Shown here: one piece after another, positions 1-64,000 of the stretch
How the letters are laid out: each line of letters begins with the position of its first letter
Numbering within the stretch: the first letter of the stretch is position 1
NCBI RefSeq assembly: GCF_020405205.1
Contig: NZ_CP084469.1
Location: 2,046,001-2,110,000, forward strand
Origin: Natrinema salinisoli
GTDB taxonomy: Archaea; Halobacteriota; Halobacteria; Halobacteriales; Natrialbaceae
Reading direction: 5' to 3'
Length of the DNA: 64,000 nucleotides
The notes under the pieces: model-generated
What the model was told of the DNA's origin: nothing
The model's input: the letters and a program-made list of their open reading frames with translations, nothing else
The model's database searches: none
Position numbers and translations under genes: made by a program

Positions 1-201
1 GGGCACGTAAAATGGGTTTTGAATCATCGAGCACGACCGATGGTCGTCTCTGCGAACACGGTCGGAAACGAACTACATAACGGCGTCGACGGCGGTCCCA
101 TTTTCACGACGCAACGAACGAGGGAGCGGAGCGACCGCTGTGACGTGAGGCGGGAAATTGGAGCAGGGAGCAGCGAAGCTGCGACCGCGATCCGAGTCGG
201 C

Positions 202-1161
202 TCAGGCGCCCGAGGGAGACATGTCGATGTTCAGCGACTTCCGAAGCAGCTGGGAGAAGCCCATCGAACACAGGAAGTACCAGACGATCCACGCCGGCAT
301 CGGGCCCACTAGTCCCGAATTCCATTCGACCGTACCGACGAGCGGCATGACGGCAGTCGCTTCCGCGCCGTCGATGCCAACGGTCTGGATCTTCCAGTAC
401 ATCCAGAGGAACAGCGGGATCGTTAACAGCATGATCCAGACCATCGGACGGAACTGCTCTTTGAACATTCCGAGGTTGTCCGCCATGGCCTCCATCTGCT
501 CCTCGCGGGCGCGCTCCAGTTCGTCCTCGAGACGTTCGATTTCCTCCTCGCTCGCGCCGCGTTCCTCCGCTTCTTTCTTCTCCTGACGGATCTCTTTTTG
601 TTCTTCCTGGACGGCCTTCATCTGCTCCTGGTACTTCCCCATGACCTCGGTGTCCATCAGGTTCGCCTGAAGCAGTGACGAGTAGAGGCCGGTAATCAGG
701 GCGACAGACAGGATCACCGCATAGAACGGTAACGCCGCGTCGAGCGGACCGAGAACGACGTCGATCGTACTGCCGACGACGGACCGGATCGAATCGAACC
801 AGTAGCCGGGCATCAACAGGAGCGCCCCGACGCCGGCGAGCTTGTCCCACTGCGACCAGCTCGAGTCTTCGTCGTCGACATCGACGTCGGCGCTGGCACC
901 GCCACCGGTGCTATCGGCGTCACCGTCGAGGGCCCGATCGAAGGCCTCGCGATCGGCGATCTCGAACCCTTTGTCGCCGTCAATTAGTACTCCTTTCTCG
1001 ATTAGCCGCCCCCACTGGCCGCTCGTCAACTCGTCGCTGACGTCGGCCCACTGGACCTCGCCGCCGTTTCTGTCGGCTTTCTCGCGGATGGCCTCGAGGG
1101 CGTCTGCCATCGAGGAGTCCTCACGGACGAGGGCGTCGATCTTCTCGGCTGTGCGCGTCAT
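202..1161 (-). CDS. DUF106 membrane protein (archaeal YidC/EMC3-like insertase family)
   Basis: Protein of 319 residues. Residues 1-75 look like a small soluble helical domain, followed by an acidic Asp-rich linker (about 80-100). Hydrophobic segments are visible at about 106-122, 143-165, 238-257 and 288-305. A long charged coiled coil (about 170-228, rich in Glu, Lys and Arg) lies between the second and third membrane spans. This layout, with a cytosolic coiled coil between membrane helices, is that of archaeal DUF106 proteins, which are placed in the Oxa1/YidC/EMC3 superfamily of membrane-protein insertases. It lies downstream of adk on the same strand, which is the usual archaeal neighbourhood, but a foreign-looking plus-strand gene separates the two. 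The family call is firm; insertase activity rests on the family only. Confidence 0.85.
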   Translation of the reverse strand: MTRTAEKIDALVREDSSMADALEAIREKADRNGGEVQWADVSDELTSGQWGRLIEKGVLIDGDKGFEIADREAFDRALDGDADSTGGGASADVDVDDEDSSWSQWDKLAGVGALLLMPGYWFDSIRSVVGSTIDVVLGPLDAALPFYAVILSVALITGLYSSLLQANLMDTEVMGKYQEQMKAVQEEQKEIRQEKKEAEERGASEEEIERLEDELERAREEQMEAMADNLGMFKEQFRPMVWIMLLTIPLFLWMYWKIQTVGIDGAEATAVMPLVGTVEWNSGLVGPMPAWIVWYFLCSMGFSQLLRKSLNIDMSPSGA

Positions 1162-1445
1162 CTGGTTGTGCTAGGCGTCGTCCGGTATACAAGTGTTTTT
1201 CTTCGGTGGGGAGAAGACGAGTGTCCGATCCACCCCGATAAATAAAATACGTATAATAACGGTTTGCAAAAGATAGTGGCATCTGAAAAACACATAAATA
1301 GTTGCACCAACCTATAGTTTGAAATATGATTGTTTTTCCGGCACGAACAGAACACGGATAAGAAGGCCAGAAGATGACGTTATCGGGTTACTAACACAGA
1401 ATTAGAGCCGTTATAAACTATTCTGAAAGGTTTGACCAGACGAAT

Positions 1446-1455
1446 GACTTATACA
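1446..1455 (+). promoter_or_regulatory. TATA-like box for a probably leaderless transcript
   Basis: An AT-rich CTTATACA motif lies about 27 bases before the ATG at 1479. This is the spacing expected when transcription starts at or next to the start codon, as is common in haloarchaea. The upstream stretch 1162-1478 is AT-rich compared with the rest of the window and holds no convincing gene. Confidence 0.45.
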
Positions 1456-1478
1456 ATGAACTGACTATCACAAAACCA

Positions 1479-2999
1479 ATGATTTCGGGACGAGGGAGTG
1501 AATCGTTTTTATTATCGGAGCGGGGGCAATCAGCACTGATCGGGGTCATCCTGCTGATCGGCATGGCTGCAACGGTCAGCGTCGGGGTTCTTCTCGTCGC
1601 CGGCGACGTCATGAACGGCGCCGAACAACAATCGCAAAACCAGCGAGTCGAACAGGGATTCGTCGAGCTCGGTCACGAGATGTCGACCGTGTCGGTCAGC
1701 GACGACTCTTCGAGGACGGTTTCGTTCGAGGCAGGTGATTCAGGGGCAGTAACGAAGACGAAAGCGGGCTGGATCCACATCGAGGGTGGAGACGTCGATA
1801 TCAATCGATCGATCGGTGCCGTCGAGTACGTGGGTGACGACGGAACGATCGTCGCCTATCAGTCGGGTGGCGTCTGGCGAGAAACGGGGAACAAGACGCG
1901 GATGCTCTCCGCGCCGAACATCGATTACGATTCGGAGGACGAAACGCTGTGGTTCCCAATTACGACCCTCAGCGGAAGTCAATCACTGGATTCCGGAGAC
2001 GTCTCGATCGAGCACAACAAGACGGATCCGATTGGAAACGTGAGTTTCGTTGAAAACGATTCCGTCACCATCACGATTCAAAGCGATTACTACCGAGGGT
2101 GGGAGCGATACTTCCGAGAAGAGGCCAGTGGCGCGTCCGTTCAGAACGTTTATCACGAGAATCGGACTGTGCACGTGTTACTCGGATACGCGGAGCTCGA
2201 TGGGGCATTCGATGAGGGCGCGACCGTTGGATCGGACCAGAACGAGCACTTCCGTGATAAACAAGATCAGATCGGCGATGATTACAGGACGGGGACTCCG
2301 CTGCCAGAAATGGATTCAGTCATTGACGAAATGATTACCGATGCAAAGGCCGGGGATGTCGACAGAAACCTTTCCGAAAACCCACCTACTGGCACGCTAG
2401 ATGATGGCAAATATTTTATCGAGGAAATTGATGACGGCGAAGACTACGAATTCGATTTATCAGATGGCAATGCGACGCTGATCGTTGAGGATGACGTGAA
2501 TATTGATGGGTCGATCACCGTTGTTGAGAGAGACGATGATCACGTGTTGCGGATCTATTCGGGAGGCAATAAGCTTGATTTAGACGGCCGAATATGCGTT
2601 GATACTGGTGGCGGGTGTGAACAGAGAGCCGAAATCATCCAGTTTTACGGTCCCTCGACGATGGGTGTCGATATAGGGCCGAATAGTAAAGGAACCTTCG
2701 AAGGAATACTCTACGTGGCGTCATCCGAAGAAAAGTCGGACGAGTGGTGGGAAAGCTCCAATAATGGTGGTGGATCTTGCAGAGATAGACACCAAATCCA
2801 TATGCAAGCGGGCCAGACTGATTTCAATGGGTCGATGGTTGCATACTCGGTTTGCTCCCAATCAGGGGCTATCGAATTCGATTACGATGATGATCTTTCA
2901 ACTGCCGAAATCGATCCATACCCTGAGGATTACTCACTACCGCCGCAAATCACGTATCTGAACGTCGCCGTACACGAACTAGACGTTAAAAACGGATAA
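1479..2999 (+). CDS. pilin-like secreted surface protein
   Basis: Protein of 506 residues with one N-terminal hydrophobic segment (about 18-42) directly after a short basic stretch and the sequence SERGQSALIG, as in archaeal type IV pilin-like or flagellin-like proteins that carry a prepilin-type signal. The remaining 460 residues are hydrophilic, acidic, rich in beta-type sequence and in N-glycosylation sequons (NRS, NKT, NVS, NDS, NLS), and include several cysteines (around ICVDTGGGC and GGGSCRD), as expected for an extracellular domain. The gene is transcribed against its neighbours and its second half (2300-2900) is clearly more AT-rich than the ribosomal region, which suggests transfer. 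A role in a pilus or cell-surface structure is inferred from the N-terminus only; the large domain is not recognised. Confidence 0.7.
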   Translation: MISGRGSESFLLSERGQSALIGVILLIGMAATVSVGVLLVAGDVMNGAEQQSQNQRVEQGFVELGHEMSTVSVSDDSSRTVSFEAGDSGAVTKTKAGWIHIEGGDVDINRSIGAVEYVGDDGTIVAYQSGGVWRETGNKTRMLSAPNIDYDSEDETLWFPITTLSGSQSLDSGDVSIEHNKTDPIGNVSFVENDSVTITIQSDYYRGWERYFREEASGASVQNVYHENRTVHVLLGYAELDGAFDEGATVGSDQNEHFRDKQDQIGDDYRTGTPLPEMDSVIDEMITDAKAGDVDRNLSENPPTGTLDDGKYFIEEIDDGEDYEFDLSDGNATLIVEDDVNIDGSITVVERDDDHVLRIYSGGNKLDLDGRICVDTGGGCEQRAEIIQFYGPSTMGVDIGPNSKGTFEGILYVASSEEKSDEWWESSNNGGGSCRDRHQIHMQAGQTDFNGSMVAYSVCSQSGAIEFDYDDDLSTAEIDPYPEDYSLPPQITYLNVAVHELDVKNG

Positions 3000-3135
3000 T
3001 CACCGCCCCAATCATCTCCGGTTTCGAGTTATCCGTTTAGCGGGTTCGATTGCTGACCGAGGAAATCAAGTCGTCGGATGTGCCTGAACAACGGCCATAA
3101 TAATTGCATAGGTATTGGTAACCCCAACAACGGCG

Positions 3136-3771
3136 CTATGCGATCTGTTCGATCGTCGATTTCACGTCCGCCCAGACCTCGTCGGGTGCCTGCTCGCCGT
3201 CAACGCGCTCGAGATCCCCTTGCGCTTCGTAGTGCTCGATAACCGGTTGGGTGTTCTCCTGGAAGACCGAGAGTCGTTCTTTGACGGTCTCTTCGGTGTC
3301 GTCGTCGCGCTGGACGAGTCGGTCTTCGACCTCGGGGTCCTCCGGCGGGTTGTACTCGACGTGGTAGATATCGCCCGTTTCGGGATCCATGCGCCGGCCC
3401 GTGAGTCGGTGAACGAGCTCCTCCTCGCTGACGTCGAGGTACAACACGACGTCGAGTTCGGTCATGTCCTCGAGCTCCTCGGCCTGCTCCAGGTTCCGAG
3501 GGTAGCCGTCGAGAACGAAGCCGTCCGCCTGTGAGAGCGCTTCGTCGACGATAGCGTTGACGACGTCGTCGGGAACGAGTTCGCCCCGGTCCATGTACTC
3601 ACCCGGGGTGTCGTACTCCGTGTCCATGTCGGAGATGTCCATTTCCTTGTTGTTTCGGAGCGCGTCGCCGGTCGTGATGTGATCGACGTCGAACTCCTCC
3701 GTGATCTTTGCACTTTGGGTCCCCTTGCCCGCCCCGGGAGCACCCAGGATCAGGATTCGTGGCTGTGCCAT
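3136..3771 (-). CDS. adk: adenylate kinase
   Basis: Protein of 211 residues that interconverts AMP plus ATP with two ADP in the cytoplasm. The P-loop [10 protein letters not shown] is at about residues 10-19, followed by the AMP-binding TTGDALR motif and the DGYPRN motif. A long-form LID ([19 protein letters not shown]) is present without the zinc-binding cysteines of some homologues. Length and motifs match bacterial-type long adenylate kinases, which haloarchaea use. In archaea adk usually belongs to the secY-adk-DUF106-cmk group; here about 9.6 kb of other genes separate it from secY. Confidence 0.97.
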
Positions 3772-3789
3772 ACGCCACCGTTCAGGGGC

Positions 3790-3812
3790 ACCACATAAAG
3801 GCTTAAAGAATC
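3790..3812. promoter_or_regulatory. shared divergent promoter region of adk and the 3831 gene
   Basis: Only 59 bases separate the two divergent start codons (3771 and 3831). A TTTATG-type box, read on the minus strand near 3792-3799, and a CTTAAAG box, read on the plus strand near 3801-3808, each sit about 25-27 bases from their start codon. Both genes therefore look leaderless and share the same TATA-rich core. Confidence 0.4.
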
Positions 3813-3830
3813 GGGCACGTGCATCCGGGT

Positions 3831-4292
3831 ATGACTCGCTTCGAGGCCGCCGACCCGGTCGAGCGACGAAAGCTGTACGTCGACGCGATCACCGCCCATC
3901 GCAACCGCGATAGCGGATTCCTTACGCTCGAGGCCGACGAAACGGCCCTCGGCGTCGACCCGGACGACGGCGAAGACGTAGCATCCCGAGACAGTTCGGA
4001 CGACGAATCGGACGAGACGGCCGCCGAACTGGGGATCCCGTGGGTTCAGTTCGGTGACGGAACGATCAATCTCGACTGTACGGACGACGAACTTGATACA
4101 CTGAAAACGCTCCTCGGCGAGTTCCCGGCGTTCAAGATCGACGAGTTGATTCGGCCGGAAGACGTCGACGGCGTGAACGTCCGGATCAGCGCGAAGGCGG
4201 ATCCGAATCGAATCGCCCAGTTCGTCGACGACGTCTTTCTCGAGGTGTACGACCTCCCGTCGGCGTTTCGCGTCTGGGCCGTCGAGGTGTGA
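3831..4292 (+). CDS. hypothetical haloarchaeal protein
   Basis: Protein of 153 residues, cytoplasmic and very acidic, with no membrane segment or signal. The ATG at 3831 is preferred over a GTG 12 bases earlier because a TATA-like box lies about 27 bases upstream and the sequence [20 protein letters not shown] starts cleanly there. A low-complexity Asp/Ser/Glu linker (about 50-65) divides an N-terminal helical part from a compact C-terminal domain ending in RVWAVEV. It shares a divergent promoter with adk. No function is recognised. Confidence 0.75.
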
Positions 4293-4882
4293 CCCGTCGG
4301 GGAACGCTCGGTCCAAACGCACGATCGGAACCGTACGCGACGGACGCTCGGCTTTTTCAGAGGCGCGTGTCCCCTGGGAGCACGAACAATCGTTCCTGGT
4401 GGTCGAGTCCGGCAATCGGCCGTGACTACTCTGACAGAGACGACCACGCGATAGACGTCGAGACCACCGACCGCTGCTGAGTATTTTCGTGACACTACGC
4501 TGTTTCTCCGCCGAAACGGTCAATCGGTTCAGCGCGCGCCAGTTCCCACGCCGAAAATATCGTCTTCGCAGCGCGAACGCGTACCGGATGAACGACACCC
4601 GCCCGATAGATGGTACTCAAGGCGAACACGTTCGTCACAAAACCGATACAGTGGGCCGACGTGTTCACGCGGAGACTCGAGCGACGTGCAACAGCGACAG
4701 AAAAAAGGGTGTCGGGCCCAACCGAACAGTGATGAATCGTAACGGACGAACCGATTCGGGCCGAAAACCGGGTCAACTGGCCGACGTATTGGTGACCGGT
4801 AGACGGCATCAGTCGGGCGGTTTCCAAATAGATAAGTGCCCCCAGCCATCATCCTCCGACATATAACTGGAGTTCAAAAGAG
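4293..4882. other. intergenic region upstream of the cox genes
   Basis: About 590 bases without a supported gene. Open frames exist on both strands but have Arg/Ser-rich, unstructured translations and no credible start. Just before coxB, near 4825-4840, there is an AT-rich stretch (CCAAATAGATAAG) that could be the promoter of the oxidase genes. Confidence 0.5.
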
Positions 4883-5890
4883 GTGAACACAATCATCAAT
4901 CTACTGACAACCCCGATGCAGGGAACACGTGTCGACGTGTTCGAGCAGATCTTCCTGGTCTTCCTCGGACTGGGTACGCTCGTCGGTATCGTCGTGATCG
5001 CGTACGTCTTGTACAACGCGTACAAGTACCGTGATACCGGCGAGCCAGCGGATGACGAAGATCTGCCATCCGTCGGGGAGTTACCGACAGGCGGAAAGGG
5101 CGGAAAGAAACTGTTCCTCTCGTTCGGCATCAGCGCCGTCATCGTCATTTCGCTGGTGATCTGGACGTACGGGATGCTCCTGTACGTCGAAGACCCAGCC
5201 GACGGCAACGACGAGCAACAGGACGCACTCAACGTCGACGTGATCGGCGAGAACTTCGCCTGGTTCTACGAGTACGAGAACGGAATCGAATCGACGGCGA
5301 CCCTCCGTGTCCCCGCCGGCGAGCGGGTCTGGATACAGGCGACGGGGGGCGACGTCTGGCACGCGTTCGGCATACCCGAACAACGGGTGAAAGCCGACGC
5401 GATTCCGGGCGAGTACGACGAAACGTGGTTCGAGACTGACGCGTCCGAAGCCGGCGAACAACAGGAGATCCAGTGCTTCGAACTCTGTGGCGAGTACCAC
5501 ACCTCGATGGTCGGTACCCTTCAGATCATGGATCCCGACGAGTTCGACACGTGGATGGACGAGCAGCTGACGATGTCGTTCACGATGCAGGACCAAAACG
5601 AGTCCCGCGTCACTGAGGGCTACGAACTGACCCTCGAGCATCAGGAGAACGACAGCGTCGAGGACCGGACCTACACGGCCGACGACTTCGAGAACGGCAC
5701 GATCGAAATCAACGACATCGAGCAAGCCGGCGTCTACAACGTCACGATCGAGCCGACCGACGGCCAGTTCGAGCCGATCGAGGAGCAGATCGATATGACC
5801 GGTCCGGTCGACGAAACCTACACGCTCGAAATGAATGCAGCGGAAAGCGATACTAATGCAAGCGAAACCAACGACGGAGGTGGGAACTGA
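4883..5890 (+). CDS. coxB: cytochrome c oxidase subunit II
   Basis: Protein of 335 residues (from the GTG start). Two N-terminal transmembrane helices (about 20-46 and 77-100) flank a short Gly/Lys-rich cytoplasmic loop. The external cupredoxin domain carries the CuA site: the His of DVWHAFGIP, then CFELCGEYHTSM, which provides two Cys, a His and a Met. It takes electrons from a soluble donor, in haloarchaea probably a halocyanin, and passes them to subunit I. After the CuA domain there is an unusual acidic C-terminal extension of about 110 residues (from about 220) that resembles a beta-sandwich. An ATG at 4916 is an alternative start. The stop overlaps the start of the next gene by one base, so the two are probably translated together. 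Confidence 0.95.
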   Translation: MNTIINLLTTPMQGTRVDVFEQIFLVFLGLGTLVGIVVIAYVLYNAYKYRDTGEPADDEDLPSVGELPTGGKGGKKLFLSFGISAVIVISLVIWTYGMLLYVEDPADGNDEQQDALNVDVIGENFAWFYEYENGIESTATLRVPAGERVWIQATGGDVWHAFGIPEQRVKADAIPGEYDETWFETDASEAGEQQEIQCFELCGEYHTSMVGTLQIMDPDEFDTWMDEQLTMSFTMQDQNESRVTEGYELTLEHQENDSVEDRTYTADDFENGTIEINDIEQAGVYNVTIEPTDGQFEPIEEQIDMTGPVDETYTLEMNAAESDTNASETNDGGGN

Positions 5891-8373
5891 TGAGTGACCT
5901 CCCGCCGATGGATTCGGTCAAGCGCTGGCTGGTCACGACTAACCACAAGGACGTCGGCATTCTCTACATGGTGACTGCGATGTTCTTCCTGGTCTTCGGC
6001 GGCGTCCTCGCCCTGCTGTTCCGCGCTCACCTGTGGGAAGCCGGCGGCACGGGACTGCTGACGAACGATCAGTACTACCAGTCCGTCAGTACCCACGGCC
6101 TGATAATGGTGTTCTGGTTCCTCTCACCGATCGCAACCGGGTTCGCGAACTACTTCGTCCCGCTCCAGATCGGCGCGAAGGATCTCGCGTTCCCCCGACT
6201 AAACGCCTTGAGTTACTGGTTCTACCTGTTCTCGGGCATCCTGCTCGGAATCTCGTTCTTCCAGGGTGGATCGTTCTCCGGCGGCTGGACGATGTACGCC
6301 CCGCTGAATGTTCCAACGTATACGCCCGCGATGCAGGCGACGACAGGTGGTAACGCGACAATCCTCGCGTTGACCCTGTTCACCATCTCGATTACGATCG
6401 GGACGATAAACTTCCTGACGACGATGCACCGCTCCCGCGCGGAGGGACTCGGCCTGTGGAACCTGCCGATGTTCTCCTGGTCGTGGCTCCTGACCGTCTG
6501 GATGATGCTGTTCGCCTTCGCGGCGCTGCTGGCAGCACTCCTCCTGCTCGCGGTCGACCGACTGTTCCTCACGCAGTACTTCGCAACCGACCAGGGCTCG
6601 AGCCTGCTGTGGGCGCACATCTTCTGGTTCTTCGGCCATCCGGAGGTCTACATCGTCTTCTTCCCTGCACTGGGGATCATGTTCGAGACGTTCCAGACCT
6701 TCTGTGGCCGGCGACTCGTCGGCCGGAAGTGGGTCATCATCGCGATGGTCCTGGTGGCAGTCCAGTCGTTCCTCGTCTGGATGCACCACATGTTCCTGTC
6801 GACGATCAACCTCCCGATCAAAACGCTGTTCATGGCGACGACGATCGGGATCTCGTTGCCCTTCGACCTGATGGTATTCGCGCTGATCTACACGATGGTC
6901 AAGGGCCGCGTCCGGTTTACGACGCCGTTCCTGTTCTCGCTCGGTGCGCTGGTGCTGTTCATCATCGGCGGGATCACCGGCGTCTTCCTCGGTGCGGTCG
7001 TCCTCGACTACGAGTTCCGTGGCACCTACTGGGTCGTCGCCCACTTCCACTACGTCATGGTTTCGGGGGTCACCGCGCTGGTCGGAGGCATCTACTACTG
7101 GTGGCCGAAAATCACCGGGAAGATGTACTCCGAACGACTCGGCAAGCTCAACTTCGCGGTCTACTTCGTCGGGTTCAATCTGCTGTACTTCCCGATGTTC
7201 ATGGCCTGGGAGACGCCGCGGCGCGTCTTCCACTTCGCCGAGAGCGCACAGATCTACCACCAGCTAGCGACGGTCGGGGCATTCGTCTTCGGTGCCTCCT
7301 TCCTGATCACGTTCTTCACGCTCGGGAAGAGTCTACTCTCGGGCCCCGACGCACCCGACAACCCGTGGACGTACTCGCGAACGGCCGAGTGGGCGATCCC
7401 CTCGCCGCCGCCGCTCGAGAACTGGCCGGACCGACCGAGCTACGCCAGCGGCAAACTCGAGTTCGTCAACGACGCCGCGACCGCGACCGACGGCGGCGTC
7501 GCACAGGAAGCCACCGGCACGGCGGCCGCGAGTCACGAGGAGGAACACGCCGACCACGCCAGTATCTGGCCGTTCGGCATCGGCGTCGCGGCATTCACGT
7601 TCTTCCTCGGACTGAGCGGCATCACGCCGTACGTCTTCTCGTTCGTCGAGTCGAACATCGCGAGCGACGTCGGGACCTTCGTCACGCTGGACTCGGCGCC
7701 CGAACAGAGTATCATCTATCCGATCCTGTTGGCAGTCGGGATCGGCCTCCTCGGGATCACGCTGTTCCAGTTCGGCCGCGAACAGTTCGATGCACCCGAG
7801 ATGCTCGTGGCCGAACAGTGGCCGTTCGGCGGCGTCAACAACGAGAAGATGGGGGTCTGGCTGTTCCTGGCCTCCGACGTCGTCGTCTTCGGTGCCGCGA
7901 TCGGCGCGTACGTGTTCATGCGGATCCACATGGGCTGGGGTGACTGGCATCTCGATACCATCACCCAGGCCGGCCTGTTCAACACCTACGTCCTGATCAC
8001 GTCGAGTTTCACGGTCATTCTCGCACACGTGATGGCCGAACGCGGGAACAAGAAGGGACTGCTCGCGATGCTCAGCACGACCGTCCTGCTCGGACTCGTG
8101 TTCATGGGCGTCAAGGCCTTCGAGTACAACACCAAGTTCTCCCACGGTGACTACTGGTTCAGCGGGATCGAGTACTCGCTGTACTTCGTGACGACCGGCC
8201 TGCACGCGCTCCACGTCATCCTCGGTCTGCTCGTCGCCCTGTTCATGATCTACCGGGTCGTGAGCATCGACGCCTACCTCGAGGACCACATGCCGGTGGA
8301 GTACTTCGGCCTCTACTGGCACTTCGTCGACATCGTGTGGGTCTTCCTGTTCCCGCTGTTCTACCTGATGTAG
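5890..8373 (+). CDS. coxAC: fused cytochrome c oxidase subunits I and III
   Basis: Protein of 827 residues in which subunit I (about 1-500) is joined to subunit III (about 550-827) through an acidic, His-rich linker. Subunit I shows the helix II haem ligand (STHGLIM), WFFGHPEVY with the CuB His and the cross-linkable Tyr, the WMHHMF His pair, and HFHYVM for the two haems. The Glu of HPEVY and the Asp of GAKDLAFPR fit a type A oxidase with a D pathway, but the canonical K-pathway PTGIK motif is replaced by PFDLM. The subunit III part begins near WPFGIG and has the usual GVWLFLASDVVVFGA helix. The complex reduces oxygen to water at the cell membrane while pumping protons. Confidence 0.96.
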   Translation: MSDLPPMDSVKRWLVTTNHKDVGILYMVTAMFFLVFGGVLALLFRAHLWEAGGTGLLTNDQYYQSVSTHGLIMVFWFLSPIATGFANYFVPLQIGAKDLAFPRLNALSYWFYLFSGILLGISFFQGGSFSGGWTMYAPLNVPTYTPAMQATTGGNATILALTLFTISITIGTINFLTTMHRSRAEGLGLWNLPMFSWSWLLTVWMMLFAFAALLAALLLLAVDRLFLTQYFATDQGSSLLWAHIFWFFGHPEVYIVFFPALGIMFETFQTFCGRRLVGRKWVIIAMVLVAVQSFLVWMHHMFLSTINLPIKTLFMATTIGISLPFDLMVFALIYTMVKGRVRFTTPFLFSLGALVLFIIGGITGVFLGAVVLDYEFRGTYWVVAHFHYVMVSGVTALVGGIYYWWPKITGKMYSERLGKLNFAVYFVGFNLLYFPMFMAWETPRRVFHFAESAQIYHQLATVGAFVFGASFLITFFTLGKSLLSGPDAPDNPWTYSRTAEWAIPSPPPLENWPDRPSYASGKLEFVNDAATATDGGVAQEATGTAAASHEEEHADHASIWPFGIGVAAFTFFLGLSGITPYVFSFVESNIASDVGTFVTLDSAPEQSIIYPILLAVGIGLLGITLFQFGREQFDAPEMLVAEQWPFGGVNNEKMGVWLFLASDVVVFGAAIGAYVFMRIHMGWGDWHLDTITQAGLFNTYVLITSSFTVILAHVMAERGNKKGLLAMLSTTVLLGLVFMGVKAFEYNTKFSHGDYWFSGIEYSLYFVTTGLHALHVILGLLVALFMIYRVVSIDAYLEDHMPVEYFGLYWHFVDIVWVFLFPLFYLM

Positions 8374-8772
8374 CGGATCGCCGCTACACGGGTTTCGGCG
8401 TCTAACGGCCGCGTTCGATTCGCGTTCTCGATTCTCGACTCGATACCAACCGAGAGACGATAGTGGTCACTGCAAGTCAATGTACACCTGATCGACCGAC
8501 AGCTGTGGGATCAGTGTGTGAACAGTTGCAGTAACTACTAGAAAAGATCCGTCGCTGGCACCCCAGTCCGACTGCGACGGGAGGGGACACGATACTGACA
8601 GTCTCTGTGGTCGTCGGCTCCCGGACGGTCGCGCGAGTAACGACTGGGACTCTACCCGATCGTGTGCTCGACGGACCACCCGAGTCACCGTAAGCCTTCG
8701 ATGATCGGGTAGTCGTCGGCCGTTCGTCGATGCGTATCGACGGCGTTGACCTCGCGGAGCGGTCTCGAGACG
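8374..8772. other. intergenic region containing a MITE
   Basis: About 400 bases between the converging cox and protease genes. Apart from the 80-bp inverted-repeat element at 8461-8540 no gene or clear signal was found; the open frames here have no protein-like character. Confidence 0.5.
8461..8540. mobile_element. 80-bp MITE-like element, TAGTGGTCACTGCAA family
   Basis: The two ends form imperfect terminal inverted repeats of 15 bases: TAGTGGTCACTGCAA at 8461-8475, and TTGCAGTAACTACTA at 8526-8540, which reads TAGTAGTTACTGCAA on the other strand (13 of 15 match). No coding capacity. It resembles the element at 63105-63184 in length (80 bp) and in the internal sequence GTCACTGYAAGTCARTGWAC, so the two probably belong to one non-autonomous transposon family. 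Confidence 0.65.
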
Positions 8773-10419
8773 TCACCGGCGGCCGGTTCGACGACGTACA
8801 ATGGCAGTGAGGAAGACGCTGAGGACGAGGACAACGGCGGCGAACACGGGTTGAAAACGGAACCCGGATCCGTCGGTCCGGTCGGTAGTCGTGTTCGAGT
8901 CGTTGGCCATCGTCGACTCGACGCCGCCGCGAGCCTCGACGAGCGCGTCGGCGGTGGCTTTGGCTTCGACGATACCGTGCCCGTACCGGCTATCGATCGT
9001 CGTACCATCGGTCTCGTCGACTGTGGTGTTACTGTCGGGGACGTAGCCCTCCGGCACACGAGCCGTCTCGGTAAGCGCGAGCTCGATCTCCTCGGGTGTC
9101 GCATCGGGTTCGATGGACAGGAGAAGCGCGACCGTACCAGAGACGTGCGGCGTGGCCATCGAGGTTCCCGGCATCGCCATGTACCCGCCCGGAACGGCGC
9201 TGACGACTGCGACACCGGGTGCGACGACGTCGGGGACGATGTACGATTGCGGTGCGTTCCAGTCGTCCGGTGCCCCGACCCACTCCGGCTGGTCGAGCCG
9301 CTGTCCCCCGGAGAACGAGGGAACGGCCCCGTTTTCGTCGACCGCGCCGACGCTGATCGTCTCGTAGACGTTCCCGGGAGAACCGGAGGTTTCCGGACCC
9401 TCGTTACCGATCGCCCCGACGACGATTGCGCCGCTCTGCTGTGCGTTTCGAACCGGGTCAATGAACGGTGCGAGTGTTCCGGGTGCACCGAGGCTCATGC
9501 TGATCACGTCGGCATCCTCCTGAACAGCCCACTCCATGCCGGCGACGACTTGGGCGAACGATCCGCTCGTATCGCTCAAGACGAGTCCGTGGAGCAGCTC
9601 CGCTTCGGGCGCGACTCCGATCGCGGTGCCGGTCGTCGCCCCGCCCGCGACCGTCCCGCTGACGTGCGTCCCGTGAGAGCCCGTATCGTGAGGCGTCGAT
9701 CCCGCGACGCGGCCGCCGGTCGCATCGAACTCCGCCCAGCCGCCGGGATAGGTCGGGTCCGACGGATCGTCGGTCGCCAGCTCGATGTCCGGATGGCTCG
9801 CGTCGACGCCAGTGTCGAGCACTGCGACGCGGACGCCTTCACCCTGCGTATCGTAGGCGTCCCAGACGGCGGGCGCGTTCACCTGGGCGAGTCCCCTCGT
9901 CGTTCGGCGGGCGTTTGCTGCCGGAGCGGCTGACCCCGATGCCGTCGCGTTGACGCGGGCCGGCGGTTCGGGAACGGACACTGCGAAGTTCTCGTGGACG
10001 GCCTCGACCGCGCCGAACCGCTCGAAGACATTGTACTCGACGGCGTCCGTATCGACTTCGATCAGGACGGCGTTGGTCAACCAGAACGTCTCCTCGGCCT
10101 GCAATCCCTCTCTCCCCCGTACGTACTCGAGCAGCGAGTCCTGCGTCGAGTCGGCGTGATCCTCGAGTCGGCGCTCCGTCGCGGCCTCGCTCGCCGTCTC
10201 GGGGACGGTCGCTTCCGCGAGCCGAACGACGACCTCGACGGTCGTCCCGTTGGTGGGGAGATCGTCGTCGATGACGATCGAATCGTCAGCGGGTTCGGGA
10301 GCAGCGTCAGTAGAGACGGTCGCTCCGAGTGCGACCGGACTGAAAACGGATGCGACCACCAGACAGGCGACGACGGCGAAGACGGAGAAGAGTACCGTAC
10401 TGGAGCGACCGGTGCCCAT
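8773..10419 (-). CDS. membrane-anchored subtilisin-like serine protease
   Basis: Protein of 548 residues. An N-terminal hydrophobic signal segment (about 8-32) is followed by an inhibitor-like prodomain (about 50-150) and the S8 catalytic domain. The triad is visible as Asp202 (VLDTGVDASHPD), His249 (DTGSHGTHVSGT) and Ser420 (MPGTSMATPHVSG); the oxyanion Asn is in AIGNEG (about 339). A Thr/Asp-rich linker leads to a C-terminal hydrophobic helix (about 524-541) ending in RRRTGRR, so the enzyme should be anchored with its catalytic domain outside. It is an extracellular halolysin relative with a membrane tail instead of a C-terminal PPC domain. The signal type (Sec or Tat) is not clear: the start MGTGRSS has no twin arginine. 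Confidence 0.93.
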   Translation of the reverse strand: MGTGRSSTVLFSVFAVVACLVVASVFSPVALGATVSTDAAPEPADDSIVIDDDLPTNGTTVEVVVRLAEATVPETASEAATERRLEDHADSTQDSLLEYVRGREGLQAEETFWLTNAVLIEVDTDAVEYNVFERFGAVEAVHENFAVSVPEPPARVNATASGSAAPAANARRTTRGLAQVNAPAVWDAYDTQGEGVRVAVLDTGVDASHPDIELATDDPSDPTYPGGWAEFDATGGRVAGSTPHDTGSHGTHVSGTVAGGATTGTAIGVAPEAELLHGLVLSDTSGSFAQVVAGMEWAVQEDADVISMSLGAPGTLAPFIDPVRNAQQSGAIVVGAIGNEGPETSGSPGNVYETISVGAVDENGAVPSFSGGQRLDQPEWVGAPDDWNAPQSYIVPDVVAPGVAVVSAVPGGYMAMPGTSMATPHVSGTVALLLSIEPDATPEEIELALTETARVPEGYVPDSNTTVDETDGTTIDSRYGHGIVEAKATADALVEARGGVESTMANDSNTTTDRTDGSGFRFQPVFAAVVLVLSVFLTAIVRRRTGRR

Positions 10420-10563
10420 GATACCGGTACTGAGGAGTCACCGAACAAAGAGATTCTGGAGTGCGAACCGATCGAGTACCGCTGCTCCGAGACGAGTCGT
10501 GGCTCTAGCGAGGCAGACGTTCGATAAATCTAGACCCGACGTCGGTCAGCAGTCCCGATCGGC

Positions 10564-10854
10564 TCACTGTCCCGCCCAGACCAGCGCATAGATGAACGTA
10601 AACAGGAAGTAAACCAGAAATACCGAGATAGCCGCCTTGAAGTGGAACGTGAAGAGGTCGTACTCTTCGTCGTCGCGTTCGTCCTCGAACGCGTCTCGTT
10701 CGGCCTCCGAACACTCCTCGGCGTGGTCGACGCCGATGTGAAACGTGGCGTATCGCTCGGCTCGGAACGGCCGGCCACAGTACGGACAGGTCGCGCCGGG
10801 CGCTTCGTCCGCGGGCACCTGATACTCTCGCTCGAGCGCTCGTTCAGTCGCCAT
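10564..10854 (-). CDS. small membrane protein with a zinc finger
   Basis: Protein of 96 residues. The N-terminal half carries a C2H2-like finger, CPYCGRPFRAERYATFHIGVDH followed by an acidic stretch, and the C-terminal half is a single hydrophobic helix (about 72-93, VFLVYFLFTFIYALVW). The combination of a cytoplasmic zinc finger and a tail anchor recurs beside cytochrome oxidase genes in haloarchaea (established only as a conserved hypothetical family). A role in oxidase assembly is an inference from its place among the cox genes. Confidence 0.8.
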   Translation of the reverse strand: MATERALEREYQVPADEAPGATCPYCGRPFRAERYATFHIGVDHAEECSEAERDAFEDERDDEEYDLFTFHFKAAISVFLVYFLFTFIYALVWAGQ

Positions 10855-10969
10855 TCGGTCGGTCGTTGTGGCGGCGCGAGGAAGTGTTTGCCGGTTCAGT
10901 ACCTCGCGGGCGGGGCGGAAATCGGTCGTCCGGACCCGTCGGACTGACGAGGACTGGGCGACTGAAGTC

Positions 10970-12397
10970 TCAACCCGGAACGTACGGCGGACTCATCGTC
11001 CCTTGCGAGACGAGATAGAGGCTCACCATCGTGAAAAAGATCATGACGACGATGAGCGGGTACTGACTCCTGATCGCCTGTAGCTTGCCGGGAAACAGAT
11101 CGAAGGAGACGGTGTGTGCGACCCACACCGCGAGGACGTGGCCCAGCAGGATGGCGGCGATCTCGACGTAGCCGAACCAGCCCGGCAAGGCGTATCGAGT
11201 CGGATTCGGCGGCGGGTTCAGCGGCATCGCCAGGCTATCGATCAGTGACGGCCATAGCGAGAGTCCGAACCCGAGATAGTGTGCCAGGTGGTAGCCGGCC
11301 GCGATGGCGAGCAGCGGTGCGGCGAGTCTGAGCCCAAGGTACTGCCGCGAGAGGTAGGTCTCGGCTCGCTCGCGGGTGCGATCGATGGCGACCCAGTAGA
11401 CCTTCCAGAACAGGCCGAAGCCGCCGACGAGCAGCCCCAGATAAACGAGCGCTGGCGGCACCCCGATTCCGACCAGCGCTTCGATCGTTCGGACGCCGAT
11501 CGGCGTGACGATGAACCCGCTGTAGGTCAGCTCCCAGACCAGTGCGAGCACGAAGGCCACGAGGGAGTTGTCAGTGACGAGATCGGCCTCGCTCAACCGC
11601 GACCCCGGGAACCGCAGCTCGAACCCGTCTTCGGTCCGCTGAATCGGTGCGACGGCACCGTAGAGCCGGAACCACAGCGAAAGGGGATCACCACGACGGA
11701 ACCAGACCTCGGGCGAATACACGACCGCGCTCGAGATCGTGAACACCGAGTACAGCGCGAGCACTGCCACCAGCGCCCGCGGCGACGAGGTCAGGGGGGC
11801 GATGACCTCGAGCCAGACGAACGTCAACAGCGCGACAACGGCGGGCCAGGAACCGAAGGCCGGCGGGTAGCGTTCGTAGCCGTTCGGCAGCGCCGATGCG
11901 ATCCGCCGCCAGGGGTTGAGCGCCGGCCACGGGTTCCCGACGGTGTACGCCGCGATCGTCAACAACGACCGACCGCCGACGAACGTCAGCAGGACCGTCG
12001 CACTGACCAGTCCGATGTTGGGTCCGAAAACGCCAGCGATGAAGAGCACCGCGAGCCCGAGAACGCCCATTACGCCGAGGAAGAGCGAGCCGGCGGACAG
12101 CAATCGGTCGAGGGGAGTCTCGAGCGCGCGGTCGTGGTAGGAGCCGATCACGTCCCGGTCGGTCACCAGCATCGTCAGCAGCGCCGAGGCTCCGACGGCA
12201 CCGCCGCCCGTCGCGAGATAGAGCCACGTCGGGACGCTCACGTCGGTGCCACCGGTGAGGCCGGCGGCGACGTTACTCGCGGCGACGATGCTCACACTCG
12301 CCCCGAGAACCGCTACTGCGAGGGCCACTACGATACCGGTCCGGCGAGCGAAAGCCGACCGTTCACTCATTGCCGGAGATTCGGACTCGTGATCCAT
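10970..12397 (-). CDS. multi-span membrane protein, cox-associated
   Basis: Protein of 475 residues with about ten to twelve hydrophobic helices spread along the whole length. Polar loops contain His and Tyr clusters (GYHLAHYLGFGLSL, WVAHTVSFDLFPG). No enzyme motif is recognised. It lies between the zinc-finger membrane protein and the divergently read subunit IV-like gene, so it probably works with the terminal oxidase, for example in assembly, copper handling or as an accessory subunit. This is inferred from position. The ATG at 12370 (MSERSAF) is an alternative start. Confidence 0.75.
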   Translation of the reverse strand: MDHESESPAMSERSAFARRTGIVVALAVAVLGASVSIVAASNVAAGLTGGTDVSVPTWLYLATGGGAVGASALLTMLVTDRDVIGSYHDRALETPLDRLLSAGSLFLGVMGVLGLAVLFIAGVFGPNIGLVSATVLLTFVGGRSLLTIAAYTVGNPWPALNPWRRIASALPNGYERYPPAFGSWPAVVALLTFVWLEVIAPLTSSPRALVAVLALYSVFTISSAVVYSPEVWFRRGDPLSLWFRLYGAVAPIQRTEDGFELRFPGSRLSEADLVTDNSLVAFVLALVWELTYSGFIVTPIGVRTIEALVGIGVPPALVYLGLLVGGFGLFWKVYWVAIDRTRERAETYLSRQYLGLRLAAPLLAIAAGYHLAHYLGFGLSLWPSLIDSLAMPLNPPPNPTRYALPGWFGYVEIAAILLGHVLAVWVAHTVSFDLFPGKLQAIRSQYPLIVVMIFFTMVSLYLVSQGTMSPPYVPG

Positions 12398-12447
12398 CTA
12401 CGTGTCGCTTCGACGGCACCCTGTCGCGGAACGATCGCATGAGGAAG

Positions 12448-12456
12448 GTATAAGTA
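12448..12456 (+). promoter_or_regulatory. TATA-like box of the subunit IV gene
   Basis: GTATAAGTA lies about 28 bases before the ATG at 12480, which fits a leaderless transcript. It also supports this ATG over the in-frame start at 12402, which would place the box inside the coding region. Confidence 0.5.
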
Positions 12457-12479
12457 TCCGTCACCCACATTCCCCACTA

Positions 12480-12746
12480 ATGGCGAGCATTCGGACCTAC
12501 GCCCTCATTTACGTGGCACTGATGGTGCTAGCGACGGGGAAGTTCGTCTTCTTCCACTTCCCGGAAATTTTCAGCTACCAGCTGGCAGTCGGCGGGACGA
12601 TGATTCTCGCGGCGATCAAGGTATCCCTGATCGCTGGCTACTTCCAGCACCTGAAAGACGAGCCCCGGTCGATCACCTACCTGATGCTCACCGCGGCGTT
12701 CATGGTGTTCCTGCTCACCCTCGCAGCAGGATACTCGATCCAGTAA
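12480..12746 (+). CDS. cytochrome c oxidase subunit IV family protein
   Basis: Protein of 88 residues with three hydrophobic helices (about 5-24, 33-50 and 62-86). The segment AIKVSLIAGYFQHLKDEP is characteristic of the prokaryotic COX4 (CyoD/CtaF-like) family, a small subunit that stabilises the subunit I/III core. The start is set by the TATA-like box at 12448. It stands apart from coxB and the fused coxAC but in the same region, so together the three could form the oxidase, with the fusion gene supplying subunits I and III. Confidence 0.88.
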   Translation: MASIRTYALIYVALMVLATGKFVFFHFPEIFSYQLAVGGTMILAAIKVSLIAGYFQHLKDEPRSITYLMLTAAFMVFLLTLAAGYSIQ

Positions 12747-13369
12747 GCCGTTCTGCCGTTTTCCGATTTCGCACGGAGGTCGATCCGTTTCTCCGCTGTT
12801 TTCCTCGATGTTCCGCAGGCCAATAGGAGTTCGAGCAGCCCCCACCGTGGGGTTCGTACTCCCTGTGTCCGTCCTCGAACACGATTGTCGGTGGCCGTTC
12901 GGTGTTCAGTACGATGCTGTGGATCCGTGCCGCCATAGCACGTTGCCGATCCTTCCGTGAGCCTCGAGAGCGTCGAAGAGTAGCGTTGACAGCGATCGGT
13001 CCGGCCTCGACCGTCATCTCTCCCACCGGTTTCGGGGTGCGTCACGAGCGGACACACCTAGCCGTCACTGGAAAAGGGGAGTATCCAAACGAACACGCAC
13101 GGACCGGCGGGACGCGATCCGGAAGCGGCGGATCGATGGAGAACCGACAGTCCGAGTGTGGCGATCGTGTGGTTGCCAGCACGACTTGCGATCGGAGTAA
13201 CGAATTCCCGGACCGAATCATCGCGACGACTGGTCGAGGACGCCGAGAACCGCGGCTGGTCGACGATTGGTCGGGCGCGTCGCTGACGGATGAGTACGCA
13301 CCGTCGGAAAACAGCAAGAAACGGGAGTGGTCGATGGAGTCGAAGAACGGGAAGCGATAGCGACCGTCG
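12747..13369. other. intergenic region between the cox region and secY
   Basis: About 620 bases with no gene that can be supported. Open frames on both strands (for example a minus-strand frame at 12715-13026 and a plus-strand frame at 12902-13360) are Arg/Ser/Gly-rich and lack a recognisable fold. The region may hold a decayed gene. Confidence 0.45.
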
Positions 13370-14833
13370 CTATTCCTTGCCGAACATATCGCGCATCATC
13401 GGATGCATCTCCATCATCTGCTCCTCGGCGATCTCCTCGTAGAGCTTGTACGTGATGGAGACGGCCAGCAGCAGGCCGGTTCCGCTCACACCGCCGATGG
13501 TACCGAGCATGTTGGCCCAGACGGCCAGCAGGCCGACCAGCGCGCCGCCGATGACGGTCACTTGCGGGATGTACCGTTCCATGACCTTCTCGATGACGCC
13601 GACGTTCTGTCGGAAGCCGGGAATCTGCATCCCGGAGTTCTGGATCTGCTTCGCCGTCGATTCCGGACCCATGTCCGTCGTCTCGACCCAGAAGATGGCG
13701 AAGATCGCACCGCCGATCACCATGAAGGTGAGGTCGATACTGATCCGGATCAACACCTGCCACCACTCCTGGGACACGCTCGCCGTCCACCACATCCAAT
13801 CCTGGGGTGAGTAAATCGGAGCCACGTAGTAGAAGAACCCGCTACTGGGCTGGCCCTGACTCGTGTAGGTACCGAGCCAGCCGGGCATGCTGGCCCACTG
13901 GCTGTTCAGGATCTGCCCCAGGAACTGGACGTTCGCCTGCACTGCGCGAACGAGGATCATCGGCAGGACGCTCGCGTAGATGAGCTTCACGGGGAAGCGA
14001 CCGCGAGCACCCTTGACCCTGGCGTGGCTCAACGGAATCTCCACGCGGACCGATTCCGCATAGACGACGATCCCGAAGATCAGGATCGTCGTCAGCAGGG
14101 CGATGACGTGACCCTCACCGATCAGGAGCGTCTGGAGACCGGCACCCGAGGCGATCGACCCGACGTCGACCTGTCCCGTCAGGATGCGGTACCAGTCGAA
14201 GAAGAACCCGCCCTGAGCGGGCTGGATGAACCCGGTCACCAGTCGCTGGCTCACGCCAGCGATGATGAACAGGCCGATCCCGCTACCGACGCCCCACTTG
14301 CTGACGACCTCGTCCATGTAGAGGATGAGGATTCCGCCGATGAACACCTGAACGAACATCAGGCTCTGGATCTGCGTCTGTCCGAGGGTGAATCCCCCGA
14401 GCTGTAGCGACTGCTGGGCTGGCAGGAAGCCGCCGGCGAACACCATCGGGAGCCCGGTCAGTATCGTCATCAGGACGACCAGCAGCTTCTGGAGGCCCTG
14501 ATAGAGGACCTGGTCCCGCGGATCGTCCGTGTCGAGTCCGAGCAGGTTCGCACCGCCAAGCAGTTGCAAGACGATGCTCGCGGTGACGATCGGTCCGATA
14601 CCGACCTGCAAGATGGACCCCTGAGAGCCGGCGAGGATCGCACGGAACTGACCGAAGAGGTCGTTTGCCTGGCCGGCCTCGACGCCGAACAGACTGATGT
14701 TCGTCAGGAAGAAATACAACATGAGGATACCGGCCGTCCACATTAGCTTGCGCTTGAAGGGCACGTGCCCCTCCGGACGGCGCACTGCTGGCATCCGCGT
14801 TAGGACCGGTTCAGCGGCTTCCTTCCATCCCAT
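13370..14833 (-). CDS. secY: protein translocase subunit SecY
   Basis: Protein of 487 residues, the channel subunit of the Sec translocon in the cytoplasmic membrane. About ten hydrophobic helices are visible; the N-terminus MGWKEAAEPVLTRMPAVRRPEGHVPFKRK and the large luminal insertions match haloarchaeal SecY. It is the last gene of the ribosomal operon and begins 3 bases after uL15, so export capacity is made together with ribosomes. Confidence 0.98.
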   Translation of the reverse strand: MGWKEAAEPVLTRMPAVRRPEGHVPFKRKLMWTAGILMLYFFLTNISLFGVEAGQANDLFGQFRAILAGSQGSILQVGIGPIVTASIVLQLLGGANLLGLDTDDPRDQVLYQGLQKLLVVLMTILTGLPMVFAGGFLPAQQSLQLGGFTLGQTQIQSLMFVQVFIGGILILYMDEVVSKWGVGSGIGLFIIAGVSQRLVTGFIQPAQGGFFFDWYRILTGQVDVGSIASGAGLQTLLIGEGHVIALLTTILIFGIVVYAESVRVEIPLSHARVKGARGRFPVKLIYASVLPMILVRAVQANVQFLGQILNSQWASMPGWLGTYTSQGQPSSGFFYYVAPIYSPQDWMWWTASVSQEWWQVLIRISIDLTFMVIGGAIFAIFWVETTDMGPESTAKQIQNSGMQIPGFRQNVGVIEKVMERYIPQVTVIGGALVGLLAVWANMLGTIGGVSGTGLLLAVSITYKLYEEIAEEQMMEMHPMMRDMFGKE

Positions 14834-14836
14834 ATG

Positions 14837-15325
14837 TTATTCCTCGTTCTGTTCGGGTTCGGCGTCAGCCTCGTCGTCTTCCTGACCTCGCTCCGAGACG
14901 ACTGCCTCGCCGCCGGCAGCCTCGAGCTTCTCCTCGGCCGCATCCGAGAAGGCGTCCGCCGTGATCTCGAGCGTGTTCCGGACCTGACCGGAGCCGAGAA
15001 CTTTGACGACGTCGACTTCGTGTCCGTCCTCGACGACGTCGCGTGCGTCGAGTCGGTAGCCGTCGTCGGTCTCCTCGGCGAGGTCCTCAGCGACGTAGAG
15101 GATCGCGTCCTCGTCGAGCTTCTGGACGTCGATCTCCGCGACATCCTCTCGGATGTCGTGGGGTCGCTTGAAGCCGTGTTTGCCCTTCGGTTCGTAGTTG
15201 TGGAACTCGTGTTTGCTGCGCCCCGCACGGCCGCGGCCACCACGGTGGCCCGCACCGCGGCGGTTCTTGTGGGAACCGCCGCTGTGGGTTCGCGATCCGC
15301 GCTGGCGTCGTTTTTTACTCGTCAT
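14837..15325 (-). CDS. rpl15: 50S ribosomal protein uL15
   Basis: Protein of 162 residues, close to the haloarchaeal norm (about 165). The very basic, Gly-rich N-terminus (GSRTHSGGSHKNRRGAGHRGG) binds 23S rRNA and a very acidic C-terminal tail follows, as in other halophiles. Starts 2 bases after uL30 and ends 3 bases before secY. Confidence 0.97.
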   Translation of the reverse strand: MTSKKRRQRGSRTHSGGSHKNRRGAGHRGGRGRAGRSKHEFHNYEPKGKHGFKRPHDIREDVAEIDVQKLDEDAILYVAEDLAEETDDGYRLDARDVVEDGHEVDVVKVLGSGQVRNTLEITADAFSDAAEEKLEAAGGEAVVSERGQEDDEADAEPEQNEE

Positions 15326-15327
15326 GA

Positions 15328-15795
15328 TTATCGCATCGATTCTAGGAGGTCGTTAATCTCCCCTGTTGTATGCTTTCCGAGTTGGCCGCCCTCGACGGTC
15401 GGCTTTTTGATACCGTCGTGACCCCCCCGCGGTGGGTGGAGTCGAAGCGTCGGTGACAGTCCCTCGTCACGAAGCGTGGTCTCCTCCGACAGGAGCGCCT
15501 CGGCGAGCCCGCCGAAGTCGTCGTACTCCGTGTTGTCCGCGAGCCACTCCTCGTCGACGTCCGACTGGTCGCCCTCGAGGGGCTCCGCTCGCTTCGCGAG
15601 CAGGGTCTCGAGCACGTCGGCATCGGGCTCTCCGACGGCAACGTAGTCGTTGACCTTCGCGATCATCCCTTCGTACGCGTCCGTCTCGGGGACGAGCGTA
15701 CAGTGGTTGACGTTGTGGATGTTGAGCATCGACAGGGTGTCCTGCACGTCTTCCTGTCGATTCACTTCGCCGCGAATTTGAACGATCGCCTTCAT
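15328..15795 (-). CDS. rpl30: 50S ribosomal protein uL30
   Basis: Protein of 155 residues, long archaeal form with a C-terminal extension containing LHPPRGGHDGIKKPTVEGGQ. The N-terminus [21 protein letters not shown] is the ferredoxin-like L30 core. The ATG at 15795 overlaps the uS5 stop by one base (TGATG); a GTG three bases earlier is possible but less likely. Confidence 0.97.
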   Translation of the reverse strand: MKAIVQIRGEVNRQEDVQDTLSMLNIHNVNHCTLVPETDAYEGMIAKVNDYVAVGEPDADVLETLLAKRAEPLEGDQSDVDEEWLADNTEYDDFGGLAEALLSEETTLRDEGLSPTLRLHPPRGGHDGIKKPTVEGGQLGKHTTGEINDLLESMR

Positions 15796-16445
15796 CACTC
15801 GCTCACCTCAGCTCGCTCTCGGTCTGGCCGTCGTCGCGGATGGCGCGACTGGGAGGCGTTCTCGAGTGCGTTGTACGTCGCCTTCGCGAGGTTGACCGTC
15901 GTTCGAGTGTTGCCGTGACTCTTCGTCCAGGCGTTCTCGATGCCGGCCAGCTCGAGGACGTGACGGACGGTGTCGCTGGCGGCCAGCCCCAGCCCTTCGG
16001 GGGCGGGGATGAGCTCGACCTCGACGGAGCCGGCCTTGCCGGTGGTCCGTCGGGTCAGCGAGTGTGGCCGGTCCGAGCGGTCCTCCCAGGAGCCCGAGCC
16101 GCGGGGCACCTGGATCATGTTCAGCTTCGCGATACCGATCGCCTTCTGGATGGCAGAGCCGACCTGGTCGTCTCGGCCTTCCGCGTAGCCGATGAACCCG
16201 TCGCGATTGCCGACCGCGACGACACAGCGGAACTTCACGCGTCGTCCGGAGTCGGTCATCCGCTGAACCATATTGATGTCCAGCACTTCGTCTTCCAGTC
16301 CGGGGAGGAGCTGGTCGACGAGTTCGGGTTCCTTCAGCGGGAGGCCAGAGTTGAGGGCAGCTTCCATCGTCTCGATGTCGCCCTCCTGGACCTTCCGGCC
16401 GAGACGGGTAACGGGTTCCCATCCGCTATCGTTGTAGTTGCTCAT
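15795..16445 (-). CDS. rps5: 30S ribosomal protein uS5
   Basis: Protein of 216 residues. The double-stranded RNA-binding part ([22 protein letters not shown]) and the archaeal C-terminal domain ([25 protein letters not shown]) are both present. It overlaps uL18 by 4 bases (ATGA type) and uL30 by one base. Confidence 0.98.
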
Positions 16446-16990
16446 TCGAGAATCGCCTCTCGTACGTCGTCGAAGTGTTCGGGAAGGTCAGTCGCGTCGA
16501 AGTCACCGCTGTAGAGCGGCTCCTCGAGCTGTTCGGCGTACTCGGCGATGTGCTCGCCGCGAGTTCGCGACCAGTCTGCCAGCACGCTGTCGTTGTGCGG
16601 GATCTCGAGGCCGGCGTCGATCGCGCCCTCCTGTACCGCGAACACCTTGTTGCCGGGCGTGGCCGTGTTGAGACCGATGTCGAGGACCGCTTCCTCGAGA
16701 CCCGCCTCGACGGCTCGCTGGCCGGCCAGCAGGCCGGTCAGGTACGCCGCGGAAATGTTGCTCGTGGGTGCGTCCCAGCCGTACTCCGCCAGATCGCTCG
16801 AGTGTGCGCTCGCGAGCGTCTCGTCTCCCTGAGGTCCGGGAGTAACCAGCTGCGCCGTGGTGTGCTTGTTGCTCTTTCGAGCGACGAGGCGGGGCTTACC
16901 CGACTTCAGCAGGCGCAACCTCTGGTGGTAGTCCGTCCGGACCTCACGGCGACGCCGCATCGGCACTTTGTATCGTGGTCCTGTCGCCAT
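16442..16990 (-). CDS. rpl18: 50S ribosomal protein uL18
   Basis: Protein of 182 residues. The N-terminus [23 protein letters not shown] and [18 protein letters not shown] are typical of archaeal L18, which binds 5S rRNA. Long archaeal form with an acidic tail. Its start codon overlaps the eL19 stop by one base. Confidence 0.98.
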
Positions 16991-17439
16991 TATTGGTCAC
17001 CGTAGGTTTCGTCGATGTAGTTCAGCAGGTACCGAACGCTGCGGAACTCCCCGCCGCCGGCCTTCTTGTAGAGCTGGCGGTACTGCGTGGGCGTTAGCTC
17101 GCCCTTGTCGCGGAGTTCGCGGAGCTTCCGGCGCTGTGCGCGAATCTTGTTCTGCCATTCGTCTTTCTCGTTCTGGCGTGCGCCCTTCTTGCCGCGGCGC
17201 TTGCCCTGCCCGTTCTGGTGGCCGTAGGAGCGCTTCGCGTTGCGCTCGCGAGCACGGCCTCGGGAGTTGCCCGAGGGGTCGTCGGCCTGAATGCGACCCT
17301 CGTCGACGAGTTCGCGGATCTCGTCGCGTGTGATCGCTTCGGCGATGTCCCCCTGAGCCTCCGGATCGAACCAGACGCGGTTCTTTCCGACGTCCATGAC
17401 GTCGGCGGCGAGTCGCTTCTGTGCGCTCAGATCAGTCAT
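16990..17439 (-). CDS. rpl19e: 50S ribosomal protein eL19
   Basis: Protein of 149 residues, same length as other haloarchaeal eL19. It contains the archaeal/eukaryotic signature [19 protein letters not shown], the basic [17 protein letters not shown] segment and a long C-terminal helix. The start overlaps eL32 by 8 bases. Confidence 0.98.
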
Positions 17440-18157
17440 TTGATTCCACCTCGACTTCCTCGTAGGTCGGATTCAGGACGCGAACGCCCTGCTCCTCTGC
17501 GAGCTCTTCGATACGCTCTCGCTTGCGCGCACCGACGGCGGAGGCGATCCGAACCGCCTCCGTGTCACCGTCGACGCCCTCGAGGTCGTCCGTGTTCTCG
17601 ACGTAGACCTCTTCGAAGCCGCTCGGGTGTTTGCCCCGGACTTCTTTCGGCGTGCGGTAGCCGGCCTGGACTTTCGGGCCCTTGCCCTTGACGCCGCGGC
17701 GCTGCTTGGACAGCTGGCCGCGGGGTCGACGCCAGGATTCCGGCGTCCGCTTTTTCTTGTGGTAGTCCTGTCGGTTGAACTGCGGTTTCCCTTCGCTCCG
17801 CCGACGGTTGAGGAGTCGTTCCTCCTTGTCGGAGAGGTCGGGCGTCTTCTCGGTCAGCCCGCGGGGCTGCAGTTCGGTCTCGACGTCTTCGTCGGGCTCT
17901 GCTTCCTCCTCGACGCCTTCGTCTTCGATCTCGGCCTCGGTCTCCTCGGTGACCTCGAGGTCACCGACGTCGGCCTTGATACGGGCGGCGAGTGCGTTCC
18001 CGACGCCCTCGGCTTCGGCGAGGTCGCCCTGATCGGCTTCCTTGACGTCCTGGATGGACTCGAAGCCGGCGTCACGGAGCGCGTCTGCCTTGCTCGCGCC
18101 GACGCCGCTGATGTCTTCGAGATCCTGTGGTTCGTCGTTGGATTGGTCGTCTGCCAT
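17432..18157 (-). CDS. rpl32e: 50S ribosomal protein eL32 with N-terminal helix-hairpin-helix domain
   Basis: Protein of 241 residues. The C-terminal 130 residues are the eL32 core ([21 protein letters not shown]). The N-terminal part (about 8-60) carries helix-hairpin-helix repeats ([29 protein letters not shown]) joined by an acidic linker (about 65-100). Other haloarchaea have the same extended form. It begins 3 bases after uL6. Confidence 0.97.
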
Positions 18158-18160
18158 CTA

Positions 18161-18694
18161 TCAGGCACCTCCTTTGGCGGGTTTGGCGGTGATGTAGACC
18201 CCGTCCTGGAAGACGCGGGTGTCCTTGCCGCTGACCTTCGTCAGCTGCTCGATGTCGGCCGCCGTCTGTCCGACGTCCTCCTTGCTGGGGCCGGACAGGA
18301 CGAGCTGCTCGTCGTCGACGGTCACGTCGGTTTCACCGTGGATAGTCGTTCGTCGCGGTGCCTTTTCGCCGAGGAAGTTCTCGATGACGACCTCGTCGCC
18401 CTCCACGCGGACCTGCATCGGGAAGTGAGAGTAGAAGACTTCCATCTCGTACTCCCAACCCTCGGTCACGCCGTGGATGGCGTTGGTGATGTGGCTCTCG
18501 AAGGTGCCGACGGTCGAATTCGTCTTCGCGTCCTCGGCACCGCTCTCGATTACCACCTGGTCGTCGTCGGTCTCGACGGTCACGTCGGGGTACCAGAGGC
18601 GGCGCGTAACGCTGCCTTCCGGGCCCTCGACGGTGACGTCGAAACGGTCGACCTCGACGGATACGTTCTCGGGGATTTCCAGTTCGACTCGCAT
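18161..18694 (-). CDS. rpl6: 50S ribosomal protein uL6
   Basis: Protein of 177 residues with two related L6 domains; MRVELEIPENVSVEVDRFDV marks the true N-terminus, although the open frame runs further upstream into uS8. Located near the sarcin-ricin loop of the large subunit. Begins 2 bases after the uS8 stop. Confidence 0.98.
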   Translation of the reverse strand: MRVELEIPENVSVEVDRFDVTVEGPEGSVTRRLWYPDVTVETDDDQVVIESGAEDAKTNSTVGTFESHITNAIHGVTEGWEYEMEVFYSHFPMQVRVEGDEVVIENFLGEKAPRRTTIHGETDVTVDDEQLVLSGPSKEDVGQTAADIEQLTKVSGKDTRVFQDGVYITAKPAKGGA

Positions 18695-18696
18695 GA

Positions 18697-19089
18697 TTAG
18701 TAGACGTATGCGATCACCTGGCCCCCAATACCCTGGTCGCGCGCCTCGTAGTGGCTCATGATGCCACTGCTCGTCGTGACGACGAGGGCTCCGAAGTCTC
18801 GAGCGGGGAGATAGCGCTTCTCCCACTTCTCGAAGTCTTCGGCGCCAACGGCGTAGCGGGGCTTGATGGGGCCGCACTCGTTGATCGCTCCTTTCAATTC
18901 GACCTCGAACTGACCGGCTTTACCGTCGTCGACGTACTCGAAGCCGTCGATGTACCCGCGGTCGTAGAAGACCTCGAGTACGCTGCCGATTTCGTTCGAG
19001 GCGGGCGTTACCTCGTGGGTGAGATGACCCACACTCTCGGCGTTGTCGAGCCCCGAGAGCGCGTTACTGAGTGGATCGTTTCCGGTCAT
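18697..19089 (-). CDS. rps8: 30S ribosomal protein uS8
   Basis: Protein of 130 residues, the standard archaeal length. [20 protein letters not shown] at the start and [20 protein letters not shown] near the end are diagnostic. Binds the central domain of 16S rRNA. Starts one base after the uS14 stop; the longer open frame upstream is a shadow of uS14 and uL5. Confidence 0.98.
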
Positions 19090-19090
19090 G

Positions 19091-19276
19091 TTATCGGTAC
19101 TTCCTGAATCCCATTTCGCGGGCGATCTCGCGGAAGCACTGCCGGCAGAGATTGATGTCGTACTTTCCGACAAGTCCCTGCTCGCGGCCACAGCGCTGGC
19201 AGGACTCGACCTGCCCCGTTCGCTTCGCCGCGTGCTCGCCCGTACGGTCGTTTTCGTCTGTTTCGCTTTCACTCAT
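19091..19276 (-). CDS. rps14: 30S ribosomal protein uS14, zinc-binding form
   Basis: Protein of 61 residues with four zinc-binding cysteines (CQRCG and CRQCF) and the C-terminal [13 protein letters not shown]. An acidic N-terminal extension of about 15 residues precedes the core. Overlaps uL5 by 8 bases. Confidence 0.98.
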
Positions 19277-19814
19277 CGTCTGCGCCCTCCACGCTCACGT
19301 CGAAGTTCGCCTCGAGGAAGCCGATGGCGTCCTCGGGAGTCAGTCGATGCGTCGACGGGATCGATCGGGTGGCCTTGTCGCGCTTGGCGATGCGGTAGCC
19401 CGGACGCACCAGGTTGACGGTGACGTCCAGTCCGAAGATCCCGATGCTCGGGTCGTACTCCTGGCTCGGGAAGTCGGTGTGTTCCGCGACACCGAAGCTG
19501 ACGTTCCCCGTGTCGTCGAACTGCCGTCGAGAGATGTTCGCGAGCGGCAGGGCCGTCTCGAGGAACTCGTAGGCGTCCTCGTCGCGAAGGGTCACCTTCG
19601 CGCCGATCGGGTCGCCCTGACGGATTCCGAAGTCGGGTTTGGTCCGTTTCGCCTGCGTACGGACGCTCTCCTGACCCGTAATCTCCTCGATGATGTCCTC
19701 GGCCTTGCCGAGTTCGCGACCACCCTGGCCGACGCCCATGTGGACGACGACCTTTTCGACGCGCGGTTCGCGCATCTCGTGGAAGTCGGCGCTGGATTCG
19801 CTTTCGCTACTCAT
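19269..19814 (-). CDS. rpl5: 50S ribosomal protein uL5
   Basis: Protein of 181 residues that binds 5S rRNA. MSSESES...[20 protein letters not shown] is the usual haloarchaeal start, so the ATG at 19814 is preferred over one 6 bases upstream. [20 protein letters not shown] is diagnostic. Overlaps eS4 by 8 bases. Confidence 0.98.
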
Positions 19815-20505
19815 CGTCATCACCCGTGAAGTTCTCGTCGATGACGACGACGTACTCTTCGACGGTTTCGAAGCCGTCGTCGTCCGTCGAGACGCCGACG
19901 CTGTTCGAACCGCTGCCCGGCGTGACGTCGATCGCGTCGATCTCGCCGACCTTGCCGCCGTGGTTGCCACGGACGGCCGTCACGAGTGCACCTTCCTCGT
20001 AGGGGAAGTGCGCGACGATGGATTTGTCGTCGTTGTCGACGACGATCGAATCCTTCGGGTCGTAGTCGCCATCGGTGATGACGTTCGTGCCGTCGTGCAG
20101 CGTCAGCTGGGTGTCGCCACCCGGCACTTGCTGTTTGTTCACGATCTTGCCGAGGCGGCTCTCGGCCGATTCCTCGTCGATCTCGGTCAGCGCGAGCCGA
20201 CCGCCCTCGTCGGGGAAGACGCGGTAGTACTCCCCGCGGCCGGGGAACGCGACGATGTCGAACATGCCGATCGGGCGCTGTTCGTCGTTGATCGCGTCGC
20301 CGTTGATGAGGATCGCGTCCTCGCTCAGGGCGTACCGTGCTTCCTTCCGCGAGTCCACGTAGCCGAGCACGTCCCGCAGGAGGACGACGAGCGGCACGCC
20401 GTCTTCGCCGTGGGGACCGGCGTCGGCCTTGACCGTGAAGGTCTCGGTCTTTCGCTCGACCGGCCAGGACTTCGGTACGGATAGTCGTTTCTGGTGTTTC
20501 GTCAT
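19807..20505 (-). CDS. rps4e: 30S ribosomal protein eS4
   Basis: Protein of 232 residues with an S4-type RNA-binding part ([24 protein letters not shown]), a central domain and a C-terminal KOW-like domain ([15 protein letters not shown]). Found in archaea and eukaryotes only. Overlaps uL24 by 4 bases. Confidence 0.98.
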
Positions 20506-20858
20506 TCGCTATCACCTTCGAGACGCGCCTCGCGACGCTCGTCCTCGAGGTCGAGGTCCGTGATGCGGACGTTCGACGGGTCGAGCGGCCGCGGCACTTC
20601 CTCGCCGTCGGCCGTCTCGACGGTGACCTCTTCGACGTGGATGGTTCCATCCTCGAGGATCGCACGCATGACCTCGCCTTCCTCGCCGGCGTGGTCGCCG
20701 CGCATGACCTCGACCGTGTCGCCCGCGTTGACGCGGGTTCGACGGGTGTCGTACTCCTCGCGGAGCTCGTCGGACAGCGTCGCGTGCAGCTGCTTCTGTC
20801 GCTCGTGCAGCGGCGCGTTTCGCGTCTGCGTTCGCTGTTTGTGTGGTTGTTCAGTCAT
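20502..20858 (-). CDS. rpl24: 50S ribosomal protein uL24
   Basis: Protein of 118 residues with the KOW motif [21 protein letters not shown] (about 42-62). An assembly-initiating large-subunit protein. Begins 2 bases after uL14. Confidence 0.98.
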
Positions 20859-20860
20859 AT

Positions 20861-21259
20861 CTATACGATCATCGTCGCCGTACTGGCGATTGCTCCGAAG
20901 CGCTCTGCGACTTCGCGGGCGATCGGCCCCTTGATCTCCGTGCCGCGGGGCTCCTCGTTCTCGTCGATGATGACCGCCGCGTTGTCCTCGAACTTCAGCC
21001 GCGTGCCGTCGGGCCGGCGGATCGACTTCCGCTGGCGGACGACGACGGCCTCGAGGACCTGTCGGCGCATCTCCGGGGTACCCTTGGTGACCGAGACGGT
21101 CACCTTGTCACCGATCCCCGCCTTCGGCTGGCGGTTCTTGGTGCCGTGGTAGCCCGCGACGCTGATGACCTTCAGTTCACGCGCGCCGGTGTTGTCGGCA
21201 CACGTGACCAGCGAGCCCTTCTTCAGGCCCTGCGTGACGTCGGCTTTCATTGCCTCCAT
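20861..21259 (-). CDS. rpl14: 50S ribosomal protein uL14
   Basis: Protein of 132 residues. [20 protein letters not shown] is the usual start, and [15 protein letters not shown] is diagnostic of the beta-barrel. The ATG at 21259 shares one base with the uS17 stop. Confidence 0.98.
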
Positions 21260-21696
21260 CACTGATCACCCTCGTCTGCAGCCGCGGCGAGGTCTTCGTC
21301 GGAGAGCTCCGGCTCAGGCTCGGCCTGACTCGTGAGCTCGGCGACGTCCTCGGCAGTCGCTTCTTGGGTTACTTCGACGACCACGTGCGATTTCGTCTTC
21401 GACAGTGGTCGGGTCTCTGCGATCTTGACCGTGTCACCGACCGAGAGCGGCTCGAGCACGCCCGGTACGTGTGCCGGGATGCGCGAGCGTCGTTTCATGT
21501 GTCGGTCGTACTTCGGGACCGCCACATCGTACTCTCGCTCGACGACTACGGTCTTGTCCATGTCCGTCGAGACGACCGTCCCTTCGAGGATCTGCCCTCG
21601 AACGGAGAGTTCGCCGTAGAACGGACATTTCTCGTAGTCGTATTCCTCCGGGTTGTCGGGTTCCGGAGGGGTTTCAACGTCTAGTCCTATTGCCAT
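21259..21696 (-). CDS. rps17: 30S ribosomal protein uS17 with extended acidic tail
   Basis: Protein of 145 residues. The OB-fold core ([39 protein letters not shown]) is standard. After the core (about residue 112) the protein continues with about 33 Glu/Asp/Ala-rich residues, making it longer than the roughly 112 residues known from Haloarcula. Overlaps rnp1 by 10 bases. Confidence 0.97.
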
Positions 21697-22154
21697 GGTG
21701 AGTCACCATTCGTTTCCGTGCGTCGGGCGGGCCGTGAGAGCAGCCGCGATCCATCGACCGTAACGTAGGCTACATCCTCGCCAGCAGCGTGGCGGTGATC
21801 CCGTGAGGGATCATCGCCACGATAGTCGGCGGCATCGCCGCCGGCTCGGTCTGTAGCGGCGGACGAATCGTCCCCCGCTGCAGGTTGAGTGTCGGCCAGT
21901 TTGGACGCAGTCCCCGACCCCTTCGCGAGGTCGGCGGCGTCATCTGTGATCGCGAACTCGAACGTCGAGCCCGACTTCGGCACCATCACGACCCGAGACT
22001 CGCCGTCCGTACGAACCTCTACCGAGAGCGTCTTCGTCGTCTCGATGACGACGCGCCCCTCCAGACCCACCCGCGAGGAGTCGTCGCTCTCGACGACTCG
22101 GACGGGGAGTCCGTTGAGTTCGTGTCGCGGCAGGGTCTCGGGTGTCAGTGCCAT
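21687..22154 (-). CDS. rnp1: ribonuclease P protein component 1 (Rpp29)
   Basis: Protein of 155 residues with the Sm-like fold of archaeal RNase P protein Rpp29: MALTPETLPRHELNGLPVRVVES at the start, GLEGRVVIETTKTLSV, and VDGSRLLSRPARRTE at the end. It helps the RNase P RNA trim tRNA 5' ends. About 50 low-complexity residues (about 80-130, rich in Ala, Asp, Gly and Thr) interrupt the conserved core between FEFAITD and DVAYVTVDG. It sits between uL29 and uS17, as usual in archaea. Confidence 0.95.
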   Translation of the reverse strand: MALTPETLPRHELNGLPVRVVESDDSSRVGLEGRVVIETTKTLSVEVRTDGESRVVMVPKSGSTFEFAITDDAADLAKGSGTASKLADTQPAAGDDSSAATDRAGGDAADYRGDDPSRDHRHAAGEDVAYVTVDGSRLLSRPARRTETNGDSPWQ

Positions 22155-22161
22155 TGTCGTG

Positions 22162-22386
22162 TTATTCGTCGTCAGTGTCGTCTTCGAGGTCACCCTCTTC
22201 GCGCTGGATCGTCTTGATCCGCGCGACGGTGCGACCCAGTTCGCCGATGCGTCCCGGGTTCTCCGGGGCGCCACCGGCGGCGAGGACGGACTTCTGGTTC
22301 AGCAGCTCCGTCTCGAGTTCCTCGAGTTCTTCCTCTCGCTCGGCGGGAGTCATGTCGCGGATCTCTTCGACGTGGAGGATCGCCAT
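22162..22386 (-). CDS. rpl29: 50S ribosomal protein uL29
   Basis: Protein of 74 residues forming a two-helix hairpin: [23 protein letters not shown], then [20 protein letters not shown]. Located at the peptide exit tunnel. Its start overlaps the uS3 stop by one base. Confidence 0.97.
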
Positions 22387-23363
22387 CAGGCGTCACCTCC
22401 CTCGTCTGCGTCGTCCGCGTCGGCTTCCTCTTCCGCTTCCATCTCTTCGACGAGGTCTTCGGCTTCCGCTTCGACGTCTTCCTCGAGCTCTTCGAGCTCT
22501 TCCTCGACGTCGTCGTCGCCACCGGGGACTTCGACTTCTTCGAACTCCTCGTCGGCGTCGGCCTCGACCTCTTCTTCGATGACCTCCTCGACGACGTCTT
22601 CGTCGAGGTCTGCCTCGGCGTCGGCGTCCGCGGCTTCCGCAGCCGCAGCGTCGGCGTCGGCCTCGTCAGCGTCGGCGTCAGTGTCCTCGGGTTCGCCCTC
22701 GAGGAGCTCCTCGACGCCCTCGGCCTCGTTGACTTCGACGGCCTCCGGAACGACTTCTTCCGGATCCATGTCCTCGTTGACCTCGAAATCGTCGGGCAGT
22801 TCGGCACCCGGCGGGATGATCTTCACGTCGACACCGATGGTGCCGAGTTTCATGACCGCGACGCCCTGGCCGTGGTCGACGACCTCTTCGGCGGGCTCGC
22901 CGTTGTGCTTGATGTAGCCGCGGTTGAACTTCTCGACGCGCGATCGCGCGCCGGTGACCTTCCCCGACAGGACGATCTCCGCGCCGAGCGCGCCCGCTTC
23001 CATGATCCGGTCGATCGTCGTGTGACCGGCCTTCCGGAAGTACCAGCCACGCTCGAGCGCGTTGGCCAGTCGGTCCGCGACGATCCGTGCGTTGAGGTCG
23101 GGTTCTTCGACCTCCTGCACGTCGATCTGGGGGTCCTCGAGGTTGAACCGCTCCTCGAGAGCCGTCGTGACCTTCCGGATGTTCTCGCCGCCTTTGCCGA
23201 TGACCATCCCGGGCTTCTCCGCCTTGAGGACGATCTGGGTTCCCATCGGCGTCTTGGCGACGTCCATACCACCGTAGCCCGCGCGGCCGAGCTCTTCCTG
23301 GAAGAACTCGTCGATCTGGGACCGCTGCAGGCCGTTCTCGATGAATTGGTGTTCGTCAGCCAT
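22386..23363 (-). CDS. rps3: 30S ribosomal protein uS3 with long acidic tail
   Basis: Protein of 325 residues. The KH domain ([22 protein letters not shown]) and the C-terminal S3 domain end near residue 205; the remaining 120 residues are almost only Glu, Asp, Ala and Val. Such tails are normal for haloarchaeal uS3 (about 300 residues in Haloarcula); this one is a little longer. Lines the mRNA entry. Confidence 0.98.
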
Positions 23364-23842
23364 TAGCTATCACCTGCTTCGTCCTCGTCGACTTCTTCGA
23401 CGATGATCTCGACGTCGACCTGCGGCGTGTTCCAGGAAGACGCACGCCCCATCGCGCGGGGCTTGCGGCCCACGGACTCGCCGACCTTGTGGGCGGCGAC
23501 GTGGACGATCTCCATGGATTCGCCGTCGAAGCCCTGATGATCCGCGTTGGCCTCGACGTTCTCGAGCAGATCGAGGAACTCCTTGGAGACCTTCTCCGGG
23601 TACTTGCCGGCGTCCCAGCCGTCGATGTCGGAGCGGTGTCCGGCACCGGCGTTGTGGGACTTGAACGGCACGGATTGGTTCTCGTCGATGACGTCCTGGA
23701 GGTACGCCTGAGCCTCGCCGACGGTCTGGCCCTTGAGTTGACGTGCGACCTCCTTGCTGTGCTTGTTGCTCATATGACGCTCCCGAAGCATGGCTTTCGC
23801 CGTGGCGTCGGGATCGACGTCGACTGAGTAGTTGATTCCCAT
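23363..23842 (-). CDS. rpl22: 50S ribosomal protein uL22
   Basis: Protein of 159 residues; [25 protein letters not shown] at the start and [15 protein letters not shown] at the end. Its extended loop lines the exit tunnel. Overlaps uS3 by one base and follows uS19 by 7 bases. Confidence 0.98.
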
Positions 23843-23849
23843 ACGTGGA

Positions 23850-24272
23850 TCACTTCAGTGGGACGAACTTCGACGATCGAGTCGCGCCGATACCGGCCTG
23901 TCCGTGCTCGACGGAGGTCCGCGTCAGCTGGAACTCGCCGAGGTAGTGGCCGATCATTTCGGGTTCGACGCGAACGCGTTCGAACGCCTGCCCGTTGTAG
24001 ACCTCGAAGGTCTTGCCAACGAACTCCGGCAGGATCGGCATATCCCGCAGGTGCGTTCGAATCGGGTCGTTCGCCGTTTCTTCCTCGCCCTTCTCGCTGG
24101 CCTCCTCGCGAAGCTTCTCCTTCTCGACGGAGAGGCCGCGTTCGATACTTCGCCGCTGTCGTGCGGGTAGCAGTTCCACAACCTCGTCGAGCTCCATCTC
24201 CTGCAGCTCCTCGAGCGTGTAGCCGCGGTAGGTGAACTCACCTTCGCGGCCGGTTCGGTACTCCTGACTCAT
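23850..24272 (-). CDS. rps19: 30S ribosomal protein uS19
   Basis: Protein of 140 residues, the standard haloarchaeal length; the core [31 protein letters not shown] is unambiguous. Located in the small-subunit head. Overlaps uL2 by 4 bases. Confidence 0.98.
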
Positions 24273-24991
24273 TTGTTGCCACCTCGACCGGTGCTCCGGG
24301 ACGCGATGTCACCGACCTTCCGTCCCGGCGGGGCGTCCCGCGAGACGGACTTGGGTTTGCCGGGGTGCTGTCGGCCGCCGCCACCGAACGGGTGGTCGAC
24401 GGCGTTCATCGCGACACCGCGGACGCGAGGCCACTTGGTGCCCCGGGACTTCATCTTGTGATACTTGTTGCCGGCCTTGACCATCGGCTTCTCGGTGCGG
24501 CCGCCACCGGCGACGACGCCGATCGTGGCGCGACACTCGGGATCGAGGCGCTTGACCTCGCCGCTCGGAAGCTCGATGACCGCCGCGTTGCGGTCGTGGG
24601 TGATCAGGTCGGCGTTCGTCCCCGAGGCGCGGGCGAAGCGACCGCCGTCGCCCTGATTCGCCTCGACGTTACAGACCGGAACCCCTTCGGGAATCTCCGC
24701 GAGCGGGAGCGTGTTGCCCGGCTTGATCTCCGCGGAGACGCCGACTTGGAGCTCCTCGCCGACGGTGATGCCCTCGGGCACGAGGATGAGACGCTGATCG
24801 CCGTCCTCGAACTCGACGGCCGCGATCGGTGCGGATCGGGCCGGGTCGTGTTCGATGTCGACGACCGTCCCGCTGATGGTCTCGTCGTCTTGCTCTTTCT
24901 TGTGCTCGAGGTCCGCCTTGTACCGGTGCGACGGGGCGCGGAACGTGGAGGTCCCGCGACCGCGTCGTTGTCCTTGAATGCGTCGTCCCAT
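24269..24991 (-). CDS. rpl2: 50S ribosomal protein uL2
   Basis: Protein of 240 residues next to the peptidyl-transferase centre. [23 protein letters not shown] carries the conserved His-containing loop. Begins 2 bases after uL23. Confidence 0.98.
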
Positions 24992-24993
24992 TC

Positions 24994-25248
24994 TCAGAAC
25001 ACCCCGATTCGCGAAGCGACTTCCTGTGCGTCGTCCTCCTCGGAGAGGCGGACGATCGCTTTCTTTTTGCCCTTCATCGTTACCTGCGTGTTGATGTTCT
25101 GGACCGAGATCTCGAACCGCTCCTCGACCTCGTCCCGAATTTCGGGCTTGGTCGCGTCCGGGTTGACGACGAACTGGAGCTTGTTCTCGAAGTCCATGTC
25201 GTTCATCGCCTTCTCCGTGACGAGCGGGTGTTCGATGGCCGAGCTCAT
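24994..25248 (-). CDS. rpl23: 50S ribosomal protein uL23
   Basis: Protein of 84 residues; HPLVTEKAMNDMDFENKLQF is diagnostic. Docking site for SRP and the translocon at the exit tunnel. Overlaps uL4 by 4 bases. Confidence 0.98.
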   Translation of the reverse strand: MSSAIEHPLVTEKAMNDMDFENKLQFVVNPDATKPEIRDEVEERFEISVQNINTQVTMKGKKKAIVRLSEEDDAQEVASRIGVF

Positions 25249-25997
25249 CGGTCGGCCACCTCCTCGAGTGCGCTTTCGGTCCAGACCGTCAGCCGTCCCG
25301 GCTGTGCGCCGGGCGCGAGATCCTCCGCGTTGACCTCAGCTGCCGTCGTTACGTCGGCACCGGCGAGGTTCCGGGCCGCACGGGACGGGCCGGCCTCGCT
25401 GGAGGTGACGAAGAGGATCGACGTCGGCGTCTTGTACTTGCGGCCACGGGCTTTCCCCTGACCGGAACGGACGCTGCGACCCTCGTCGGCGCGTTCGATG
25501 TCGTCCGCGAGGCCGGCTGCCTCGAGGAAGTCGACGACGTCCTGCGTCTTGTGGAGGTCCTCGAACTCGTCGTCGACGACGACGGGAGTCTCGACGTCCT
25601 CGTCGAACTCGTGGCCGCGCTCGGCGACGAGTTCGGCGTCGGTCGTCGCAGCGATCGCGCTGCGGACGGCCAGTTTCTTTGCTTTCGTGTTGATCGATTC
25701 GGACTGGTCTTTCTCGGCTTTCGGCGGGTGTGCCTTGCGTCCCTTGACGGCCTGGGGAACGCGTCGAGCGCGACCCTCCTGTCGTGGAACGTGGGCCATC
25801 CCGCGGCCGCTACCGAACGATTCGGCCGGCGTTCGAAGGCCGGCGAACTCGTCGGCACCGTAGTCCTGTTTTCGGTTTGCCTGCGCGGCGCGCACGGCGC
25901 GGCCGATCAAGTCCGGGCGGTAGGTGGTCTCGAAGACCGCCGGGAGCTCGACCGTGCCCGCGTCCGAGCCGTCCAGGTTTCGTACTGTTGCGTCCAT
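25245..25997 (-). CDS. rpl4: 50S ribosomal protein uL4
   Basis: Protein of 250 residues (archaeal/eukaryotic L4 type). MDATVRNLDGSDAGTVELPAVF at the start; the basic loop GRGMAHVPRQEGRARRVPQAVKGR reaches into the exit tunnel. Begins 3 bases after uL3. Confidence 0.98.
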   Translation of the reverse strand: MDATVRNLDGSDAGTVELPAVFETTYRPDLIGRAVRAAQANRKQDYGADEFAGLRTPAESFGSGRGMAHVPRQEGRARRVPQAVKGRKAHPPKAEKDQSESINTKAKKLAVRSAIAATTDAELVAERGHEFDEDVETPVVVDDEFEDLHKTQDVVDFLEAAGLADDIERADEGRSVRSGQGKARGRKYKTPTSILFVTSSEAGPSRAARNLAGADVTTAAEVNAEDLAPGAQPGRLTVWTESALEEVADR

Positions 25998-26000
25998 GTG

Positions 26001-27020
26001 TTATCCCTGGTTGGATGCGGTGGAGACGTAGCGCACCTCGGGATCGAGGCGCGGCTGGTCTCCGGGTCGGATCGCCGGGCGGAAGCGTACGAGACGCTGT
26101 TGTGGCCCGGGGAGCGAGCCCTTGATCAACGCGTGCGGTCCGTCGACTTCGCCGTAGTTGACGAAGCCGCCGTCGACCGTCGCGTCTGCGCCGTCGCCGA
26201 TGTCGACGAGGCGCTTGTTCAGTTCCGTTCGCTGATGGTAGCCCATCTGGCCCTGCTGCGGGACAGTCGAGCGGACGCGGGACGGGTTCCAGGGGCCGAG
26301 GTTGCCGATGCGGCGACGCCAGCCCTGCCGGGCGTGTTTGCCCTTGCGTTTCTGGACGCCCCATCGCTTGACGGGGCCCTGCGTCCCTTTCCCTTTCGTG
26401 ACGCCGCTCGCGTCGACGTACTCGCCGGCGCGGAACACGTCGTTCATGACGTGTTCGCCGCCGTCCTCGATGATCTCGAGGGCGAAGTCGACGCGGTCGT
26501 CGACGGAGCCGCCGCCGACGCGCGTTTCCATCACGTCCGGTTTCTTCTTGGGCACCGAGGGAACGTCCCCCGGAACCGTGTGGGTGATGACGCGGACGTC
26601 GTCGACGCGGCCCTCCTCGTGGAGGCCACGGAGCTCGTCCGTGGCGGCGTCGGTGTCGTACCCGTCACCGGGAAGGTCGAGAACGCGATCGAGTTCGGGA
26701 ACGAACTCATCGGTCCAGACCTCGGTTATCGGCTTCATACCATACGGCGTGTCTTCGTACGCTCGCAGCGCGACGGCGCGCATCGGCGGCGTCTCCACGA
26801 TCGTCACGGGGACGGTCTCTTCCATCCCCTCGGTCGGCGAATCCGCTTTATCGTCGACCATGACGACGTGGGTCATGCCGGCCTTGTAGCCCGCGAAGCC
26901 CTGAAGCGTCGGCTGTCCGTCGTCGTCCGGCCACGAGTTGAAGCGTGGGACCTCGCTGGTCGCACGCTTTCGTGGGCCGAACCCGAGTGAGCCTTTGCGT
27001 GGTGTATTTGCTTGTGGCAT
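26001..27020 (-). CDS. rpl3: 50S ribosomal protein uL3
   Basis: Protein of 339 residues, the usual archaeal length. MPQANTPRKGSLGFGPRKRA at the start; GVTKGKGTQGPVKRWGVQKRKGKHARQGW is the loop approaching the peptidyl-transferase centre. Begins 4 bases after the methyltransferase gene. Confidence 0.98.
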   Translation of the reverse strand: MPQANTPRKGSLGFGPRKRATSEVPRFNSWPDDDGQPTLQGFAGYKAGMTHVVMVDDKADSPTEGMEETVPVTIVETPPMRAVALRAYEDTPYGMKPITEVWTDEFVPELDRVLDLPGDGYDTDAATDELRGLHEEGRVDDVRVITHTVPGDVPSVPKKKPDVMETRVGGGSVDDRVDFALEIIEDGGEHVMNDVFRAGEYVDASGVTKGKGTQGPVKRWGVQKRKGKHARQGWRRRIGNLGPWNPSRVRSTVPQQGQMGYHQRTELNKRLVDIGDGADATVDGGFVNYGEVDGPHALIKGSLPGPQQRLVRFRPAIRPGDQPRLDPEVRYVSTASNQG

Positions 27021-27024
27021 TCTA

Positions 27025-27900
27025 TCACTCTCTCAGTGAGAGGGGAGCGAGGGTCGCGAACAGAGCCTCCTCCGTTCGAACGACCTCGCTTCCCTGATCC
27101 GGAACCGTATTCAGCCAGAGGTCGAACCCCGGATCGGCAGTGGGTTCGACTTCGTCATCGGCTGCGTCGTCCCGATCGGACGACGCTTCGACGGCCGATG
27201 CCTCGATTCCGAGGATAGCCGGCAGCCCTCTCTCGGGCGCGCCGAAGGCGACGGTCATCCCGTCGCGCTGGACGCGTCCGGCCAGCGTCTCGAGCCGCCC
27301 GACGGTGAGTTCTTCACCGAATCGGGAGGCCGCGATGCGAACGCCGGCGTCCTCACGGCCGAGTGCTGCCCGCAGGTCCGTCTGCTCGATCGAAAGCCCC
27401 GGAAGGGGTTCGTCGACGAGCTTCGCCCGGACCGGTCGTCGCGAAGAGATCCTGACGGTCACGCGCTCTCCCTCCTCGACCGCCATGTTCGGCGGTACGT
27501 TGAGGGAGATCGGGTGTTGCAGTCCGCAATTGACCCGGACGCGCCCTTCAGGTCCGACCTCGGTCACGATTCCTTGTCTTGACGACCCCGAACCGGTAGA
27601 TTCGGAGCCGGTCTGTGACATGGCGCGGAGCGGCGGCAGGATGCCCGCGTACTCCAGTTCGTCTCGCATCCCCCACGCCTCGTTGCGGAGGTACGGGGGC
27701 GTTGCGGCGTACCGCAACACGGTGCTGACGAACCCGCCGTCGAACTGCCCGGTTTCGCCCTCCCGATCGGGATAGACGACCAGGCGATCCGCCCGGAAGA
27801 TCGTCGCCGCGCGGGCGACGTATCCGAGCTTGCGGGTTGCCTCGCGTTTGTCTTCGGCTTCCCGACTGATCGACGACGGCACGAGTACGCTGACAGTCAT
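27025..27900 (-). CDS. SPOUT-type RNA methyltransferase (putative uridine N3 methyltransferase)
   Basis: Protein of 291 residues, first gene of the ribosomal operon. The sequence fits the MTH1/SPOUT1 (COG2106) family: MTVSVLVPSSISREAEDKREATRKLGYVARAATIFRADRLVVY starts the split alpha/beta-knot domain, a middle OB-like insert (about 105-165, GIVTEVGPEGRVRVNCGLQHP) may bind RNA, and the C-terminal half (VAFGAPERGLP and the end) should hold the SAM-binding knot. Its regular position before uL3 in archaea suggests rRNA as substrate; the exact target is not known from the sequence. Confidence 0.85.
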   Translation of the reverse strand: MTVSVLVPSSISREAEDKREATRKLGYVARAATIFRADRLVVYPDREGETGQFDGGFVSTVLRYAATPPYLRNEAWGMRDELEYAGILPPLRAMSQTGSESTGSGSSRQGIVTEVGPEGRVRVNCGLQHPISLNVPPNMAVEEGERVTVRISSRRPVRAKLVDEPLPGLSIEQTDLRAALGREDAGVRIAASRFGEELTVGRLETLAGRVQRDGMTVAFGAPERGLPAILGIEASAVEASSDRDDAADDEVEPTADPGFDLWLNTVPDQGSEVVRTEEALFATLAPLSLRE

Positions 27901-27954
27901 GCCGAGACGCTTCGGCGCCGCGTCACTAGACTGTAGCGATGTATTGCGGAGAGG

Positions 27955-27967
27955 GTCTTAAAAGAAT
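27955..27967 (-). promoter_or_regulatory. probable promoter of the ribosomal operon
   Basis: On the minus strand ATTCTTTTAAGA lies about 60 bases before the ATG at 27900, leaving a leader of about 30 bases. The leader ends in a small hairpin (GCCGA, then six bases, then TCGGC) directly before the start codon, which could matter for control of the whole operon. Confidence 0.4.
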
Positions 27968-28203
27968 AGCGGATTCGATCCCGGCTGTCAACGGCTCACA
28001 CTCCCGAATTCGTGCCGAACAGACACACACTCAATCACGGTAACTTGTCACAGGATCTCGCGAGAACGAGTGGCGTGAAGGGGTGAAAATCGGCGTGACG
28101 TGTCGCCTCGAGCACTCGAAAATCGCCATGCTGCAGCATGCCGATGCCGGACCGATTCGCAACCCTTATACATCCGTCCGGCAGTAGGTATGAGTGCAGC
28201 AGG

Positions 28204-28274
28204 GCGCTGGTAGTGTAGTGGTATCACGTGACCTTGCCATGGTCACAACCTGGGTTCAAATCCCAGCCAGCGCA
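28204..28274 (+). tRNA. tRNA-Gly (GCC)
   Basis: Full cloverleaf: acceptor GCGCTGG pairs with CCAGCGC, D-arm GTGTAGTGGTATCAC, anticodon stem TGACC/GGTCA with loop TTGCCAT (anticodon GCC), T-arm TGGGTTCAAATCCCA. The discriminator base is A and CCA is not encoded. A TTATAC box lies about 40 bases upstream. The gene is followed by a module that duplicates its T-arm and acceptor half. Confidence 0.97.
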
Positions 28275-28402
28275 TTTCTGTCGCGAACAAAACCGTGAAC
28301 GACAGGAATCGTTCTGGATTTGAACGAGAGAAGTCGCAGCCTCGAGCGAACGAAGTGAGCGAACAGGACCGTCTTCGCGGTGTTCAAATCCCAGCCAGCA
28401 CG
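28275..28402 (+). repeat. tRNA-tail module A after tRNA-Gly
   Basis: The module ends with GTTCAAATCCCAGCCAGC at 28382-28399, identical over 18 bases to the 3' part of tRNA-Gly (28254-28271). An inverted copy of the T-arm, CTGGATTTGAAC, lies at 28314-28325, so the two form a long stem. The loop contains GAAG...CTTC flanking an imperfect palindrome CGAGCGAACGAAGTGAGCG. Similar modules lie at 62952-63104 and 63185-63340. No coding capacity. Confidence 0.7.
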
Positions 28403-28506
28403 TTTTCGATACCGAGAGGGTAGGGTGACGCTACGAGGCACGGACCAGCGAACGATCGACCCGTGGTCGGAGCGAATCGCTTCTCGAGAGCCGCCGAGCG
28501 ATCAGG

Positions 28507-28950
28507 TTAGTCGATTGTGACGACTTCCGGCTCACTGTCCGACTGCCCGCCCTCGTCGGCGAGGTCCTCGAGCGCGAGCTGCAGGTTCCACTTGTTGGCC
28601 TTCCAGAAGGCGTCGAAGATCACGCCGAGGACGGGGACGGAGCCGATGACGGCGTCGACGCCGATGTTCGCGAGCATGCGGAGCAGCGTCGACTGGGAAA
28701 CGCCCTGTCGAGCGGACTCGACGACGAGGTACAGCGAGACGACTGCCGCAGCGGTGTCGCCGGCCCCCGGAAGGATCCCGACGATCGGATCGAGCCCCAT
28801 TTTGAAATCCGTCCCCGGGACTCGAATCCCCTCGTCGAGGGCGTGTGCGACCGTATGCATGCGTTTGATCGCCGCTTCGTCGACGGCGGCAGGGAGGTCC
28901 TCGAGGGCCTCGAGTTCCGAACTGAGATCGTCTCCTGAGCCAGTAGCCAT
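28507..28950 (-). CDS. DUF4112 domain membrane protein
   Basis: Protein of 147 residues. The core LDEGIRVPGTDFKMGLDPIVGILPGAGDTAAAVVSLYLV is the DUF4112 signature, with two hydrophobic stretches (about 55-80 and 96-115). Family members are small membrane proteins of unknown function. It stands alone; neighbours give no hint. Confidence 0.85.
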   Translation of the reverse strand: MATGSGDDLSSELEALEDLPAAVDEAAIKRMHTVAHALDEGIRVPGTDFKMGLDPIVGILPGAGDTAAAVVSLYLVVESARQGVSQSTLLRMLANIGVDAVIGSVPVLGVIFDAFWKANKWNLQLALEDLADEGGQSDSEPEVVTID

Positions 28951-29303
28951 GATTCTGCTATAGTCACGCGCGTGGATAAGCCCGCGGGCGGCCGTGGCAA
29001 GCGTCCGGACGGTTGCCTACAGTCCGCTCCAATCACGCTCGCAGATACCGGGCTGCTGCGGACACGCGAGGAGCGGCTAACAATCGAGTATTGATTTCAC
29101 AAAGTCCGTGTTGTCGTGAGTGTCCACGACGTGGAGAGATCGACGAGCGGACGAGCACCCGGAAGCGACCGCGCAGCGAGTATTTGAGAAACGTATCTAG
29201 CTCCGCGATGAATTTCACGTACGTGTACTCTTAGTGGTTGCGAGCGGCTTTTATACCGTGAGTAACTACGTGCTAATACACGATTGAACGATCAGATCTA
29301 GCA
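28951..29303. other. intergenic region before the HalOD1 gene
   Basis: About 350 bases between divergent genes. No protein-coding frame is convincing. The only clear signal is the TATA-like TTTTATA at 29249-29255. Confidence 0.45.
29249..29255 (+). promoter_or_regulatory. TATA-like box of the HalOD1 gene
   Basis: TTTTATA preceded by a GC-rich CGAGCGGC that could be the TFB-recognition element. It is 49 bases before the ATG at 29304, leaving a leader of about 20-25 bases. Confidence 0.4.
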
Positions 29304-29657
29304 ATGCAGACGGAACTCTCACCCGCAGACGGCACGAACGACCTCCAGTACGACCAGCCAAACGACCGCTACGTGTTCCACCACGACGCCGACGGAACGG
29401 CGACGATCACCACGACGATCGTCCACGCCCTCGCGTCGATCGCGGACACCGACGTCTCGCAGGGGGAGTTCTCCCTGTACGATAGCGTCGATCCGGACGC
29501 GCTCGACCGTATCTTCGGCCAGAAGGCGGACGGCTCCGACCGAACCGGTGGTCACATCGCCTTTACGGCCCTAGAACACGAGGTGTACGTCTACGCGAAC
29601 GGCGACGTCATCATCTACCCGCCCGCGGAGACGCCCCGGGCGCCGGCCACGAACTGA
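29304..29657 (+). CDS. HalOD1 output-domain protein
   Basis: Protein of 117 residues. The pattern TTIVHALASIADTDVSQGEFSLYDSVDPDALDRIF, then a beta-rich end (VYVYANGDVIIYP), is the HalOD1 domain, found only in haloarchaea as an output module of response regulators or as stand-alone proteins. The protein has no receiver domain of its own. A relative lies at 60369-60641. Role in signalling is inferred from the family. Confidence 0.85.
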   Translation: MQTELSPADGTNDLQYDQPNDRYVFHHDADGTATITTTIVHALASIADTDVSQGEFSLYDSVDPDALDRIFGQKADGSDRTGGHIAFTALEHEVYVYANGDVIIYPPAETPRAPATN

Positions 29658-29822
29658 GCGCGGGCAGTCCGTCTCCCGTCGTCACTCACTGATCGTTTTT
29701 CTCCCGCGCACACCTCCACGCCGCCAGCGTCGCGGCCGGAGACGACTCGAGTCGCCCGGAGTGCTCCACCCAACGGGTTCGTATGGCACGGATTTAGGTT
29801 CCCGCCGAACGTCAGGGCCGCT

Positions 29823-30137
29823 ATGACGGTAGTCGCACTACTGAGCGTCGCACCGGTGATCGAGGACAGTATGGCCGGCGAGGTCGCGAAGGCTGTCGAT
29901 GCGCTCGAGGCGTACGACGTCACCTACGAGACGAACCCGATGGGAACGGTGATCGAAGCGGAGACGACCGACGAACTCTTCGCGGCCGCGCAGGCGGCCC
30001 ACGACGCCGTCGATGCCGATCGGGTGAGTACGGTTCTGAAAATCGACGACAAACGGACGCGAGACGTCGACGCGTCCGAGAAGGTCGACGTCGTCGAAGA
30101 GCACCTCGGTCGACCGGCGACGAATCGGGAGTCGTAA
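29823..30137 (+). CDS. MTH1187-type thiamine-binding protein
   Basis: Protein of 104 residues of the MTH1187/YkoF-like (DUF77) family: MTVVALLSVAPVIEDSMAGEVAKAVDALE, YETNPMGTVIEA and VLKIDDKR are typical. Family members have a ferredoxin-like fold and bind thiamine or related compounds. It sits 73 bases before mch on the same strand. Confidence 0.9.
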   Translation: MTVVALLSVAPVIEDSMAGEVAKAVDALEAYDVTYETNPMGTVIEAETTDELFAAAQAAHDAVDADRVSTVLKIDDKRTRDVDASEKVDVVEEHLGRPATNRES

Positions 30138-30210
30138 CGGTCATAGCTGTCAGACGTCGGTCAGACGCCAACGGACAAACGGTTTTACCCCGGGGACTGA
30201 ATCCCGTCGC

Positions 30211-31143
30211 ATGGAAAGTCTCAACCGAATGGCGATCGAGCTGGTCGACGAGGCCCTCGACTACGCCGAGGAGTTGAATATCGGCGGGTACGACCTCGAG
30301 AACGAAGCGACGGTACTGGACTTCGGGCTCGAGTTCGACGGCGGTATCGAGGCCGCGCTGTTGCTGACCGAGATCCAGACGGCCGGGATGGCGACGCCGA
30401 ACTACGAACTGGGCGAGCTGGGCGACGCGTCGATTCCCTACGTCGAGCTCTCGACGGATCAGCCGGCGCTCTCGCTGCTGTGCTCTCAGAAAGCGGGCTG
30501 GGAGGTACTGACCGAGGACTTCGAAGGGCTGGGAAGCGGTCCCGCCCGGGCGCTGGTCGCCGAAGAGGAGGAGTTCCGCCGCATCGGGTACACCGACGCC
30601 TTCGACCTGACGGCACTGGCCATCGAAACGGAGATGGATCCGACCGAATCGGTGGCCGAGCACGTCGCCGAGCGCGCGGAGGTCGAGACGAGCAGCGTCT
30701 TCCTGCTGGCCTATCCGACCGCGAGCCTCGTGGGGAGCATTACGAACGCCGCGCGCGCCGCAGAACTCGCGACGTTTCGACTCTCCGAACTCGGCTACGA
30801 CCCGCTCGATATCGTCTCCGCGACGGGGCGCGCACCGGTCGCACCCGTCGCAGGCGACGAACGGACGGCCATCGCGCGGACGAACGACGCGATCGCGTAC
30901 GGCGGGCGGGCGCATCTCACCGTGCGAGAGGACGCCGATGTCTTCGACTCGGTGCCGTCGACCGCGGCCGAAGATCACGGCCGGCCGTTCGGCGACGTCT
31001 TCGACGATCTCGATTGGGACTTCTCGGAGGTTCCCTCGGACCTCTTCGCCCCCGCAACGGTGACGATCGACGTGATCGGCGGCCCGACGTACGTCCACGG
31101 GGAGACGGACGAGGAACTGCTCGTCGACTCCTTCGACCTGTAG
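30211..31143 (+). CDS. mch: methenyltetrahydromethanopterin cyclohydrolase
   Basis: Protein of 310 residues. MESLNRMAIELVDEALDYAEEL and LLTEIQTAGMATPNYE together with the DQPALSLLCSQKAGWEV segment identify Mch, which interconverts 5,10-methenyl- and 5-formyl-tetrahydropterin. In non-methanogenic haloarchaea it serves one-carbon metabolism with tetrahydrofolate or a related carrier. Length agrees with the family. The next gene starts 2 bases after the stop. Confidence 0.95.
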   Translation: MESLNRMAIELVDEALDYAEELNIGGYDLENEATVLDFGLEFDGGIEAALLLTEIQTAGMATPNYELGELGDASIPYVELSTDQPALSLLCSQKAGWEVLTEDFEGLGSGPARALVAEEEEFRRIGYTDAFDLTALAIETEMDPTESVAEHVAERAEVETSSVFLLAYPTASLVGSITNAARAAELATFRLSELGYDPLDIVSATGRAPVAPVAGDERTAIARTNDAIAYGGRAHLTVREDADVFDSVPSTAAEDHGRPFGDVFDDLDWDFSEVPSDLFAPATVTIDVIGGPTYVHGETDEELLVDSFDL

Positions 31144-31145
31144 TC

Positions 31146-31673
31146 GTGCAGTTCAAACCGGTTCCCGAACCGCCCGTGGAACTCTCCGTTCTCGCAACGA
31201 TTCAGCGAGCACTCCCCGCAACCGCCGGTGACGTCGACGACTGCTGCCGACTGCTGCTCGAGGAAACGGCCCTCGAAACGCGAGACGAGGCGGCGACGTG
31301 GCTCACCTTTCTCCGTGCGCTCGAGCTCGCGACCGAAGAACCGGCGGGCTTTCGCCGCCGCGATACAGGGTCCGAATCAGCACTCGATTCCGACCGGCTC
31401 CGTCGGGCGTTCCGAGCGCGCGTCTACGGAGCCGACGCCGCAATCGGCGTCCTCGAGCGAGCCGACGGCCCACTGACTGCCGACGAGGTCGCAGAAGCGA
31501 TCCGTAGCGAACGACAACGGTCCGGCGCACGCGAGCGACGGCCGACCCGTTCGGCCGAAACGCAGCGCGAACGGGTCGAACGGCTCCTCGAATGGGCGGT
31601 TCTGCTCGATCTGGCCGAACGAAACGGAGAACGAGACGAAGACCGTTACAGAATCGCGCTCGCGCGCGAGTAG
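31146..31673 (+). CDS. hypothetical protein downstream of mch
   Basis: Protein of 175 residues read from a GTG at 31146, two bases after the mch stop; the open frame continues upstream only as a shadow of mch. It is helical, acidic and Arg-rich, without membrane segments. Segments such as VLERADGPLTADEVAEAIRSE and ERVERLLEWAVLLDLAE look like a winged-helix arrangement, so DNA binding is possible. Not recognised as a known family; the tight spacing suggests co-expression with mch. Confidence 0.7.
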   Translation: MQFKPVPEPPVELSVLATIQRALPATAGDVDDCCRLLLEETALETRDEAATWLTFLRALELATEEPAGFRRRDTGSESALDSDRLRRAFRARVYGADAAIGVLERADGPLTADEVAEAIRSERQRSGARERRPTRSAETQRERVERLLEWAVLLDLAERNGERDEDRYRIALARE

Positions 31674-31690
31674 TTGAAAATCGACCGGCG

Positions 31691-33028
31691 CTACTCGTTC
31701 GACAGGTGACCGGGAGACCAGTCGCCGTCGAACGCCTCGTGAGTGAACGGCTTGGCGTCCTCGCCGGCGTAGGTGGCGACGAGCTGGCCGTCGCCCTCGA
31801 GGTGGTACTTGTAGGTCGTCAGCCCCTCGAGGCCGACGGGGCCGCGGGCGTGGATTTTTCCAGTGCTGATGCCGACTTCCGCACCGAGACCGAACCGGTA
31901 GCCGTCGGCGAACCGGGTCGAGGCGTTGTGGAAGACGCTCGCCGAGTCGATGCTGCGCATGAAGGTGCTCGCGCGGTCGGCGTCCTCGGTCACGATCGAC
32001 TCGGTGTGTTTCGAGCCGTGGGTGGTGACGTGATCGATCGCGGTCTCGAGCGAGTCGACGACCCGGATCGAGACGATGAGATCGCCGTACTCGGTGTCCC
32101 AGTCGGCGTCGGTCGCCGCGTCGACGTCGACGATCTCGCGGGTGGCCTCGTCGCCGCGGATCTCGACATCGGCGGTTTCGTAGCGGTCCGCGATCGCGGG
32201 CAGGAACTCCGCGGCGACGTCCTCGTGGACCAGCAGGGTTTCGACGGCGTTGCAGACCGCGGGATACTGGACTTTGGCGTCGTACGCGATGTCTTCGGCC
32301 ATCGAGAGGTCGGCCTCGTCGTCGACGTAGACGTGGCAGATACCCTCCGTGTGGCCGAGGACGGGAATGCTCGTGTTGTCCTGAATGTAGCTCACGAACT
32401 CGGAGCTGCCCCGGGGCATGAGGAGGTCGATGGCGTCGTCCATCTCGAGCAAGGCGTCGACGTCCTCGCGGGCCTCGATGTGCTGGGCCCAGCCGTCGGG
32501 GACGCCGGCATCGGCCGCGGCGTCTTCGATGATCTCGAAGAGGATTCTGTTGGAGTGGAGCGCCTCGCTGCCGCCTTTGAGGATCACCGCGTTCCCCGAC
32601 TTCAAGCCGAGCGCGGCGATCTGGACGAGCGCGTCGGGTCGGGACTCGAAGACGGTTCCGACCACACCGATCGGGACGGCGACCTTGTAGAGCTCGAGGT
32701 CCTCGTCGAGCTCGCGCGCCGAGAGCGTCTTCCCCAGCGGGTCGTCCTGTCCGGCGACGCTTCGGACCATTTCGGCGATGCTCTCGATCTTCGATTCGGA
32801 GAGCTTCAGGCGATCGACGAGCGCCTGCGTGTACTCGCCCTCCTCGAGCAGCCGTTCGCCCTCCGCGACGTCTTTCTCGTTTTCCGCGAGGATCTCGTCG
32901 GACCGCACTTCGATCGCGTCGGCGATCTCGTGAAGCGCCGCGCTCCGGTCCTCGTCGGACAGTTTCGCGAGCTCGAGGGCCGCGGTCTGTGCCTCGTCGA
33001 CGTCTCGTTCGATATCGGTCTCAGTCAT
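31691..33028 (-). CDS. proA: glutamate-5-semialdehyde dehydrogenase
   Basis: Protein of 445 residues that reduces gamma-glutamyl phosphate to glutamate semialdehyde with NADPH, second step of proline synthesis. [34 protein letters not shown] and the catalytic Cys in [12 protein letters not shown] are present. Last gene of proC-proB-proA; overlaps proB by 8 bases. Confidence 0.97.
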
Positions 33029-33854
33029 CGCTCACACCGTTGATGGGGACGAATATGGTCCCCACGGGTTTGGCAGTAGCGATTTTCGCGAGCACGTCGG
33101 GCTCGGTCGACTTCGCGATGACGGCCGGTACCCCGTGCTCGCTGACGTCGCGTGCGCCTTCGACTTTCGTCTGGATGCCGCCGAACCCGTTGGTCGTGCT
33201 TTCGGAAGTTATCTGCTGGACCGTGTCGTAGTTGCGGCCGACGGCTTCGATGCGTTCGGCGTCGGGGTTCTCCTTCGGATTGTCGGTGTAGACGCCGCTG
33301 ACGTCGGTCAGCGTGACGAGCAGGTCGGCGTCGACGCCCATCGTCGCCGCCGCCGAGAGCATGTCGTTGTCGCCGATCCGGAGTTCCTCGGTCGCAACGG
33401 CGTCGTTTTCGTTGATGATCGGGACGACGCCCCAGTCCAGCAGCGTCTCGACGGTGTTCCGGAAGTTCGTGAACCGTTCGGGGTTCTCGAGGTCGTGCTG
33501 GGTGAGGAGGAGCTGGGCCACTTCCCGGTCGTACCGGTCGAAGCTCTCGGTGTACCGGTGCATGAGGGTGCTCTGGCCGACGGTCGAGAGCGCCTGGGAG
33601 TCCTCGAGCGTCTCGTTGGCCTGCCCGATCCGCCCCATCCCGGCCCCGACTGCGCCCGACGAGACGAGGATAACCTCCTTGCCCCGCGAGAGGAGGTCCT
33701 CGATGTCGTCGACCAGCTTGTCGAGTTTCGCGTCGTCGAGGTTCGACTCCTCGTCGGTCAGGGAGTTCGTTCCGGCCTTGACGATCACGCGATCCGCGTC
33801 GGCGGCGAGCCGCCTCGCCTCCGTGACGGCCGCCTCCTCGAGCCCCTTACTCAT
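33021..33854 (-). CDS. proB: glutamate 5-kinase
   Basis: Protein of 277 residues, an amino-acid kinase that phosphorylates glutamate. [25 protein letters not shown] and [24 protein letters not shown] are diagnostic. There is no C-terminal PUA domain, in contrast to the E. coli enzyme (367 residues). Overlaps proC by 8 bases. Confidence 0.97.
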
Positions 33855-34623
33855 CGTTGAATTCTGCCGCGAGTTCCGCCGATCGTTCCTCGGCCGCCTT
33901 CACTGCCTCTCTGACCTCCGCGTCGGCGTCGCTCTCCCAGAGGACCTCCATCCCTTCGATCGTCGTCCCGTTGGGCGAGCAGACGGCGTCGATCAACTCG
34001 TCGACGCTCCGGTCCGATCGGAGGACGGTCTCGGCCGCCCCTTTGAACGTCTGTGCGGCCAGCGTTTCGGCGTCGTCGGGCTCGAGGCCGCCCTCGACGC
34101 CCGCGTCCGCCATGGCCTGAATGAGATAGAAGACGAAGGCCGGACCGCTCCCGTTGACCGCGGTCGCGATGTCCATCTTCTCCTCGTCGATCTCGGCGAA
34201 CTCGCCGGCGTCGTCGAGCAGCGCTCGCACCTCGTCGGTGATGCCGTCCGTAGTCACGGCCGCAGCCATGTCGCCGGTCTCGGCGGCGAGGTTCGGCATG
34301 ATCCGGACGACGTTCGCGTCGGTCCGCGCCTCGACGTAGTCGGTAGAGACGCCCGCAGCGATAGTGAGCAGCGTCTGCTCGGGCGAGAGATCGAGATCCT
34401 CGAGGACTGCGCCGACGATATCCGGTTTCACCGCGACGATGACCACGTCGGCGTCGGACGCGTCCGATACGTCCGACGTCGTGCGGTCGACGTAGTCGGC
34501 GACACCCTCGAGTGCGTCGGGATCGAGGTCGCACGCGATCACCGTATGGTTCCCGGACCGCCAGAGGCCCTTGATCAGGGCGCTCCCCATGTTGCCACAA
34601 CCGATAACGCTCGTCTGTACCAT
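33847..34623 (-). CDS. proC: pyrroline-5-carboxylate reductase
   Basis: Protein of 258 residues. The dinucleotide-binding [15 protein letters not shown] begins 4 residues after the chosen [24 protein letters not shown] and the C-terminal [13 protein letters not shown] are diagnostic. It performs the last step of proline synthesis and is the first gene of the proCBA operon. The open frame continues 12 codons upstream, but the Rossmann start favours 34623. Confidence 0.96.
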
Positions 34624-34686
34624 CTTGTCTAGGGTGAGGAACCGAGGGAGACATACCAACTTTGGTTTCGATCCCCGCAGTCACAC

Positions 34687-35382
34687 TCAGTGGAATCCGA
34701 GAAGTACCGAGGAGATCGCCTCGACGATCGTCTCCCAGACCGAAATCCCCGTCAGGATCTGCAACACGGTATCGAGCCCGAAAAAGAGGAAGAGCCCCGC
34801 GCCGGCGAGGTGGGCCAGTCTGGCGTCGAAACGGTGAGAGAACCGGTGGAAAAAGTAGGCGTTGGCCGCGCTCACGGGAACGATCGCGAGCATCTCGCCG
34901 GCCCAGATCGCGGGGTGGGCTCCGTACTGCATTGCGAGCCCGATCGTGACGAGCTGTGTTTTGTCACCGAACTCCCCGACGGCCATCAGAGCGAAGATCG
35001 GGACGAACCCGCGGAGGTACGGCGGTACGTCGCGGCCGAAGATCGAGATATCGATCGCGTCGGCCGTCGCCGCGCCGCCGTTGGTCGCCACCGGTCGCTC
35101 GCTCGTCTCGGGGGCCGACCTGACGAGCAACGCCGCAAAGAGGAGGAACAACCCCGCCGTGACCGCGTCGAGGTAAACGGGTGGTAACACGCCCTGGATC
35201 GCCGCCCCGAAGAAGATCTCGACGATCGTCCAGCCGGCAAAGGCGCTCGCCGCGGCCGCGACCACGATCCGGGGATCGTATCGTGTCGCCAGCCCCGCGA
35301 TGATGAACTGCACCTTCTCGCCGGGGAGCACCGACAGCTGCAGGACGAACGCGGCGACGAGGATCTCGAGCCAGCCAGTCAT
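34687..35382 (-). CDS. TMEM165/GDT1-family cation transporter
   Basis: Protein of 231 residues with six or seven hydrophobic helices in two repeats. The second repeat has the family motif GEFGDKTQL (E-x-G-D-K-T-Q); in the first repeat the position is occupied by PGEKVQF, a degenerate form. UPF0016/Gdt1 proteins move Mn2+ or Ca2+ across membranes. It starts a separate unit upstream of proC or is co-transcribed into it (63 bases between). Export of manganese is the most likely role, from family knowledge. Confidence 0.88.
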   Translation of the reverse strand: MTGWLEILVAAFVLQLSVLPGEKVQFIIAGLATRYDPRIVVAAAASAFAGWTIVEIFFGAAIQGVLPPVYLDAVTAGLFLLFAALLVRSAPETSERPVATNGGAATADAIDISIFGRDVPPYLRGFVPIFALMAVGEFGDKTQLVTIGLAMQYGAHPAIWAGEMLAIVPVSAANAYFFHRFSHRFDARLAHLAGAGLFLFFGLDTVLQILTGISVWETIVEAISSVLLGFH

Positions 35383-35674
35383 CCGTGAAAGGTGCTGCAG
35401 GGATGCTGTCGCACAGCGATATCACCGGTCACGTCGAGGTTTAGCCGCGTCTAATGTTTATGTGTTTTCGTCTACTGGATGGGTGTCACGGGCCAAACTA
35501 CGGATGTATGACCGATGAGGACGTCGAACGACGGACGGTTGGTCGAGTTGGCGTGCCGGTTCGGAATCGCGTTCGAGCCGTCCCCCGATCGCGGGGCGCT
35601 CGAGTTGACCGCTATCGAATCGGCGGCCGCCTCGGGGAGAGGGACTCGAGACGAATCGCGTTCCCGGTCACCAG

Positions 35675-37276
35675 TCACTCCATCGGGGAGACGTCGGTCA
35701 CCGTCCCCACGCCCTTGCTGCGTCCCTCGCGGAAGACGAACTTCTGGCCTTCCTCGACGAGGTACGGACGGAACTTGAACTCGACGGTGGTCTTGCCGGT
35801 GTCGCCCGGCAGCAGCCGACCGTCTTCGGGGTAGAACGCGGCGGCCTCGCCGATCGTCTCGAGGTGGACGACCGGCTCGTATCCCTCTCCGATTCGGGTC
35901 GGGTGGTTGAGCACCATGACTTCGGCCTCGAACTCGCGGACGGGTTCGGGGTCGGCGTCGCGAGGGAGCAGGACCATCCCGCGCTCGATCGCGCTCTCCT
36001 GAATCCCTTTCAACGCGATGCCGACGATCCGGCCCGCCTGGGCCGTGTCGACCCGGTGGTAGTGCATCTCGATCGAGCGGACCTCGACCTCCTGGAAGCG
36101 CCCGTCGGACATCGGGCCGATCAGGAGTTCGTCGCCGGCCTCGACCTCACCGGCCATCACGGTCCCCGACGCGACCGCGCCGACGCCGGTCACCGAGTAG
36201 CTCCGATCGACGTACATCCGGAACTCGCCGGTGTCCTGGGAGGTCTTGGGCAGCCGATCGAACAGTTCGTCCAGCGTCTCGAGGCCGTCCATCGTAATCG
36301 CGCTGGTTTCGACGATGGGGACCACCCGCTCGCTGACCTCCTCGATCGCGGCGTCGACGCCGTGTCGGGCGACCCGCAGCGGCGATTTGTCGACGTCGCG
36401 GAGGAGCCGTTCGACCTCGCGTTCGACCTCCTCGACGCGCTCTTCGTCGACGGCATCGGTCTTCGTGATCGCGACGATCGTCGGGAGGTCGGTGGCGAGC
36501 AAGACGCCGAGGTGTTCTCTCGTCGTTCGCGTCGGCCCGTCGTCGGCGGCGACGACCAGCAGCCCGTAGTCGAGTTTCTGTCCGACCAGCCCGCGGATCG
36601 TCGTCCGGAGCCACGGCTCGTGGCCGACGGTGTCGACGAACGAGACGAGCCGATCGGCTTCCTGCACGACTTCCGCGCGGTCGGCCTTGCGATTCGGGTT
36701 CCGGACCCGGACCGGCCCCTCGTCGTCGAAGCCGTAGACCGCGTAGGACAGATCGGCGGAGAGCCCCCGCTCGACCTCGTGGGGCTGGACGTCGAGGAAC
36801 GCGCGAGTCGCACCGTCCCCGTCGTCGGGCTTGCCCGTGACGAGCGACCCGACGAGCGTACTCTTCCCGTGGTCGACGTGGCCCGCCGTCCCGACGACGA
36901 CGTGTTCGTCGTCCGTCTCGAGGACGCCACCCTCGCGGACCTGCGCGACGCCGACGATTCCCTCGTTGATTCCCCACGTCTGGACGTCTTCGATGTGTGC
37001 GTCGGCCTCCTCTGCCAGCAAGGAGAGAACGTCCATCGTCTCGGAGAAGGTGTCGGCATCGACGCCGGCGAGACCGCCGTCGTCGGTGACGCCGACGACG
37101 TACGTCGCCTCGCCGTCGCCCGAGAGGAGTCGATGTCGGAGTTGCGCGGCCAGGCTCTCCCGCCGTCCACCCTCGAGGTGGACGTCTCGTGACAATCGCT
37201 CTTTGAATTCGACGTTGCCACCGTCCTGTTCGCCACGGTCCAGGGCTCGCTCGAGGAGAGCCCGGTCACGGCTCAT
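35675..37276 (-). CDS. GTPBP1-family translational GTPase
   Basis: Protein of 533 residues. G-domain motifs: GTAGHVDHGKST (about 129-140), DTVGHEPW and TKTD; the region after the G domain has two EF-Tu-like beta-barrels (YSVTGVGAVASGTVMAGEVEAGDELLIGP, ETIGEAAAFYPEDGRLLPGDTGKTTVEFKF). A separate N-terminal domain of about 120 residues precedes it. This is the archaeal GTPBP1/GTPBP2 group, related to EF-Tu/EF1A. The ATG at 37276 is chosen since the preceding nine codons look random. Confidence 0.92.
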   Translation of the reverse strand: MSRDRALLERALDRGEQDGGNVEFKERLSRDVHLEGGRRESLAAQLRHRLLSGDGEATYVVGVTDDGGLAGVDADTFSETMDVLSLLAEEADAHIEDVQTWGINEGIVGVAQVREGGVLETDDEHVVVGTAGHVDHGKSTLVGSLVTGKPDDGDGATRAFLDVQPHEVERGLSADLSYAVYGFDDEGPVRVRNPNRKADRAEVVQEADRLVSFVDTVGHEPWLRTTIRGLVGQKLDYGLLVVAADDGPTRTTREHLGVLLATDLPTIVAITKTDAVDEERVEEVEREVERLLRDVDKSPLRVARHGVDAAIEEVSERVVPIVETSAITMDGLETLDELFDRLPKTSQDTGEFRMYVDRSYSVTGVGAVASGTVMAGEVEAGDELLIGPMSDGRFQEVEVRSIEMHYHRVDTAQAGRIVGIALKGIQESAIERGMVLLPRDADPEPVREFEAEVMVLNHPTRIGEGYEPVVHLETIGEAAAFYPEDGRLLPGDTGKTTVEFKFRPYLVEEGQKFVFREGRSKGVGTVTDVSPME

Positions 37277-37503
37277 ACGCGCTGGTAGTTGGGCGCATGG
37301 CAAAAGCCTTCCCGTATATTGATAGCACGTGTCACGATTCGCCTCTCGTTTCGCGGAAAACTACGCCGTAGCCCGCTCTCTCGTGATCGCGAGTGAAGAG
37401 GTTCGTCGTGACGGTCCCCCGTGCCAGTCTCGAGTTCGGGTCCAATCGTCGACCCGAGCGCGCCGGGCTCGCTTTCAAGCCCTTCGAGTCCGTACCCCGA
37501 GGT

Positions 37504-37683
37504 ATGAGCGTCAGTGGCCTCTGTCAGATCTGTGAATCCCGTCCGGCTCAGGAGCAGTGTTCGAACTGCGGGACGTTCGCGTGTGAGGTCCACTTCGAGG
37601 AAACCATGGATCTCTGTGCCGATTGCGCCTCGCAGGCACAGCCGGGGCCGGGGAACGACGACGTCGAGATCAACCGGTTCTGA
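37504..37683 (+). CDS. small HIT-type zinc-finger protein
   Basis: Protein of 59 residues. CQICESRPAQEQCSNCG, CEVHF and CADCA supply eight potential zinc ligands in an arrangement like HIT or B-box fingers. The TATA-like sequence before it is weak. It lies 34 bases before the next small gene, with which it may be co-transcribed. Likely a protein-protein adaptor; no target can be named. Confidence 0.8.
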   Translation: MSVSGLCQICESRPAQEQCSNCGTFACEVHFEETMDLCADCASQAQPGPGNDDVEINRF

Positions 37684-37717
37684 CCCGGTTCGACGACCGA
37701 CGAACGCATCCGCACCC

Positions 37718-38005
37718 GTGACCTCTATTCGCGACCTGCTCGGCGAATCGCTCGGCGTCGGCGAGAGGTATCGACTCCGACTCGAGGAACGAGACGGGCG
37801 GCTCGTCGCCGACCATCCGAGCGACACCAGTCCGATGGATATCGTCGTCGTCGAGGGGCTGGACCGACTCGAGGAGCGACCGCCGGCGGAGCCGGTTACG
37901 GTCGAAATCATCGACCGAGTGGTCGATGACCGGATCGCGGGGCGAGTGGTCGACACCGATCCGACTCGCGCGGTGGACTCCGACGATAGCGCGTCGGACC
38001 GCTAG
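37718..38005 (+). CDS. small hypothetical haloarchaeal protein
   Basis: Protein of 95 residues from a GTG at 37718. Sequence TSIRDLLGESLGVGERYRLRLEERDGRLVADHPSD, then PVTVEIIDRVVDDRIAGRVV, suggests a small beta-barrel, perhaps TRAM- or OB-like. Its last 4 bases overlap the end of pyrF on the other strand. Not recognised with certainty. Confidence 0.6.
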   Translation: MTSIRDLLGESLGVGERYRLRLEERDGRLVADHPSDTSPMDIVVVEGLDRLEERPPAEPVTVEIIDRVVDDRIAGRVVDTDPTRAVDSDDSASDR

Positions 38006-38802
38006 CGTCGGTACCGATTGAGCCGCTTTTTGAGTCGCTTCGCGGCCTGTCCGCTCGCGCTCGCGAACTCCTCGCCATCGTCTTCACCAGCAAAAATAAT
38101 GCCGCGCGAGGAGTTGACCAGGCCGACGCCGTCGGCCAGTCCATACTCCACGGCCGCCTCGGCGTCACCGCCCTGCGCTCCGATACCGGGAACGAGGAAG
38201 GGGAGATCGGGCACCTGTTCGCGGAGTTCCTCGAGCTCCTCGGGCTGGGTCGCCCCGACGACGAGCCCGACGTTGTCGTTCTCGTTCCAGAGGTCCGCCA
38301 GCGCCGCGACTCGCTCGTAGACGGGTTCCCCCGTCTCGAGTTCGAGGTCCTGAATGTCGGCCCCGCCCGGGTTCGATGTCCGACAGAGAACGAAGACGCC
38401 GGACTCCTCGTCCGCCAGAAACGGCTGCAGGGAGTCCCGACCCATGTAGGGGTTGACCGTGATCGCGTCGACTTTTTCGAGCAGCTGCGCGTATTGCCGG
38501 GTCGTGTTGCCAATGTCGGCGCGTTTGGCGTCCAGGAGGACCGGTACGTCCTTGCCGTGGGCGTAGGCGATCGTTTCTTCGAGAGCGCGCCAGCCGTCGG
38601 GGTCCTCGTAGAACGCCGCGTTGGGCTTGAAAACGGCGGCGTGTTCGTGGGTCGCGTCGATGATCCGGCGGTTGAATGCCCACCGCGGGAGGTCGTACTC
38701 CTGGAGGTGCTCGGGGAGACGCGACGGGTCGGGATCGAGGCCGACCGAGACGACGCTGTCGACCGTTCGGATACGGTCGTGCAAGCGGTCGAAGAAGTTC
38801 AT
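38002..38802 (-). CDS. pyrF: orotidine 5'-phosphate decarboxylase
   Basis: Protein of 266 residues that makes UMP, last step of pyrimidine synthesis. It belongs to the long PyrF type: MNFFDRLHDRIRTVDSVVSVGLDPD, VFKPNAAFYE, the catalytic VLLDAKRADIGNT (D-x-K-x-x-D) and PGIGAQGGD. The ATG at 38802 agrees with homologues; the open frame upstream is not part of it. Confidence 0.96.
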   Translation of the reverse strand: MNFFDRLHDRIRTVDSVVSVGLDPDPSRLPEHLQEYDLPRWAFNRRIIDATHEHAAVFKPNAAFYEDPDGWRALEETIAYAHGKDVPVLLDAKRADIGNTTRQYAQLLEKVDAITVNPYMGRDSLQPFLADEESGVFVLCRTSNPGGADIQDLELETGEPVYERVAALADLWNENDNVGLVVGATQPEELEELREQVPDLPFLVPGIGAQGGDAEAAVEYGLADGVGLVNSSRGIIFAGEDDGEEFASASGQAAKRLKKRLNRYRR

Positions 38803-38970
38803 GGCGGGAGTGGCTTCCCGACGGTCGAAAAGGTTGCTATACCGACTGCCGAGACGATTCGCCGCTGGGACGGTCCGCCCGTCTATCATCGATCGTGAGG
38901 GTTGCGAACAGTGGTCGTTCCAAATTCTTTAGACGGCAACTACTTCATTCGTATCGTAATCGGGTACCGC

Positions 38971-39231
38971 ATGGGAATTCGACAGGACGCGGTGTCGTTT
39001 TCGCGTCGGCTCCGCGAACAGGTCCGGTCGGCGGTCAGGGACTCCGGAGACGGACGGGAAGACCGAACGGACCCCGAGGACGACTCGGGTACCACGGTCG
39101 AATCGAGCGGCAACCTCTTTCACTGCTCTCGGTGTAGTGCCGTCTATATCGCCACCGAGAAGCACGTTTGCCCCCACTGTGAGACTGAAGTAGACCAAGT
39201 TCGGTCGACCCTGACGTGTAACGACCGGTAA
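38971..39231 (+). CDS. small zinc-ribbon protein
   Basis: Protein of 86 residues. An N-terminal basic helix (MGIRQDAVSFSRRLREQVRS) and acidic linker precede one zinc ribbon: FHCSRCSAVYIATEKHVCPHCETEV (CxxC-x12-CxxC). Haloarchaea have many such small zinc-ribbon proteins of unknown role. The start is the ATG at 38971; an earlier in-frame ATG at 38902 is less likely. Confidence 0.7.
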   Translation: MGIRQDAVSFSRRLREQVRSAVRDSGDGREDRTDPEDDSGTTVESSGNLFHCSRCSAVYIATEKHVCPHCETEVDQVRSTLTCNDR

Positions 39232-39276
39232 CCCGCTACTCCCGACCGTCGGTACAACCGTCTCCGAAACGGTTGC

Positions 39277-39702
39277 TTACTCGGACGACTCGAGGACCTC
39301 GATCAGGTTCCCCTCGGGATCGCGGAGGAACATGATCGTCGTCCCGCTCTCGGTCGTCCGCGGCTCGCTGATCGTCGGGACGTCCTCGGGAAGGGACTCG
39401 GAGAACGCCTCGAGATCGGCGACCGAGAGCCCGACGTGCGTCGCGCCCGGTTGGTTGAGTCCCGCCGCGGGAGATCCCCTCGCTTCGGGCTCGTACTCGA
39501 CGAGTTCGATTCGGGTTCCGTCGGCCTCGAGGTGTGCGAAGTCCGCGCTCGCACCCTCGACGTCGACGGCCTCGGCGAAGGCCTCGCCGCCGACGCTGAA
39601 GCGATTACTAACGGGGAGGTCGAGGACGTTTCGGTAGAACGCGAGCGTCTCCTCGAGGTCCGAGACGGTGATACCGACGTGATGTGCGCTGAGGTCTGCC
39701 AT
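39277..39702 (-). CDS. VOC (glyoxalase-like) family protein
   Basis: Protein of 141 residues with the paired beta-alpha-beta-beta-beta modules of the vicinal oxygen chelate fold. Candidate metal ligands are His in HHVGITVSDLEETLAFYRNVLDLP, Glu in TRIELVEY, His in GATHVGLSV and Glu in NLIEVLES. The pattern suits a glyoxalase I or methylmalonyl-CoA epimerase-like enzyme; substrate unknown. The segment before the chosen ATG is not conserved-looking. Confidence 0.85.
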   Translation of the reverse strand: MADLSAHHVGITVSDLEETLAFYRNVLDLPVSNRFSVGGEAFAEAVDVEGASADFAHLEADGTRIELVEYEPEARGSPAAGLNQPGATHVGLSVADLEAFSESLPEDVPTISEPRTTESGTTIMFLRDPEGNLIEVLESSE

Positions 39703-39883
39703 TGTCGGGTGGTACGAGCGGGCGGGAAAAACGCTTCCGTCTGCCGGTCGGTTACCGCGACCGGCAATCACGTTCGCGTTCGATTACAGTGCAACGACAG
39801 CGAGTCGCTGTGCGTCGGTGTTTCGCCTGTAATCGACGGCTGTGATTATTTACCGCTGATCCGTGTCAGCGTATCCCGTACTC

Positions 39884-39982
39884 ATGGCAGACGAACACGA
39901 ATGTGACCTCTGCGGACAGTCGTTCGACACCGAAGAAGAACTGCACGATCACGCTGAGGAGGAACACGAAGACGAAATGTAG
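39884..39982 (+). CDS. 32-residue C2H2 zinc-finger micro-protein
   Basis: ATG at 39884 to TAG at 39982. The sequence contains a classic C2H2 finger: Cys7-x2-Cys10-x12-His23-x4-His28 (CDLCGQSF...HDHAEEEH). Almost the whole protein is the finger plus acidic residues. A TTATTTA box lies about 35 bases upstream. Haloarchaea are known to express many zinc micro-proteins; this one is small enough to be missed by routine gene callers. Confidence 0.75.
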   Translation: MADEHECDLCGQSFDTEEELHDHAEEEHEDEM

Positions 39983-40131
39983 CCGCGTCGGATCGCTTCG
40001 CCCATTTTTCGCCGGTGAGACGCCGAGAGTGACTACCCGGTTCGACCCGTCGATGTCCCGGCACTCGGTGCCGATAGCGATCGATCGGACCGATTTCAGC
40101 GGCGGTCGGTTCGCTCCTCGTTCGCGAGCTA

Positions 40132-40202
40132 TAGTAGTCGTTGAAACGATTTACTCACCACTCGCCCCTGAGCGGGAGTACAATGACTTTCAACGACTAT
40201 TA
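40132..40202. mobile_element. 71-bp MITE-like element, AGTCGTTGAAA family, copy 1
   Basis: Ends: TAGTAGTCGTTGAAA at 40132-40146 and TTTCAACGACTATTA at 40188-40202 (14 of 15 bases match as inverted repeats). The inner part corresponds to the reverse complement of the longer copy at 49041-49148 (CGATTTACTCACC... and GGGAGTACAATGACTTTC). The right end supplies the stop codon of the VOC gene that enters it. Confidence 0.75.
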
Positions 40203-41128
40203 AATTCAGTCGAGAGGTCCGGCAGTCCCGCTTCGATCTCGCCGCGTCGATCTTCCAACCACTCGGGGAGGACGAGACGCTCGCCGAGTTCCTCGAGCTC
40301 CTCGTCGACCGTGTACCCCGGCTCCTCGGTCGCGAACTCGAAGAGCACGCCGCCGTGTTCGCGGACGTACACCGACTCGAACCACTTTCGGTCGATGATC
40401 TCGGTCGGTCGGAGTCCCTGTCCGGAGAGGACGTCGCGCCACTCGGACTGCTCGTCCGCAGTCGTCTGGAACGCCACGTGATGGACGGTCCCGGCACCGG
40501 GTTGACCGCGGGGTGCCTGCGGTTCCTCGAGGATATCCACGACGTATCCGAGGTCGCCGCTGCTCTCGTATCGTCGGCGGCTGCCGCCCTCGTCCGTCCG
40601 GCTGTACCCCATCGCCCTCAAAACTTCCTCGGTCGGCCCAGCCGTCGCCAGCGACAGCGTCACGCCGAAGAAGCCTCGAATCGCGTGCTCGTCCGGAACC
40701 GACCCCTCGGGCGGATCGCCGGCGGGCGCATCGGCCCTGGCGACGAGCTCGAGCGGAAGCCCGTCGGGATCTTCGAAGGAAACGACGGTGTCTCCGAACC
40801 GCTCGTGTCGTTCGGCGTCGACGCCGGCGTCCGTTAGGCGCTCGGTCCAGAACTCGACCGCGCCTTCCGGGATCAGGAAGGCGACCGCGCTCGCCTGTCC
40901 CGTGCCGACCTGCCCCTGTCGGGCGTCGGGGTAGGGGAAGAACGTCATACTGGTTCCGGGGCTCCCGCCGTGGTCGCCGTAGAACAGGTGATAGACCGAG
41001 ACGTCGTCCTGATTGACGCTTCGCTTTACGAGCCGAAGGCCGAGCGTCTCGGTGTAGAACTCGAGGTTGCGACGGGGATCGCTGCCGATGGCGGTCACGT
41101 GGTGGATGCCGGGAATGGCTGCTGGCAT
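40190..41128 (-). CDS. ring-cleaving dioxygenase-like VOC protein (MhqO type)
   Basis: Protein of 312 residues with two VOC modules. IPGIHHVTAIGSDPRRNLEFYTETLGLRLVKRSVNQDD is typical of MhqO/LinE-like extradiol dioxygenases; metal ligands are probably His in GIHHVT, His in TVHHVAFQT and Glu in GVLFEFATEEPG. Such enzymes cleave catechol- or hydroquinone-type rings in quinone detoxification. The last two residues and the TGA stop (NSR-stop) lie inside a MITE, so the original C-terminus was changed by the insertion. Confidence 0.88.
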   Translation of the reverse strand: MPAAIPGIHHVTAIGSDPRRNLEFYTETLGLRLVKRSVNQDDVSVYHLFYGDHGGSPGTSMTFFPYPDARQGQVGTGQASAVAFLIPEGAVEFWTERLTDAGVDAERHERFGDTVVSFEDPDGLPLELVARADAPAGDPPEGSVPDEHAIRGFFGVTLSLATAGPTEEVLRAMGYSRTDEGGSRRRYESSGDLGYVVDILEEPQAPRGQPGAGTVHHVAFQTTADEQSEWRDVLSGQGLRPTEIIDRKWFESVYVREHGGVLFEFATEEPGYTVDEELEELGERLVLPEWLEDRRGEIEAGLPDLSTEFNSR

Positions 41129-41197
41129 ACGAGGACGTACGTATTTCGATCGGAATAATCCCGGGGCCGGACCCGCAGCCGACGACTCGAACGCGGG

Positions 41198-42052
41198 TCA
41201 GTCCCCCTCGAGGAACTCGCGAAGGTGGTCGCCGTAGGCGTCCGGTCGATCGGCCATGACCCAGTGGTTCGCGTCGTCCAGCCCGACGAGTTTCGTGTCG
41301 GCGATGTCCTCGTCCAGCCGCTCGGCGTAGGAGATCGGCTGGAACTCGTCGTCGGCACCCCACAGCAGGAGCGTCCGCGCCGTAATCTCGCTCGGGTCGA
41401 TCTCGGTCGTGTGACTCGTGTTCGTCCCGATTGCGTTTCGCGAAACCGAGACGACCGCTTCCTCGGAGTCCCAGGGGGCGAGCATCCCCTCGACGAACGC
41501 GTCGTCGGCCTCGCCGGCCAGCGTATCCCGGAAGAGCCCTTCGAGCATCTCCTGAAGATCGTCGGGACTCATCCCCTCGATCGTCGAGGGCAGTCCGAGG
41601 TCGACGATCGTCTGGATCGGCCACGAGTCGTAACAGACGCCGTTCGAAAGCACGAGCGTCTCGACCGCATCCGGATTGTGAGCGGCGTACCGGAGTGCCA
41701 CGCCACCGCCGAGGTCGTGTCCGACGAAGGTGATCGTCTCGAGCCCCAGTTCCTCGAGCAGGCCGTCGATCATGGCCTCCTGGGCACGGATCGAGCGGTC
41801 GAAGCCGTCGTGCATTGCCGAGTTCCCGTAGCCGATCATGTCCGGCGCGATGACCCTGTACTCGTCCGAAAGCGGCGGTGCGACCTCGCGAAAGAGGAAC
41901 GACGACGTCGGAATGCCGTGGCAGAACACCACCGGCTCGCCGTCGCCGTCGTCGTAGTAGGCTACCTCGAGGTCGTGGTCGTCCACGGTAACGGTCGTCT
42001 TCTCCTGACCGTCGGACCAGGTTTCGTACTCCATGCCGTGTCGCGCTGCCAC
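41198..42052 (-). CDS. alpha/beta hydrolase, haloalkane dehalogenase / epoxide hydrolase-like
   Basis: Protein of 284 residues. CHGIPTSSFLFREV holds the oxyanion-hole region in the form seen in haloalkane dehalogenases (HGNPTSSYLWR), and the nucleophile is Asp in VGHDLGGGVAL, not Ser, which points to the dehalogenase/epoxide hydrolase branch. A catalytic acid in LLLWGADDEFQP and the base His in DDANHWVMAD can be seen. The ATG at 42034 is an alternative start. Substrate not predictable. Confidence 0.85.
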   Translation of the reverse strand: MAARHGMEYETWSDGQEKTTVTVDDHDLEVAYYDDGDGEPVVFCHGIPTSSFLFREVAPPLSDEYRVIAPDMIGYGNSAMHDGFDRSIRAQEAMIDGLLEELGLETITFVGHDLGGGVALRYAAHNPDAVETLVLSNGVCYDSWPIQTIVDLGLPSTIEGMSPDDLQEMLEGLFRDTLAGEADDAFVEGMLAPWDSEEAVVSVSRNAIGTNTSHTTEIDPSEITARTLLLWGADDEFQPISYAERLDEDIADTKLVGLDDANHWVMADRPDAYGDHLREFLEGD

Positions 42053-42172
42053 GTCGATGTCAATAGAGGTTGGCGTCCGTCAGTGCTCGGACGTGTTCGC
42101 GGCAGCCGATCGCTGCCGCTCAAAGGACCTCGTGACGGGATTCGGAGCCGGTTCGACGTCGGAATTCCGCCG

Positions 42173-42478
42173 TCAATCGTCGGCAGGATCACGACCGCGC
42201 GTCTGAGTCTCCGCGCTCGCAAACAGCTCGTCGTTGAGCGAATAGATGTGCTGTCTGGCGTCCGAAAACGAGATCTGCGAGTCGACGAGATCGTGTTCCT
42301 CGAGTTGCTTCAGCGCGTAGCGGACCGTTCGGGTGGGAAGCATGGTTTCCGTCGCGAGCTGGGACTGCGTGAGCCTGCCCTCGTGTGCGAGGACCGTCAG
42401 CACGAGTTTGGCGCTCGGCGGCGTGTCGTCGACGGCGTCCGGGGCTGTATCCGCGGTGAGAACGACCTGATCACTCAT
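42173..42478 (-). CDS. MarR-like winged-helix protein
   Basis: Protein of 101 residues. After a short disordered N-terminus, AKLVLTVLAHEGRLTQSQLATETMLPTRTVRYALKQLEEHDLVDSQISFSDARQHIYSL forms one winged helix-turn-helix. This small MarR/TrmB-like type is frequent in haloarchaea. It lies between the two dehalogenase-like genes and could regulate them, but nothing in the sequence proves it. Confidence 0.82.
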   Translation of the reverse strand: MSDQVVLTADTAPDAVDDTPPSAKLVLTVLAHEGRLTQSQLATETMLPTRTVRYALKQLEEHDLVDSQISFSDARQHIYSLNDELFASAETQTRGRDPADD

Positions 42479-42596
42479 GTATCGATTCTCTCGCCACGGA
42501 TCGGCTTGAATGACTCTCGGCAATGCACGGGTCCCGCACAGCCGCGGTCGAGCGCGGCTTAAAACCGTAGTCGTCTCGACATTTTGAGCGGCGTAT

Positions 42597-43280
42597 CTAG
42601 ACGCCGAGTGCGTCCGCGAGCTCGTGAATCGACTCGACGGTCAGGTCCGGCTGACCGGCGATCGACTCCCACGGCCGCCCCTTCCGGTCGACCCACGCGC
42701 CCTGCATGCCGGCGTGTTTGGCACCCATGACGTCGTACCAGCCGGCGGTGGCGTGGACGATTTCGTCGATCGGCGTTCCGGTTCTGGCGGCCGCGTGGCG
42801 GTACAGCTCGGCGGCGGGTTTGAACGTCTCCACCTCGTCGGCGCTGATCGAATCCGCGAGGAGGTCGCCGACGTCGGCGTGGGCGATCATCGAGGAGAGC
42901 ATGTCGGGATCCCCGTTCGAGACGACGTAACAGTCGTAGCCGCCCTCGCGGAGCCGTTCGATCCCGTCCCGGACGTCGTCGAAGACCTCGAGTTCGTGGT
43001 AGACCGCCAGAATTTCGTCGCGCTCGTCCGCGGTGATGTCGACGTCGAAGGCGTCCAGCGCGTACTGGAGCGCGTCCCGATTCATCTCGTAGAACGGCTG
43101 GTAGGAGTCGATGTGATTCGCGACGAGCGTGTACTCGAGCGATCGGAGCCGCCACAGCGTCGACACCGGCTCGGGGTCGTCGACGCGATCCGCGAGGGCC
43201 TGCGCGGCCGCATCGACGTCGACGATGGTGCTGTAGGAGTCGAACGTGACCGTCGTGACGCGGTCGGGGTCGAATGGCAT
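42597..43280 (-). CDS. haloacid dehalogenase type II-like HAD hydrolase
   Basis: Protein of 227 residues. It has the L-2-haloacid dehalogenase layout: nucleophile Asp in TVTFDSYSTIVDV, VVSNGDPDML, Lys in ETFKPAAELYRHAA, and the C-terminal ATAGWYDVMGAKHAGMQGAWVDRKGRPWE. It could release halide from 2-haloacids, or act as a phosphatase. The second aspartate typical of phosphatases (DxD) is replaced by Tyr-containing DSYST, as in true dehalogenases. Confidence 0.87.
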   Translation of the reverse strand: MPFDPDRVTTVTFDSYSTIVDVDAAAQALADRVDDPEPVSTLWRLRSLEYTLVANHIDSYQPFYEMNRDALQYALDAFDVDITADERDEILAVYHELEVFDDVRDGIERLREGGYDCYVVSNGDPDMLSSMIAHADVGDLLADSISADEVETFKPAAELYRHAAARTGTPIDEIVHATAGWYDVMGAKHAGMQGAWVDRKGRPWESIAGQPDLTVESIHELADALGV

Positions 43281-43443
43281 TCGGCTGGAACGACAGGGCG
43301 AGTCGCAATAGTTCTCGGGCGATCGTCTCGAGGAATCGCGGACTATCATCAAGGAATGCAGATGTAAGCACGGAACGAGATACCAGTCTGGCGAGAGCGC
43401 AGTAGCTCGTGAAAAGAGGACGACCGAATCGATCGAACGACGG

Positions 43444-43926
43444 CTACTCGCCGAACGGGTCCTCGTAGTCGTTGCGGATGAAGTACCGGACCCAGTTGCC
43501 GTAGGTACGGTCGGCGGGGTGGTCCGCGACCTGCTCGAAGCGGATCGTGCCGTTTTCGTCGATGACGTACACGCCCGAGATGCCGGTGAGGCCGTGACTG
43601 GTCTCCTCGGTGCCGCTGTACTGGTCGGCGACCTCGCCGTCCGGATCCGCCTGGAGCTGAATCTCGAGGTCGTAGCGGTCGCGCATCTCCGTGACCCGCG
43701 ACAGAGGATCGGTCACTACGGGTAGGACGTCGACGTTTTCGTTGAACCAGAGGTCGTAGGAGACCTCGCTGAACGTCTGGAGCTGTTCCGCACAGAAGCT
43801 ACACCAGTGGCCGCGGTTGATGATGACGATGGCCGGTCCCTCCTCGAGTCGGTCCGAGAGCGATACGTCCCCGCCAGCGGTGCTCGGAAGCGTGAAGTCT
43901 GGCGCTTGGTCGCCTTCTAATCCCAT
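43444..43926 (-). CDS. peroxiredoxin-like redoxin
   Basis: Protein of 160 residues with the AhpC/TSA fold: GDQAPDFTLPSTAGGDVSLSD at the start and the active site INRGHWCSFCAEQL (Cys42 and Cys45). The CxxC arrangement is unlike the TPxC motif of classical peroxiredoxins and resembles the PRX-like2/thioredoxin-like group. A thiol reductase or peroxidase role in the cytoplasm is likely. Confidence 0.88.
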   Translation of the reverse strand: MGLEGDQAPDFTLPSTAGGDVSLSDRLEEGPAIVIINRGHWCSFCAEQLQTFSEVSYDLWFNENVDVLPVVTDPLSRVTEMRDRYDLEIQLQADPDGEVADQYSGTEETSHGLTGISGVYVIDENGTIRFEQVADHPADRTYGNWVRYFIRNDYEDPFGE

Positions 43927-44008
43927 ACACGAAAGATGGTCTACAGTGGGGTATGTCTGTGGGCTACCTGTGGAAGCACGTGCGGAGTGGAGCGTCGCCG
44001 TGAGCCGG

Positions 44009-45100
44009 TCACTCCCGGAGGAAATCGGTCGCGAGACCGGGGAGGACCGTCTCCCCGAAGTGGACGGCGAGGACGACGACGATCGGGCCGAGGAACAGTC
44101 CCCACCAGCCGAAGGCGAGCGTGCCGAGGAAATAGCCGAGCAGGACGAGTCCCATGTGAACGCCGCTGCGCGCGGAGAGGAACGACCGGGCGAAGAAGTC
44201 GGGGATGGTGTCGACGACGACGAGCGTGAGGGCGAAGAAGGCGATCGGGTGCCAGAGGGGTTTCGGAGTCGTCAGCGCGGCTCCGAGGAGGAGCAACCCG
44301 TAGGGAACGTAGACGATTTTCATTCCGACCGCGGGGATCAACGTCCCGATCCCGATGAGCAGGGAGAGTAACGCCGGCGTCCAGACGACGGGGCCGCCCG
44401 AAGAGAGGGCGTTGAGGCCGTAGTAGATGACGGCGGCGGCGCCGGCTGCGACCACGATCACTGCCAGATTGCTGAGGAAGATCGTCTCGAGATCGTCGTC
44501 GACCGCCTGGGTGTACGAGACGATATCGGCCTCGTGATCGATGCTCTCGTAGAACCACTGGCGCAACTTCCAATCGTCGCGCAGGAGGTAGAAGAGGAAC
44601 GTGATCATGAGAAAGAATTTGGCCAGAATCGAGAAGATAATCGCGAGGATCCCCTGGAGCCGCCCGACGACGCCCGACAACCGCTGACGGAGCACGCTCG
44701 TGATCGAGCCGCCGGACCCGGACGTGATCGCGTCCCGTAGCCTATCGATGTTCCCCTCCCTGACCAATCGCAGATACGGCTGGAAGAGCGATCGATACGC
44801 CTCGAGATCGCTCGCGGCGAGGAACTGATCGAGCTCCCTGAGCGCGACGACGACCGCGTAGGCGACGACGGCGAGCATCGGGAGGATGACGAACAGGATC
44901 GTGGCCGTCGCCGTCACGTTCGGGTGGTCGACGACCCGATCGAGCTGGCGGTAGAGCGGGCGCGTCGCATAGTACAGGAATATCGCGAAGAGGAACGGAC
45001 CGATGTACCGGAAGAGGGCGAGCCCGATCAGGACCGCGAGGACAAGTCCGAGCACGACCCAGGCGACGCGCTTTCCGTCCCAATTGTCGAAAACGCCCAT
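44009..45100 (-). CDS. AI-2E family transporter
   Basis: Protein of 363 residues with seven to eight hydrophobic helices and a central charged domain (about 95-150), as in the AI-2E/PerM (COG0628) family. Conserved-looking end: LVLLGYFLGTLAFGWWGLFLGPIVVVLAVHF. Family members export small molecules or act as Na+/H+ antiporters; the substrate is unknown. The start MGVFDNWDG is preferred to an ATG nine codons upstream. Confidence 0.88.
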   Translation of the reverse strand: MGVFDNWDGKRVAWVVLGLVLAVLIGLALFRYIGPFLFAIFLYYATRPLYRQLDRVVDHPNVTATATILFVILPMLAVVAYAVVVALRELDQFLAASDLEAYRSLFQPYLRLVREGNIDRLRDAITSGSGGSITSVLRQRLSGVVGRLQGILAIIFSILAKFFLMITFLFYLLRDDWKLRQWFYESIDHEADIVSYTQAVDDDLETIFLSNLAVIVVAAGAAAVIYYGLNALSSGGPVVWTPALLSLLIGIGTLIPAVGMKIVYVPYGLLLLGAALTTPKPLWHPIAFFALTLVVVDTIPDFFARSFLSARSGVHMGLVLLGYFLGTLAFGWWGLFLGPIVVVLAVHFGETVLPGLATDFLRE

Positions 45101-45223
45101 GGGTAACCCCACAGGAGTAAGCGCCAAAAACGTCCGTCACAGCGAGTGAAACGGTGATCGACCCGTGACTATCACGTCGAGAAACGGGAGCCGATCGACA
45201 CGTCTTACTGGCTCGAACTCGCG

Positions 45224-46024
45224 TCACTCGATCACGGCCCGCACCTGCAGATATTCGACGCGGATCGCGTTGTCGCCGAACCAGTCCTCGAGCGCGGCCA
45301 CCGCGTCTCGGCGCAGCCCGGCCCGCGCCTCGTCGTCGTCCATCCGCCGGAGGACGGGCGAAAGCGGTCCCGACTCTTCGGCGAACTCCCGCCAGAAGTG
45401 CTGCGGCGTGGCGTATCGGAACTCGAGGAGGCGGCGCTGGAAGGACAGGTCGGCGACGCCGGCGAACTGGTCCCGAACGAAGTCGGGGTCGCCCCACTGC
45501 AGGTGCGACCAGGGATCGCTCGGCGATTCCGTCACGTGGTCGGTCAGGACCGTCGTGAGGTCGCCGACGACGCCGTTGGGCGACCACGCGGTGAAACAGA
45601 CCCGTCCGCCCGACGTCGTCACGCGGCGGAGTTCCGCCCCGGCACGGGTCGAATCGGGGGCGAACACGTGGCCGAAGTTCGAGAGCACGACGTCGAACGC
45701 GTCGTCGGGAGCCGGGAGGGTTTCGGCGTCGCCGATGAGCCAGCCGATGTCGTCGTACCCGGCGAGCGTCGCGTTTTCCCGAGCGAGCTCGAGCATGTCG
45801 TGGGCCAGGTCGAGGCCGACGACCGCCGCACCCGCACGTCGAGCGGTCAGCGCGGCGTTGCCCGTCCCGCAGCCGACGTCGAGGACGCGATTGCCCGGAT
45901 CGATGCCGGCGACGTTGACCAGCCGCGCGATGGCGGGCAGCATGTTCGGGGCCATCGCGGGATACCGCCCGGCCGACCAGACGTGTCTCGCGGATCGATC
46001 GCTTCCCTCGGTCGGATCCTCCAT
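45224..46024 (-). CDS. class I SAM-dependent methyltransferase
   Basis: Protein of 266 residues. Motif I VLDVGCGTGNAAL, motif II VVGLDLAHDMLELA, and AFDVVLSNFGHVFAP are typical of the UbiE/Methyltransf_11 group. The ATG at 46024 (MEDPTEGSDRS) is favoured since the preceding 61 codons read like non-coding sequence. Substrate not recognisable; neighbours do not form a clear pathway. Confidence 0.88.
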   Translation of the reverse strand: MEDPTEGSDRSARHVWSAGRYPAMAPNMLPAIARLVNVAGIDPGNRVLDVGCGTGNAALTARRAGAAVVGLDLAHDMLELARENATLAGYDDIGWLIGDAETLPAPDDAFDVVLSNFGHVFAPDSTRAGAELRRVTTSGGRVCFTAWSPNGVVGDLTTVLTDHVTESPSDPWSHLQWGDPDFVRDQFAGVADLSFQRRLLEFRYATPQHFWREFAEESGPLSPVLRRMDDDEARAGLRRDAVAALEDWFGDNAIRVEYLQVRAVIE

Positions 46025-46145
46025 AACCGGTCGTCGGTGGCCACACACAAAAACAGATAGCTCCGCCCGACTCCTCATCGGCCCCGACAGCGACTGAAAC
46101 GGTCCCAGAGCCACAGTTTTGTGACACGGCCCCGTGTCCCGTGGT

Positions 46146-46847
46146 ATGGCACGAACCGCAGTTATCGGCGGCGTCGGTCCCGGCCTCGGCGCATCGCTCG
46201 CCCGCAAATTCGTCGACGAGGGCTGTCAAGTCGGGCTGTTCGCTCGGTCGGCGGACTACCTCGAGGACCTGGCGGCCGACCTCGGCGACGACGCGCTCGC
46301 CGTTCCGACGGACATCACGGATCCGGACGCGGTCGAGGCGGGCTTTCGAGAGGTTCGCGACGCCTTCGGTCCCGTAGATATCCTCGTCAATCACGCGAGC
46401 GGTGGCTCCTGGAAAGGCGTCCGGGACATCTCTCCGGCGGAGTTCGAGCAGGCGTGGGAGGTCTCGGCCCACGGCGCGCTCCTGTGCTCGCAGGAAGCCG
46501 TCGAAGATATGCTCGCCGCGGACGGCGGGACGATCATCTTCACCGGCGCGACCTCCGCTGTTCGCGGGCGGGGCGGCGCAATCGGCTTCAGCGCGGCCAA
46601 GTTCGGGGTTCGTGGAATGGCCGAATCCATGGCTCGAGAGCTCGGTCCCGAGGGAATCCACGTCGCTCACGTGGTGATCGACGGCCAGATCGAGACGCCG
46701 CGGGTTCGCGAGTCCCAGCCCGACCGCGACGAGGCGGAGTTCCTCGACCCGGACGCCATCGCCGACTCCTACTGGCACCTCGTGACGCAGGATCGATCCG
46801 CGTGGACCCTCGAACTCGACGTTCGACCTCACGTCGAGGAGTTCTGA
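46146..46847 (+). CDS. SDR-family protein lacking the catalytic tyrosine
   Basis: Protein of 233 residues with a Rossmann start, AVIGGVGPGLGASLARKF, and the NNAG-like VNHASGG. At the position of the catalytic YxxxK the sequence is GFSAAKFG, so Phe replaces Tyr while Lys is kept; the preceding Ser is in FTGATSAV. The protein may bind NAD(P) but should not be a typical SDR reductase. Its start is chosen four codons inside the open frame, at the first residue of the Rossmann strand. Confidence 0.85.
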   Translation: MARTAVIGGVGPGLGASLARKFVDEGCQVGLFARSADYLEDLAADLGDDALAVPTDITDPDAVEAGFREVRDAFGPVDILVNHASGGSWKGVRDISPAEFEQAWEVSAHGALLCSQEAVEDMLAADGGTIIFTGATSAVRGRGGAIGFSAAKFGVRGMAESMARELGPEGIHVAHVVIDGQIETPRVRESQPDRDEAEFLDPDAIADSYWHLVTQDRSAWTLELDVRPHVEEF

Positions 46848-46950
46848 CCGTCGTCCGAAGTCTTCCAGTGCGTTCGGAACGCGTCGAGCAGAGCCGAGGC
46901 CGTTCGTCGCCAAACGAGGGCTTATTCCCCCAGGGCGTCGATGCGTCGAT

Positions 46951-47319
46951 ATGACACGCGTCGCGTTGATCGCCCACGACGAGAAGAAGCCGGACCTCAT
47001 CGACTTCGCTCGAGCGCACGAAGACCAACTACGGGCGTACGAACTGATCGCGACCGGAACGACGGGAAAGCGGCTGATCGACGAGATCGGCCTCGAGGTC
47101 GAGCGAAAGGAATCGGGACCGCTCGGCGGGGACATGATGATCGGGTCGGAGGTCGCGGAGGGGAAACTCGACGGGGTCGTCTTCCTCCGGGATCCGCTCC
47201 GAGCCCAGCCCCACGAGCCCGATATCTCGGCGCTGTTGCGCATCTGTGACGTTCACGATACGGCGCTCGCGACGAACCTCGCCTCCGCGGAGTTCCTCAT
47301 CGAAGGGTTAGCGGAGTAG
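46951..47319 (+). CDS. mgsA: methylglyoxal synthase
   Basis: Protein of 122 residues. IAHDEKKPDLIDFA, LIATGTTGKRL, the catalytic GPLGGDMMIG and FLRDPLRAQPHEPDI match MgsA, which converts dihydroxyacetone phosphate to methylglyoxal and phosphate. Length is normal. It may link with the glyoxalase-like VOC protein at 39277, though they are 7 kb apart. Confidence 0.95.
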   Translation: MTRVALIAHDEKKPDLIDFARAHEDQLRAYELIATGTTGKRLIDEIGLEVERKESGPLGGDMMIGSEVAEGKLDGVVFLRDPLRAQPHEPDISALLRICDVHDTALATNLASAEFLIEGLAE

Positions 47320-47461
47320 TCCTCGACTGCCGTCGATTCGACCACCGCTCGATCGGTATCGATCACCCCCGTGAAGTGGGGTGTGAACCACCGCGTCCGT
47401 TTCTGCCGCCGTCTCGGCCCGAAGGGATAGCTTCAACCCGCTCGAGCCCCCTGTCACGCCT

Positions 47462-48121
47462 ATGCTACGGGCGGTCGTCTTCGATCTCGATTACACGCTC
47501 GCCGTTCCGCGACGGGATCGGACGACGATTCTCGAGGAAGCCGCGGCCGCGACGGATGCCCCCTCGCTCACCCGCGACGCCTATCTCGAGGCCCACCGCC
47601 GGAACCTGACCAGCGAGACGCGCGAGCCGATCTTCGCGGACCTCCTCGAGGGAACGGAGAGCGACGCCGATCCGGCCGCCGTCGCGACGGCCTACCGCGA
47701 GACGATTTCGGACGCGCTCGAGCCGCTCCCGGGGGTCGAAGCCATGCTCGCGGACCTGCGGGGGGAGTATCGGGTCGGTCTGCTCACCAACGGTCCCGTT
47801 CGCGCCCAGCGGGACAAACTCGAGACGCTGGGCTGGGAGGACGCCTTCGACGCCGCGCTGGTGACCGGCGAGCTCGAGGCCGGGAAACCGGACCCGCGCG
47901 CGTTCGAGGCGATCACCGGCGAACTCGGCGTCGATCCCGCCGATGCGGTCTACGTTGGTGACGAAGTCGAGGCCGACGTCCGCGGTGCGACGGAGACCGG
48001 ACTGCGGGCGATTCAGGTACTGCTCGAGGACGGCCCCGATCCGGATCCGCGGGCCGTCGCCCACGTCGAGCAGACGGAAATCGCGACCGTGCTTCCAGAT
48101 ATTCTGGGCGACCTCGAGTGA
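47462..48121 (+). CDS. HAD-superfamily hydrolase
   Basis: Protein of 219 residues with the four HAD motifs: FDLDYTL (DxD), LLTNG, Lys in ELEAGKPDPRAF, and YVGDEVEADVRGA. The cap is helical (subfamily IA), as in phosphoglycolate phosphatase-like enzymes. A small phosphorylated metabolite is the probable substrate; none can be named. Confidence 0.92.
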   Translation: MLRAVVFDLDYTLAVPRRDRTTILEEAAAATDAPSLTRDAYLEAHRRNLTSETREPIFADLLEGTESDADPAAVATAYRETISDALEPLPGVEAMLADLRGEYRVGLLTNGPVRAQRDKLETLGWEDAFDAALVTGELEAGKPDPRAFEAITGELGVDPADAVYVGDEVEADVRGATETGLRAIQVLLEDGPDPDPRAVAHVEQTEIATVLPDILGDLE

Positions 48122-48235
48122 CCGTCGTCGCGTCGGCATGATCTCGAGAGTACTACAGCCGTCCGATGGAGGTGACGGTCGAGAGAAGGGTCGAAGCGAA
48201 GACGACCGTCCTACTGCTACTGGCTGCTAAGAGAA

Positions 48236-48592
48236 CCACACCCTCCCCAGCCGATTTCTGCTCACGGGCGCGCAGCGTCCGTTCGCACGGTTCGCGGACC
48301 CTGCGGTTCCGCGCTACCGCTCGTTCGCTGCGCTCACTCACTCACTCATCCACAGGAAGACGCTTCGCGTCTTCCACGCCTGAAAAATCGGAGATTTTTC
48401 GCATCAAGCGAAACCGGAGGTTTCGCGGACCTCGCGAAGTCTGGCGGGACGGAGTCCCGCTGACCTCGCGGGAGCTTCGCTCAGTCACGAGACGGCTGCG
48501 CCGTCTCGAACGACTTCGTTCACGAAGGCCTCGCGCGGGTTCGTGTCGCGGTTCGCCGTCGGCGAACCGCGGTACAACGCGCGCCACCGCAC
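48236..48592. repeat. modular hairpin-array element, copy 1
   Basis: About 357 bp, made almost entirely of consecutive perfect inverted repeats with 3-4 base loops. Left end ACCACACCCTCCCCAGCCG and right end CGCGCGCCACCG are shared with the copy at 61270-61632. Visible hairpins include GGAAGACGC-TTC-GCGTCTTCC (48355-48375), GAAAAATC-GGA-GATTTTTC, GCGAAACC-GGA-GGTTTCGC, CGGGAC-GGA-GTCCCG, GAGACGGC-TGC-GCCGTCTC, GAACG-ACTT-CGTTC and CGGTTCGCC-GTC-GGCGAACCG. No open frame here is protein-like. Confidence 0.8.
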
Positions 48593-48622
48593 GTGGATCG
48601 CTATTTCGAGGACGGTCCGTGC

Positions 48623-49015
48623 TTACGAGTCAGCGTCCTCGAGCCGCCGACTCACCTGCTGTACCACGTCCGTCGCCTGCTTGACCTCGGCGCCGCTTTC
48701 GACGAAAACGAGCGTCTTCGGGGGCGCTGTCGCCTTCGGTCGCATTCGGAGATCCGTGTCCGATGCCGCCTCGGCCGCCGCGTCCTGGCCCGTCTCGAAC
48801 TCGAGGTGTGCCCGCTCTTCGTGAACGAAGACGCGGGCGATCCGCTCGTCGTGGCGAGTCACGTCGTAGGCGCGAGCGCCGTCGGCCGTCGGTTCGACGT
48901 CGCGATCGGCGTTCGTCACGGCGAAATGCGTGAGTTCGCCGTCCTCGCGGCCGTCGATCTCGCTCGAGAGGAGTTCGGCGATCCGGCGGCCATCGGTGAT
49001 CCGGTCCTCGACCAT
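48623..49015 (-). CDS. hypothetical haloarchaeal protein
   Basis: Protein of 130 residues, acidic and soluble. VEDRITDGRRIAELLSSEIDGREDGELTHFAVTNADRDVEPT and DERIARVFVHEERAHLEFETG suggest an alpha/beta fold. It follows the DUF2240 gene on the same strand, with a MITE between them. The open frame continues upstream into the MITE, where an ATG at 49060 would add 15 residues; the ATG at 49015 is preferred. Function unknown. Confidence 0.7.
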   Translation of the reverse strand: MVEDRITDGRRIAELLSSEIDGREDGELTHFAVTNADRDVEPTADGARAYDVTRHDERIARVFVHEERAHLEFETGQDAAAEAASDTDLRMRPKATAPPKTLVFVESGAEVKQATDVVQQVSRRLEDADS

Positions 49016-49040
49016 GCTCGGTGGTCGGGGTGCGAGACTA

Positions 49041-49148
49041 TAGTAGTCGTTGAAAGTCATTGCACTCCCGGTCGCGAATCAGCGGCCAACACGAACGGTG
49101 CTGGCCGCTCGAGTGCGAGCGGTGCGTAAATCGTTTCAACGACTACTA
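49041..49148. mobile_element. 108-bp MITE-like element, AGTCGTTGAAA family, copy 2
   Basis: Perfect 15-base terminal inverted repeats, TAGTAGTCGTTGAAA (49041-49055) and TTTCAACGACTACTA (49134-49148). Read on the minus strand it matches copy 1 at 40132-40202 but carries about 37 additional bases containing a palindrome (GCGGCCA...TGGCCGC). Its end forms the last codons (SSR-stop) of the DUF2240 gene, and its other end lies just before the 49015 start codon. Confidence 0.8.
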
Positions 49149-49606
49149 GAACCGTCTTCGGTGTCGAGCACGGCCGAGCGGGCGATGGGAACGAGGTCGT
49201 CGACGTCGACTCCCCGCCGCCGGGCGTAGACCACTGCAGCGGCCTCGATGGTCAGGCCGAGTTCCTGCTGGAGCGTGTTGATCGCGCCGACGGCCTCGTG
49301 TTTCTCCATTCCCTCGGCGACCAGCGAATCGAGGACCCGTTCGAAGGCGGACCGTTCCTGCAGGAGGTCCTCGTCGGGGACGAACTCCTCGGGCACCGTC
49401 ACCTCCGAGGGGTCGAACGTGACCGCGAGCCCGTCGTCCTCGCGCTCGAGGAGCCCCTCTTGCGTGGCGATGTCGATCAGCCGTTTGGCCTGGTCGGGGG
49501 AGAACCAGTCCCGGTCGAGCGAGAGGGCGACGACGAACTCGTTTTCCTTGAGGTGGCGGGTCCCGTTCTGGATGAACGGGGCGGCGACCGCGACGCGAAG
49601 GCTCAT
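49136..49606 (-). CDS. DUF2240 family protein
   Basis: Protein of 156 residues. SLRVAVAAPFIQNGTRHLKENEFVVALSLDRDWFSPDQAKRLIDIATQEGLL and the end LGLTIEAAAVVYARRRGVDVDDLVPIARSAVLDTED are typical of this archaeal family of unknown function; a winged-helix-like part is followed by a helical part. The final SSR and the stop codon come from an inserted MITE. It is preceded by the RNase H gene (82 bases between). Confidence 0.82.
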   Translation of the reverse strand: MSLRVAVAAPFIQNGTRHLKENEFVVALSLDRDWFSPDQAKRLIDIATQEGLLEREDDGLAVTFDPSEVTVPEEFVPDEDLLQERSAFERVLDSLVAEGMEKHEAVGAINTLQQELGLTIEAAAVVYARRRGVDVDDLVPIARSAVLDTEDGSSSR

Positions 49607-49688
49607 CGGAGACGACTTCCTCGAGCGGTGAAAAAACGATGGCGGTTCCGGACGGTGCTGTCGGGACGGAACCCGGGCCGGTCGGCGA

Positions 49689-50330
49689 TCAGTCGGAGGC
49701 GCGACCGCCGCCGTCGCCGTTTCGATCGGCTCGGGACGGCGGTGGGAACTCGGCGGCGCTGGGCTCCGGCGTCTCGGGGAGGACACAGCGGTCGGGTTCG
49801 CGGTTGACGTGGCGGTACTGGTCCGGCGCGTTCGCGAGCGGGTGGGCGGGGTTTTGATCGCTGTCGATCCGGGCGGCCCGCACCTCGTCGAACCCGTTGA
49901 GACGGGCCCGAATCCCGCGCCAGTGATACCGCGTCGCGGTCGGGATGGAGACGGGGCGCGGCGACTTCCCGTCGGGATGGCGCGTCGCGAGGATGGCACT
50001 GTTGACGTTGCTGGCGAGCGCGTCGTGGTCGATGAGGACGCCGACCGAGGCGTCTCGCGGCGCTCGCGCGGCGAGGACGTCCAGTCCGAGGTGGAGTGCC
50101 CGATACTCGGCGACGTTGTTGTCCGGCGGCGTGTCCGCGGTCGCGACGCGTGCGACGCGGGTGCCGTCGCGCGTTTCGATGACGGCGCCCAGGCCACCGC
50201 CCGGTCCCCGGAAGGACCCGTCGGTAGCGACGTAGAAATCACGATGATGGGTCCGCGGGGGATGGGCGATGTGCGGCGTGGGCGACTCGTCGAACAAATC
50301 CCGCAGTGCGGGCCGGCCGTGAGCGGCCAT
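49689..50330 (-). CDS. rnhA: RNase H-like protein (type 1)
   Basis: Protein of 213 residues. The RNase HI core shows the catalytic acids: Asp in YVATDGSFRGPGGGLGAVIE, Glu in NNVAEYRALHLGLDVL, Asp in VLIDHDAL, and a likely fourth Asp near NAPDQ. It removes RNA from RNA-DNA hybrids. A disordered Pro/Arg-rich tail of about 40 residues follows. The ATG at 50330 (MAAHGRPALRDLFDE) is preferred over one further upstream. Confidence 0.88.
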   Translation of the reverse strand: MAAHGRPALRDLFDESPTPHIAHPPRTHHRDFYVATDGSFRGPGGGLGAVIETRDGTRVARVATADTPPDNNVAEYRALHLGLDVLAARAPRDASVGVLIDHDALASNVNSAILATRHPDGKSPRPVSIPTATRYHWRGIRARLNGFDEVRAARIDSDQNPAHPLANAPDQYRHVNREPDRCVLPETPEPSAAEFPPPSRADRNGDGGGRASD

Positions 50331-50780
50331 GGAAGGGAGTACGTGATGAAAGGAACTTAAACTTACGGGCGAAATCACGTGGTGTGAGCCACGGTTCTCA
50401 GGGTTCTGGAACTCCGGCAGCTACTCTCGCTTGCTACTCGAGACCGTCTGCGAACGGGCAACTGAACCCGCCGGCAAAAGGCACTCGGTGGCCGGTCACT
50501 CCGACGGCGAGCTGCGCGATGCGCGACGCGAATCGGATAGCCAAACGGGGAGCGGAGCGATCCGTGAGGCGAGCGGACGGTCACCCTGATTCGCGGCAAC
50601 GACGTCAGCATGTCGATGTCCGAAACAGTCTCGAAATGCCATATAAATGCCGAAATCGGCAGAATCGGGCTGTCTCGGGCCCCGTCGACGAGGTGCTCGA
50701 AATCGCTCTCGAACCGAGGGGAAACGGGACCCAATCTGTGTTGGCAGCAGGTGTAATACCACCGGGTGCTTGCAGAAAGT
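50331..50780. other. intergenic region
   Basis: About 450 bases between divergent genes (rnhA and the 50781 gene). No supported gene. Around 50550-50580 there is an imperfect GGAGCGGAGCGA...GAGGCGAGCGG direct repeat of the kind often found between haloarchaeal genes. Confidence 0.4.
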
Positions 50781-51146
50781 ATGAACCAGACGAACGCCGG
50801 TCGGATGGAAGCAGCCTGTTCCCTTCTCGCCGAGTCCGAACGACGCTTTCTGCTCTACCAGCTCGCGGACGACCAGACCGCGAACCTCGAGGACCTGATC
50901 GCCCAGGTCGCAGCCTGGGAGCTCGACACCCGTGCCGAGACGATCGACAAGGAGGTCAGACAGCGCGTGTACGTGTCGCTGGTCCACAACCACTTGCCCC
51001 GGCTCGCCGATTACGACATCATCGAGTACGACCTGCGCAGCGGTGATATCGTCCTCGCCGACGGGTTCGAGGACATCAGACCGCTCCTCGAGCAGTTCAG
51101 ACAGACCGAAGAAAAACCCGAGATCCGCGAGCGACCCCCTCTCTGA
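50781..51146 (+). CDS. DUF7344-like winged-helix protein
   Basis: Protein of 121 residues. MEAACSLLAESERRFLLYQLADD, RQRVYVSLVHNHLPRLADYDIIEYD and a short beta wing (SGDIVLADG) fit the haloarchaeal DUF7344 winged-helix type, presumed DNA-binding. The ATG at 50781 is preferred over one 15 bases upstream. Target genes unknown. Confidence 0.78.
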   Translation: MNQTNAGRMEAACSLLAESERRFLLYQLADDQTANLEDLIAQVAAWELDTRAETIDKEVRQRVYVSLVHNHLPRLADYDIIEYDLRSGDIVLADGFEDIRPLLEQFRQTEEKPEIRERPPL

Positions 51147-51299
51147 GACGTCCGGACGAGCGAAATCGGAACCGACCCCTGGCGATCGACTTTTCGACTG
51201 CGGACGCTCCGACGGGATCGACGACCCGATACCCGACCCTCGGAGCGCGACTCCGTTTCGAATCGAAATTCATACGGGATCCCTCGGTGGACAGCCACT

Positions 51300-52226
51300 G
51301 TGACCCGCTATCGGAATCTCGCCCTCTTCCTGACGCTCGCAACGCTGTGGGGCTCGGCGTTCGTCGCGATTAGCGCCGGACTGTCCCACATCCCGCCGGT
51401 TCTGTTCGCAGCCCTGCGCTACGATATTGCCGGCGTCCTGATGCTCGGCTACGCGGTCTACGCCGTCGATCACTGGCGGCCCCGCGGGCAGGCCGAATGG
51501 ACGCAGGTCGCCGTCGGTGCCGTGCTCTTAATCGCGGCCTACCACGCCTTCCTGTTCGTCGGACAACAACACACGACGGCGGCGGCAGCGGCGATTCTGG
51601 TCAGCCTCTCGCCCGTGTTGAGCAGCGGGTTCGCGCGGCTGCTGGTCCCCTCCGACGCGCTCTCGCCGGTCGGCGTCGTCGGCGTCCTCGTCGGGCTCCT
51701 CGGCGTCGCCGTCATCGTCCAACCCGACCCCTCGAACCTGCTGACTACCGACGCCGTCGCGAAGGGATTCGTCTTCTGTGCGACGGCAGCGTTCGCGCTG
51801 GGGAGCGTCCTCACGCGCCGACTCGATGCCTCGCTCCCGATCGAGACGATGGAAGCCTGGTCGATGCTCGGCGGCGCGCTCGTGATGCACCTCGTGAGCA
51901 TCGCGCTCGGCGAGCCGCTCGAGCCGGCCGCGTGGACTACCCCCGAGGCGATCGGCGCGCTCGCCTACCTGTCGGTCGGCGCGAGCGCCGTCGGGTTCCT
52001 CATCTACTTCGACCTGCTCGATCGGCTGGGGGCCGTCGAGATCAACATGGTGTCGTACGTCGCACCGATCGTCACCGCGGTGGTCGGCTGGCTCTACCTC
52101 CGCGAAGCCGTCGATACGGCGACGCTGGCGGGCTTCGCCCTCATCGCCGTCGGCTTCCTCCTCGTGAAGCGCCGGGCGATCCGACGGGAGTTCGGGTACG
52201 TCCGGTCGCGGAGTTCGAGCGACTGA
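51300..52226 (+). CDS. EamA/DMT-family transporter
   Basis: Protein of 308 residues with ten hydrophobic helices arranged as two EamA repeats; LWGSAFVAISAGLSHIPPVLFAALRY and VAPIVTAVVGWLYLREAVDTATLAGFALIAVGFLLV are diagnostic. Starts at a GTG (51300). These carriers export metabolites such as amino acids; substrate not predictable. Confidence 0.9.
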   Translation: MTRYRNLALFLTLATLWGSAFVAISAGLSHIPPVLFAALRYDIAGVLMLGYAVYAVDHWRPRGQAEWTQVAVGAVLLIAAYHAFLFVGQQHTTAAAAAILVSLSPVLSSGFARLLVPSDALSPVGVVGVLVGLLGVAVIVQPDPSNLLTTDAVAKGFVFCATAAFALGSVLTRRLDASLPIETMEAWSMLGGALVMHLVSIALGEPLEPAAWTTPEAIGALAYLSVGASAVGFLIYFDLLDRLGAVEINMVSYVAPIVTAVVGWLYLREAVDTATLAGFALIAVGFLLVKRRAIRREFGYVRSRSSSD

Positions 52227-52229
52227 GCC

Positions 52230-52505
52230 TCACTGGCGGTGTCCGTGCCCGACGTACAACGCGAGGAGGTGGCCGACGATCAGGACGACGAACGCGGATG
52301 CCTCGAGCGAAGAGGACAGCCCCGTCGCGAGCAGCGGGGGGTACAGGATCGGGAGCGCAATCGCCGTCCAGAACCCCGCCGCACGGATCGGAGTCGCGAG
52401 TCCCGGTGCCGTGCGCTCGAGGACGCCGTGCTCGTCGTCGGGGCGGTCGCTCGAGGGGCTCGAGTCGGCGGATCGCTGGTCGGGGAGGGAGGGAGGCCTC
52501 GCCAT
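52230..52505 (-). CDS. small two-helix membrane protein
   Basis: Protein of 91 residues. A disordered Pro/Ser/Asp-rich N-terminus of about 40 residues precedes two hydrophobic helices (about 44-62 and 66-86) ending in YVGHGHRQ. It converges on the DMT transporter, with 3 bases between the stop codons. No family recognised. Confidence 0.65.
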   Translation of the reverse strand: MARPPSLPDQRSADSSPSSDRPDDEHGVLERTAPGLATPIRAAGFWTAIALPILYPPLLATGLSSSLEASAFVVLIVGHLLALYVGHGHRQ

Positions 52506-52686
52506 CGAACACACACTGGGAGTCCGGTACTTCGCCGGAGTAGTCCAAATACCGGCCCGACCGTTTCGGCCGATTCCGTCGAATTCAGTGGAATAGAACC
52601 ATTGAACGATCGATTTATACGGGATAACGATCACTTGGGCGTCGACCGTAACGTATCGATCACGAAAAACGCGTCACAGTAGTGCG

Positions 52687-54165
52687 CTACTCGAACTGCT
52701 CTCGAAGCGAAACCCGATCGATCTTTCCGGTCGCGGTACGGGGAAAGTCGCCGACGAACTCGATCCGGTCCGGGACCTCGTGACTTTCCAGTTCGCGGTG
52801 ACACGTTCGTTCGATGTCCGCCGCCGACACCGTTCCCTCGCTTCGCCGTTCGACGATCGCCGTCACCGTCGCGCCGCGGACGTCGTCTTTCGTGTCGATG
52901 ATCGCGACCTTCTGAACCGGGTCGATTTCGTAGATTACCTCCTCGATCTCGCGCGGATAGATCTCTCCACAACCGGTCGTAAACATGTCTTCGATCCGGT
53001 CGACGACGAACAGGAAGCCGTCCCCGTCCCGCCATCCGATATCGCCCGACGTGAGCCACCGTTTCCCCTGCCGTTCGACGAACTTGTTCTCGGTGAGTTG
53101 GGCCCTGTTGTACCGAGGCGTAACTGTATCTCCGCGCCAGAGGATCTCCCCGCGTTCGCCGCGTTCGACCGGGTCGCGAGTTTGGAGGTCTTCGATCCGA
53201 ATCTCGACGGCCTCCTCGGCCGGGCGGCCGACGCTGCCCGCTTTGCGCCCCTCGCTGGTCGGCAGATTGAGCGTGGCCAGCGGCGTCGTCTCGGTCATTC
53301 CGTACCCCTCGAGCAGGGTACAGCCGAGCGTTCGTTCGGCTTCGTCGATACGCTTTCTCGGCATCGGCGAACCGCCGACACCGATCGCCTGGAGGGTCGA
53401 AATGTCGTAGTCCTCGACACCGTCGTGATCCAGCAGCTCGACGACCATCGTCGGAATGAGGAAGGTGTACGTCACGTCGTGGCGCTCGATCGCCGCGAGT
53501 ACCGCATCGACGTCCCACTCCGCTAACAAGTGATTTCGCGCCTCCAGATGGAGAAACGGGGTCGTAGTGACGTTGAGGCCGGTTACGTGAAAGCACTGAC
53601 AGACCGTCAGTGCGACGTCGTCTCGAGCCCAGTCGTTGTACGCGACGAAGCCGTTCGCGTTCGCCTCGAGGTTGCCGTGGGTGTGATAGACGCCCTTCGG
53701 GGCGCCTGTCGTCCCGCTGGTATACAGGAGTTCGGCCATCGAACTGGATCGACGAGGCGTCACGTCGTAGTTCGGTTCGCCGTAGTCGACCAGGTCAGTA
53801 TAGTGTCGAAGCGCTCGGTCGTCCGTCTCAGGGGGAGTCTCGTGATGGCTGCTCGTGACGACGGCGATAGCGTTACTGTCGGACAGTATATACTGGATCT
53901 GCCGGTCGGTAAAGCGCGTGTTGATGGGGACCGGTACGGCACCGCGTTTCATCGCACCGAGGTAGGTACAGACGAACGCCACGCTGTTCGGGATGTGAAT
54001 CGCCACGTGATCGCCGACGCCGACGCCGCCTCGCTCCAGCGCGTCTGCGATGCGATTCGACCGTTCGGCCAGCCGTTCGAAGGTGAGCGACGAATCCGAA
54101 TCGCTGATCGCCACGGCCGCCGGCTGGTTCCGCGCCGCGACGTCGACGTGATTGGCGAAGTTCAT
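52687..54165 (-). CDS. acyl-CoA synthetase (AMP-forming)
   Basis: Protein of 492 residues of the ANL superfamily. P-loop-like YTSGTTGAPKGVYHTHGN, GYGMTETTPL, TSGDIGWRDGDGFLFVVDRIEDM and the catalytic Lys in FPRTATGKIDRVSLRE are all present. It activates a carboxylic acid to the acyl-CoA. The gene lies downstream of an IclR regulator on the same strand and next to an exported GMC oxidoreductase, so it may process the acid produced there. The ATG at 54165 (MNFANHVDVAAR) is preferred. Confidence 0.92.
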   Translation of the reverse strand: MNFANHVDVAARNQPAAVAISDSDSSLTFERLAERSNRIADALERGGVGVGDHVAIHIPNSVAFVCTYLGAMKRGAVPVPINTRFTDRQIQYILSDSNAIAVVTSSHHETPPETDDRALRHYTDLVDYGEPNYDVTPRRSSSMAELLYTSGTTGAPKGVYHTHGNLEANANGFVAYNDWARDDVALTVCQCFHVTGLNVTTTPFLHLEARNHLLAEWDVDAVLAAIERHDVTYTFLIPTMVVELLDHDGVEDYDISTLQAIGVGGSPMPRKRIDEAERTLGCTLLEGYGMTETTPLATLNLPTSEGRKAGSVGRPAEEAVEIRIEDLQTRDPVERGERGEILWRGDTVTPRYNRAQLTENKFVERQGKRWLTSGDIGWRDGDGFLFVVDRIEDMFTTGCGEIYPREIEEVIYEIDPVQKVAIIDTKDDVRGATVTAIVERRSEGTVSAADIERTCHRELESHEVPDRIEFVGDFPRTATGKIDRVSLREQFE

Positions 54166-54350
54166 CGTCACCGGCTTTGATATGTGCTGGCAAGTCACTT
54201 TCTAACCAATTATTGATGTGTTTTTGAGCTAATGTTTCGGGCGGTGGCAGAACTGTCGTTACGCATACATTCGACGGGGAGAACCGTCCGGTGATATCGC
54301 ACGCACCGTGTGCGAGCTACCTCTGGATCACTTCTCTGTCGGAAGACACG

Positions 54351-55118
54351 TCACGTGAAGATGAAATTGGCTCGTATCTCCCTCGCAGTTTCTCGAACCA
54401 TATCCACGAACTCCGACTCTCGAAGATCGGTATCTAATCGGTCGCTGGCACAGTAAATGGCGATAGATCCGCGGACTTCGTCCTCGGTTACGATCGGCGC
54501 GGCGATACCGGCCATTCCCGCGATCAGTTCCCCGTCGTCGACCGCGTATCCGTCCTCACGGATGCGATCGAGGTCCGCACACAACTCGGCTTCGTCCGTA
54601 ATCGTATTCGGCGTCCGTTCCTGAAGGTCGTCCTCGCGGAGGATGCGTTCGACCGTCTCGTCGTCCTTGTGGGCGAGAATTGCTTTCCCAGGTGCATTCG
54701 TGTGTAGCTGTATGCGCGTGGGATAGGTCTGTGTCGCCTGCGGCTGAAGGTTCGCCCGCTGCCAGCGCGTTGCGATCAACACGGCACAGCGTCTGCTCTC
54801 TTCGGTGACCAGCTGTACGTGCGCTCTTTCGTCAGTCGCCTCGACCAGTTCGAGCGCTTCGTCACGGCCTCGAACGAACAGCTCGTGGTTGTTCCGCGCG
54901 ACCTCACCGATGTGGAGAAACTGCGTACTCAGCCGGTACGTTCCGTCGTCGTTGACGACGTATCCGACCTGCTCGAGCGTTCGAAGGTGGTCGTAGGCCG
55001 TACTCTTCGGGATGTCGAGGGCGGTCGCGACCTCGGTCACGCCGATCGTCCCTCGATCGACGAGTGTCTCGATGACATCGTGTGAGACCTTGATCGCTTT
55101 CACTGGGTAGCTCGTCAT
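54351..55118 (-). CDS. IclR-family transcriptional regulator
   Basis: Protein of 255 residues. N-terminal winged helix (VIETLVDRGTIGVTEVATALDIPKSTAYDHLRTLEQVGYV) followed by the IclR ligand-binding domain (HTNAPGKAILAHKDDETVE, GIAAPIVTEDEVRGSIAIY). It is transcribed away from the GMC gene pair and toward the acyl-CoA synthetase; a local regulator of both is likely. Confidence 0.93.
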   Translation of the reverse strand: MTSYPVKAIKVSHDVIETLVDRGTIGVTEVATALDIPKSTAYDHLRTLEQVGYVVNDDGTYRLSTQFLHIGEVARNNHELFVRGRDEALELVEATDERAHVQLVTEESRRCAVLIATRWQRANLQPQATQTYPTRIQLHTNAPGKAILAHKDDETVERILREDDLQERTPNTITDEAELCADLDRIREDGYAVDDGELIAGMAGIAAPIVTEDEVRGSIAIYCASDRLDTDLRESEFVDMVRETAREIRANFIFT

Positions 55119-55432
55119 GCGTGTCCATTCATCCTCGAGTTCAAATCGTTTGGTAATGCCGGACGATTCGCTCGACGAGTAGTAGTCAATAGACCTATTA
55201 TAACAAATATATTATATGACAAGAATGTTTTAGCACTGTTTATTTCCTCCCACCAACTGGTGTATAATCTCACAAGTACACTACGCATTAATGCGCATTA
55301 GTGCCTTTTTCAGAGCTTCTAACAACTACTTTGGTTTCCTACATAGTTCCGAAGTGTATACTATTCTATAACTAACAGCAACTTTATGTAAACGGGTAAC
55401 ATCCCCCGATCTGGTGCAAGTCAGAACCACTC
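55119..55432. promoter_or_regulatory. AT-rich divergent regulatory region
   Basis: 314 bases between the divergent IclR and GMC-pair genes, much more AT-rich than the rest of the window. TATA-like stretches lie near 55200-55215 (ATATATTATATGA) and 55360-55372 (TATTCTATAAC). Two overlapping perfect palindromes, CGCATTAATGCG (55284-55295) and AATGCGCATT (55290-55299), are the best candidates for an operator of the IclR protein. Confidence 0.5.
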
Positions 55433-56542
55433 ATGACTGAGAATGACAATCCATCCGCGACGCGACGTGGAGTCGTCAAAGGCATCGGCGGCCTCGCCGC
55501 GCTCTCGATGTCCAACGCGACCTTCGCAAACGCACAGGCGGCGCTAGACGATCCCCTTTCGAGCGATCCGCATACGGCCGATACGTACCGCGCGATCGTC
55601 GACGCGATCATCCCCCGCACGCCCGAGCTCGAGGACGAACTCGGTCCGGAGCACGTGCCGGGTGGACTCGACGTCGAACTCGAGAAGTTCCTCATCTGGG
55701 ACTTCAACCACTTCCAAGAGATTCGCTCGGAGTTGGTCTCCGACGGCCTCGATCTGCTCGACGACGGGATGTCGAGAGACAGGTTCGAAGTGACGCTCGA
55801 TCTGGACGACTTCGACGACGCGCTCGACGCCCTGATGGACCTCGCGGATCTCGACGTGCTCGACGACGACCTCAACGAGCGGGCGCTGTCCGAGCGCCTC
55901 ACCTTCGGGCCCGTCAACCGGTACAAGTCGGTCTTCAAGGACCTCGACACCGACACGGAGGGTCCCGCCGAGTTCGAAGTCACCGTCGAGACGGACGACG
56001 AGCAGTACCAGCGGGTCCTCGGGAACTACCCGTACGCGCCGGCGTTTCCGCTGGTGTTCGACCTGGTCGCCGCGGAATTCCTCGCGAAAGGGAACAACCA
56101 CGACGAGCCGGGTGATTACGACTTCCCGGGAGGCGGCACGTTCACGCGACTCTCGCGCGAAGACCGGCTCCGCTGCCTCTGGACCATCGTCGACGGAGGA
56201 GCCGTCGATCGACTCGACGACCTGATCGAGCCGCTGATTCCCGACGTCGGCATCCTGAAGTTCGTCGTGATGGCCGTCAACGGACTCCACGGCTTCGGTT
56301 ACTACACCGAGTGGTCCGGCTACGGCAGCACGAAGACGGACACGCCGAACGATCGCGAGCTCGAGGTCGACGAAGGCGAGGTCCAGAGCCGCCAGCAGAC
56401 GAACTACCCCGGGCCCGCCGACGGCTACGCCGCCGACTGGCGACACGCGATCGAGGGAGGCTTCGATGATCCGGACGCGGACGAACTCGAGCTCTCCGAC
56501 GACCTCACTGGCGACGACGTCGTCGCCGGGGGTGATGCGTGA
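55433..56542 (+). CDS. Tat-exported small subunit of a GMC dehydrogenase (gluconate 2-dehydrogenase subunit 3-like)
   Basis: Protein of 369 residues. The N-terminus contains a twin-arginine motif, ATRRGVVKGIGGLAALSMS, followed by a likely cleavage region (ATFANAQA). The mature part is acidic and helical, with TYRAIVDAIIPRTPE resembling the subunit 3 of membrane-bound gluconate dehydrogenases. It overlaps the flavoprotein gene by a base. The partner has no signal of its own, so this subunit probably carries it through the Tat channel as a folded complex. Confidence 0.8.
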   Translation: MTENDNPSATRRGVVKGIGGLAALSMSNATFANAQAALDDPLSSDPHTADTYRAIVDAIIPRTPELEDELGPEHVPGGLDVELEKFLIWDFNHFQEIRSELVSDGLDLLDDGMSRDRFEVTLDLDDFDDALDALMDLADLDVLDDDLNERALSERLTFGPVNRYKSVFKDLDTDTEGPAEFEVTVETDDEQYQRVLGNYPYAPAFPLVFDLVAAEFLAKGNNHDEPGDYDFPGGGTFTRLSREDRLRCLWTIVDGGAVDRLDDLIEPLIPDVGILKFVVMAVNGLHGFGYYTEWSGYGSTKTDTPNDRELEVDEGEVQSRQQTNYPGPADGYAADWRHAIEGGFDDPDADELELSDDLTGDDVVAGGDA

Positions 56543-58302
56543 TGGAGGACCCCGACGTCGTCGTCATCGGTGCCGGTGCCGACGGTCCGGTTACCGCCGC
56601 CCGGCTCGCTCGCGAGCACGGCCTGGACGTGCTCGTGCTCGAGGCCGGCCCGTGGCACGGGAACTCCAAGTGGCCGAAACCGCACGCCGACGCCGGTGGG
56701 ACGGTCAGTACGGATCCCGACGATCTCGATGGCAAGCTGATGGACGAGCAGTATACCCACCGAGAGGCCGACGCCAACGATCCGACCTGGGGCTACCTCC
56801 GCGTGGGTCCGGCAGATCACTCTCGAGCGCCGTGGTTCCGGAACCTCCACCAGAACGCGTTCATCTGGCAGGTGTCGGCCGTCGGCGGAACCACCGCCCA
56901 CTACTTCGGGAACCATCCCCGAGCCTATCCGCACGCCATCGACGAACAGGAGCACTGGCCGGACGAGATCAGTTACGAGGACCTCGTCCCGTACTACCAG
57001 CTCAACGAGGAGGTGACGAGTACCCAGCAGGCCCCGATGACCGCGGCCGAAGAGGTGTTCATCGAGGGCGCGGAGAACGCGGGATTCGACAAACTCGATT
57101 CGTTGAACGTCACCGACACGGGGTGGCGGCCGCAGCCGAACGCGATCGAAGAACCCGGCCGCGAAACGTCGAACGGCGAGCCGCTCGACGCCGACTACGA
57201 GGGCTCGTTCAGTTACGACGACGGCTTCCGCGGCGACACGCTCGTCGGCGATCACTTCCAGGGGTCGTCGACTCCGGTCGACGCGCCGGTCCGCGACAAG
57301 GCGCGGAAATCCAGTAACGTCGGGTGGGTTCCGCGCGCACTAGACGCCACCAAGGACCCCGAAATGGGGAACGTCGCGCTTCGACCGAACACGTTCGTTA
57401 CGAATATCAACACCAACGACGGCATCGGCACCATCGAGGCGACCGGCGTCGACGTTCGGGACACCTGGTCGGGCGACACCGAGACGATCGAGGCGGACAC
57501 GGTCGTCCTCGCCGCGGGCTGCATCGAGTCGCCCCGGCTCTGGCTCAACAGCGATCTCCCGGACGACGGCTGGGTGGGGAAGGGCCTCACCACTCACTGG
57601 TTCGACTGGGTCGTCGGCGTCTACGACGACGAGACGGTCGCGGAGATCAACCCCGAGGCGGAGCACATGGACCCGTACATCGGGCAGAACTCCGCGGCGC
57701 GCTTCGACAAGCCCGGCGTCGGCGGGATGGAGGACATCGGGATGTCCCCGGGTCTCGTCTCCTACGCGGATTACCTGTTCACCGAGGCGGGGTACAGCTT
57801 CGACACGCCGGTCGATCCCGACGAGCCGTGGGACACCCGCGGCTACGTCGTCGGCAAGGAACTGAAGCGCCGCATGTCCAACTACAAGCAGACGAAGGCG
57901 CTACTGATCCTGACCGACGACCTCCCGCGAAAGGAAAACGGCGTCTCCCTGAACGATTCGTTCAGCGACGAGCACGGTGCCGTTCCCGAAATCAAGTGGG
58001 AGCCACACCCGGACGACGACGCCAAGCGCGACGAGCTGTCTCGAATCGCGGCCCGGATCCACAAAGAAGCGGGTGCCGAACACGTCCACCGATGCGAGTG
58101 GCCGCCCCTCTTGCTCCACATGCAGTCCTCGATGCGCATGGGCAAGGTCCTCGACGCCAACGCGGAGGCGAAGAACGTCAACCGGCTGTTCGTCGCCGAT
58201 CACTCCGCGCTGGCCAACGGCGTCGGCGGGCCGAACCCGACGAATTCCGGGCAGGCGCTCGCGCTCCGGACGGCGGATCGGATCGCGGATCTGTACTATT
58301 AA
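56542..58302 (+). CDS. GMC-family FAD oxidoreductase
   Basis: Protein of 586 residues. FAD-binding VVVIGAGADGPVTAARLAREHGLDVLVLEAG at the N-terminus, SAVGGTTAHYFGNHPRAYPH in the middle, TVVLAAGCIESPRLWLNSDLP, and the C-terminal active-site region FVADHSALANGVGGPNPTNSGQALALRTADRI. It resembles large subunits of sugar or alcohol dehydrogenases such as gluconate 2-dehydrogenase. An ATG at 56542 is chosen; a GTG 3 bases earlier is equally close. It probably acts outside the cell, exported with the Tat subunit. Confidence 0.9.
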   Translation: MEDPDVVVIGAGADGPVTAARLAREHGLDVLVLEAGPWHGNSKWPKPHADAGGTVSTDPDDLDGKLMDEQYTHREADANDPTWGYLRVGPADHSRAPWFRNLHQNAFIWQVSAVGGTTAHYFGNHPRAYPHAIDEQEHWPDEISYEDLVPYYQLNEEVTSTQQAPMTAAEEVFIEGAENAGFDKLDSLNVTDTGWRPQPNAIEEPGRETSNGEPLDADYEGSFSYDDGFRGDTLVGDHFQGSSTPVDAPVRDKARKSSNVGWVPRALDATKDPEMGNVALRPNTFVTNINTNDGIGTIEATGVDVRDTWSGDTETIEADTVVLAAGCIESPRLWLNSDLPDDGWVGKGLTTHWFDWVVGVYDDETVAEINPEAEHMDPYIGQNSAARFDKPGVGGMEDIGMSPGLVSYADYLFTEAGYSFDTPVDPDEPWDTRGYVVGKELKRRMSNYKQTKALLILTDDLPRKENGVSLNDSFSDEHGAVPEIKWEPHPDDDAKRDELSRIAARIHKEAGAEHVHRCEWPPLLLHMQSSMRMGKVLDANAEAKNVNRLFVADHSALANGVGGPNPTNSGQALALRTADRIADLYY

Positions 58303-58464
58303 ATACGGGAGTACACCGGGCAACGATAGTAGCCCCCGACCCCACCCATTTCTACCGTGAGCGACTGCTCCGGGTCCACCCATTCCGACCGCAGTCGCCG
58401 AGCGCCGCCGATTGACGGAGGCGCTCGAGCCTGTCCCCCACCCATAGCAACCGCAGCGGCTCAG

Positions 58465-58605
58465 TTACGCGATCCGCTCGCCGTTCTCGTCGACCCCGAG
58501 TTTGCAGTCGTCACAGAGCCACCAGCCGACGATCGGATCGCGGAGCGGGAGCACTGCGCCGCAGTCGGGGCAGCGCTTCGGTTCATCGACTCGAGGTTCG
58601 CCCAT
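58465..58605 (-). CDS. 46-residue zinc-ribbon micro-protein
   Basis: ATG at 58605 to TAA at 58465. The protein has a zinc ribbon: RCPDCGAVLPLRDPIVGWWLCDDCKLG (CxxC-x15-CxxC). Its start codon overlaps the stop of the next small zinc protein (TGATG), so the two are coupled. Not listed by a length-limited gene search. No function is known. Confidence 0.75.
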   Translation of the reverse strand: MGEPRVDEPKRCPDCGAVLPLRDPIVGWWLCDDCKLGVDENGERIA

Positions 58606-58796
58606 CAGTTACCCGTCCCCAGTCCGCGGTCGGCGGGGTCGGTCGTGACCAGAACTGAATTCACCGAGCAGCCACAGGGGTAGACGGTCCCCGAGTACGG
58701 GCTGCTGGCGGTGACGACGTGTACGGGTCCGCCGCAGGTAGGACACTCGGGCGGCGACGAATCGCGGTCGTCGCTGCCATCGGTGTCGTCACACAT
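58605..58796 (-). CDS. 63-residue zinc-binding micro-protein
   Basis: Protein of 63 residues with CPTCGGPVHVV and YPCGCSVNSVLV, giving four Cys in a ribbon-like spacing. The acidic first 15 residues are disordered. Overlaps the start of the next zinc protein and forms a two-gene unit with it. Confidence 0.7.
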   Translation of the reverse strand: MCDDTDGSDDRDSSPPECPTCGGPVHVVTASSPYSGTVYPCGCSVNSVLVTTDPADRGLGTGN

Positions 58797-59319
58797 GGCG
58801 ATCGCGCCTCGCGGCCGTGGTTGGCGTCGACGCTACTCGTATCGGGCGATTCGGCTGTCGTGCGGGACGTTTATATCCCGGTAGAATGTACGGAATCATG
58901 CTTCCGAAACCTCGATGGGTTTGGAAGCCGCGTCTCGGGTGCTGCTACACCCGGGGCATTTGTACGCTGCCCCCGTTCTGGAGACGCAGCCTCCGATCTA
59001 ATCGTCACCGTGTTGTTACTTATACCTATTGTTTTCGGTGATGGATTTATCGACGTGGCGCGAGCGGGATCCAATTCGGATCTGCATCCCGAGGCGAGCG
59101 GTAGCGGTCGCAAAGAGGGAGAACCGTCTCGAGATGCTGGATCTAAAGTAGTTAGGAAAGGGATCAGTTGGACTTGTCATCGGGCCAGATGCCCACGAAA
59201 TACCGACTCACTAAATGTGCAAACTAAACGCGGATTGATTCTCCCAGTTAATCAAAACACAGTGAGTTGGTGAAAATGTCAGGGACATAAGAGCCGTTGT
59301 CTCCTACGCTTCAGTAGAG
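58797..59319. other. intergenic region with a possible structured RNA
   Basis: About 520 bases without a convincing protein gene. The part 58900-58987 can fold into a compact branched structure described separately. The rest (58990-59319) is more AT-rich and shows no clear gene. Confidence 0.5.
58900..58987 (+). ncRNA. candidate structured RNA of unknown type
   Basis: A hairpin GCTTCC-G-AAACC / GGTTT-GGAAGC (58900-58928) precedes a three-way junction: outer stem GCGTCTC (58930-58936) with GAGACGC (58981-58987), enclosing hairpins GGGTG/CACCC (58937-58952) and GGGGCA/TGCCCC (58953-58973). A TTTATAT box at 58870-58876 is about 25-30 bases upstream, the right distance for a promoter. Structure was judged by eye only. 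Confidence 0.35.
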
Positions 59320-59514
59320 ATGGCTAGTACTACTGAAATACAGAAGGCAGTAGCAGTGTGTGATACCTGTGGAACTGCGCTTGCAGTACATTTCGACCCT
59401 GACGGCGAAATACGGATAATGTGGACTAGAAGGGGGCCAGCTTGCTCATGTAGAAATGCCGAACTTCGTATTATGAGCGACGACAGGACTGTTATCGAAG
59501 ACGTAGACGTGTAG
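59320..59514 (+). CDS. 64-residue zinc-binding protein
   Basis: Protein of 64 residues with VCDTCGTALAVHF and ACSCRNAEL, which could bind one zinc ion. Codon use is more AT-rich than that of neighbours in the ribosomal region. Another very small zinc protein, in an accessory area; function unknown. Confidence 0.6.
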   Translation: MASTTEIQKAVAVCDTCGTALAVHFDPDGEIRIMWTRRGPACSCRNAELRIMSDDRTVIEDVDV

Positions 59515-59801
59515 CAGTGAGATGAATCAACTCATAAGAACGTTTAAAAACAAATGTTCTGTTAATCGTCTGTACTTCCTGTTGACTCGAGTTCGACTAT
59601 CCTATTTTCATGGAGTCTCCATCCACAAGTAACTACGTCTTCAGATTCATTCCGTCGAAGAAGTGGACAATCGGTTTCGTTCCGTTCTAACTATTTTATC
59701 ATACCGTTTGACACATAATACAAACTGTGAACTCAATGCATTGAGTCGGTGTCTGCTGGCTCCGGCAGAACACACATACTGGTACATCCGTTACGCTGAG
59801 T

Positions 59802-60290
59802 GTGGTCGGTAAAGAAATTGATAACGTCGATAAGGGAATCCTCTACCTGCTCCAACAGGATGCCCGCGGAAACACGGTTACCGAGATCGGCGAGAGAGTC
59901 GGTGTTTCCTCCAGTACGGTCGCTAACCGAATCAATCGCCTCGAAGAACGCGATGTCATCCTCGGCTACCATCCCATCGTCAAGTATAGAGAAGCCGGGC
60001 TAGGCCATCACCTGCTCGTGAGTGCGACGGTCCCGCTTACGGAACGAGAGGAACTGTTAGACGATATTATGGAAATCTCCGGAGTCGTAAGCATCCGTGA
60101 GTTGTTAACGAATAAGGAGAACTTGTCATTGGAGTTGGTCGCTCACACCCAAGAAGAACTCGAGGAGAGCCTCGAAGACCTGGACAGGCTCGGTGTGCAC
60201 ATCGAACGGATGGAGATCATGAAACAAGAACGAGCCAATCCATACAATCACTTCGGGAAGGAGTTCGCAGACGAGAAGACCGATGGCTAA
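59802..60290 (+). CDS. Lrp/AsnC-family regulator
   Basis: Protein of 162 residues read from a GTG (59802). The N-terminal helix-turn-helix (DKGILYLLQQDARGNTVTEIGERVGVSSSTVANRINRLEERDVI) and IV-type strand are of the Lrp/AsnC type; the C-terminal RAM-like part (HHLLVSATVPLTEREELLDDIMEISGVVSI) should bind small effectors. It precedes the HalOD1 and receiver-like genes on the same strand (78 bases). Confidence 0.9.
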   Translation: MVGKEIDNVDKGILYLLQQDARGNTVTEIGERVGVSSSTVANRINRLEERDVILGYHPIVKYREAGLGHHLLVSATVPLTEREELLDDIMEISGVVSIRELLTNKENLSLELVAHTQEELEESLEDLDRLGVHIERMEIMKQERANPYNHFGKEFADEKTDG

Positions 60291-60368
60291 TTTCCAGACT
60301 AGTTTAAGTCCCTCTGGAAAATATCAATCAAGCTATAGGTTTAAGAACCTCGTTGGTCTACAGAGGGT

Positions 60369-60641
60369 GTGAACAAAATCCAGACCGAAATACCCGAGGA
60401 GAGGGGTGTTAGTCAGACTGTGATTGAAGCAGTTGCTGAAGCAGAAGGTGTGCGCCCTGTAGAACTCAGGCCCCCACTGTACGACGTCATTGATCCCGAG
60501 GCCTTGGACCGAATTTTTGACGATGCCCTGACCGTTGGAAAAGTGATATTCAACTATAACGGTTGCGAGATCAGCGTGTTCTCTGACGGGTACGTGGCCG
60601 TCGAGAAGCAGTATACCGGTCACAGGCCCATCAAGAGTTGA
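60369..60641 (+). CDS. HalOD1 output-domain protein
   Basis: Protein of 90 residues from a GTG (60369). SQTVIEAVAEAEGVRPVELRPPLYDVIDPEALDRIFDDAL and EISVFSDGYVAVE are the HalOD1 pattern, shared with the gene at 29304. The stop is 15 bases before the receiver-like gene, so the two are probably one operon and may work together. Confidence 0.85.
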   Translation: MNKIQTEIPEERGVSQTVIEAVAEAEGVRPVELRPPLYDVIDPEALDRIFDDALTVGKVIFNYNGCEISVFSDGYVAVEKQYTGHRPIKS

Positions 60642-60656
60642 TTCTCGGCCATCTAC

Positions 60657-61085
60657 ATGCTCGACACTCCTGCTAACCAGTCCTCTAGCGACGATAAGAT
60701 CGACATCTTGCTTGTCGAAGATAACCCCGGTGACATTCGGCTCACTCGAGAGGCATTCAAGTCGTCCAAACAAGAGATAACACTACAGACAGTCACTAAT
60801 GGTGATGACGCTGTGAGGTTCTTACAGGAGTCTTCGGACAACGAACTGCCCGGTCGAGATGGATGTGAGGTCCTTGAAATTATTCGGGATGATCCCCGGC
60901 TCAAACCGCTGCCTGTGCTTATGCTCACGAGCTCAGAGGCTGACGAAGATGTTGCGCGGTGCTATGATGCCCGTGCTAATGCCTATCTGACCAAGCCAAC
61001 AGATCCTGCCGAGTTCATTTCTCTTGTAGATCGTTTTGAGACGTTTTGGGTTGAGCAGGCACGGCTCCCACCAATTCCGACGTGA
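60657..61085 (+). CDS. receiver-like response regulator without phosphoacceptor
   Basis: Protein of 142 residues of the Rcp1-like receiver type. The acidic pair (LLVEDNPGDIRL), the Thr/Ser site (VLMLTSSEA) and the Lys (LTKPTDP) are present, but between RFLQESSDNE and LPGRDGCEVLEII the segment of about 14 residues that normally contains the phosphorylated Asp (PDLILLDLN type) is missing. The frame stays open. The protein cannot be a normal phosphorylated receiver; it may work unphosphorylated or be decaying. Confidence 0.85.
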   Translation: MLDTPANQSSSDDKIDILLVEDNPGDIRLTREAFKSSKQEITLQTVTNGDDAVRFLQESSDNELPGRDGCEVLEIIRDDPRLKPLPVLMLTSSEADEDVARCYDARANAYLTKPTDPAEFISLVDRFETFWVEQARLPPIPT

Positions 61086-61824
61086 TTTTCACCTTTTGCG
61101 GCTGTCAGACCTGTGCTGAGTAGTTGGTCTGTACGTACCGATGACCAACTGGACTCGAGGACGAGATTCATGGGTACAGCACCCACAGGAAGTGCGCCGG
61201 TGAATAGAACGAGTGAACGGGCGGAGGGACCACGGCGATGAGTGTTCTGCTCAGACTGGCAACACGGAATCACCACGCCCTCCCCAGCCGATTTCTACTC
61301 ACGGACGCGAAGCGTCCGTTCGTATGGTTCGCGGAATCGCAGGTTCCGCGCTAACGCTCGTTTCACTCGTTCATCCACTGTCAGAGCACGCTCTGACAAG
61401 CTGCTCAAAAATCCCGATTTTTGGCATCAAGCGAAACCTCCGGTTTCGCGGACCTCGCGAAGTCTGGCGGGACGGCGTTGCCGTCTCGAACGACTTCGTT
61501 CACTGCGTCTTCGCGCGGCGTTGCCGCGCGAACGGTCCGAGGGACCGCTGGTCCCTCGCTATTCACGAAGACCACGCGCAATTTTGTCTCGCGGTTCGGC
61601 AACGGCGAACCGCGCCACAGCGCGCGCCACCGTACGGCGACTTGGCCGATACGGCAACCCTCGTACAGACCGCTGATTCGCTGTCTCGAGGAGCAAGTTT
61701 CTCAATACGGCATTCGCAGCAGGTCCGTATGCGAACGGAAACTATCACACACTCGCTCGACGAGGCCACTAACTAGTTAGTGAGATAACAAGAGTAATGA
61801 AGAGGTGGGTATCATTTCGAACCG
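61086..61824. other. long intergenic region with hairpin-array element
   Basis: About 740 bases. The left part (61086-61265) and right part (61635-61824) hold nothing that can be identified; the centre is the second copy of the hairpin-array element (61270-61632). Confidence 0.5.
61270..61632. repeat. modular hairpin-array element, copy 2
   Basis: About 363 bp, collinear with the copy at 48236-48592: left end ACCACGCCCTCCCCAGCCG, right end CGCGCGCCACCG. Hairpins include GGACGC-GAA-GCGTCC, CGCGGAA...TTCCGCG, TGTCAGAG-CACG-CTCTGACA, CAAAAATC-CC-GATTTTTG, GCGAAACC-TCC-GGTTTCGC, GACGGC-GTT-GCCGTC, GAACG-ACTT-CGTTC, GCGCGGC-GTT-GCCGCGC and CGGTTCG-GCAACGG-CGAACCG. Some stems have another sequence than in copy 1 at the same place. 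Confidence 0.8.
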
Positions 61825-62118
61825 ATGCTAGAGTGGATTGGGGGTGGCACGAGAGCGCTGGATATTTCGATTCCCCTGTTCGGTCTCGTCCTGTTTCTCG
61901 TGATCAAATGGCGGTTCGATCCGCACAGGAGTTGGTATTACTTCGTCGCAGCGTTTCTCTCCTGGTTCGGCTTCGATCTCGTCATCGGCCTGTATAGCGG
62001 AACGCTCGTTTCCATTCCTTACCTGATCGGGTCGTCAACCGCGATTCTGCTCTGGATTTGTTGTATGGCGTTCTTCGGATTGGCATTACTGACTGTGTGG
62101 CGGGATCGGACGGCCTGA
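61825..62118 (+). CDS. small three-helix membrane protein
   Basis: Protein of 97 residues. Three hydrophobic helices: SIPLFGLVLFLVIKW, YYFVAAFLSWFGFDLVIGLY and STAILLWICCMAFFGLALLTVW. The start MLEWIGGGTRAL is plausible. No family recognised. The gene stands alone between the hairpin-array element and ridA. Confidence 0.65.
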   Translation: MLEWIGGGTRALDISIPLFGLVLFLVIKWRFDPHRSWYYFVAAFLSWFGFDLVIGLYSGTLVSIPYLIGSSTAILLWICCMAFFGLALLTVWRDRTA

Positions 62119-62180
62119 ATCGTCACATTGCGAACCCGACTTCGCCCGCATTTAAGCCGCCTCGGTGCGAGGTGTTGGGT

Positions 62181-62570
62181 ATGAAGAAAATCATCGAAAC
62201 GGACGACGCGCCCGCCGCGGTCGGTGCCTACAGTCAGGCGACCAGCAACGGCTCGCTCGTGTTCACCGCCGGCCAGATCCCCATGACGGCCGACGGCGAC
62301 CTGCTCGACGACGAGCCGATCGAGAACCAGACGAACCAGGCCCTCTACAACCTCGACGCCGTCCTCGACGAGGCCGGCGCGAGCTACGCGGACGTCCTCA
62401 AGGTGACCGTCTTCCTGGAGGACATCGACGACTTCGACGCGATGAACGAGGCCTACGCGGACTACTTCGACGACCAGCCGCCGGCCCGCAGCGCCGTCGA
62501 GGTCGCCGCGCTCCCGAAGGGCGTCGGCGTCGAGATCGAAGCCATCGCGAGCGTCGATCAGGACGAGTGA
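62181..62570 (+). CDS. ridA: RidA family enamine/imine deaminase
   Basis: Protein of 129 residues. PAAVGAYSQATSNGSLVFTAGQIPM and PPARSAVEVAALPKGVGVEIEAIA with the catalytic Arg are the RidA signatures. It hydrolyses reactive enamines such as 2-aminoacrylate. The ATG at 62181 is set by homologue length; the frame is open further upstream. Confidence 0.95.
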   Translation: MKKIIETDDAPAAVGAYSQATSNGSLVFTAGQIPMTADGDLLDDEPIENQTNQALYNLDAVLDEAGASYADVLKVTVFLEDIDDFDAMNEAYADYFDDQPPARSAVEVAALPKGVGVEIEAIASVDQDE

Positions 62571-62577
62571 GGGACGC

Positions 62578-62823
62578 GTGAGCGGCTACCCGTCCGGGCG
62601 GATGGGGATCGACCCGCGAGCCAAATCCGCCTTCCTGTGGGGCCTCGTCGGACTCCTGTCGTTCCTGGTGCTCGTGCAGGGCTACGCGCTGCTCGCCGAG
62701 CCGCTCGTGACGATCACCCAGGCGCTAGCGCTCGCGCTGCTGGTCGGCATGAGTGCCGGAGCAGGCGCGTACCTGCTCGAGCCCCGACTCGCTGCGCGGG
62801 CGGCCGATCGCGGGGAGAGATAG
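62578..62823 (+). CDS. small two-helix membrane protein
   Basis: Protein of 81 residues from a GTG (62578), 7 bases after ridA. Two hydrophobic helices: FLWGLVGLLSFLVLVQGYALL and TQALALALLVGMSAGAGAYLL. An ATG at 62602 (MGIDPRAKSAFLWG) is an alternative start. Probably co-transcribed with ridA; function unknown. Confidence 0.75.
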   Translation: MSGYPSGRMGIDPRAKSAFLWGLVGLLSFLVLVQGYALLAEPLVTITQALALALLVGMSAGAGAYLLEPRLAARAADRGER

Positions 62824-62870
62824 GCGTATCTCGTAACAGTTAAACGACGGACGCGGTTAGGATGACCTGA

Positions 62871-62951
62871 GCCAGGATGGCCGAACGGTAAGGCGCACGC
62901 CTGGAAAGCGTGTTCCCTTTGGGATTCAGGGTTCAAATCCCTGTCCTGGCG
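62871..62951 (+). tRNA. tRNA-Ser (GGA)
   Basis: Acceptor GCCAGGA pairs with TCCTGGC, anticodon stem CACGC/GCGTG with loop CTGGAAA (anticodon GGA), variable arm TCCC-TTT-GGGA, T-arm CAGGGTTCAAATCCCTG. The discriminator base is G and CCA is not encoded. A long variable arm is normal for Ser tRNA. The gene is followed by tRNA-tail module B. Confidence 0.96.
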
Positions 62952-63104
62952 TTTTCGTGATTTTACTTGCGACGAGCGACGCGTAGCGGCGCGAGTAATC
63001 CAAAATCACGAAACGACACAGACAGGATGTGAACACGCGAGTCGCATGCGGCCGAACGGAGTGAGGCCGACCGTCTCGCATCTGTTCAAATCCCTGTTCT
63101 GGCG
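62952..63104 (+). repeat. tRNA-tail module B after tRNA-Ser
   Basis: Starts with a perfect 12-base inverted repeat, TTTCGTGATTTT (62953-62964) and AAAATCACGAAA (63002-63013). Then come an inverted T-arm copy, CAGGATGTGAACA (63023-63035), and a direct copy of the tRNA-Ser 3' end, GTTCAAATCCCTGTTCTGGCG (63084-63104), with 20 of 21 bases matching 62931-62951. Between them GCGAG...CTCGC and CGGCC...GGCCG form nested stems. Confidence 0.7.
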
Positions 63105-63184
63105 TATACCGTCACTGTAAGTCAGTGAACGCATTCGCCACAATTGCGCGGCGAATGCGTGTAACCGTTACAGTTGACGGTATA
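63105..63184. mobile_element. 80-bp MITE-like element, TATACCGTCACTGTAA family
   Basis: Ends TATACCGTCACTGTAA (63105-63120) and TTACAGTTGACGGTATA (63168-63184) are inverted repeats with one extra base in the right arm. Inside, ACGCATTCGCC (63129-63139) and GGCGAATGCGT (63150-63160) form an 11-bp perfect stem. It begins at the exact last base of the tRNA-tail module B and shares its inner sequence with the element at 8461-8540. Confidence 0.7.
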
Positions 63185-63340
63185 TTCTGTCGATATCGAC
63201 CGACGAGCGATGCGTAGCTGAGCGAGTCGCGATTTCGACGAAACGTAAACGAGAGGATTTGGAGGAGAGAAGTCGCAGCCCGGATAGCCGAGCGAGGCGA
63301 GCGAGACCGTCTTCGAGCGGTTCGAATTCCAGTCCGCGTT
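63185..63340 (+). repeat. tRNA-tail module C (degenerate)
   Basis: Shares CGACGAGCGATGCGTAGC...GCGAGT with module B, and AGAGAAGTCGCAGCC...GAGCGA...GACCGTCTTCG with module A. It ends with GGTTCGAATTCCAGTCCGCG (63319-63338), a T-arm and acceptor-like sequence from another tRNA that is not in this window. The inverted copy (GAGGATTTGG, 63252-63261) is only partly complementary. Confidence 0.55.
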
Positions 63341-63436
63341 TTTCGGATCGGGGCGTCCCGGAGAGACGACTCTCGATGCCGCCGCTGGCCGGAGGTGACG
63401 TCAACGGGGAAGGGGAAGGGTAGGGGGAGGAGCGTG

Positions 63437-63550
63437 TCAGCGCTCGAGTTCGACCGGGGAGTCAGTCGAGATCCAGCAGCGGGGGTCATCCGGATCTCTG
63501 AGTTCGAGACTGCCGCTTTGACACACCACCATTTCGTATCGGTCGTTCAT
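63437..63550 (-). CDS. 37-residue micro-protein
   Basis: ATG at 63550 to TGA at 63437. The product begins NDRYEMVVCQSGSLELRD and ends RCWISTDSPVELER. The end WISTDSPVELER is like the end of other very small haloarchaeal proteins (W-I-x-[SA]-D-x-x-V). Two cysteines are too few for a zinc site by itself. Probable but unproved gene. Confidence 0.55.
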   Translation of the reverse strand: MNDRYEMVVCQSGSLELRDPDDPRCWISTDSPVELER

Positions 63551-63729
63551 GATGACCCCGCTATCGACTCGTCCGGGATCGGATATCGTAACGGGGCGCA
63601 TACCGATCGCTCGGATCGACGTAAAAACATCATACTACTGTAATCGGAGGTGGTCGGAACTGGTATTTTGCGCTGTCGCGCCCGATCGCGATCGGATAAC
63701 CCTTTGCTCCGGCAGCGCGTGGAACAACC

Positions 63730-64000
63730 ATGTGCGGTCGCTATACGCTCGTCGTCGAGCAGGACGATCTCGAGTCGCGCTTCGACGCCCGGTTTCGGGA
63801 CGCGGCGTTCGCCCCTCGCTACAACGTGGCTCCCGGACAGGAGCTACCGGTAATCACGAACGAGGAGCCGGAGACGTTCCGGCACCTCGAGTGGGGGCTG
63901 GTCCCGTCGTGGGCCGACGACGACAGCGGCGGGCTGGTCAACGCGCGGGCGGAGTCCGTCGACGAGAAACCGAGTTTTCGGGAGGCGTACGAGCGACGGC
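63730..64000 (+). CDS. SRAP-family protein (HMCES/YedK), truncated by window end
   Basis: The first 90 residues are visible. MCGRYTLVVEQDDLESRF starts with the catalytic Cys2 that becomes the N-terminus and forms a thiazolidine crosslink with abasic sites in single-stranded DNA. PRYNVAPGQELPVI, EWGLVPSWA and VNARAESVDEKPSFREAY are family motifs. The gene continues beyond the window. Confidence 0.93.
   Translation, partial: MCGRYTLVVEQDDLESRFDARFRDAAFAPRYNVAPGQELPVITNEEPETFRHLEWGLVPSWADDDSGGLVNARAESVDEKPSFREAYERR

Follow-up and report, generated by a model that had tools for sequence, protein, structure and literature searches.

Two hairpin arrays of Natrinema salinisoli belong to a dispersed, structured repeat family of Halobacteria

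Two hairpin arrays with different stems

The 64,000-nt stretch of Natrinema salinisoli DNA analysed here (the window) contains two hairpin arrays that carry different stems at the same place. How can folding persist while the sequence that folds is replaced? The initial annotation proposed an exchange of stems between two copies, and offered two explanations: either pairing is under selection, or some mechanism replaces entire hairpins. The arrays span positions 48211-48594 (copy 1) and 61248-61632 (copy 2), have the same orientation, and are 72% identical across an alignment of 385 nt. All four stems can be read directly from the sequence where they had been annotated. In copy 1, GGAAGACGC (48355-48363) pairs with GCGTCTTCC (48367-48375), and GAAAAATC (48382-48389) with GATTTTTC (48393-48400). 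At the matching place in copy 2, TGTCAGAG (61379-61386) pairs with CTCTGACA (61391-61398), and CAAAAATC (61406-61413) with GATTTTTG (61416-61423). Compared with dinucleotide shuffles, the two arrays have folding z-scores of -6.6 and -7.6 on the plus strand and of -4.4 and -5.0 on the minus strand; none of 100 shuffles folded as well on either strand. Both arrays are module-loaded members of a larger repeat family.

A dispersed repeat family of Halobacteria

Both annotated copies are present, but they are more than a pair: in the source genome, 4.7 Mb in size, approximately 49 sequences match the element at the DNA level, in part or in full. The family, which is non-coding and dispersed in Halobacteria, occurs in 27 of the 29 genomes of the genus. 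Of 391 Halobacteria genomes, 97 contain an exact 16-mer of its conserved end, and these represent 32 of 86 genera, with 0 to ~95 matches per genome (maximum, 95); these copy counts are search matches and not a full annotation. The reversed control pattern gave no match in the 391 genomes of the class. A covariance model built on 39 diverse compact copies, for which no more than 13 candidates were scored in each genome, was positive in 155 of the 292 genomes of the class, covering 47 of 77 genera. No sampled genome from elsewhere in the phylum contains the 16-mer, and as far as sampled the family is restricted to Halobacteria. Its distribution is patchy, both between genera and within them. In 2.9 million viral contigs, a check for viral carriage gave just five 16-mer matches, which could be due to chance. 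Perfect hairpins (arms of at least 8 nt, 3-nt loop) have a density of 2.95 per kb in family elements and 0.093 per kb in the surrounding DNA.

Most elements (111 of 120) are intergenic. Their flanking genes are diverse, and no neighbour gene recurs among the 120. The right end (RE) side faces the 3' end of a gene in 56 cases and the 5' end in 46; thus, there is no strong bias, and a role as a 3'-UTR or terminator element was rejected on these numbers. Dispersed copies occur in both orientations. Head-to-head pairs of opposite orientation are frequent at single intergenic sites (for example, C3:287482-287832 in genome G012, C1:3408148-3408421 in genome G000, and loci L084 and L086). No tandem repeats were found, and no Rfam family matched the element; between positions 44000 and 64000, the only Rfam match at E <= 1 was a tRNA. 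Literature searches for these sequences or for such haloarchaeal motifs found nothing, and this double-hairpin repeat family is apparently undescribed so far.

Two other features of the window deserve mention. A conserved, hairpin-rich intergenic unit at 58866-59035, directly behind a TATA-like GGACGTTTATATC, has no Rfam match, a paralogue at ~3000770-3000930 of contig C1 in G000 (L009), and an orthologue in G019 (L049); it resembles an independent small RNA gene that is present twice in the source genome. Approximately 130 nt downstream of the tRNA gene at 62871-62951 lies a 22-nt sequence nearly identical to the 3' end of that gene (63084-63105), which resembles the remnant of an integration site.

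The conserved core and the folded strand

The core of the element is approximately 100 nt long and probably folds as the minus strand of the window, in the order 5'-UGGCGCGCGCUG-P1-GCGCGAGGGAUGAG-P2-AAUCGGYUGGGGAGGGYGUGG-3'. P1 is a stem whose pairing is perfect or nearly so, and whose sequence is almost free. P2 is a short helix in which Watson-Crick steps of 2 bp alternate with tandem G.A pairs (GAU-GA-GC-GA-...-GA-GC-GA-AUC). There are no terminal inverted repeats at the element ends, and palindromes lie near them. In 39 sequences, 95.3% of the cells in core stems are paired, and pairing drops to 12-43% in controls with slid partners. Thirteen core pairs have changes on both sides, and the number of double-changed cells in the 39 sequences is 125, compared with 39 after shuffling. 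The class-wide core thus shows strong compensatory change.

Copy 2 contains all parts of this architecture, on the minus strand throughout. A flank (TGCTCAGACTGGCAACACGGAATCA, 61248-61272) lies outside the class-wide core and is genus-specific, being kept in Natrinema elements and different in other genera. The left end (LE) core follows (CCACGCCCTCCCCAGCCGATT, 61273-61293); its minus strand is the invariant 3' block, nearly unchanged throughout the class and matched by the covariance model. Module M1 (60 nt, 61294-61353) consists of the hairpins CGGACGC-GAA-GCGTCCG and GCGGAATC/GGTTCCGC, and was delimited by the M1 alignment and by its presence or absence at the same site in ~11 orthologous loci. 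The P2 region with its tandem-GA helix (61354-61375) was assigned from the consensus fold and covariation. Between P2 and P1 lie extra hairpins (61376-61449), identified by direct reading and from the M2 series described below: TGTCAGAG/CTCTGACA, which is the M2 stem, CAAAAATC/GATTTTTG, and GCGAAACC-TCC-GGTTTCGC. Further hairpins, read directly and supported by the fold, fill 61450-61577, among them GACGGC-GTT-GCCGTC (61471-61485), CGCGCGGC-GTT-GCCGCGCG (61512-61530), and CGAGGGACC-GCT-GGTCCCTCG (61538-61558). The last segment (61578-61629) contains the terminal stem P1, formed by CGCGGTTCG (61590-61598) and CGAACCGCG (61606-61614), and the RE core CAGCGCGCGCCA (61618-61629). The covariance model matches the minus strand at 61491-61629 with an E value of 9e-5.

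Copy 1 is built likewise on the minus strand, with the genus-specific flank at 48211-48235, the LE core CCACACCCTCCCCAGCCGATT at 48236-48256 (covariance model evidence), and M1 at 48257-48316 (M1 alignment and covariance model evidence). The first hairpin of M2, GGAAGACGC-TTC-GCGTCTTCC (48350-48379; direct reading and M2 series), is followed by an extra hairpin array nested in M2 (48380-48525; direct reading and fold), whose members include GAAAAATC-GGA-GATTTTTC, GCGAAACC-GGA-GGTTTCGC, GGGACGGAGTCCC, GAGACGGC-TGC-GCCGTCTC, and others. The terminal stem P1 and the RE core occupy 48534-48586, within the covariance model match at 48496-48586 (minus strand, E value 1.4e-6).

Single mismatches in the stems indicate which strand folds. 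On the window strand, A.C outnumbers G.T by 30 to 2 (p = 2e-7, the most extreme of six search settings); the other settings gave ratios from 10 to 2 up to 34 to 7 (p = 0.04 to 3e-5), and the surrounding DNA has 185 A.C and 175 G.T mismatches. Terminal stems, measured another way, have 37 A.C and 12 G.T (p = 5e-4), and helix 1 varies between G-C and G-U on the minus strand. Because A.C mismatches on the window strand are G.U or G.T wobbles on the opposite strand, it is probably the minus strand that folds, either as RNA or as single-stranded DNA. Counter to this assignment, the folding z-scores are weaker for the minus strand, and the internal modules show little A.C/G.T bias.

Invariant single-stranded blocks in a class-wide core, strong covariation, and strand-specific wobble of the G.U type are what a structured RNA with a cellular role, acting in trans or in cis, might display; the copies would then be an RNA gene family and the modules expansion segments. 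Such an RNA fits poorly with a copy number that varies patchily from 0 to ~95 between and within genera, and with elements that have no tie to particular genes, do not consistently run in the direction of the upstream gene (56 versus 46), and have no conserved promoter-side flank that we could see. We consider a cellular RNA unlikely.

Stems change in matched pairs

Folding is kept while sequence turns over, in that stems change in matched pairs and whole two-hairpin modules are gained or lost. For the first of these processes, the initial annotation had named a lack of covariation beyond phylogeny as its refutation, and the outcome was in its favour. Covariation was scored by a G-test of our own, with APC and a null based on a tree, not by R-scape, and by this test five stem pairs of M1 are significant. 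When all column pairs in an alignment of 40 M1 modules are ranked, stem pairs take the first five places, with E values from 4e-5 to 7e-3; one of the M1 pairs occurs as C-G (14 modules), G-C (13), and A-T (10). In M2, which contains the stem quoted in the initial annotation, the three top-ranked column pairs are also stem pairs, and their scores are reached by a fraction of 0.003, 0.052, and 0.077 of the null alignments, so that only the first is clearly beyond the null. Selection on pairing is thus supported by the M1 covariation, the top M2 pairs, and the compensatory change in the class-wide core.

The M2 stems form a series (AGGAAGA, CGGAAGA, CGGCAGA, TGGCAGA, CGTCAGA, TGTCAGA) that connects both versions seen in the window. 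Given these intermediates, GGAAGACGC and TGTCAGAG mostly reflect covariation in one homologous hairpin: the stems do differ, as annotated, but not by a swap of unrelated stems, and the change within the homologous module was mostly stepwise.

The divergence between orthologs is 9.6% of positions in stems and 22% in loops. Over short times, orthologous stem changes comprise 38 that break a pair, five that are compensated, and five that give G.T; only hairpins with a perfect stem in one of the species entered this count. That many of these changes are unpaired counts against our overall explanation, and is due in part to this choice of hairpins.

Loops and template switching

Triloops of the form GNA or TNC close 59% of stems with arms of at least 8 nt, compared with 14% of control hairpins. 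Fifty-six pairs of hairpins have the same arms and reverse-complement loops; reversed or complemented controls have none. At orthologous loci, the loops of two hairpins (GAT/ATC and TTC/GAA) have flipped with the stems unchanged, all three bases being replaced by the exact reverse complement. These flips are the footprint expected of intra-hairpin template switching, a known mechanism (PMC8794818), and one could suppose that stems and loops are kept mainly by mutation, one arm being copied onto the other and the loops inverted, with no part played by selection. The loop evidence is suggestive only, since the loops are limited to few types: the GNA/TNC restriction makes reverse-complement matches likelier by chance. 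Moreover, of the eight orthologous triloops that have changed, just three are exact flips, one of which amounts to a single substitution, and the copying of arms predicts neither the A.C/G.T strand bias nor the invariant single-stranded blocks. The hairpins generated by template switching in PMC8794818 resemble ours in their multi-base compensatory changes and loop inversions, but leave module insertion, strand bias, and invariant single-stranded blocks unexplained. Template switching as the main force is quite unlikely; pairing may be kept by selection or in part by arm-onto-arm copying.

Modules gained and lost at orthologous sites

We compared 120 ortholog pairs in 57 clusters, with module profiles assigned by regular expression. 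Profiles differ in 27 of the 57 clusters, and entire double-hairpin blocks that one species carries are missing from another, with the flanks aligned on both sides. The second alternative, replacement of whole hairpins, is also supported: gain or loss of entire modules is seen directly between orthologous loci. M1 (59-61 nt) lies between CCGATT and CGCTC and is present or absent at this exact site in ~11 loci; M2 (49-53 nt) lies between CTCATC and CCTCGC; M3 (~62 nt) sits in loops. Clean insertions, with both flanks aligned, were observed for all three modules. Their architecture resembles that of the core: one stem, a short linker, and one tandem-GA hairpin. The ends of M1, M2, and M3 are not inverted repeats, and their junctions show exact presence or absence with no visible duplication.

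One locus exists in three states: no module in G025, M1 and M2 in G015, and M1, M2, and a second M1 nested in M2 in G012 (L382, L022, L024). Ectopic M1 copies follow ACTACG, CGCCCG, CCCCCG, TCACCG, and CCGTCG, mostly after CG, and mostly have TTC next. In three clusters (20, 17, and 5), M1 is present in only one of three to five species, which favours gain; the pattern in cluster 15 is compatible with loss too. Module change at a given locus may be either insertion or precise loss. At the orthologous site of copy 1 (L089 versus L081), G026 has ~110 bp of unrelated extra hairpins within the element that G027 lacks, and therefore further module types exist.

The modules could also be explained by gene conversion between dispersed copies, anchored on the conserved LE core and P2, which would spread module-bearing versions without any mobility of the modules. 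In favour of this explanation, the module junctions adjoin conserved sequence (CCGATT, CTCATC, and CCTCGC), and haloarchaea are polyploid and recombine readily. In several pairs, however, locus-specific sequence reaches the module on both sides (L293/L326, L349/L287), and M1 is also found at unrelated positions inside M2, M1, and M3 hairpins. Gene conversion is an improbable account of the modules.

A possible mobile element

Our overall explanation is that this structured Halobacteria repeat family is most likely a non-autonomous mobile element in the style of PATE, SMR, or REP sequences, a reading that we hold with moderate confidence. A single strand of the element, in folded form, would be mobilised in trans; we infer both this mobility and its chemistry. 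The modules may be smaller relatives of the element that insert into hairpins, the 50- to 62-nt double hairpins M1, M2, and M3 precisely entering or leaving junctions and loops that are fixed, both in the core and in each other. Such traffic would account for the nested arrays in the window, and the stems would look exchanged because homologous module stems coevolve pair by pair while whole modules come and go.

Several observations bear on the source of mobility. No transposase or other partner that could be the mobilising enzyme was found. An autonomous copy, with a gene inside or beside the element, was rejected: none was found, and flanking genes are diverse. No clean empty site with a target-site duplication was found; at L279, the single candidate, flanking sequence is missing as well, and the site may have arisen by deletion. 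We count it against recent transposition of the core that most elements are at sites common to several species. Movement of REP-like elements by an IS200-type HUH transposase, as in the RAYT/PATE model, would agree with the near-terminal hairpins, the lack of a terminal inverted repeat and of an obvious duplication, and the head-to-head pairs. However, the IS200-type TnpA (PF01797) is absent from the high-copy genomes G019, G012, G023, and G028 and present in G009, which has no copy. The presence of this Y1 transposase does not track copy number, and IS200 TnpA was rejected as the driver. The LE core was found at none of 30 TnpB and 30 TnpA loci tested, where covariance model matches were no better than E = 0.017, and a relic of TnpB/omega-RNA was likewise rejected. 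We regard the IS200-type model as very unlikely. A more elaborate form of the mobile-element explanation would be a self-nesting archaeal system, with a minus-strand single-strand element, miniature double-hairpin derivatives precisely entering hairpins of their own kind, a putative new enzyme, and possibly an RNA intermediate; we think this doubtful.

A curious pair of arrays has thus become a widespread structured repeat family of Halobacteria. It is a natural system in which orthologous loci reveal both compensatory stem change and the turnover of whole hairpins, and it lets an old question be tested directly: what shares selection and template-switch mutation have in the maintenance of stems. 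It also poses a puzzle of mobility, as 60-nt hairpin modules come and go exactly, without a known enzyme.

Comparison with known systems

Each of the nearest described systems has part of the element's anatomy. Bacterial REP, REPIN, and BIME sequences share with the element many dispersed, intergenic palindromic units and pairs of opposite orientation. The element differs in its longer core, conserved throughout the class, and in having no linked RAYT gene; the IS200-type (Y1) transposase associated with REP/RAYT systems is missing from its high-copy genomes.

Closer parallels exist in Haloquadratum. The palindrome-associated transposable elements (PATEs) of Haloquadratum walsbyi, as presented in the relevant parts of PMC3119063, are haloarchaeal, transposase-free, and heterogeneous between copies, with near-terminal palindromes and no terminal inverted repeats, all of which they share with our element; no target duplication is noted for them there. 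The PATE palindromes are related to the ends of IS605, whereas our core is absent from the TnpA/TnpB loci tested; nested modules, and a core conserved throughout the class whose fold covaries, are features of our element not seen for PATEs in those parts of the source. The SMR-A repeats of Haloquadratum, whose mobilisation is given as unknown in the same parts of PMC3119063, are short repeats that enter other repeats without target duplication, as the modules appear to do. SMR-A has terminal inverted repeats, which M1, M2, and M3 lack, and the modules are double hairpins sharing the architecture of their host element.

By description, the modules, each made of two adjacent hairpins and present or absent at orthologous sites, can also be likened to fungal mitochondrial double-hairpin elements. 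These fungal elements are reportedly short two-hairpin units, with a presence/absence polymorphism that suggests mobility. They are mitochondrial and belong to an unrelated genome, whereas the modules described here are archaeal, chromosomal, and nested in a larger conserved structured element. For the fungal elements, the relevant part of PMC5910586 cites Paquin et al. 2000. The element most resembles the PATE and SMR repeats of Haloquadratum and the double-hairpin elements of fungi.
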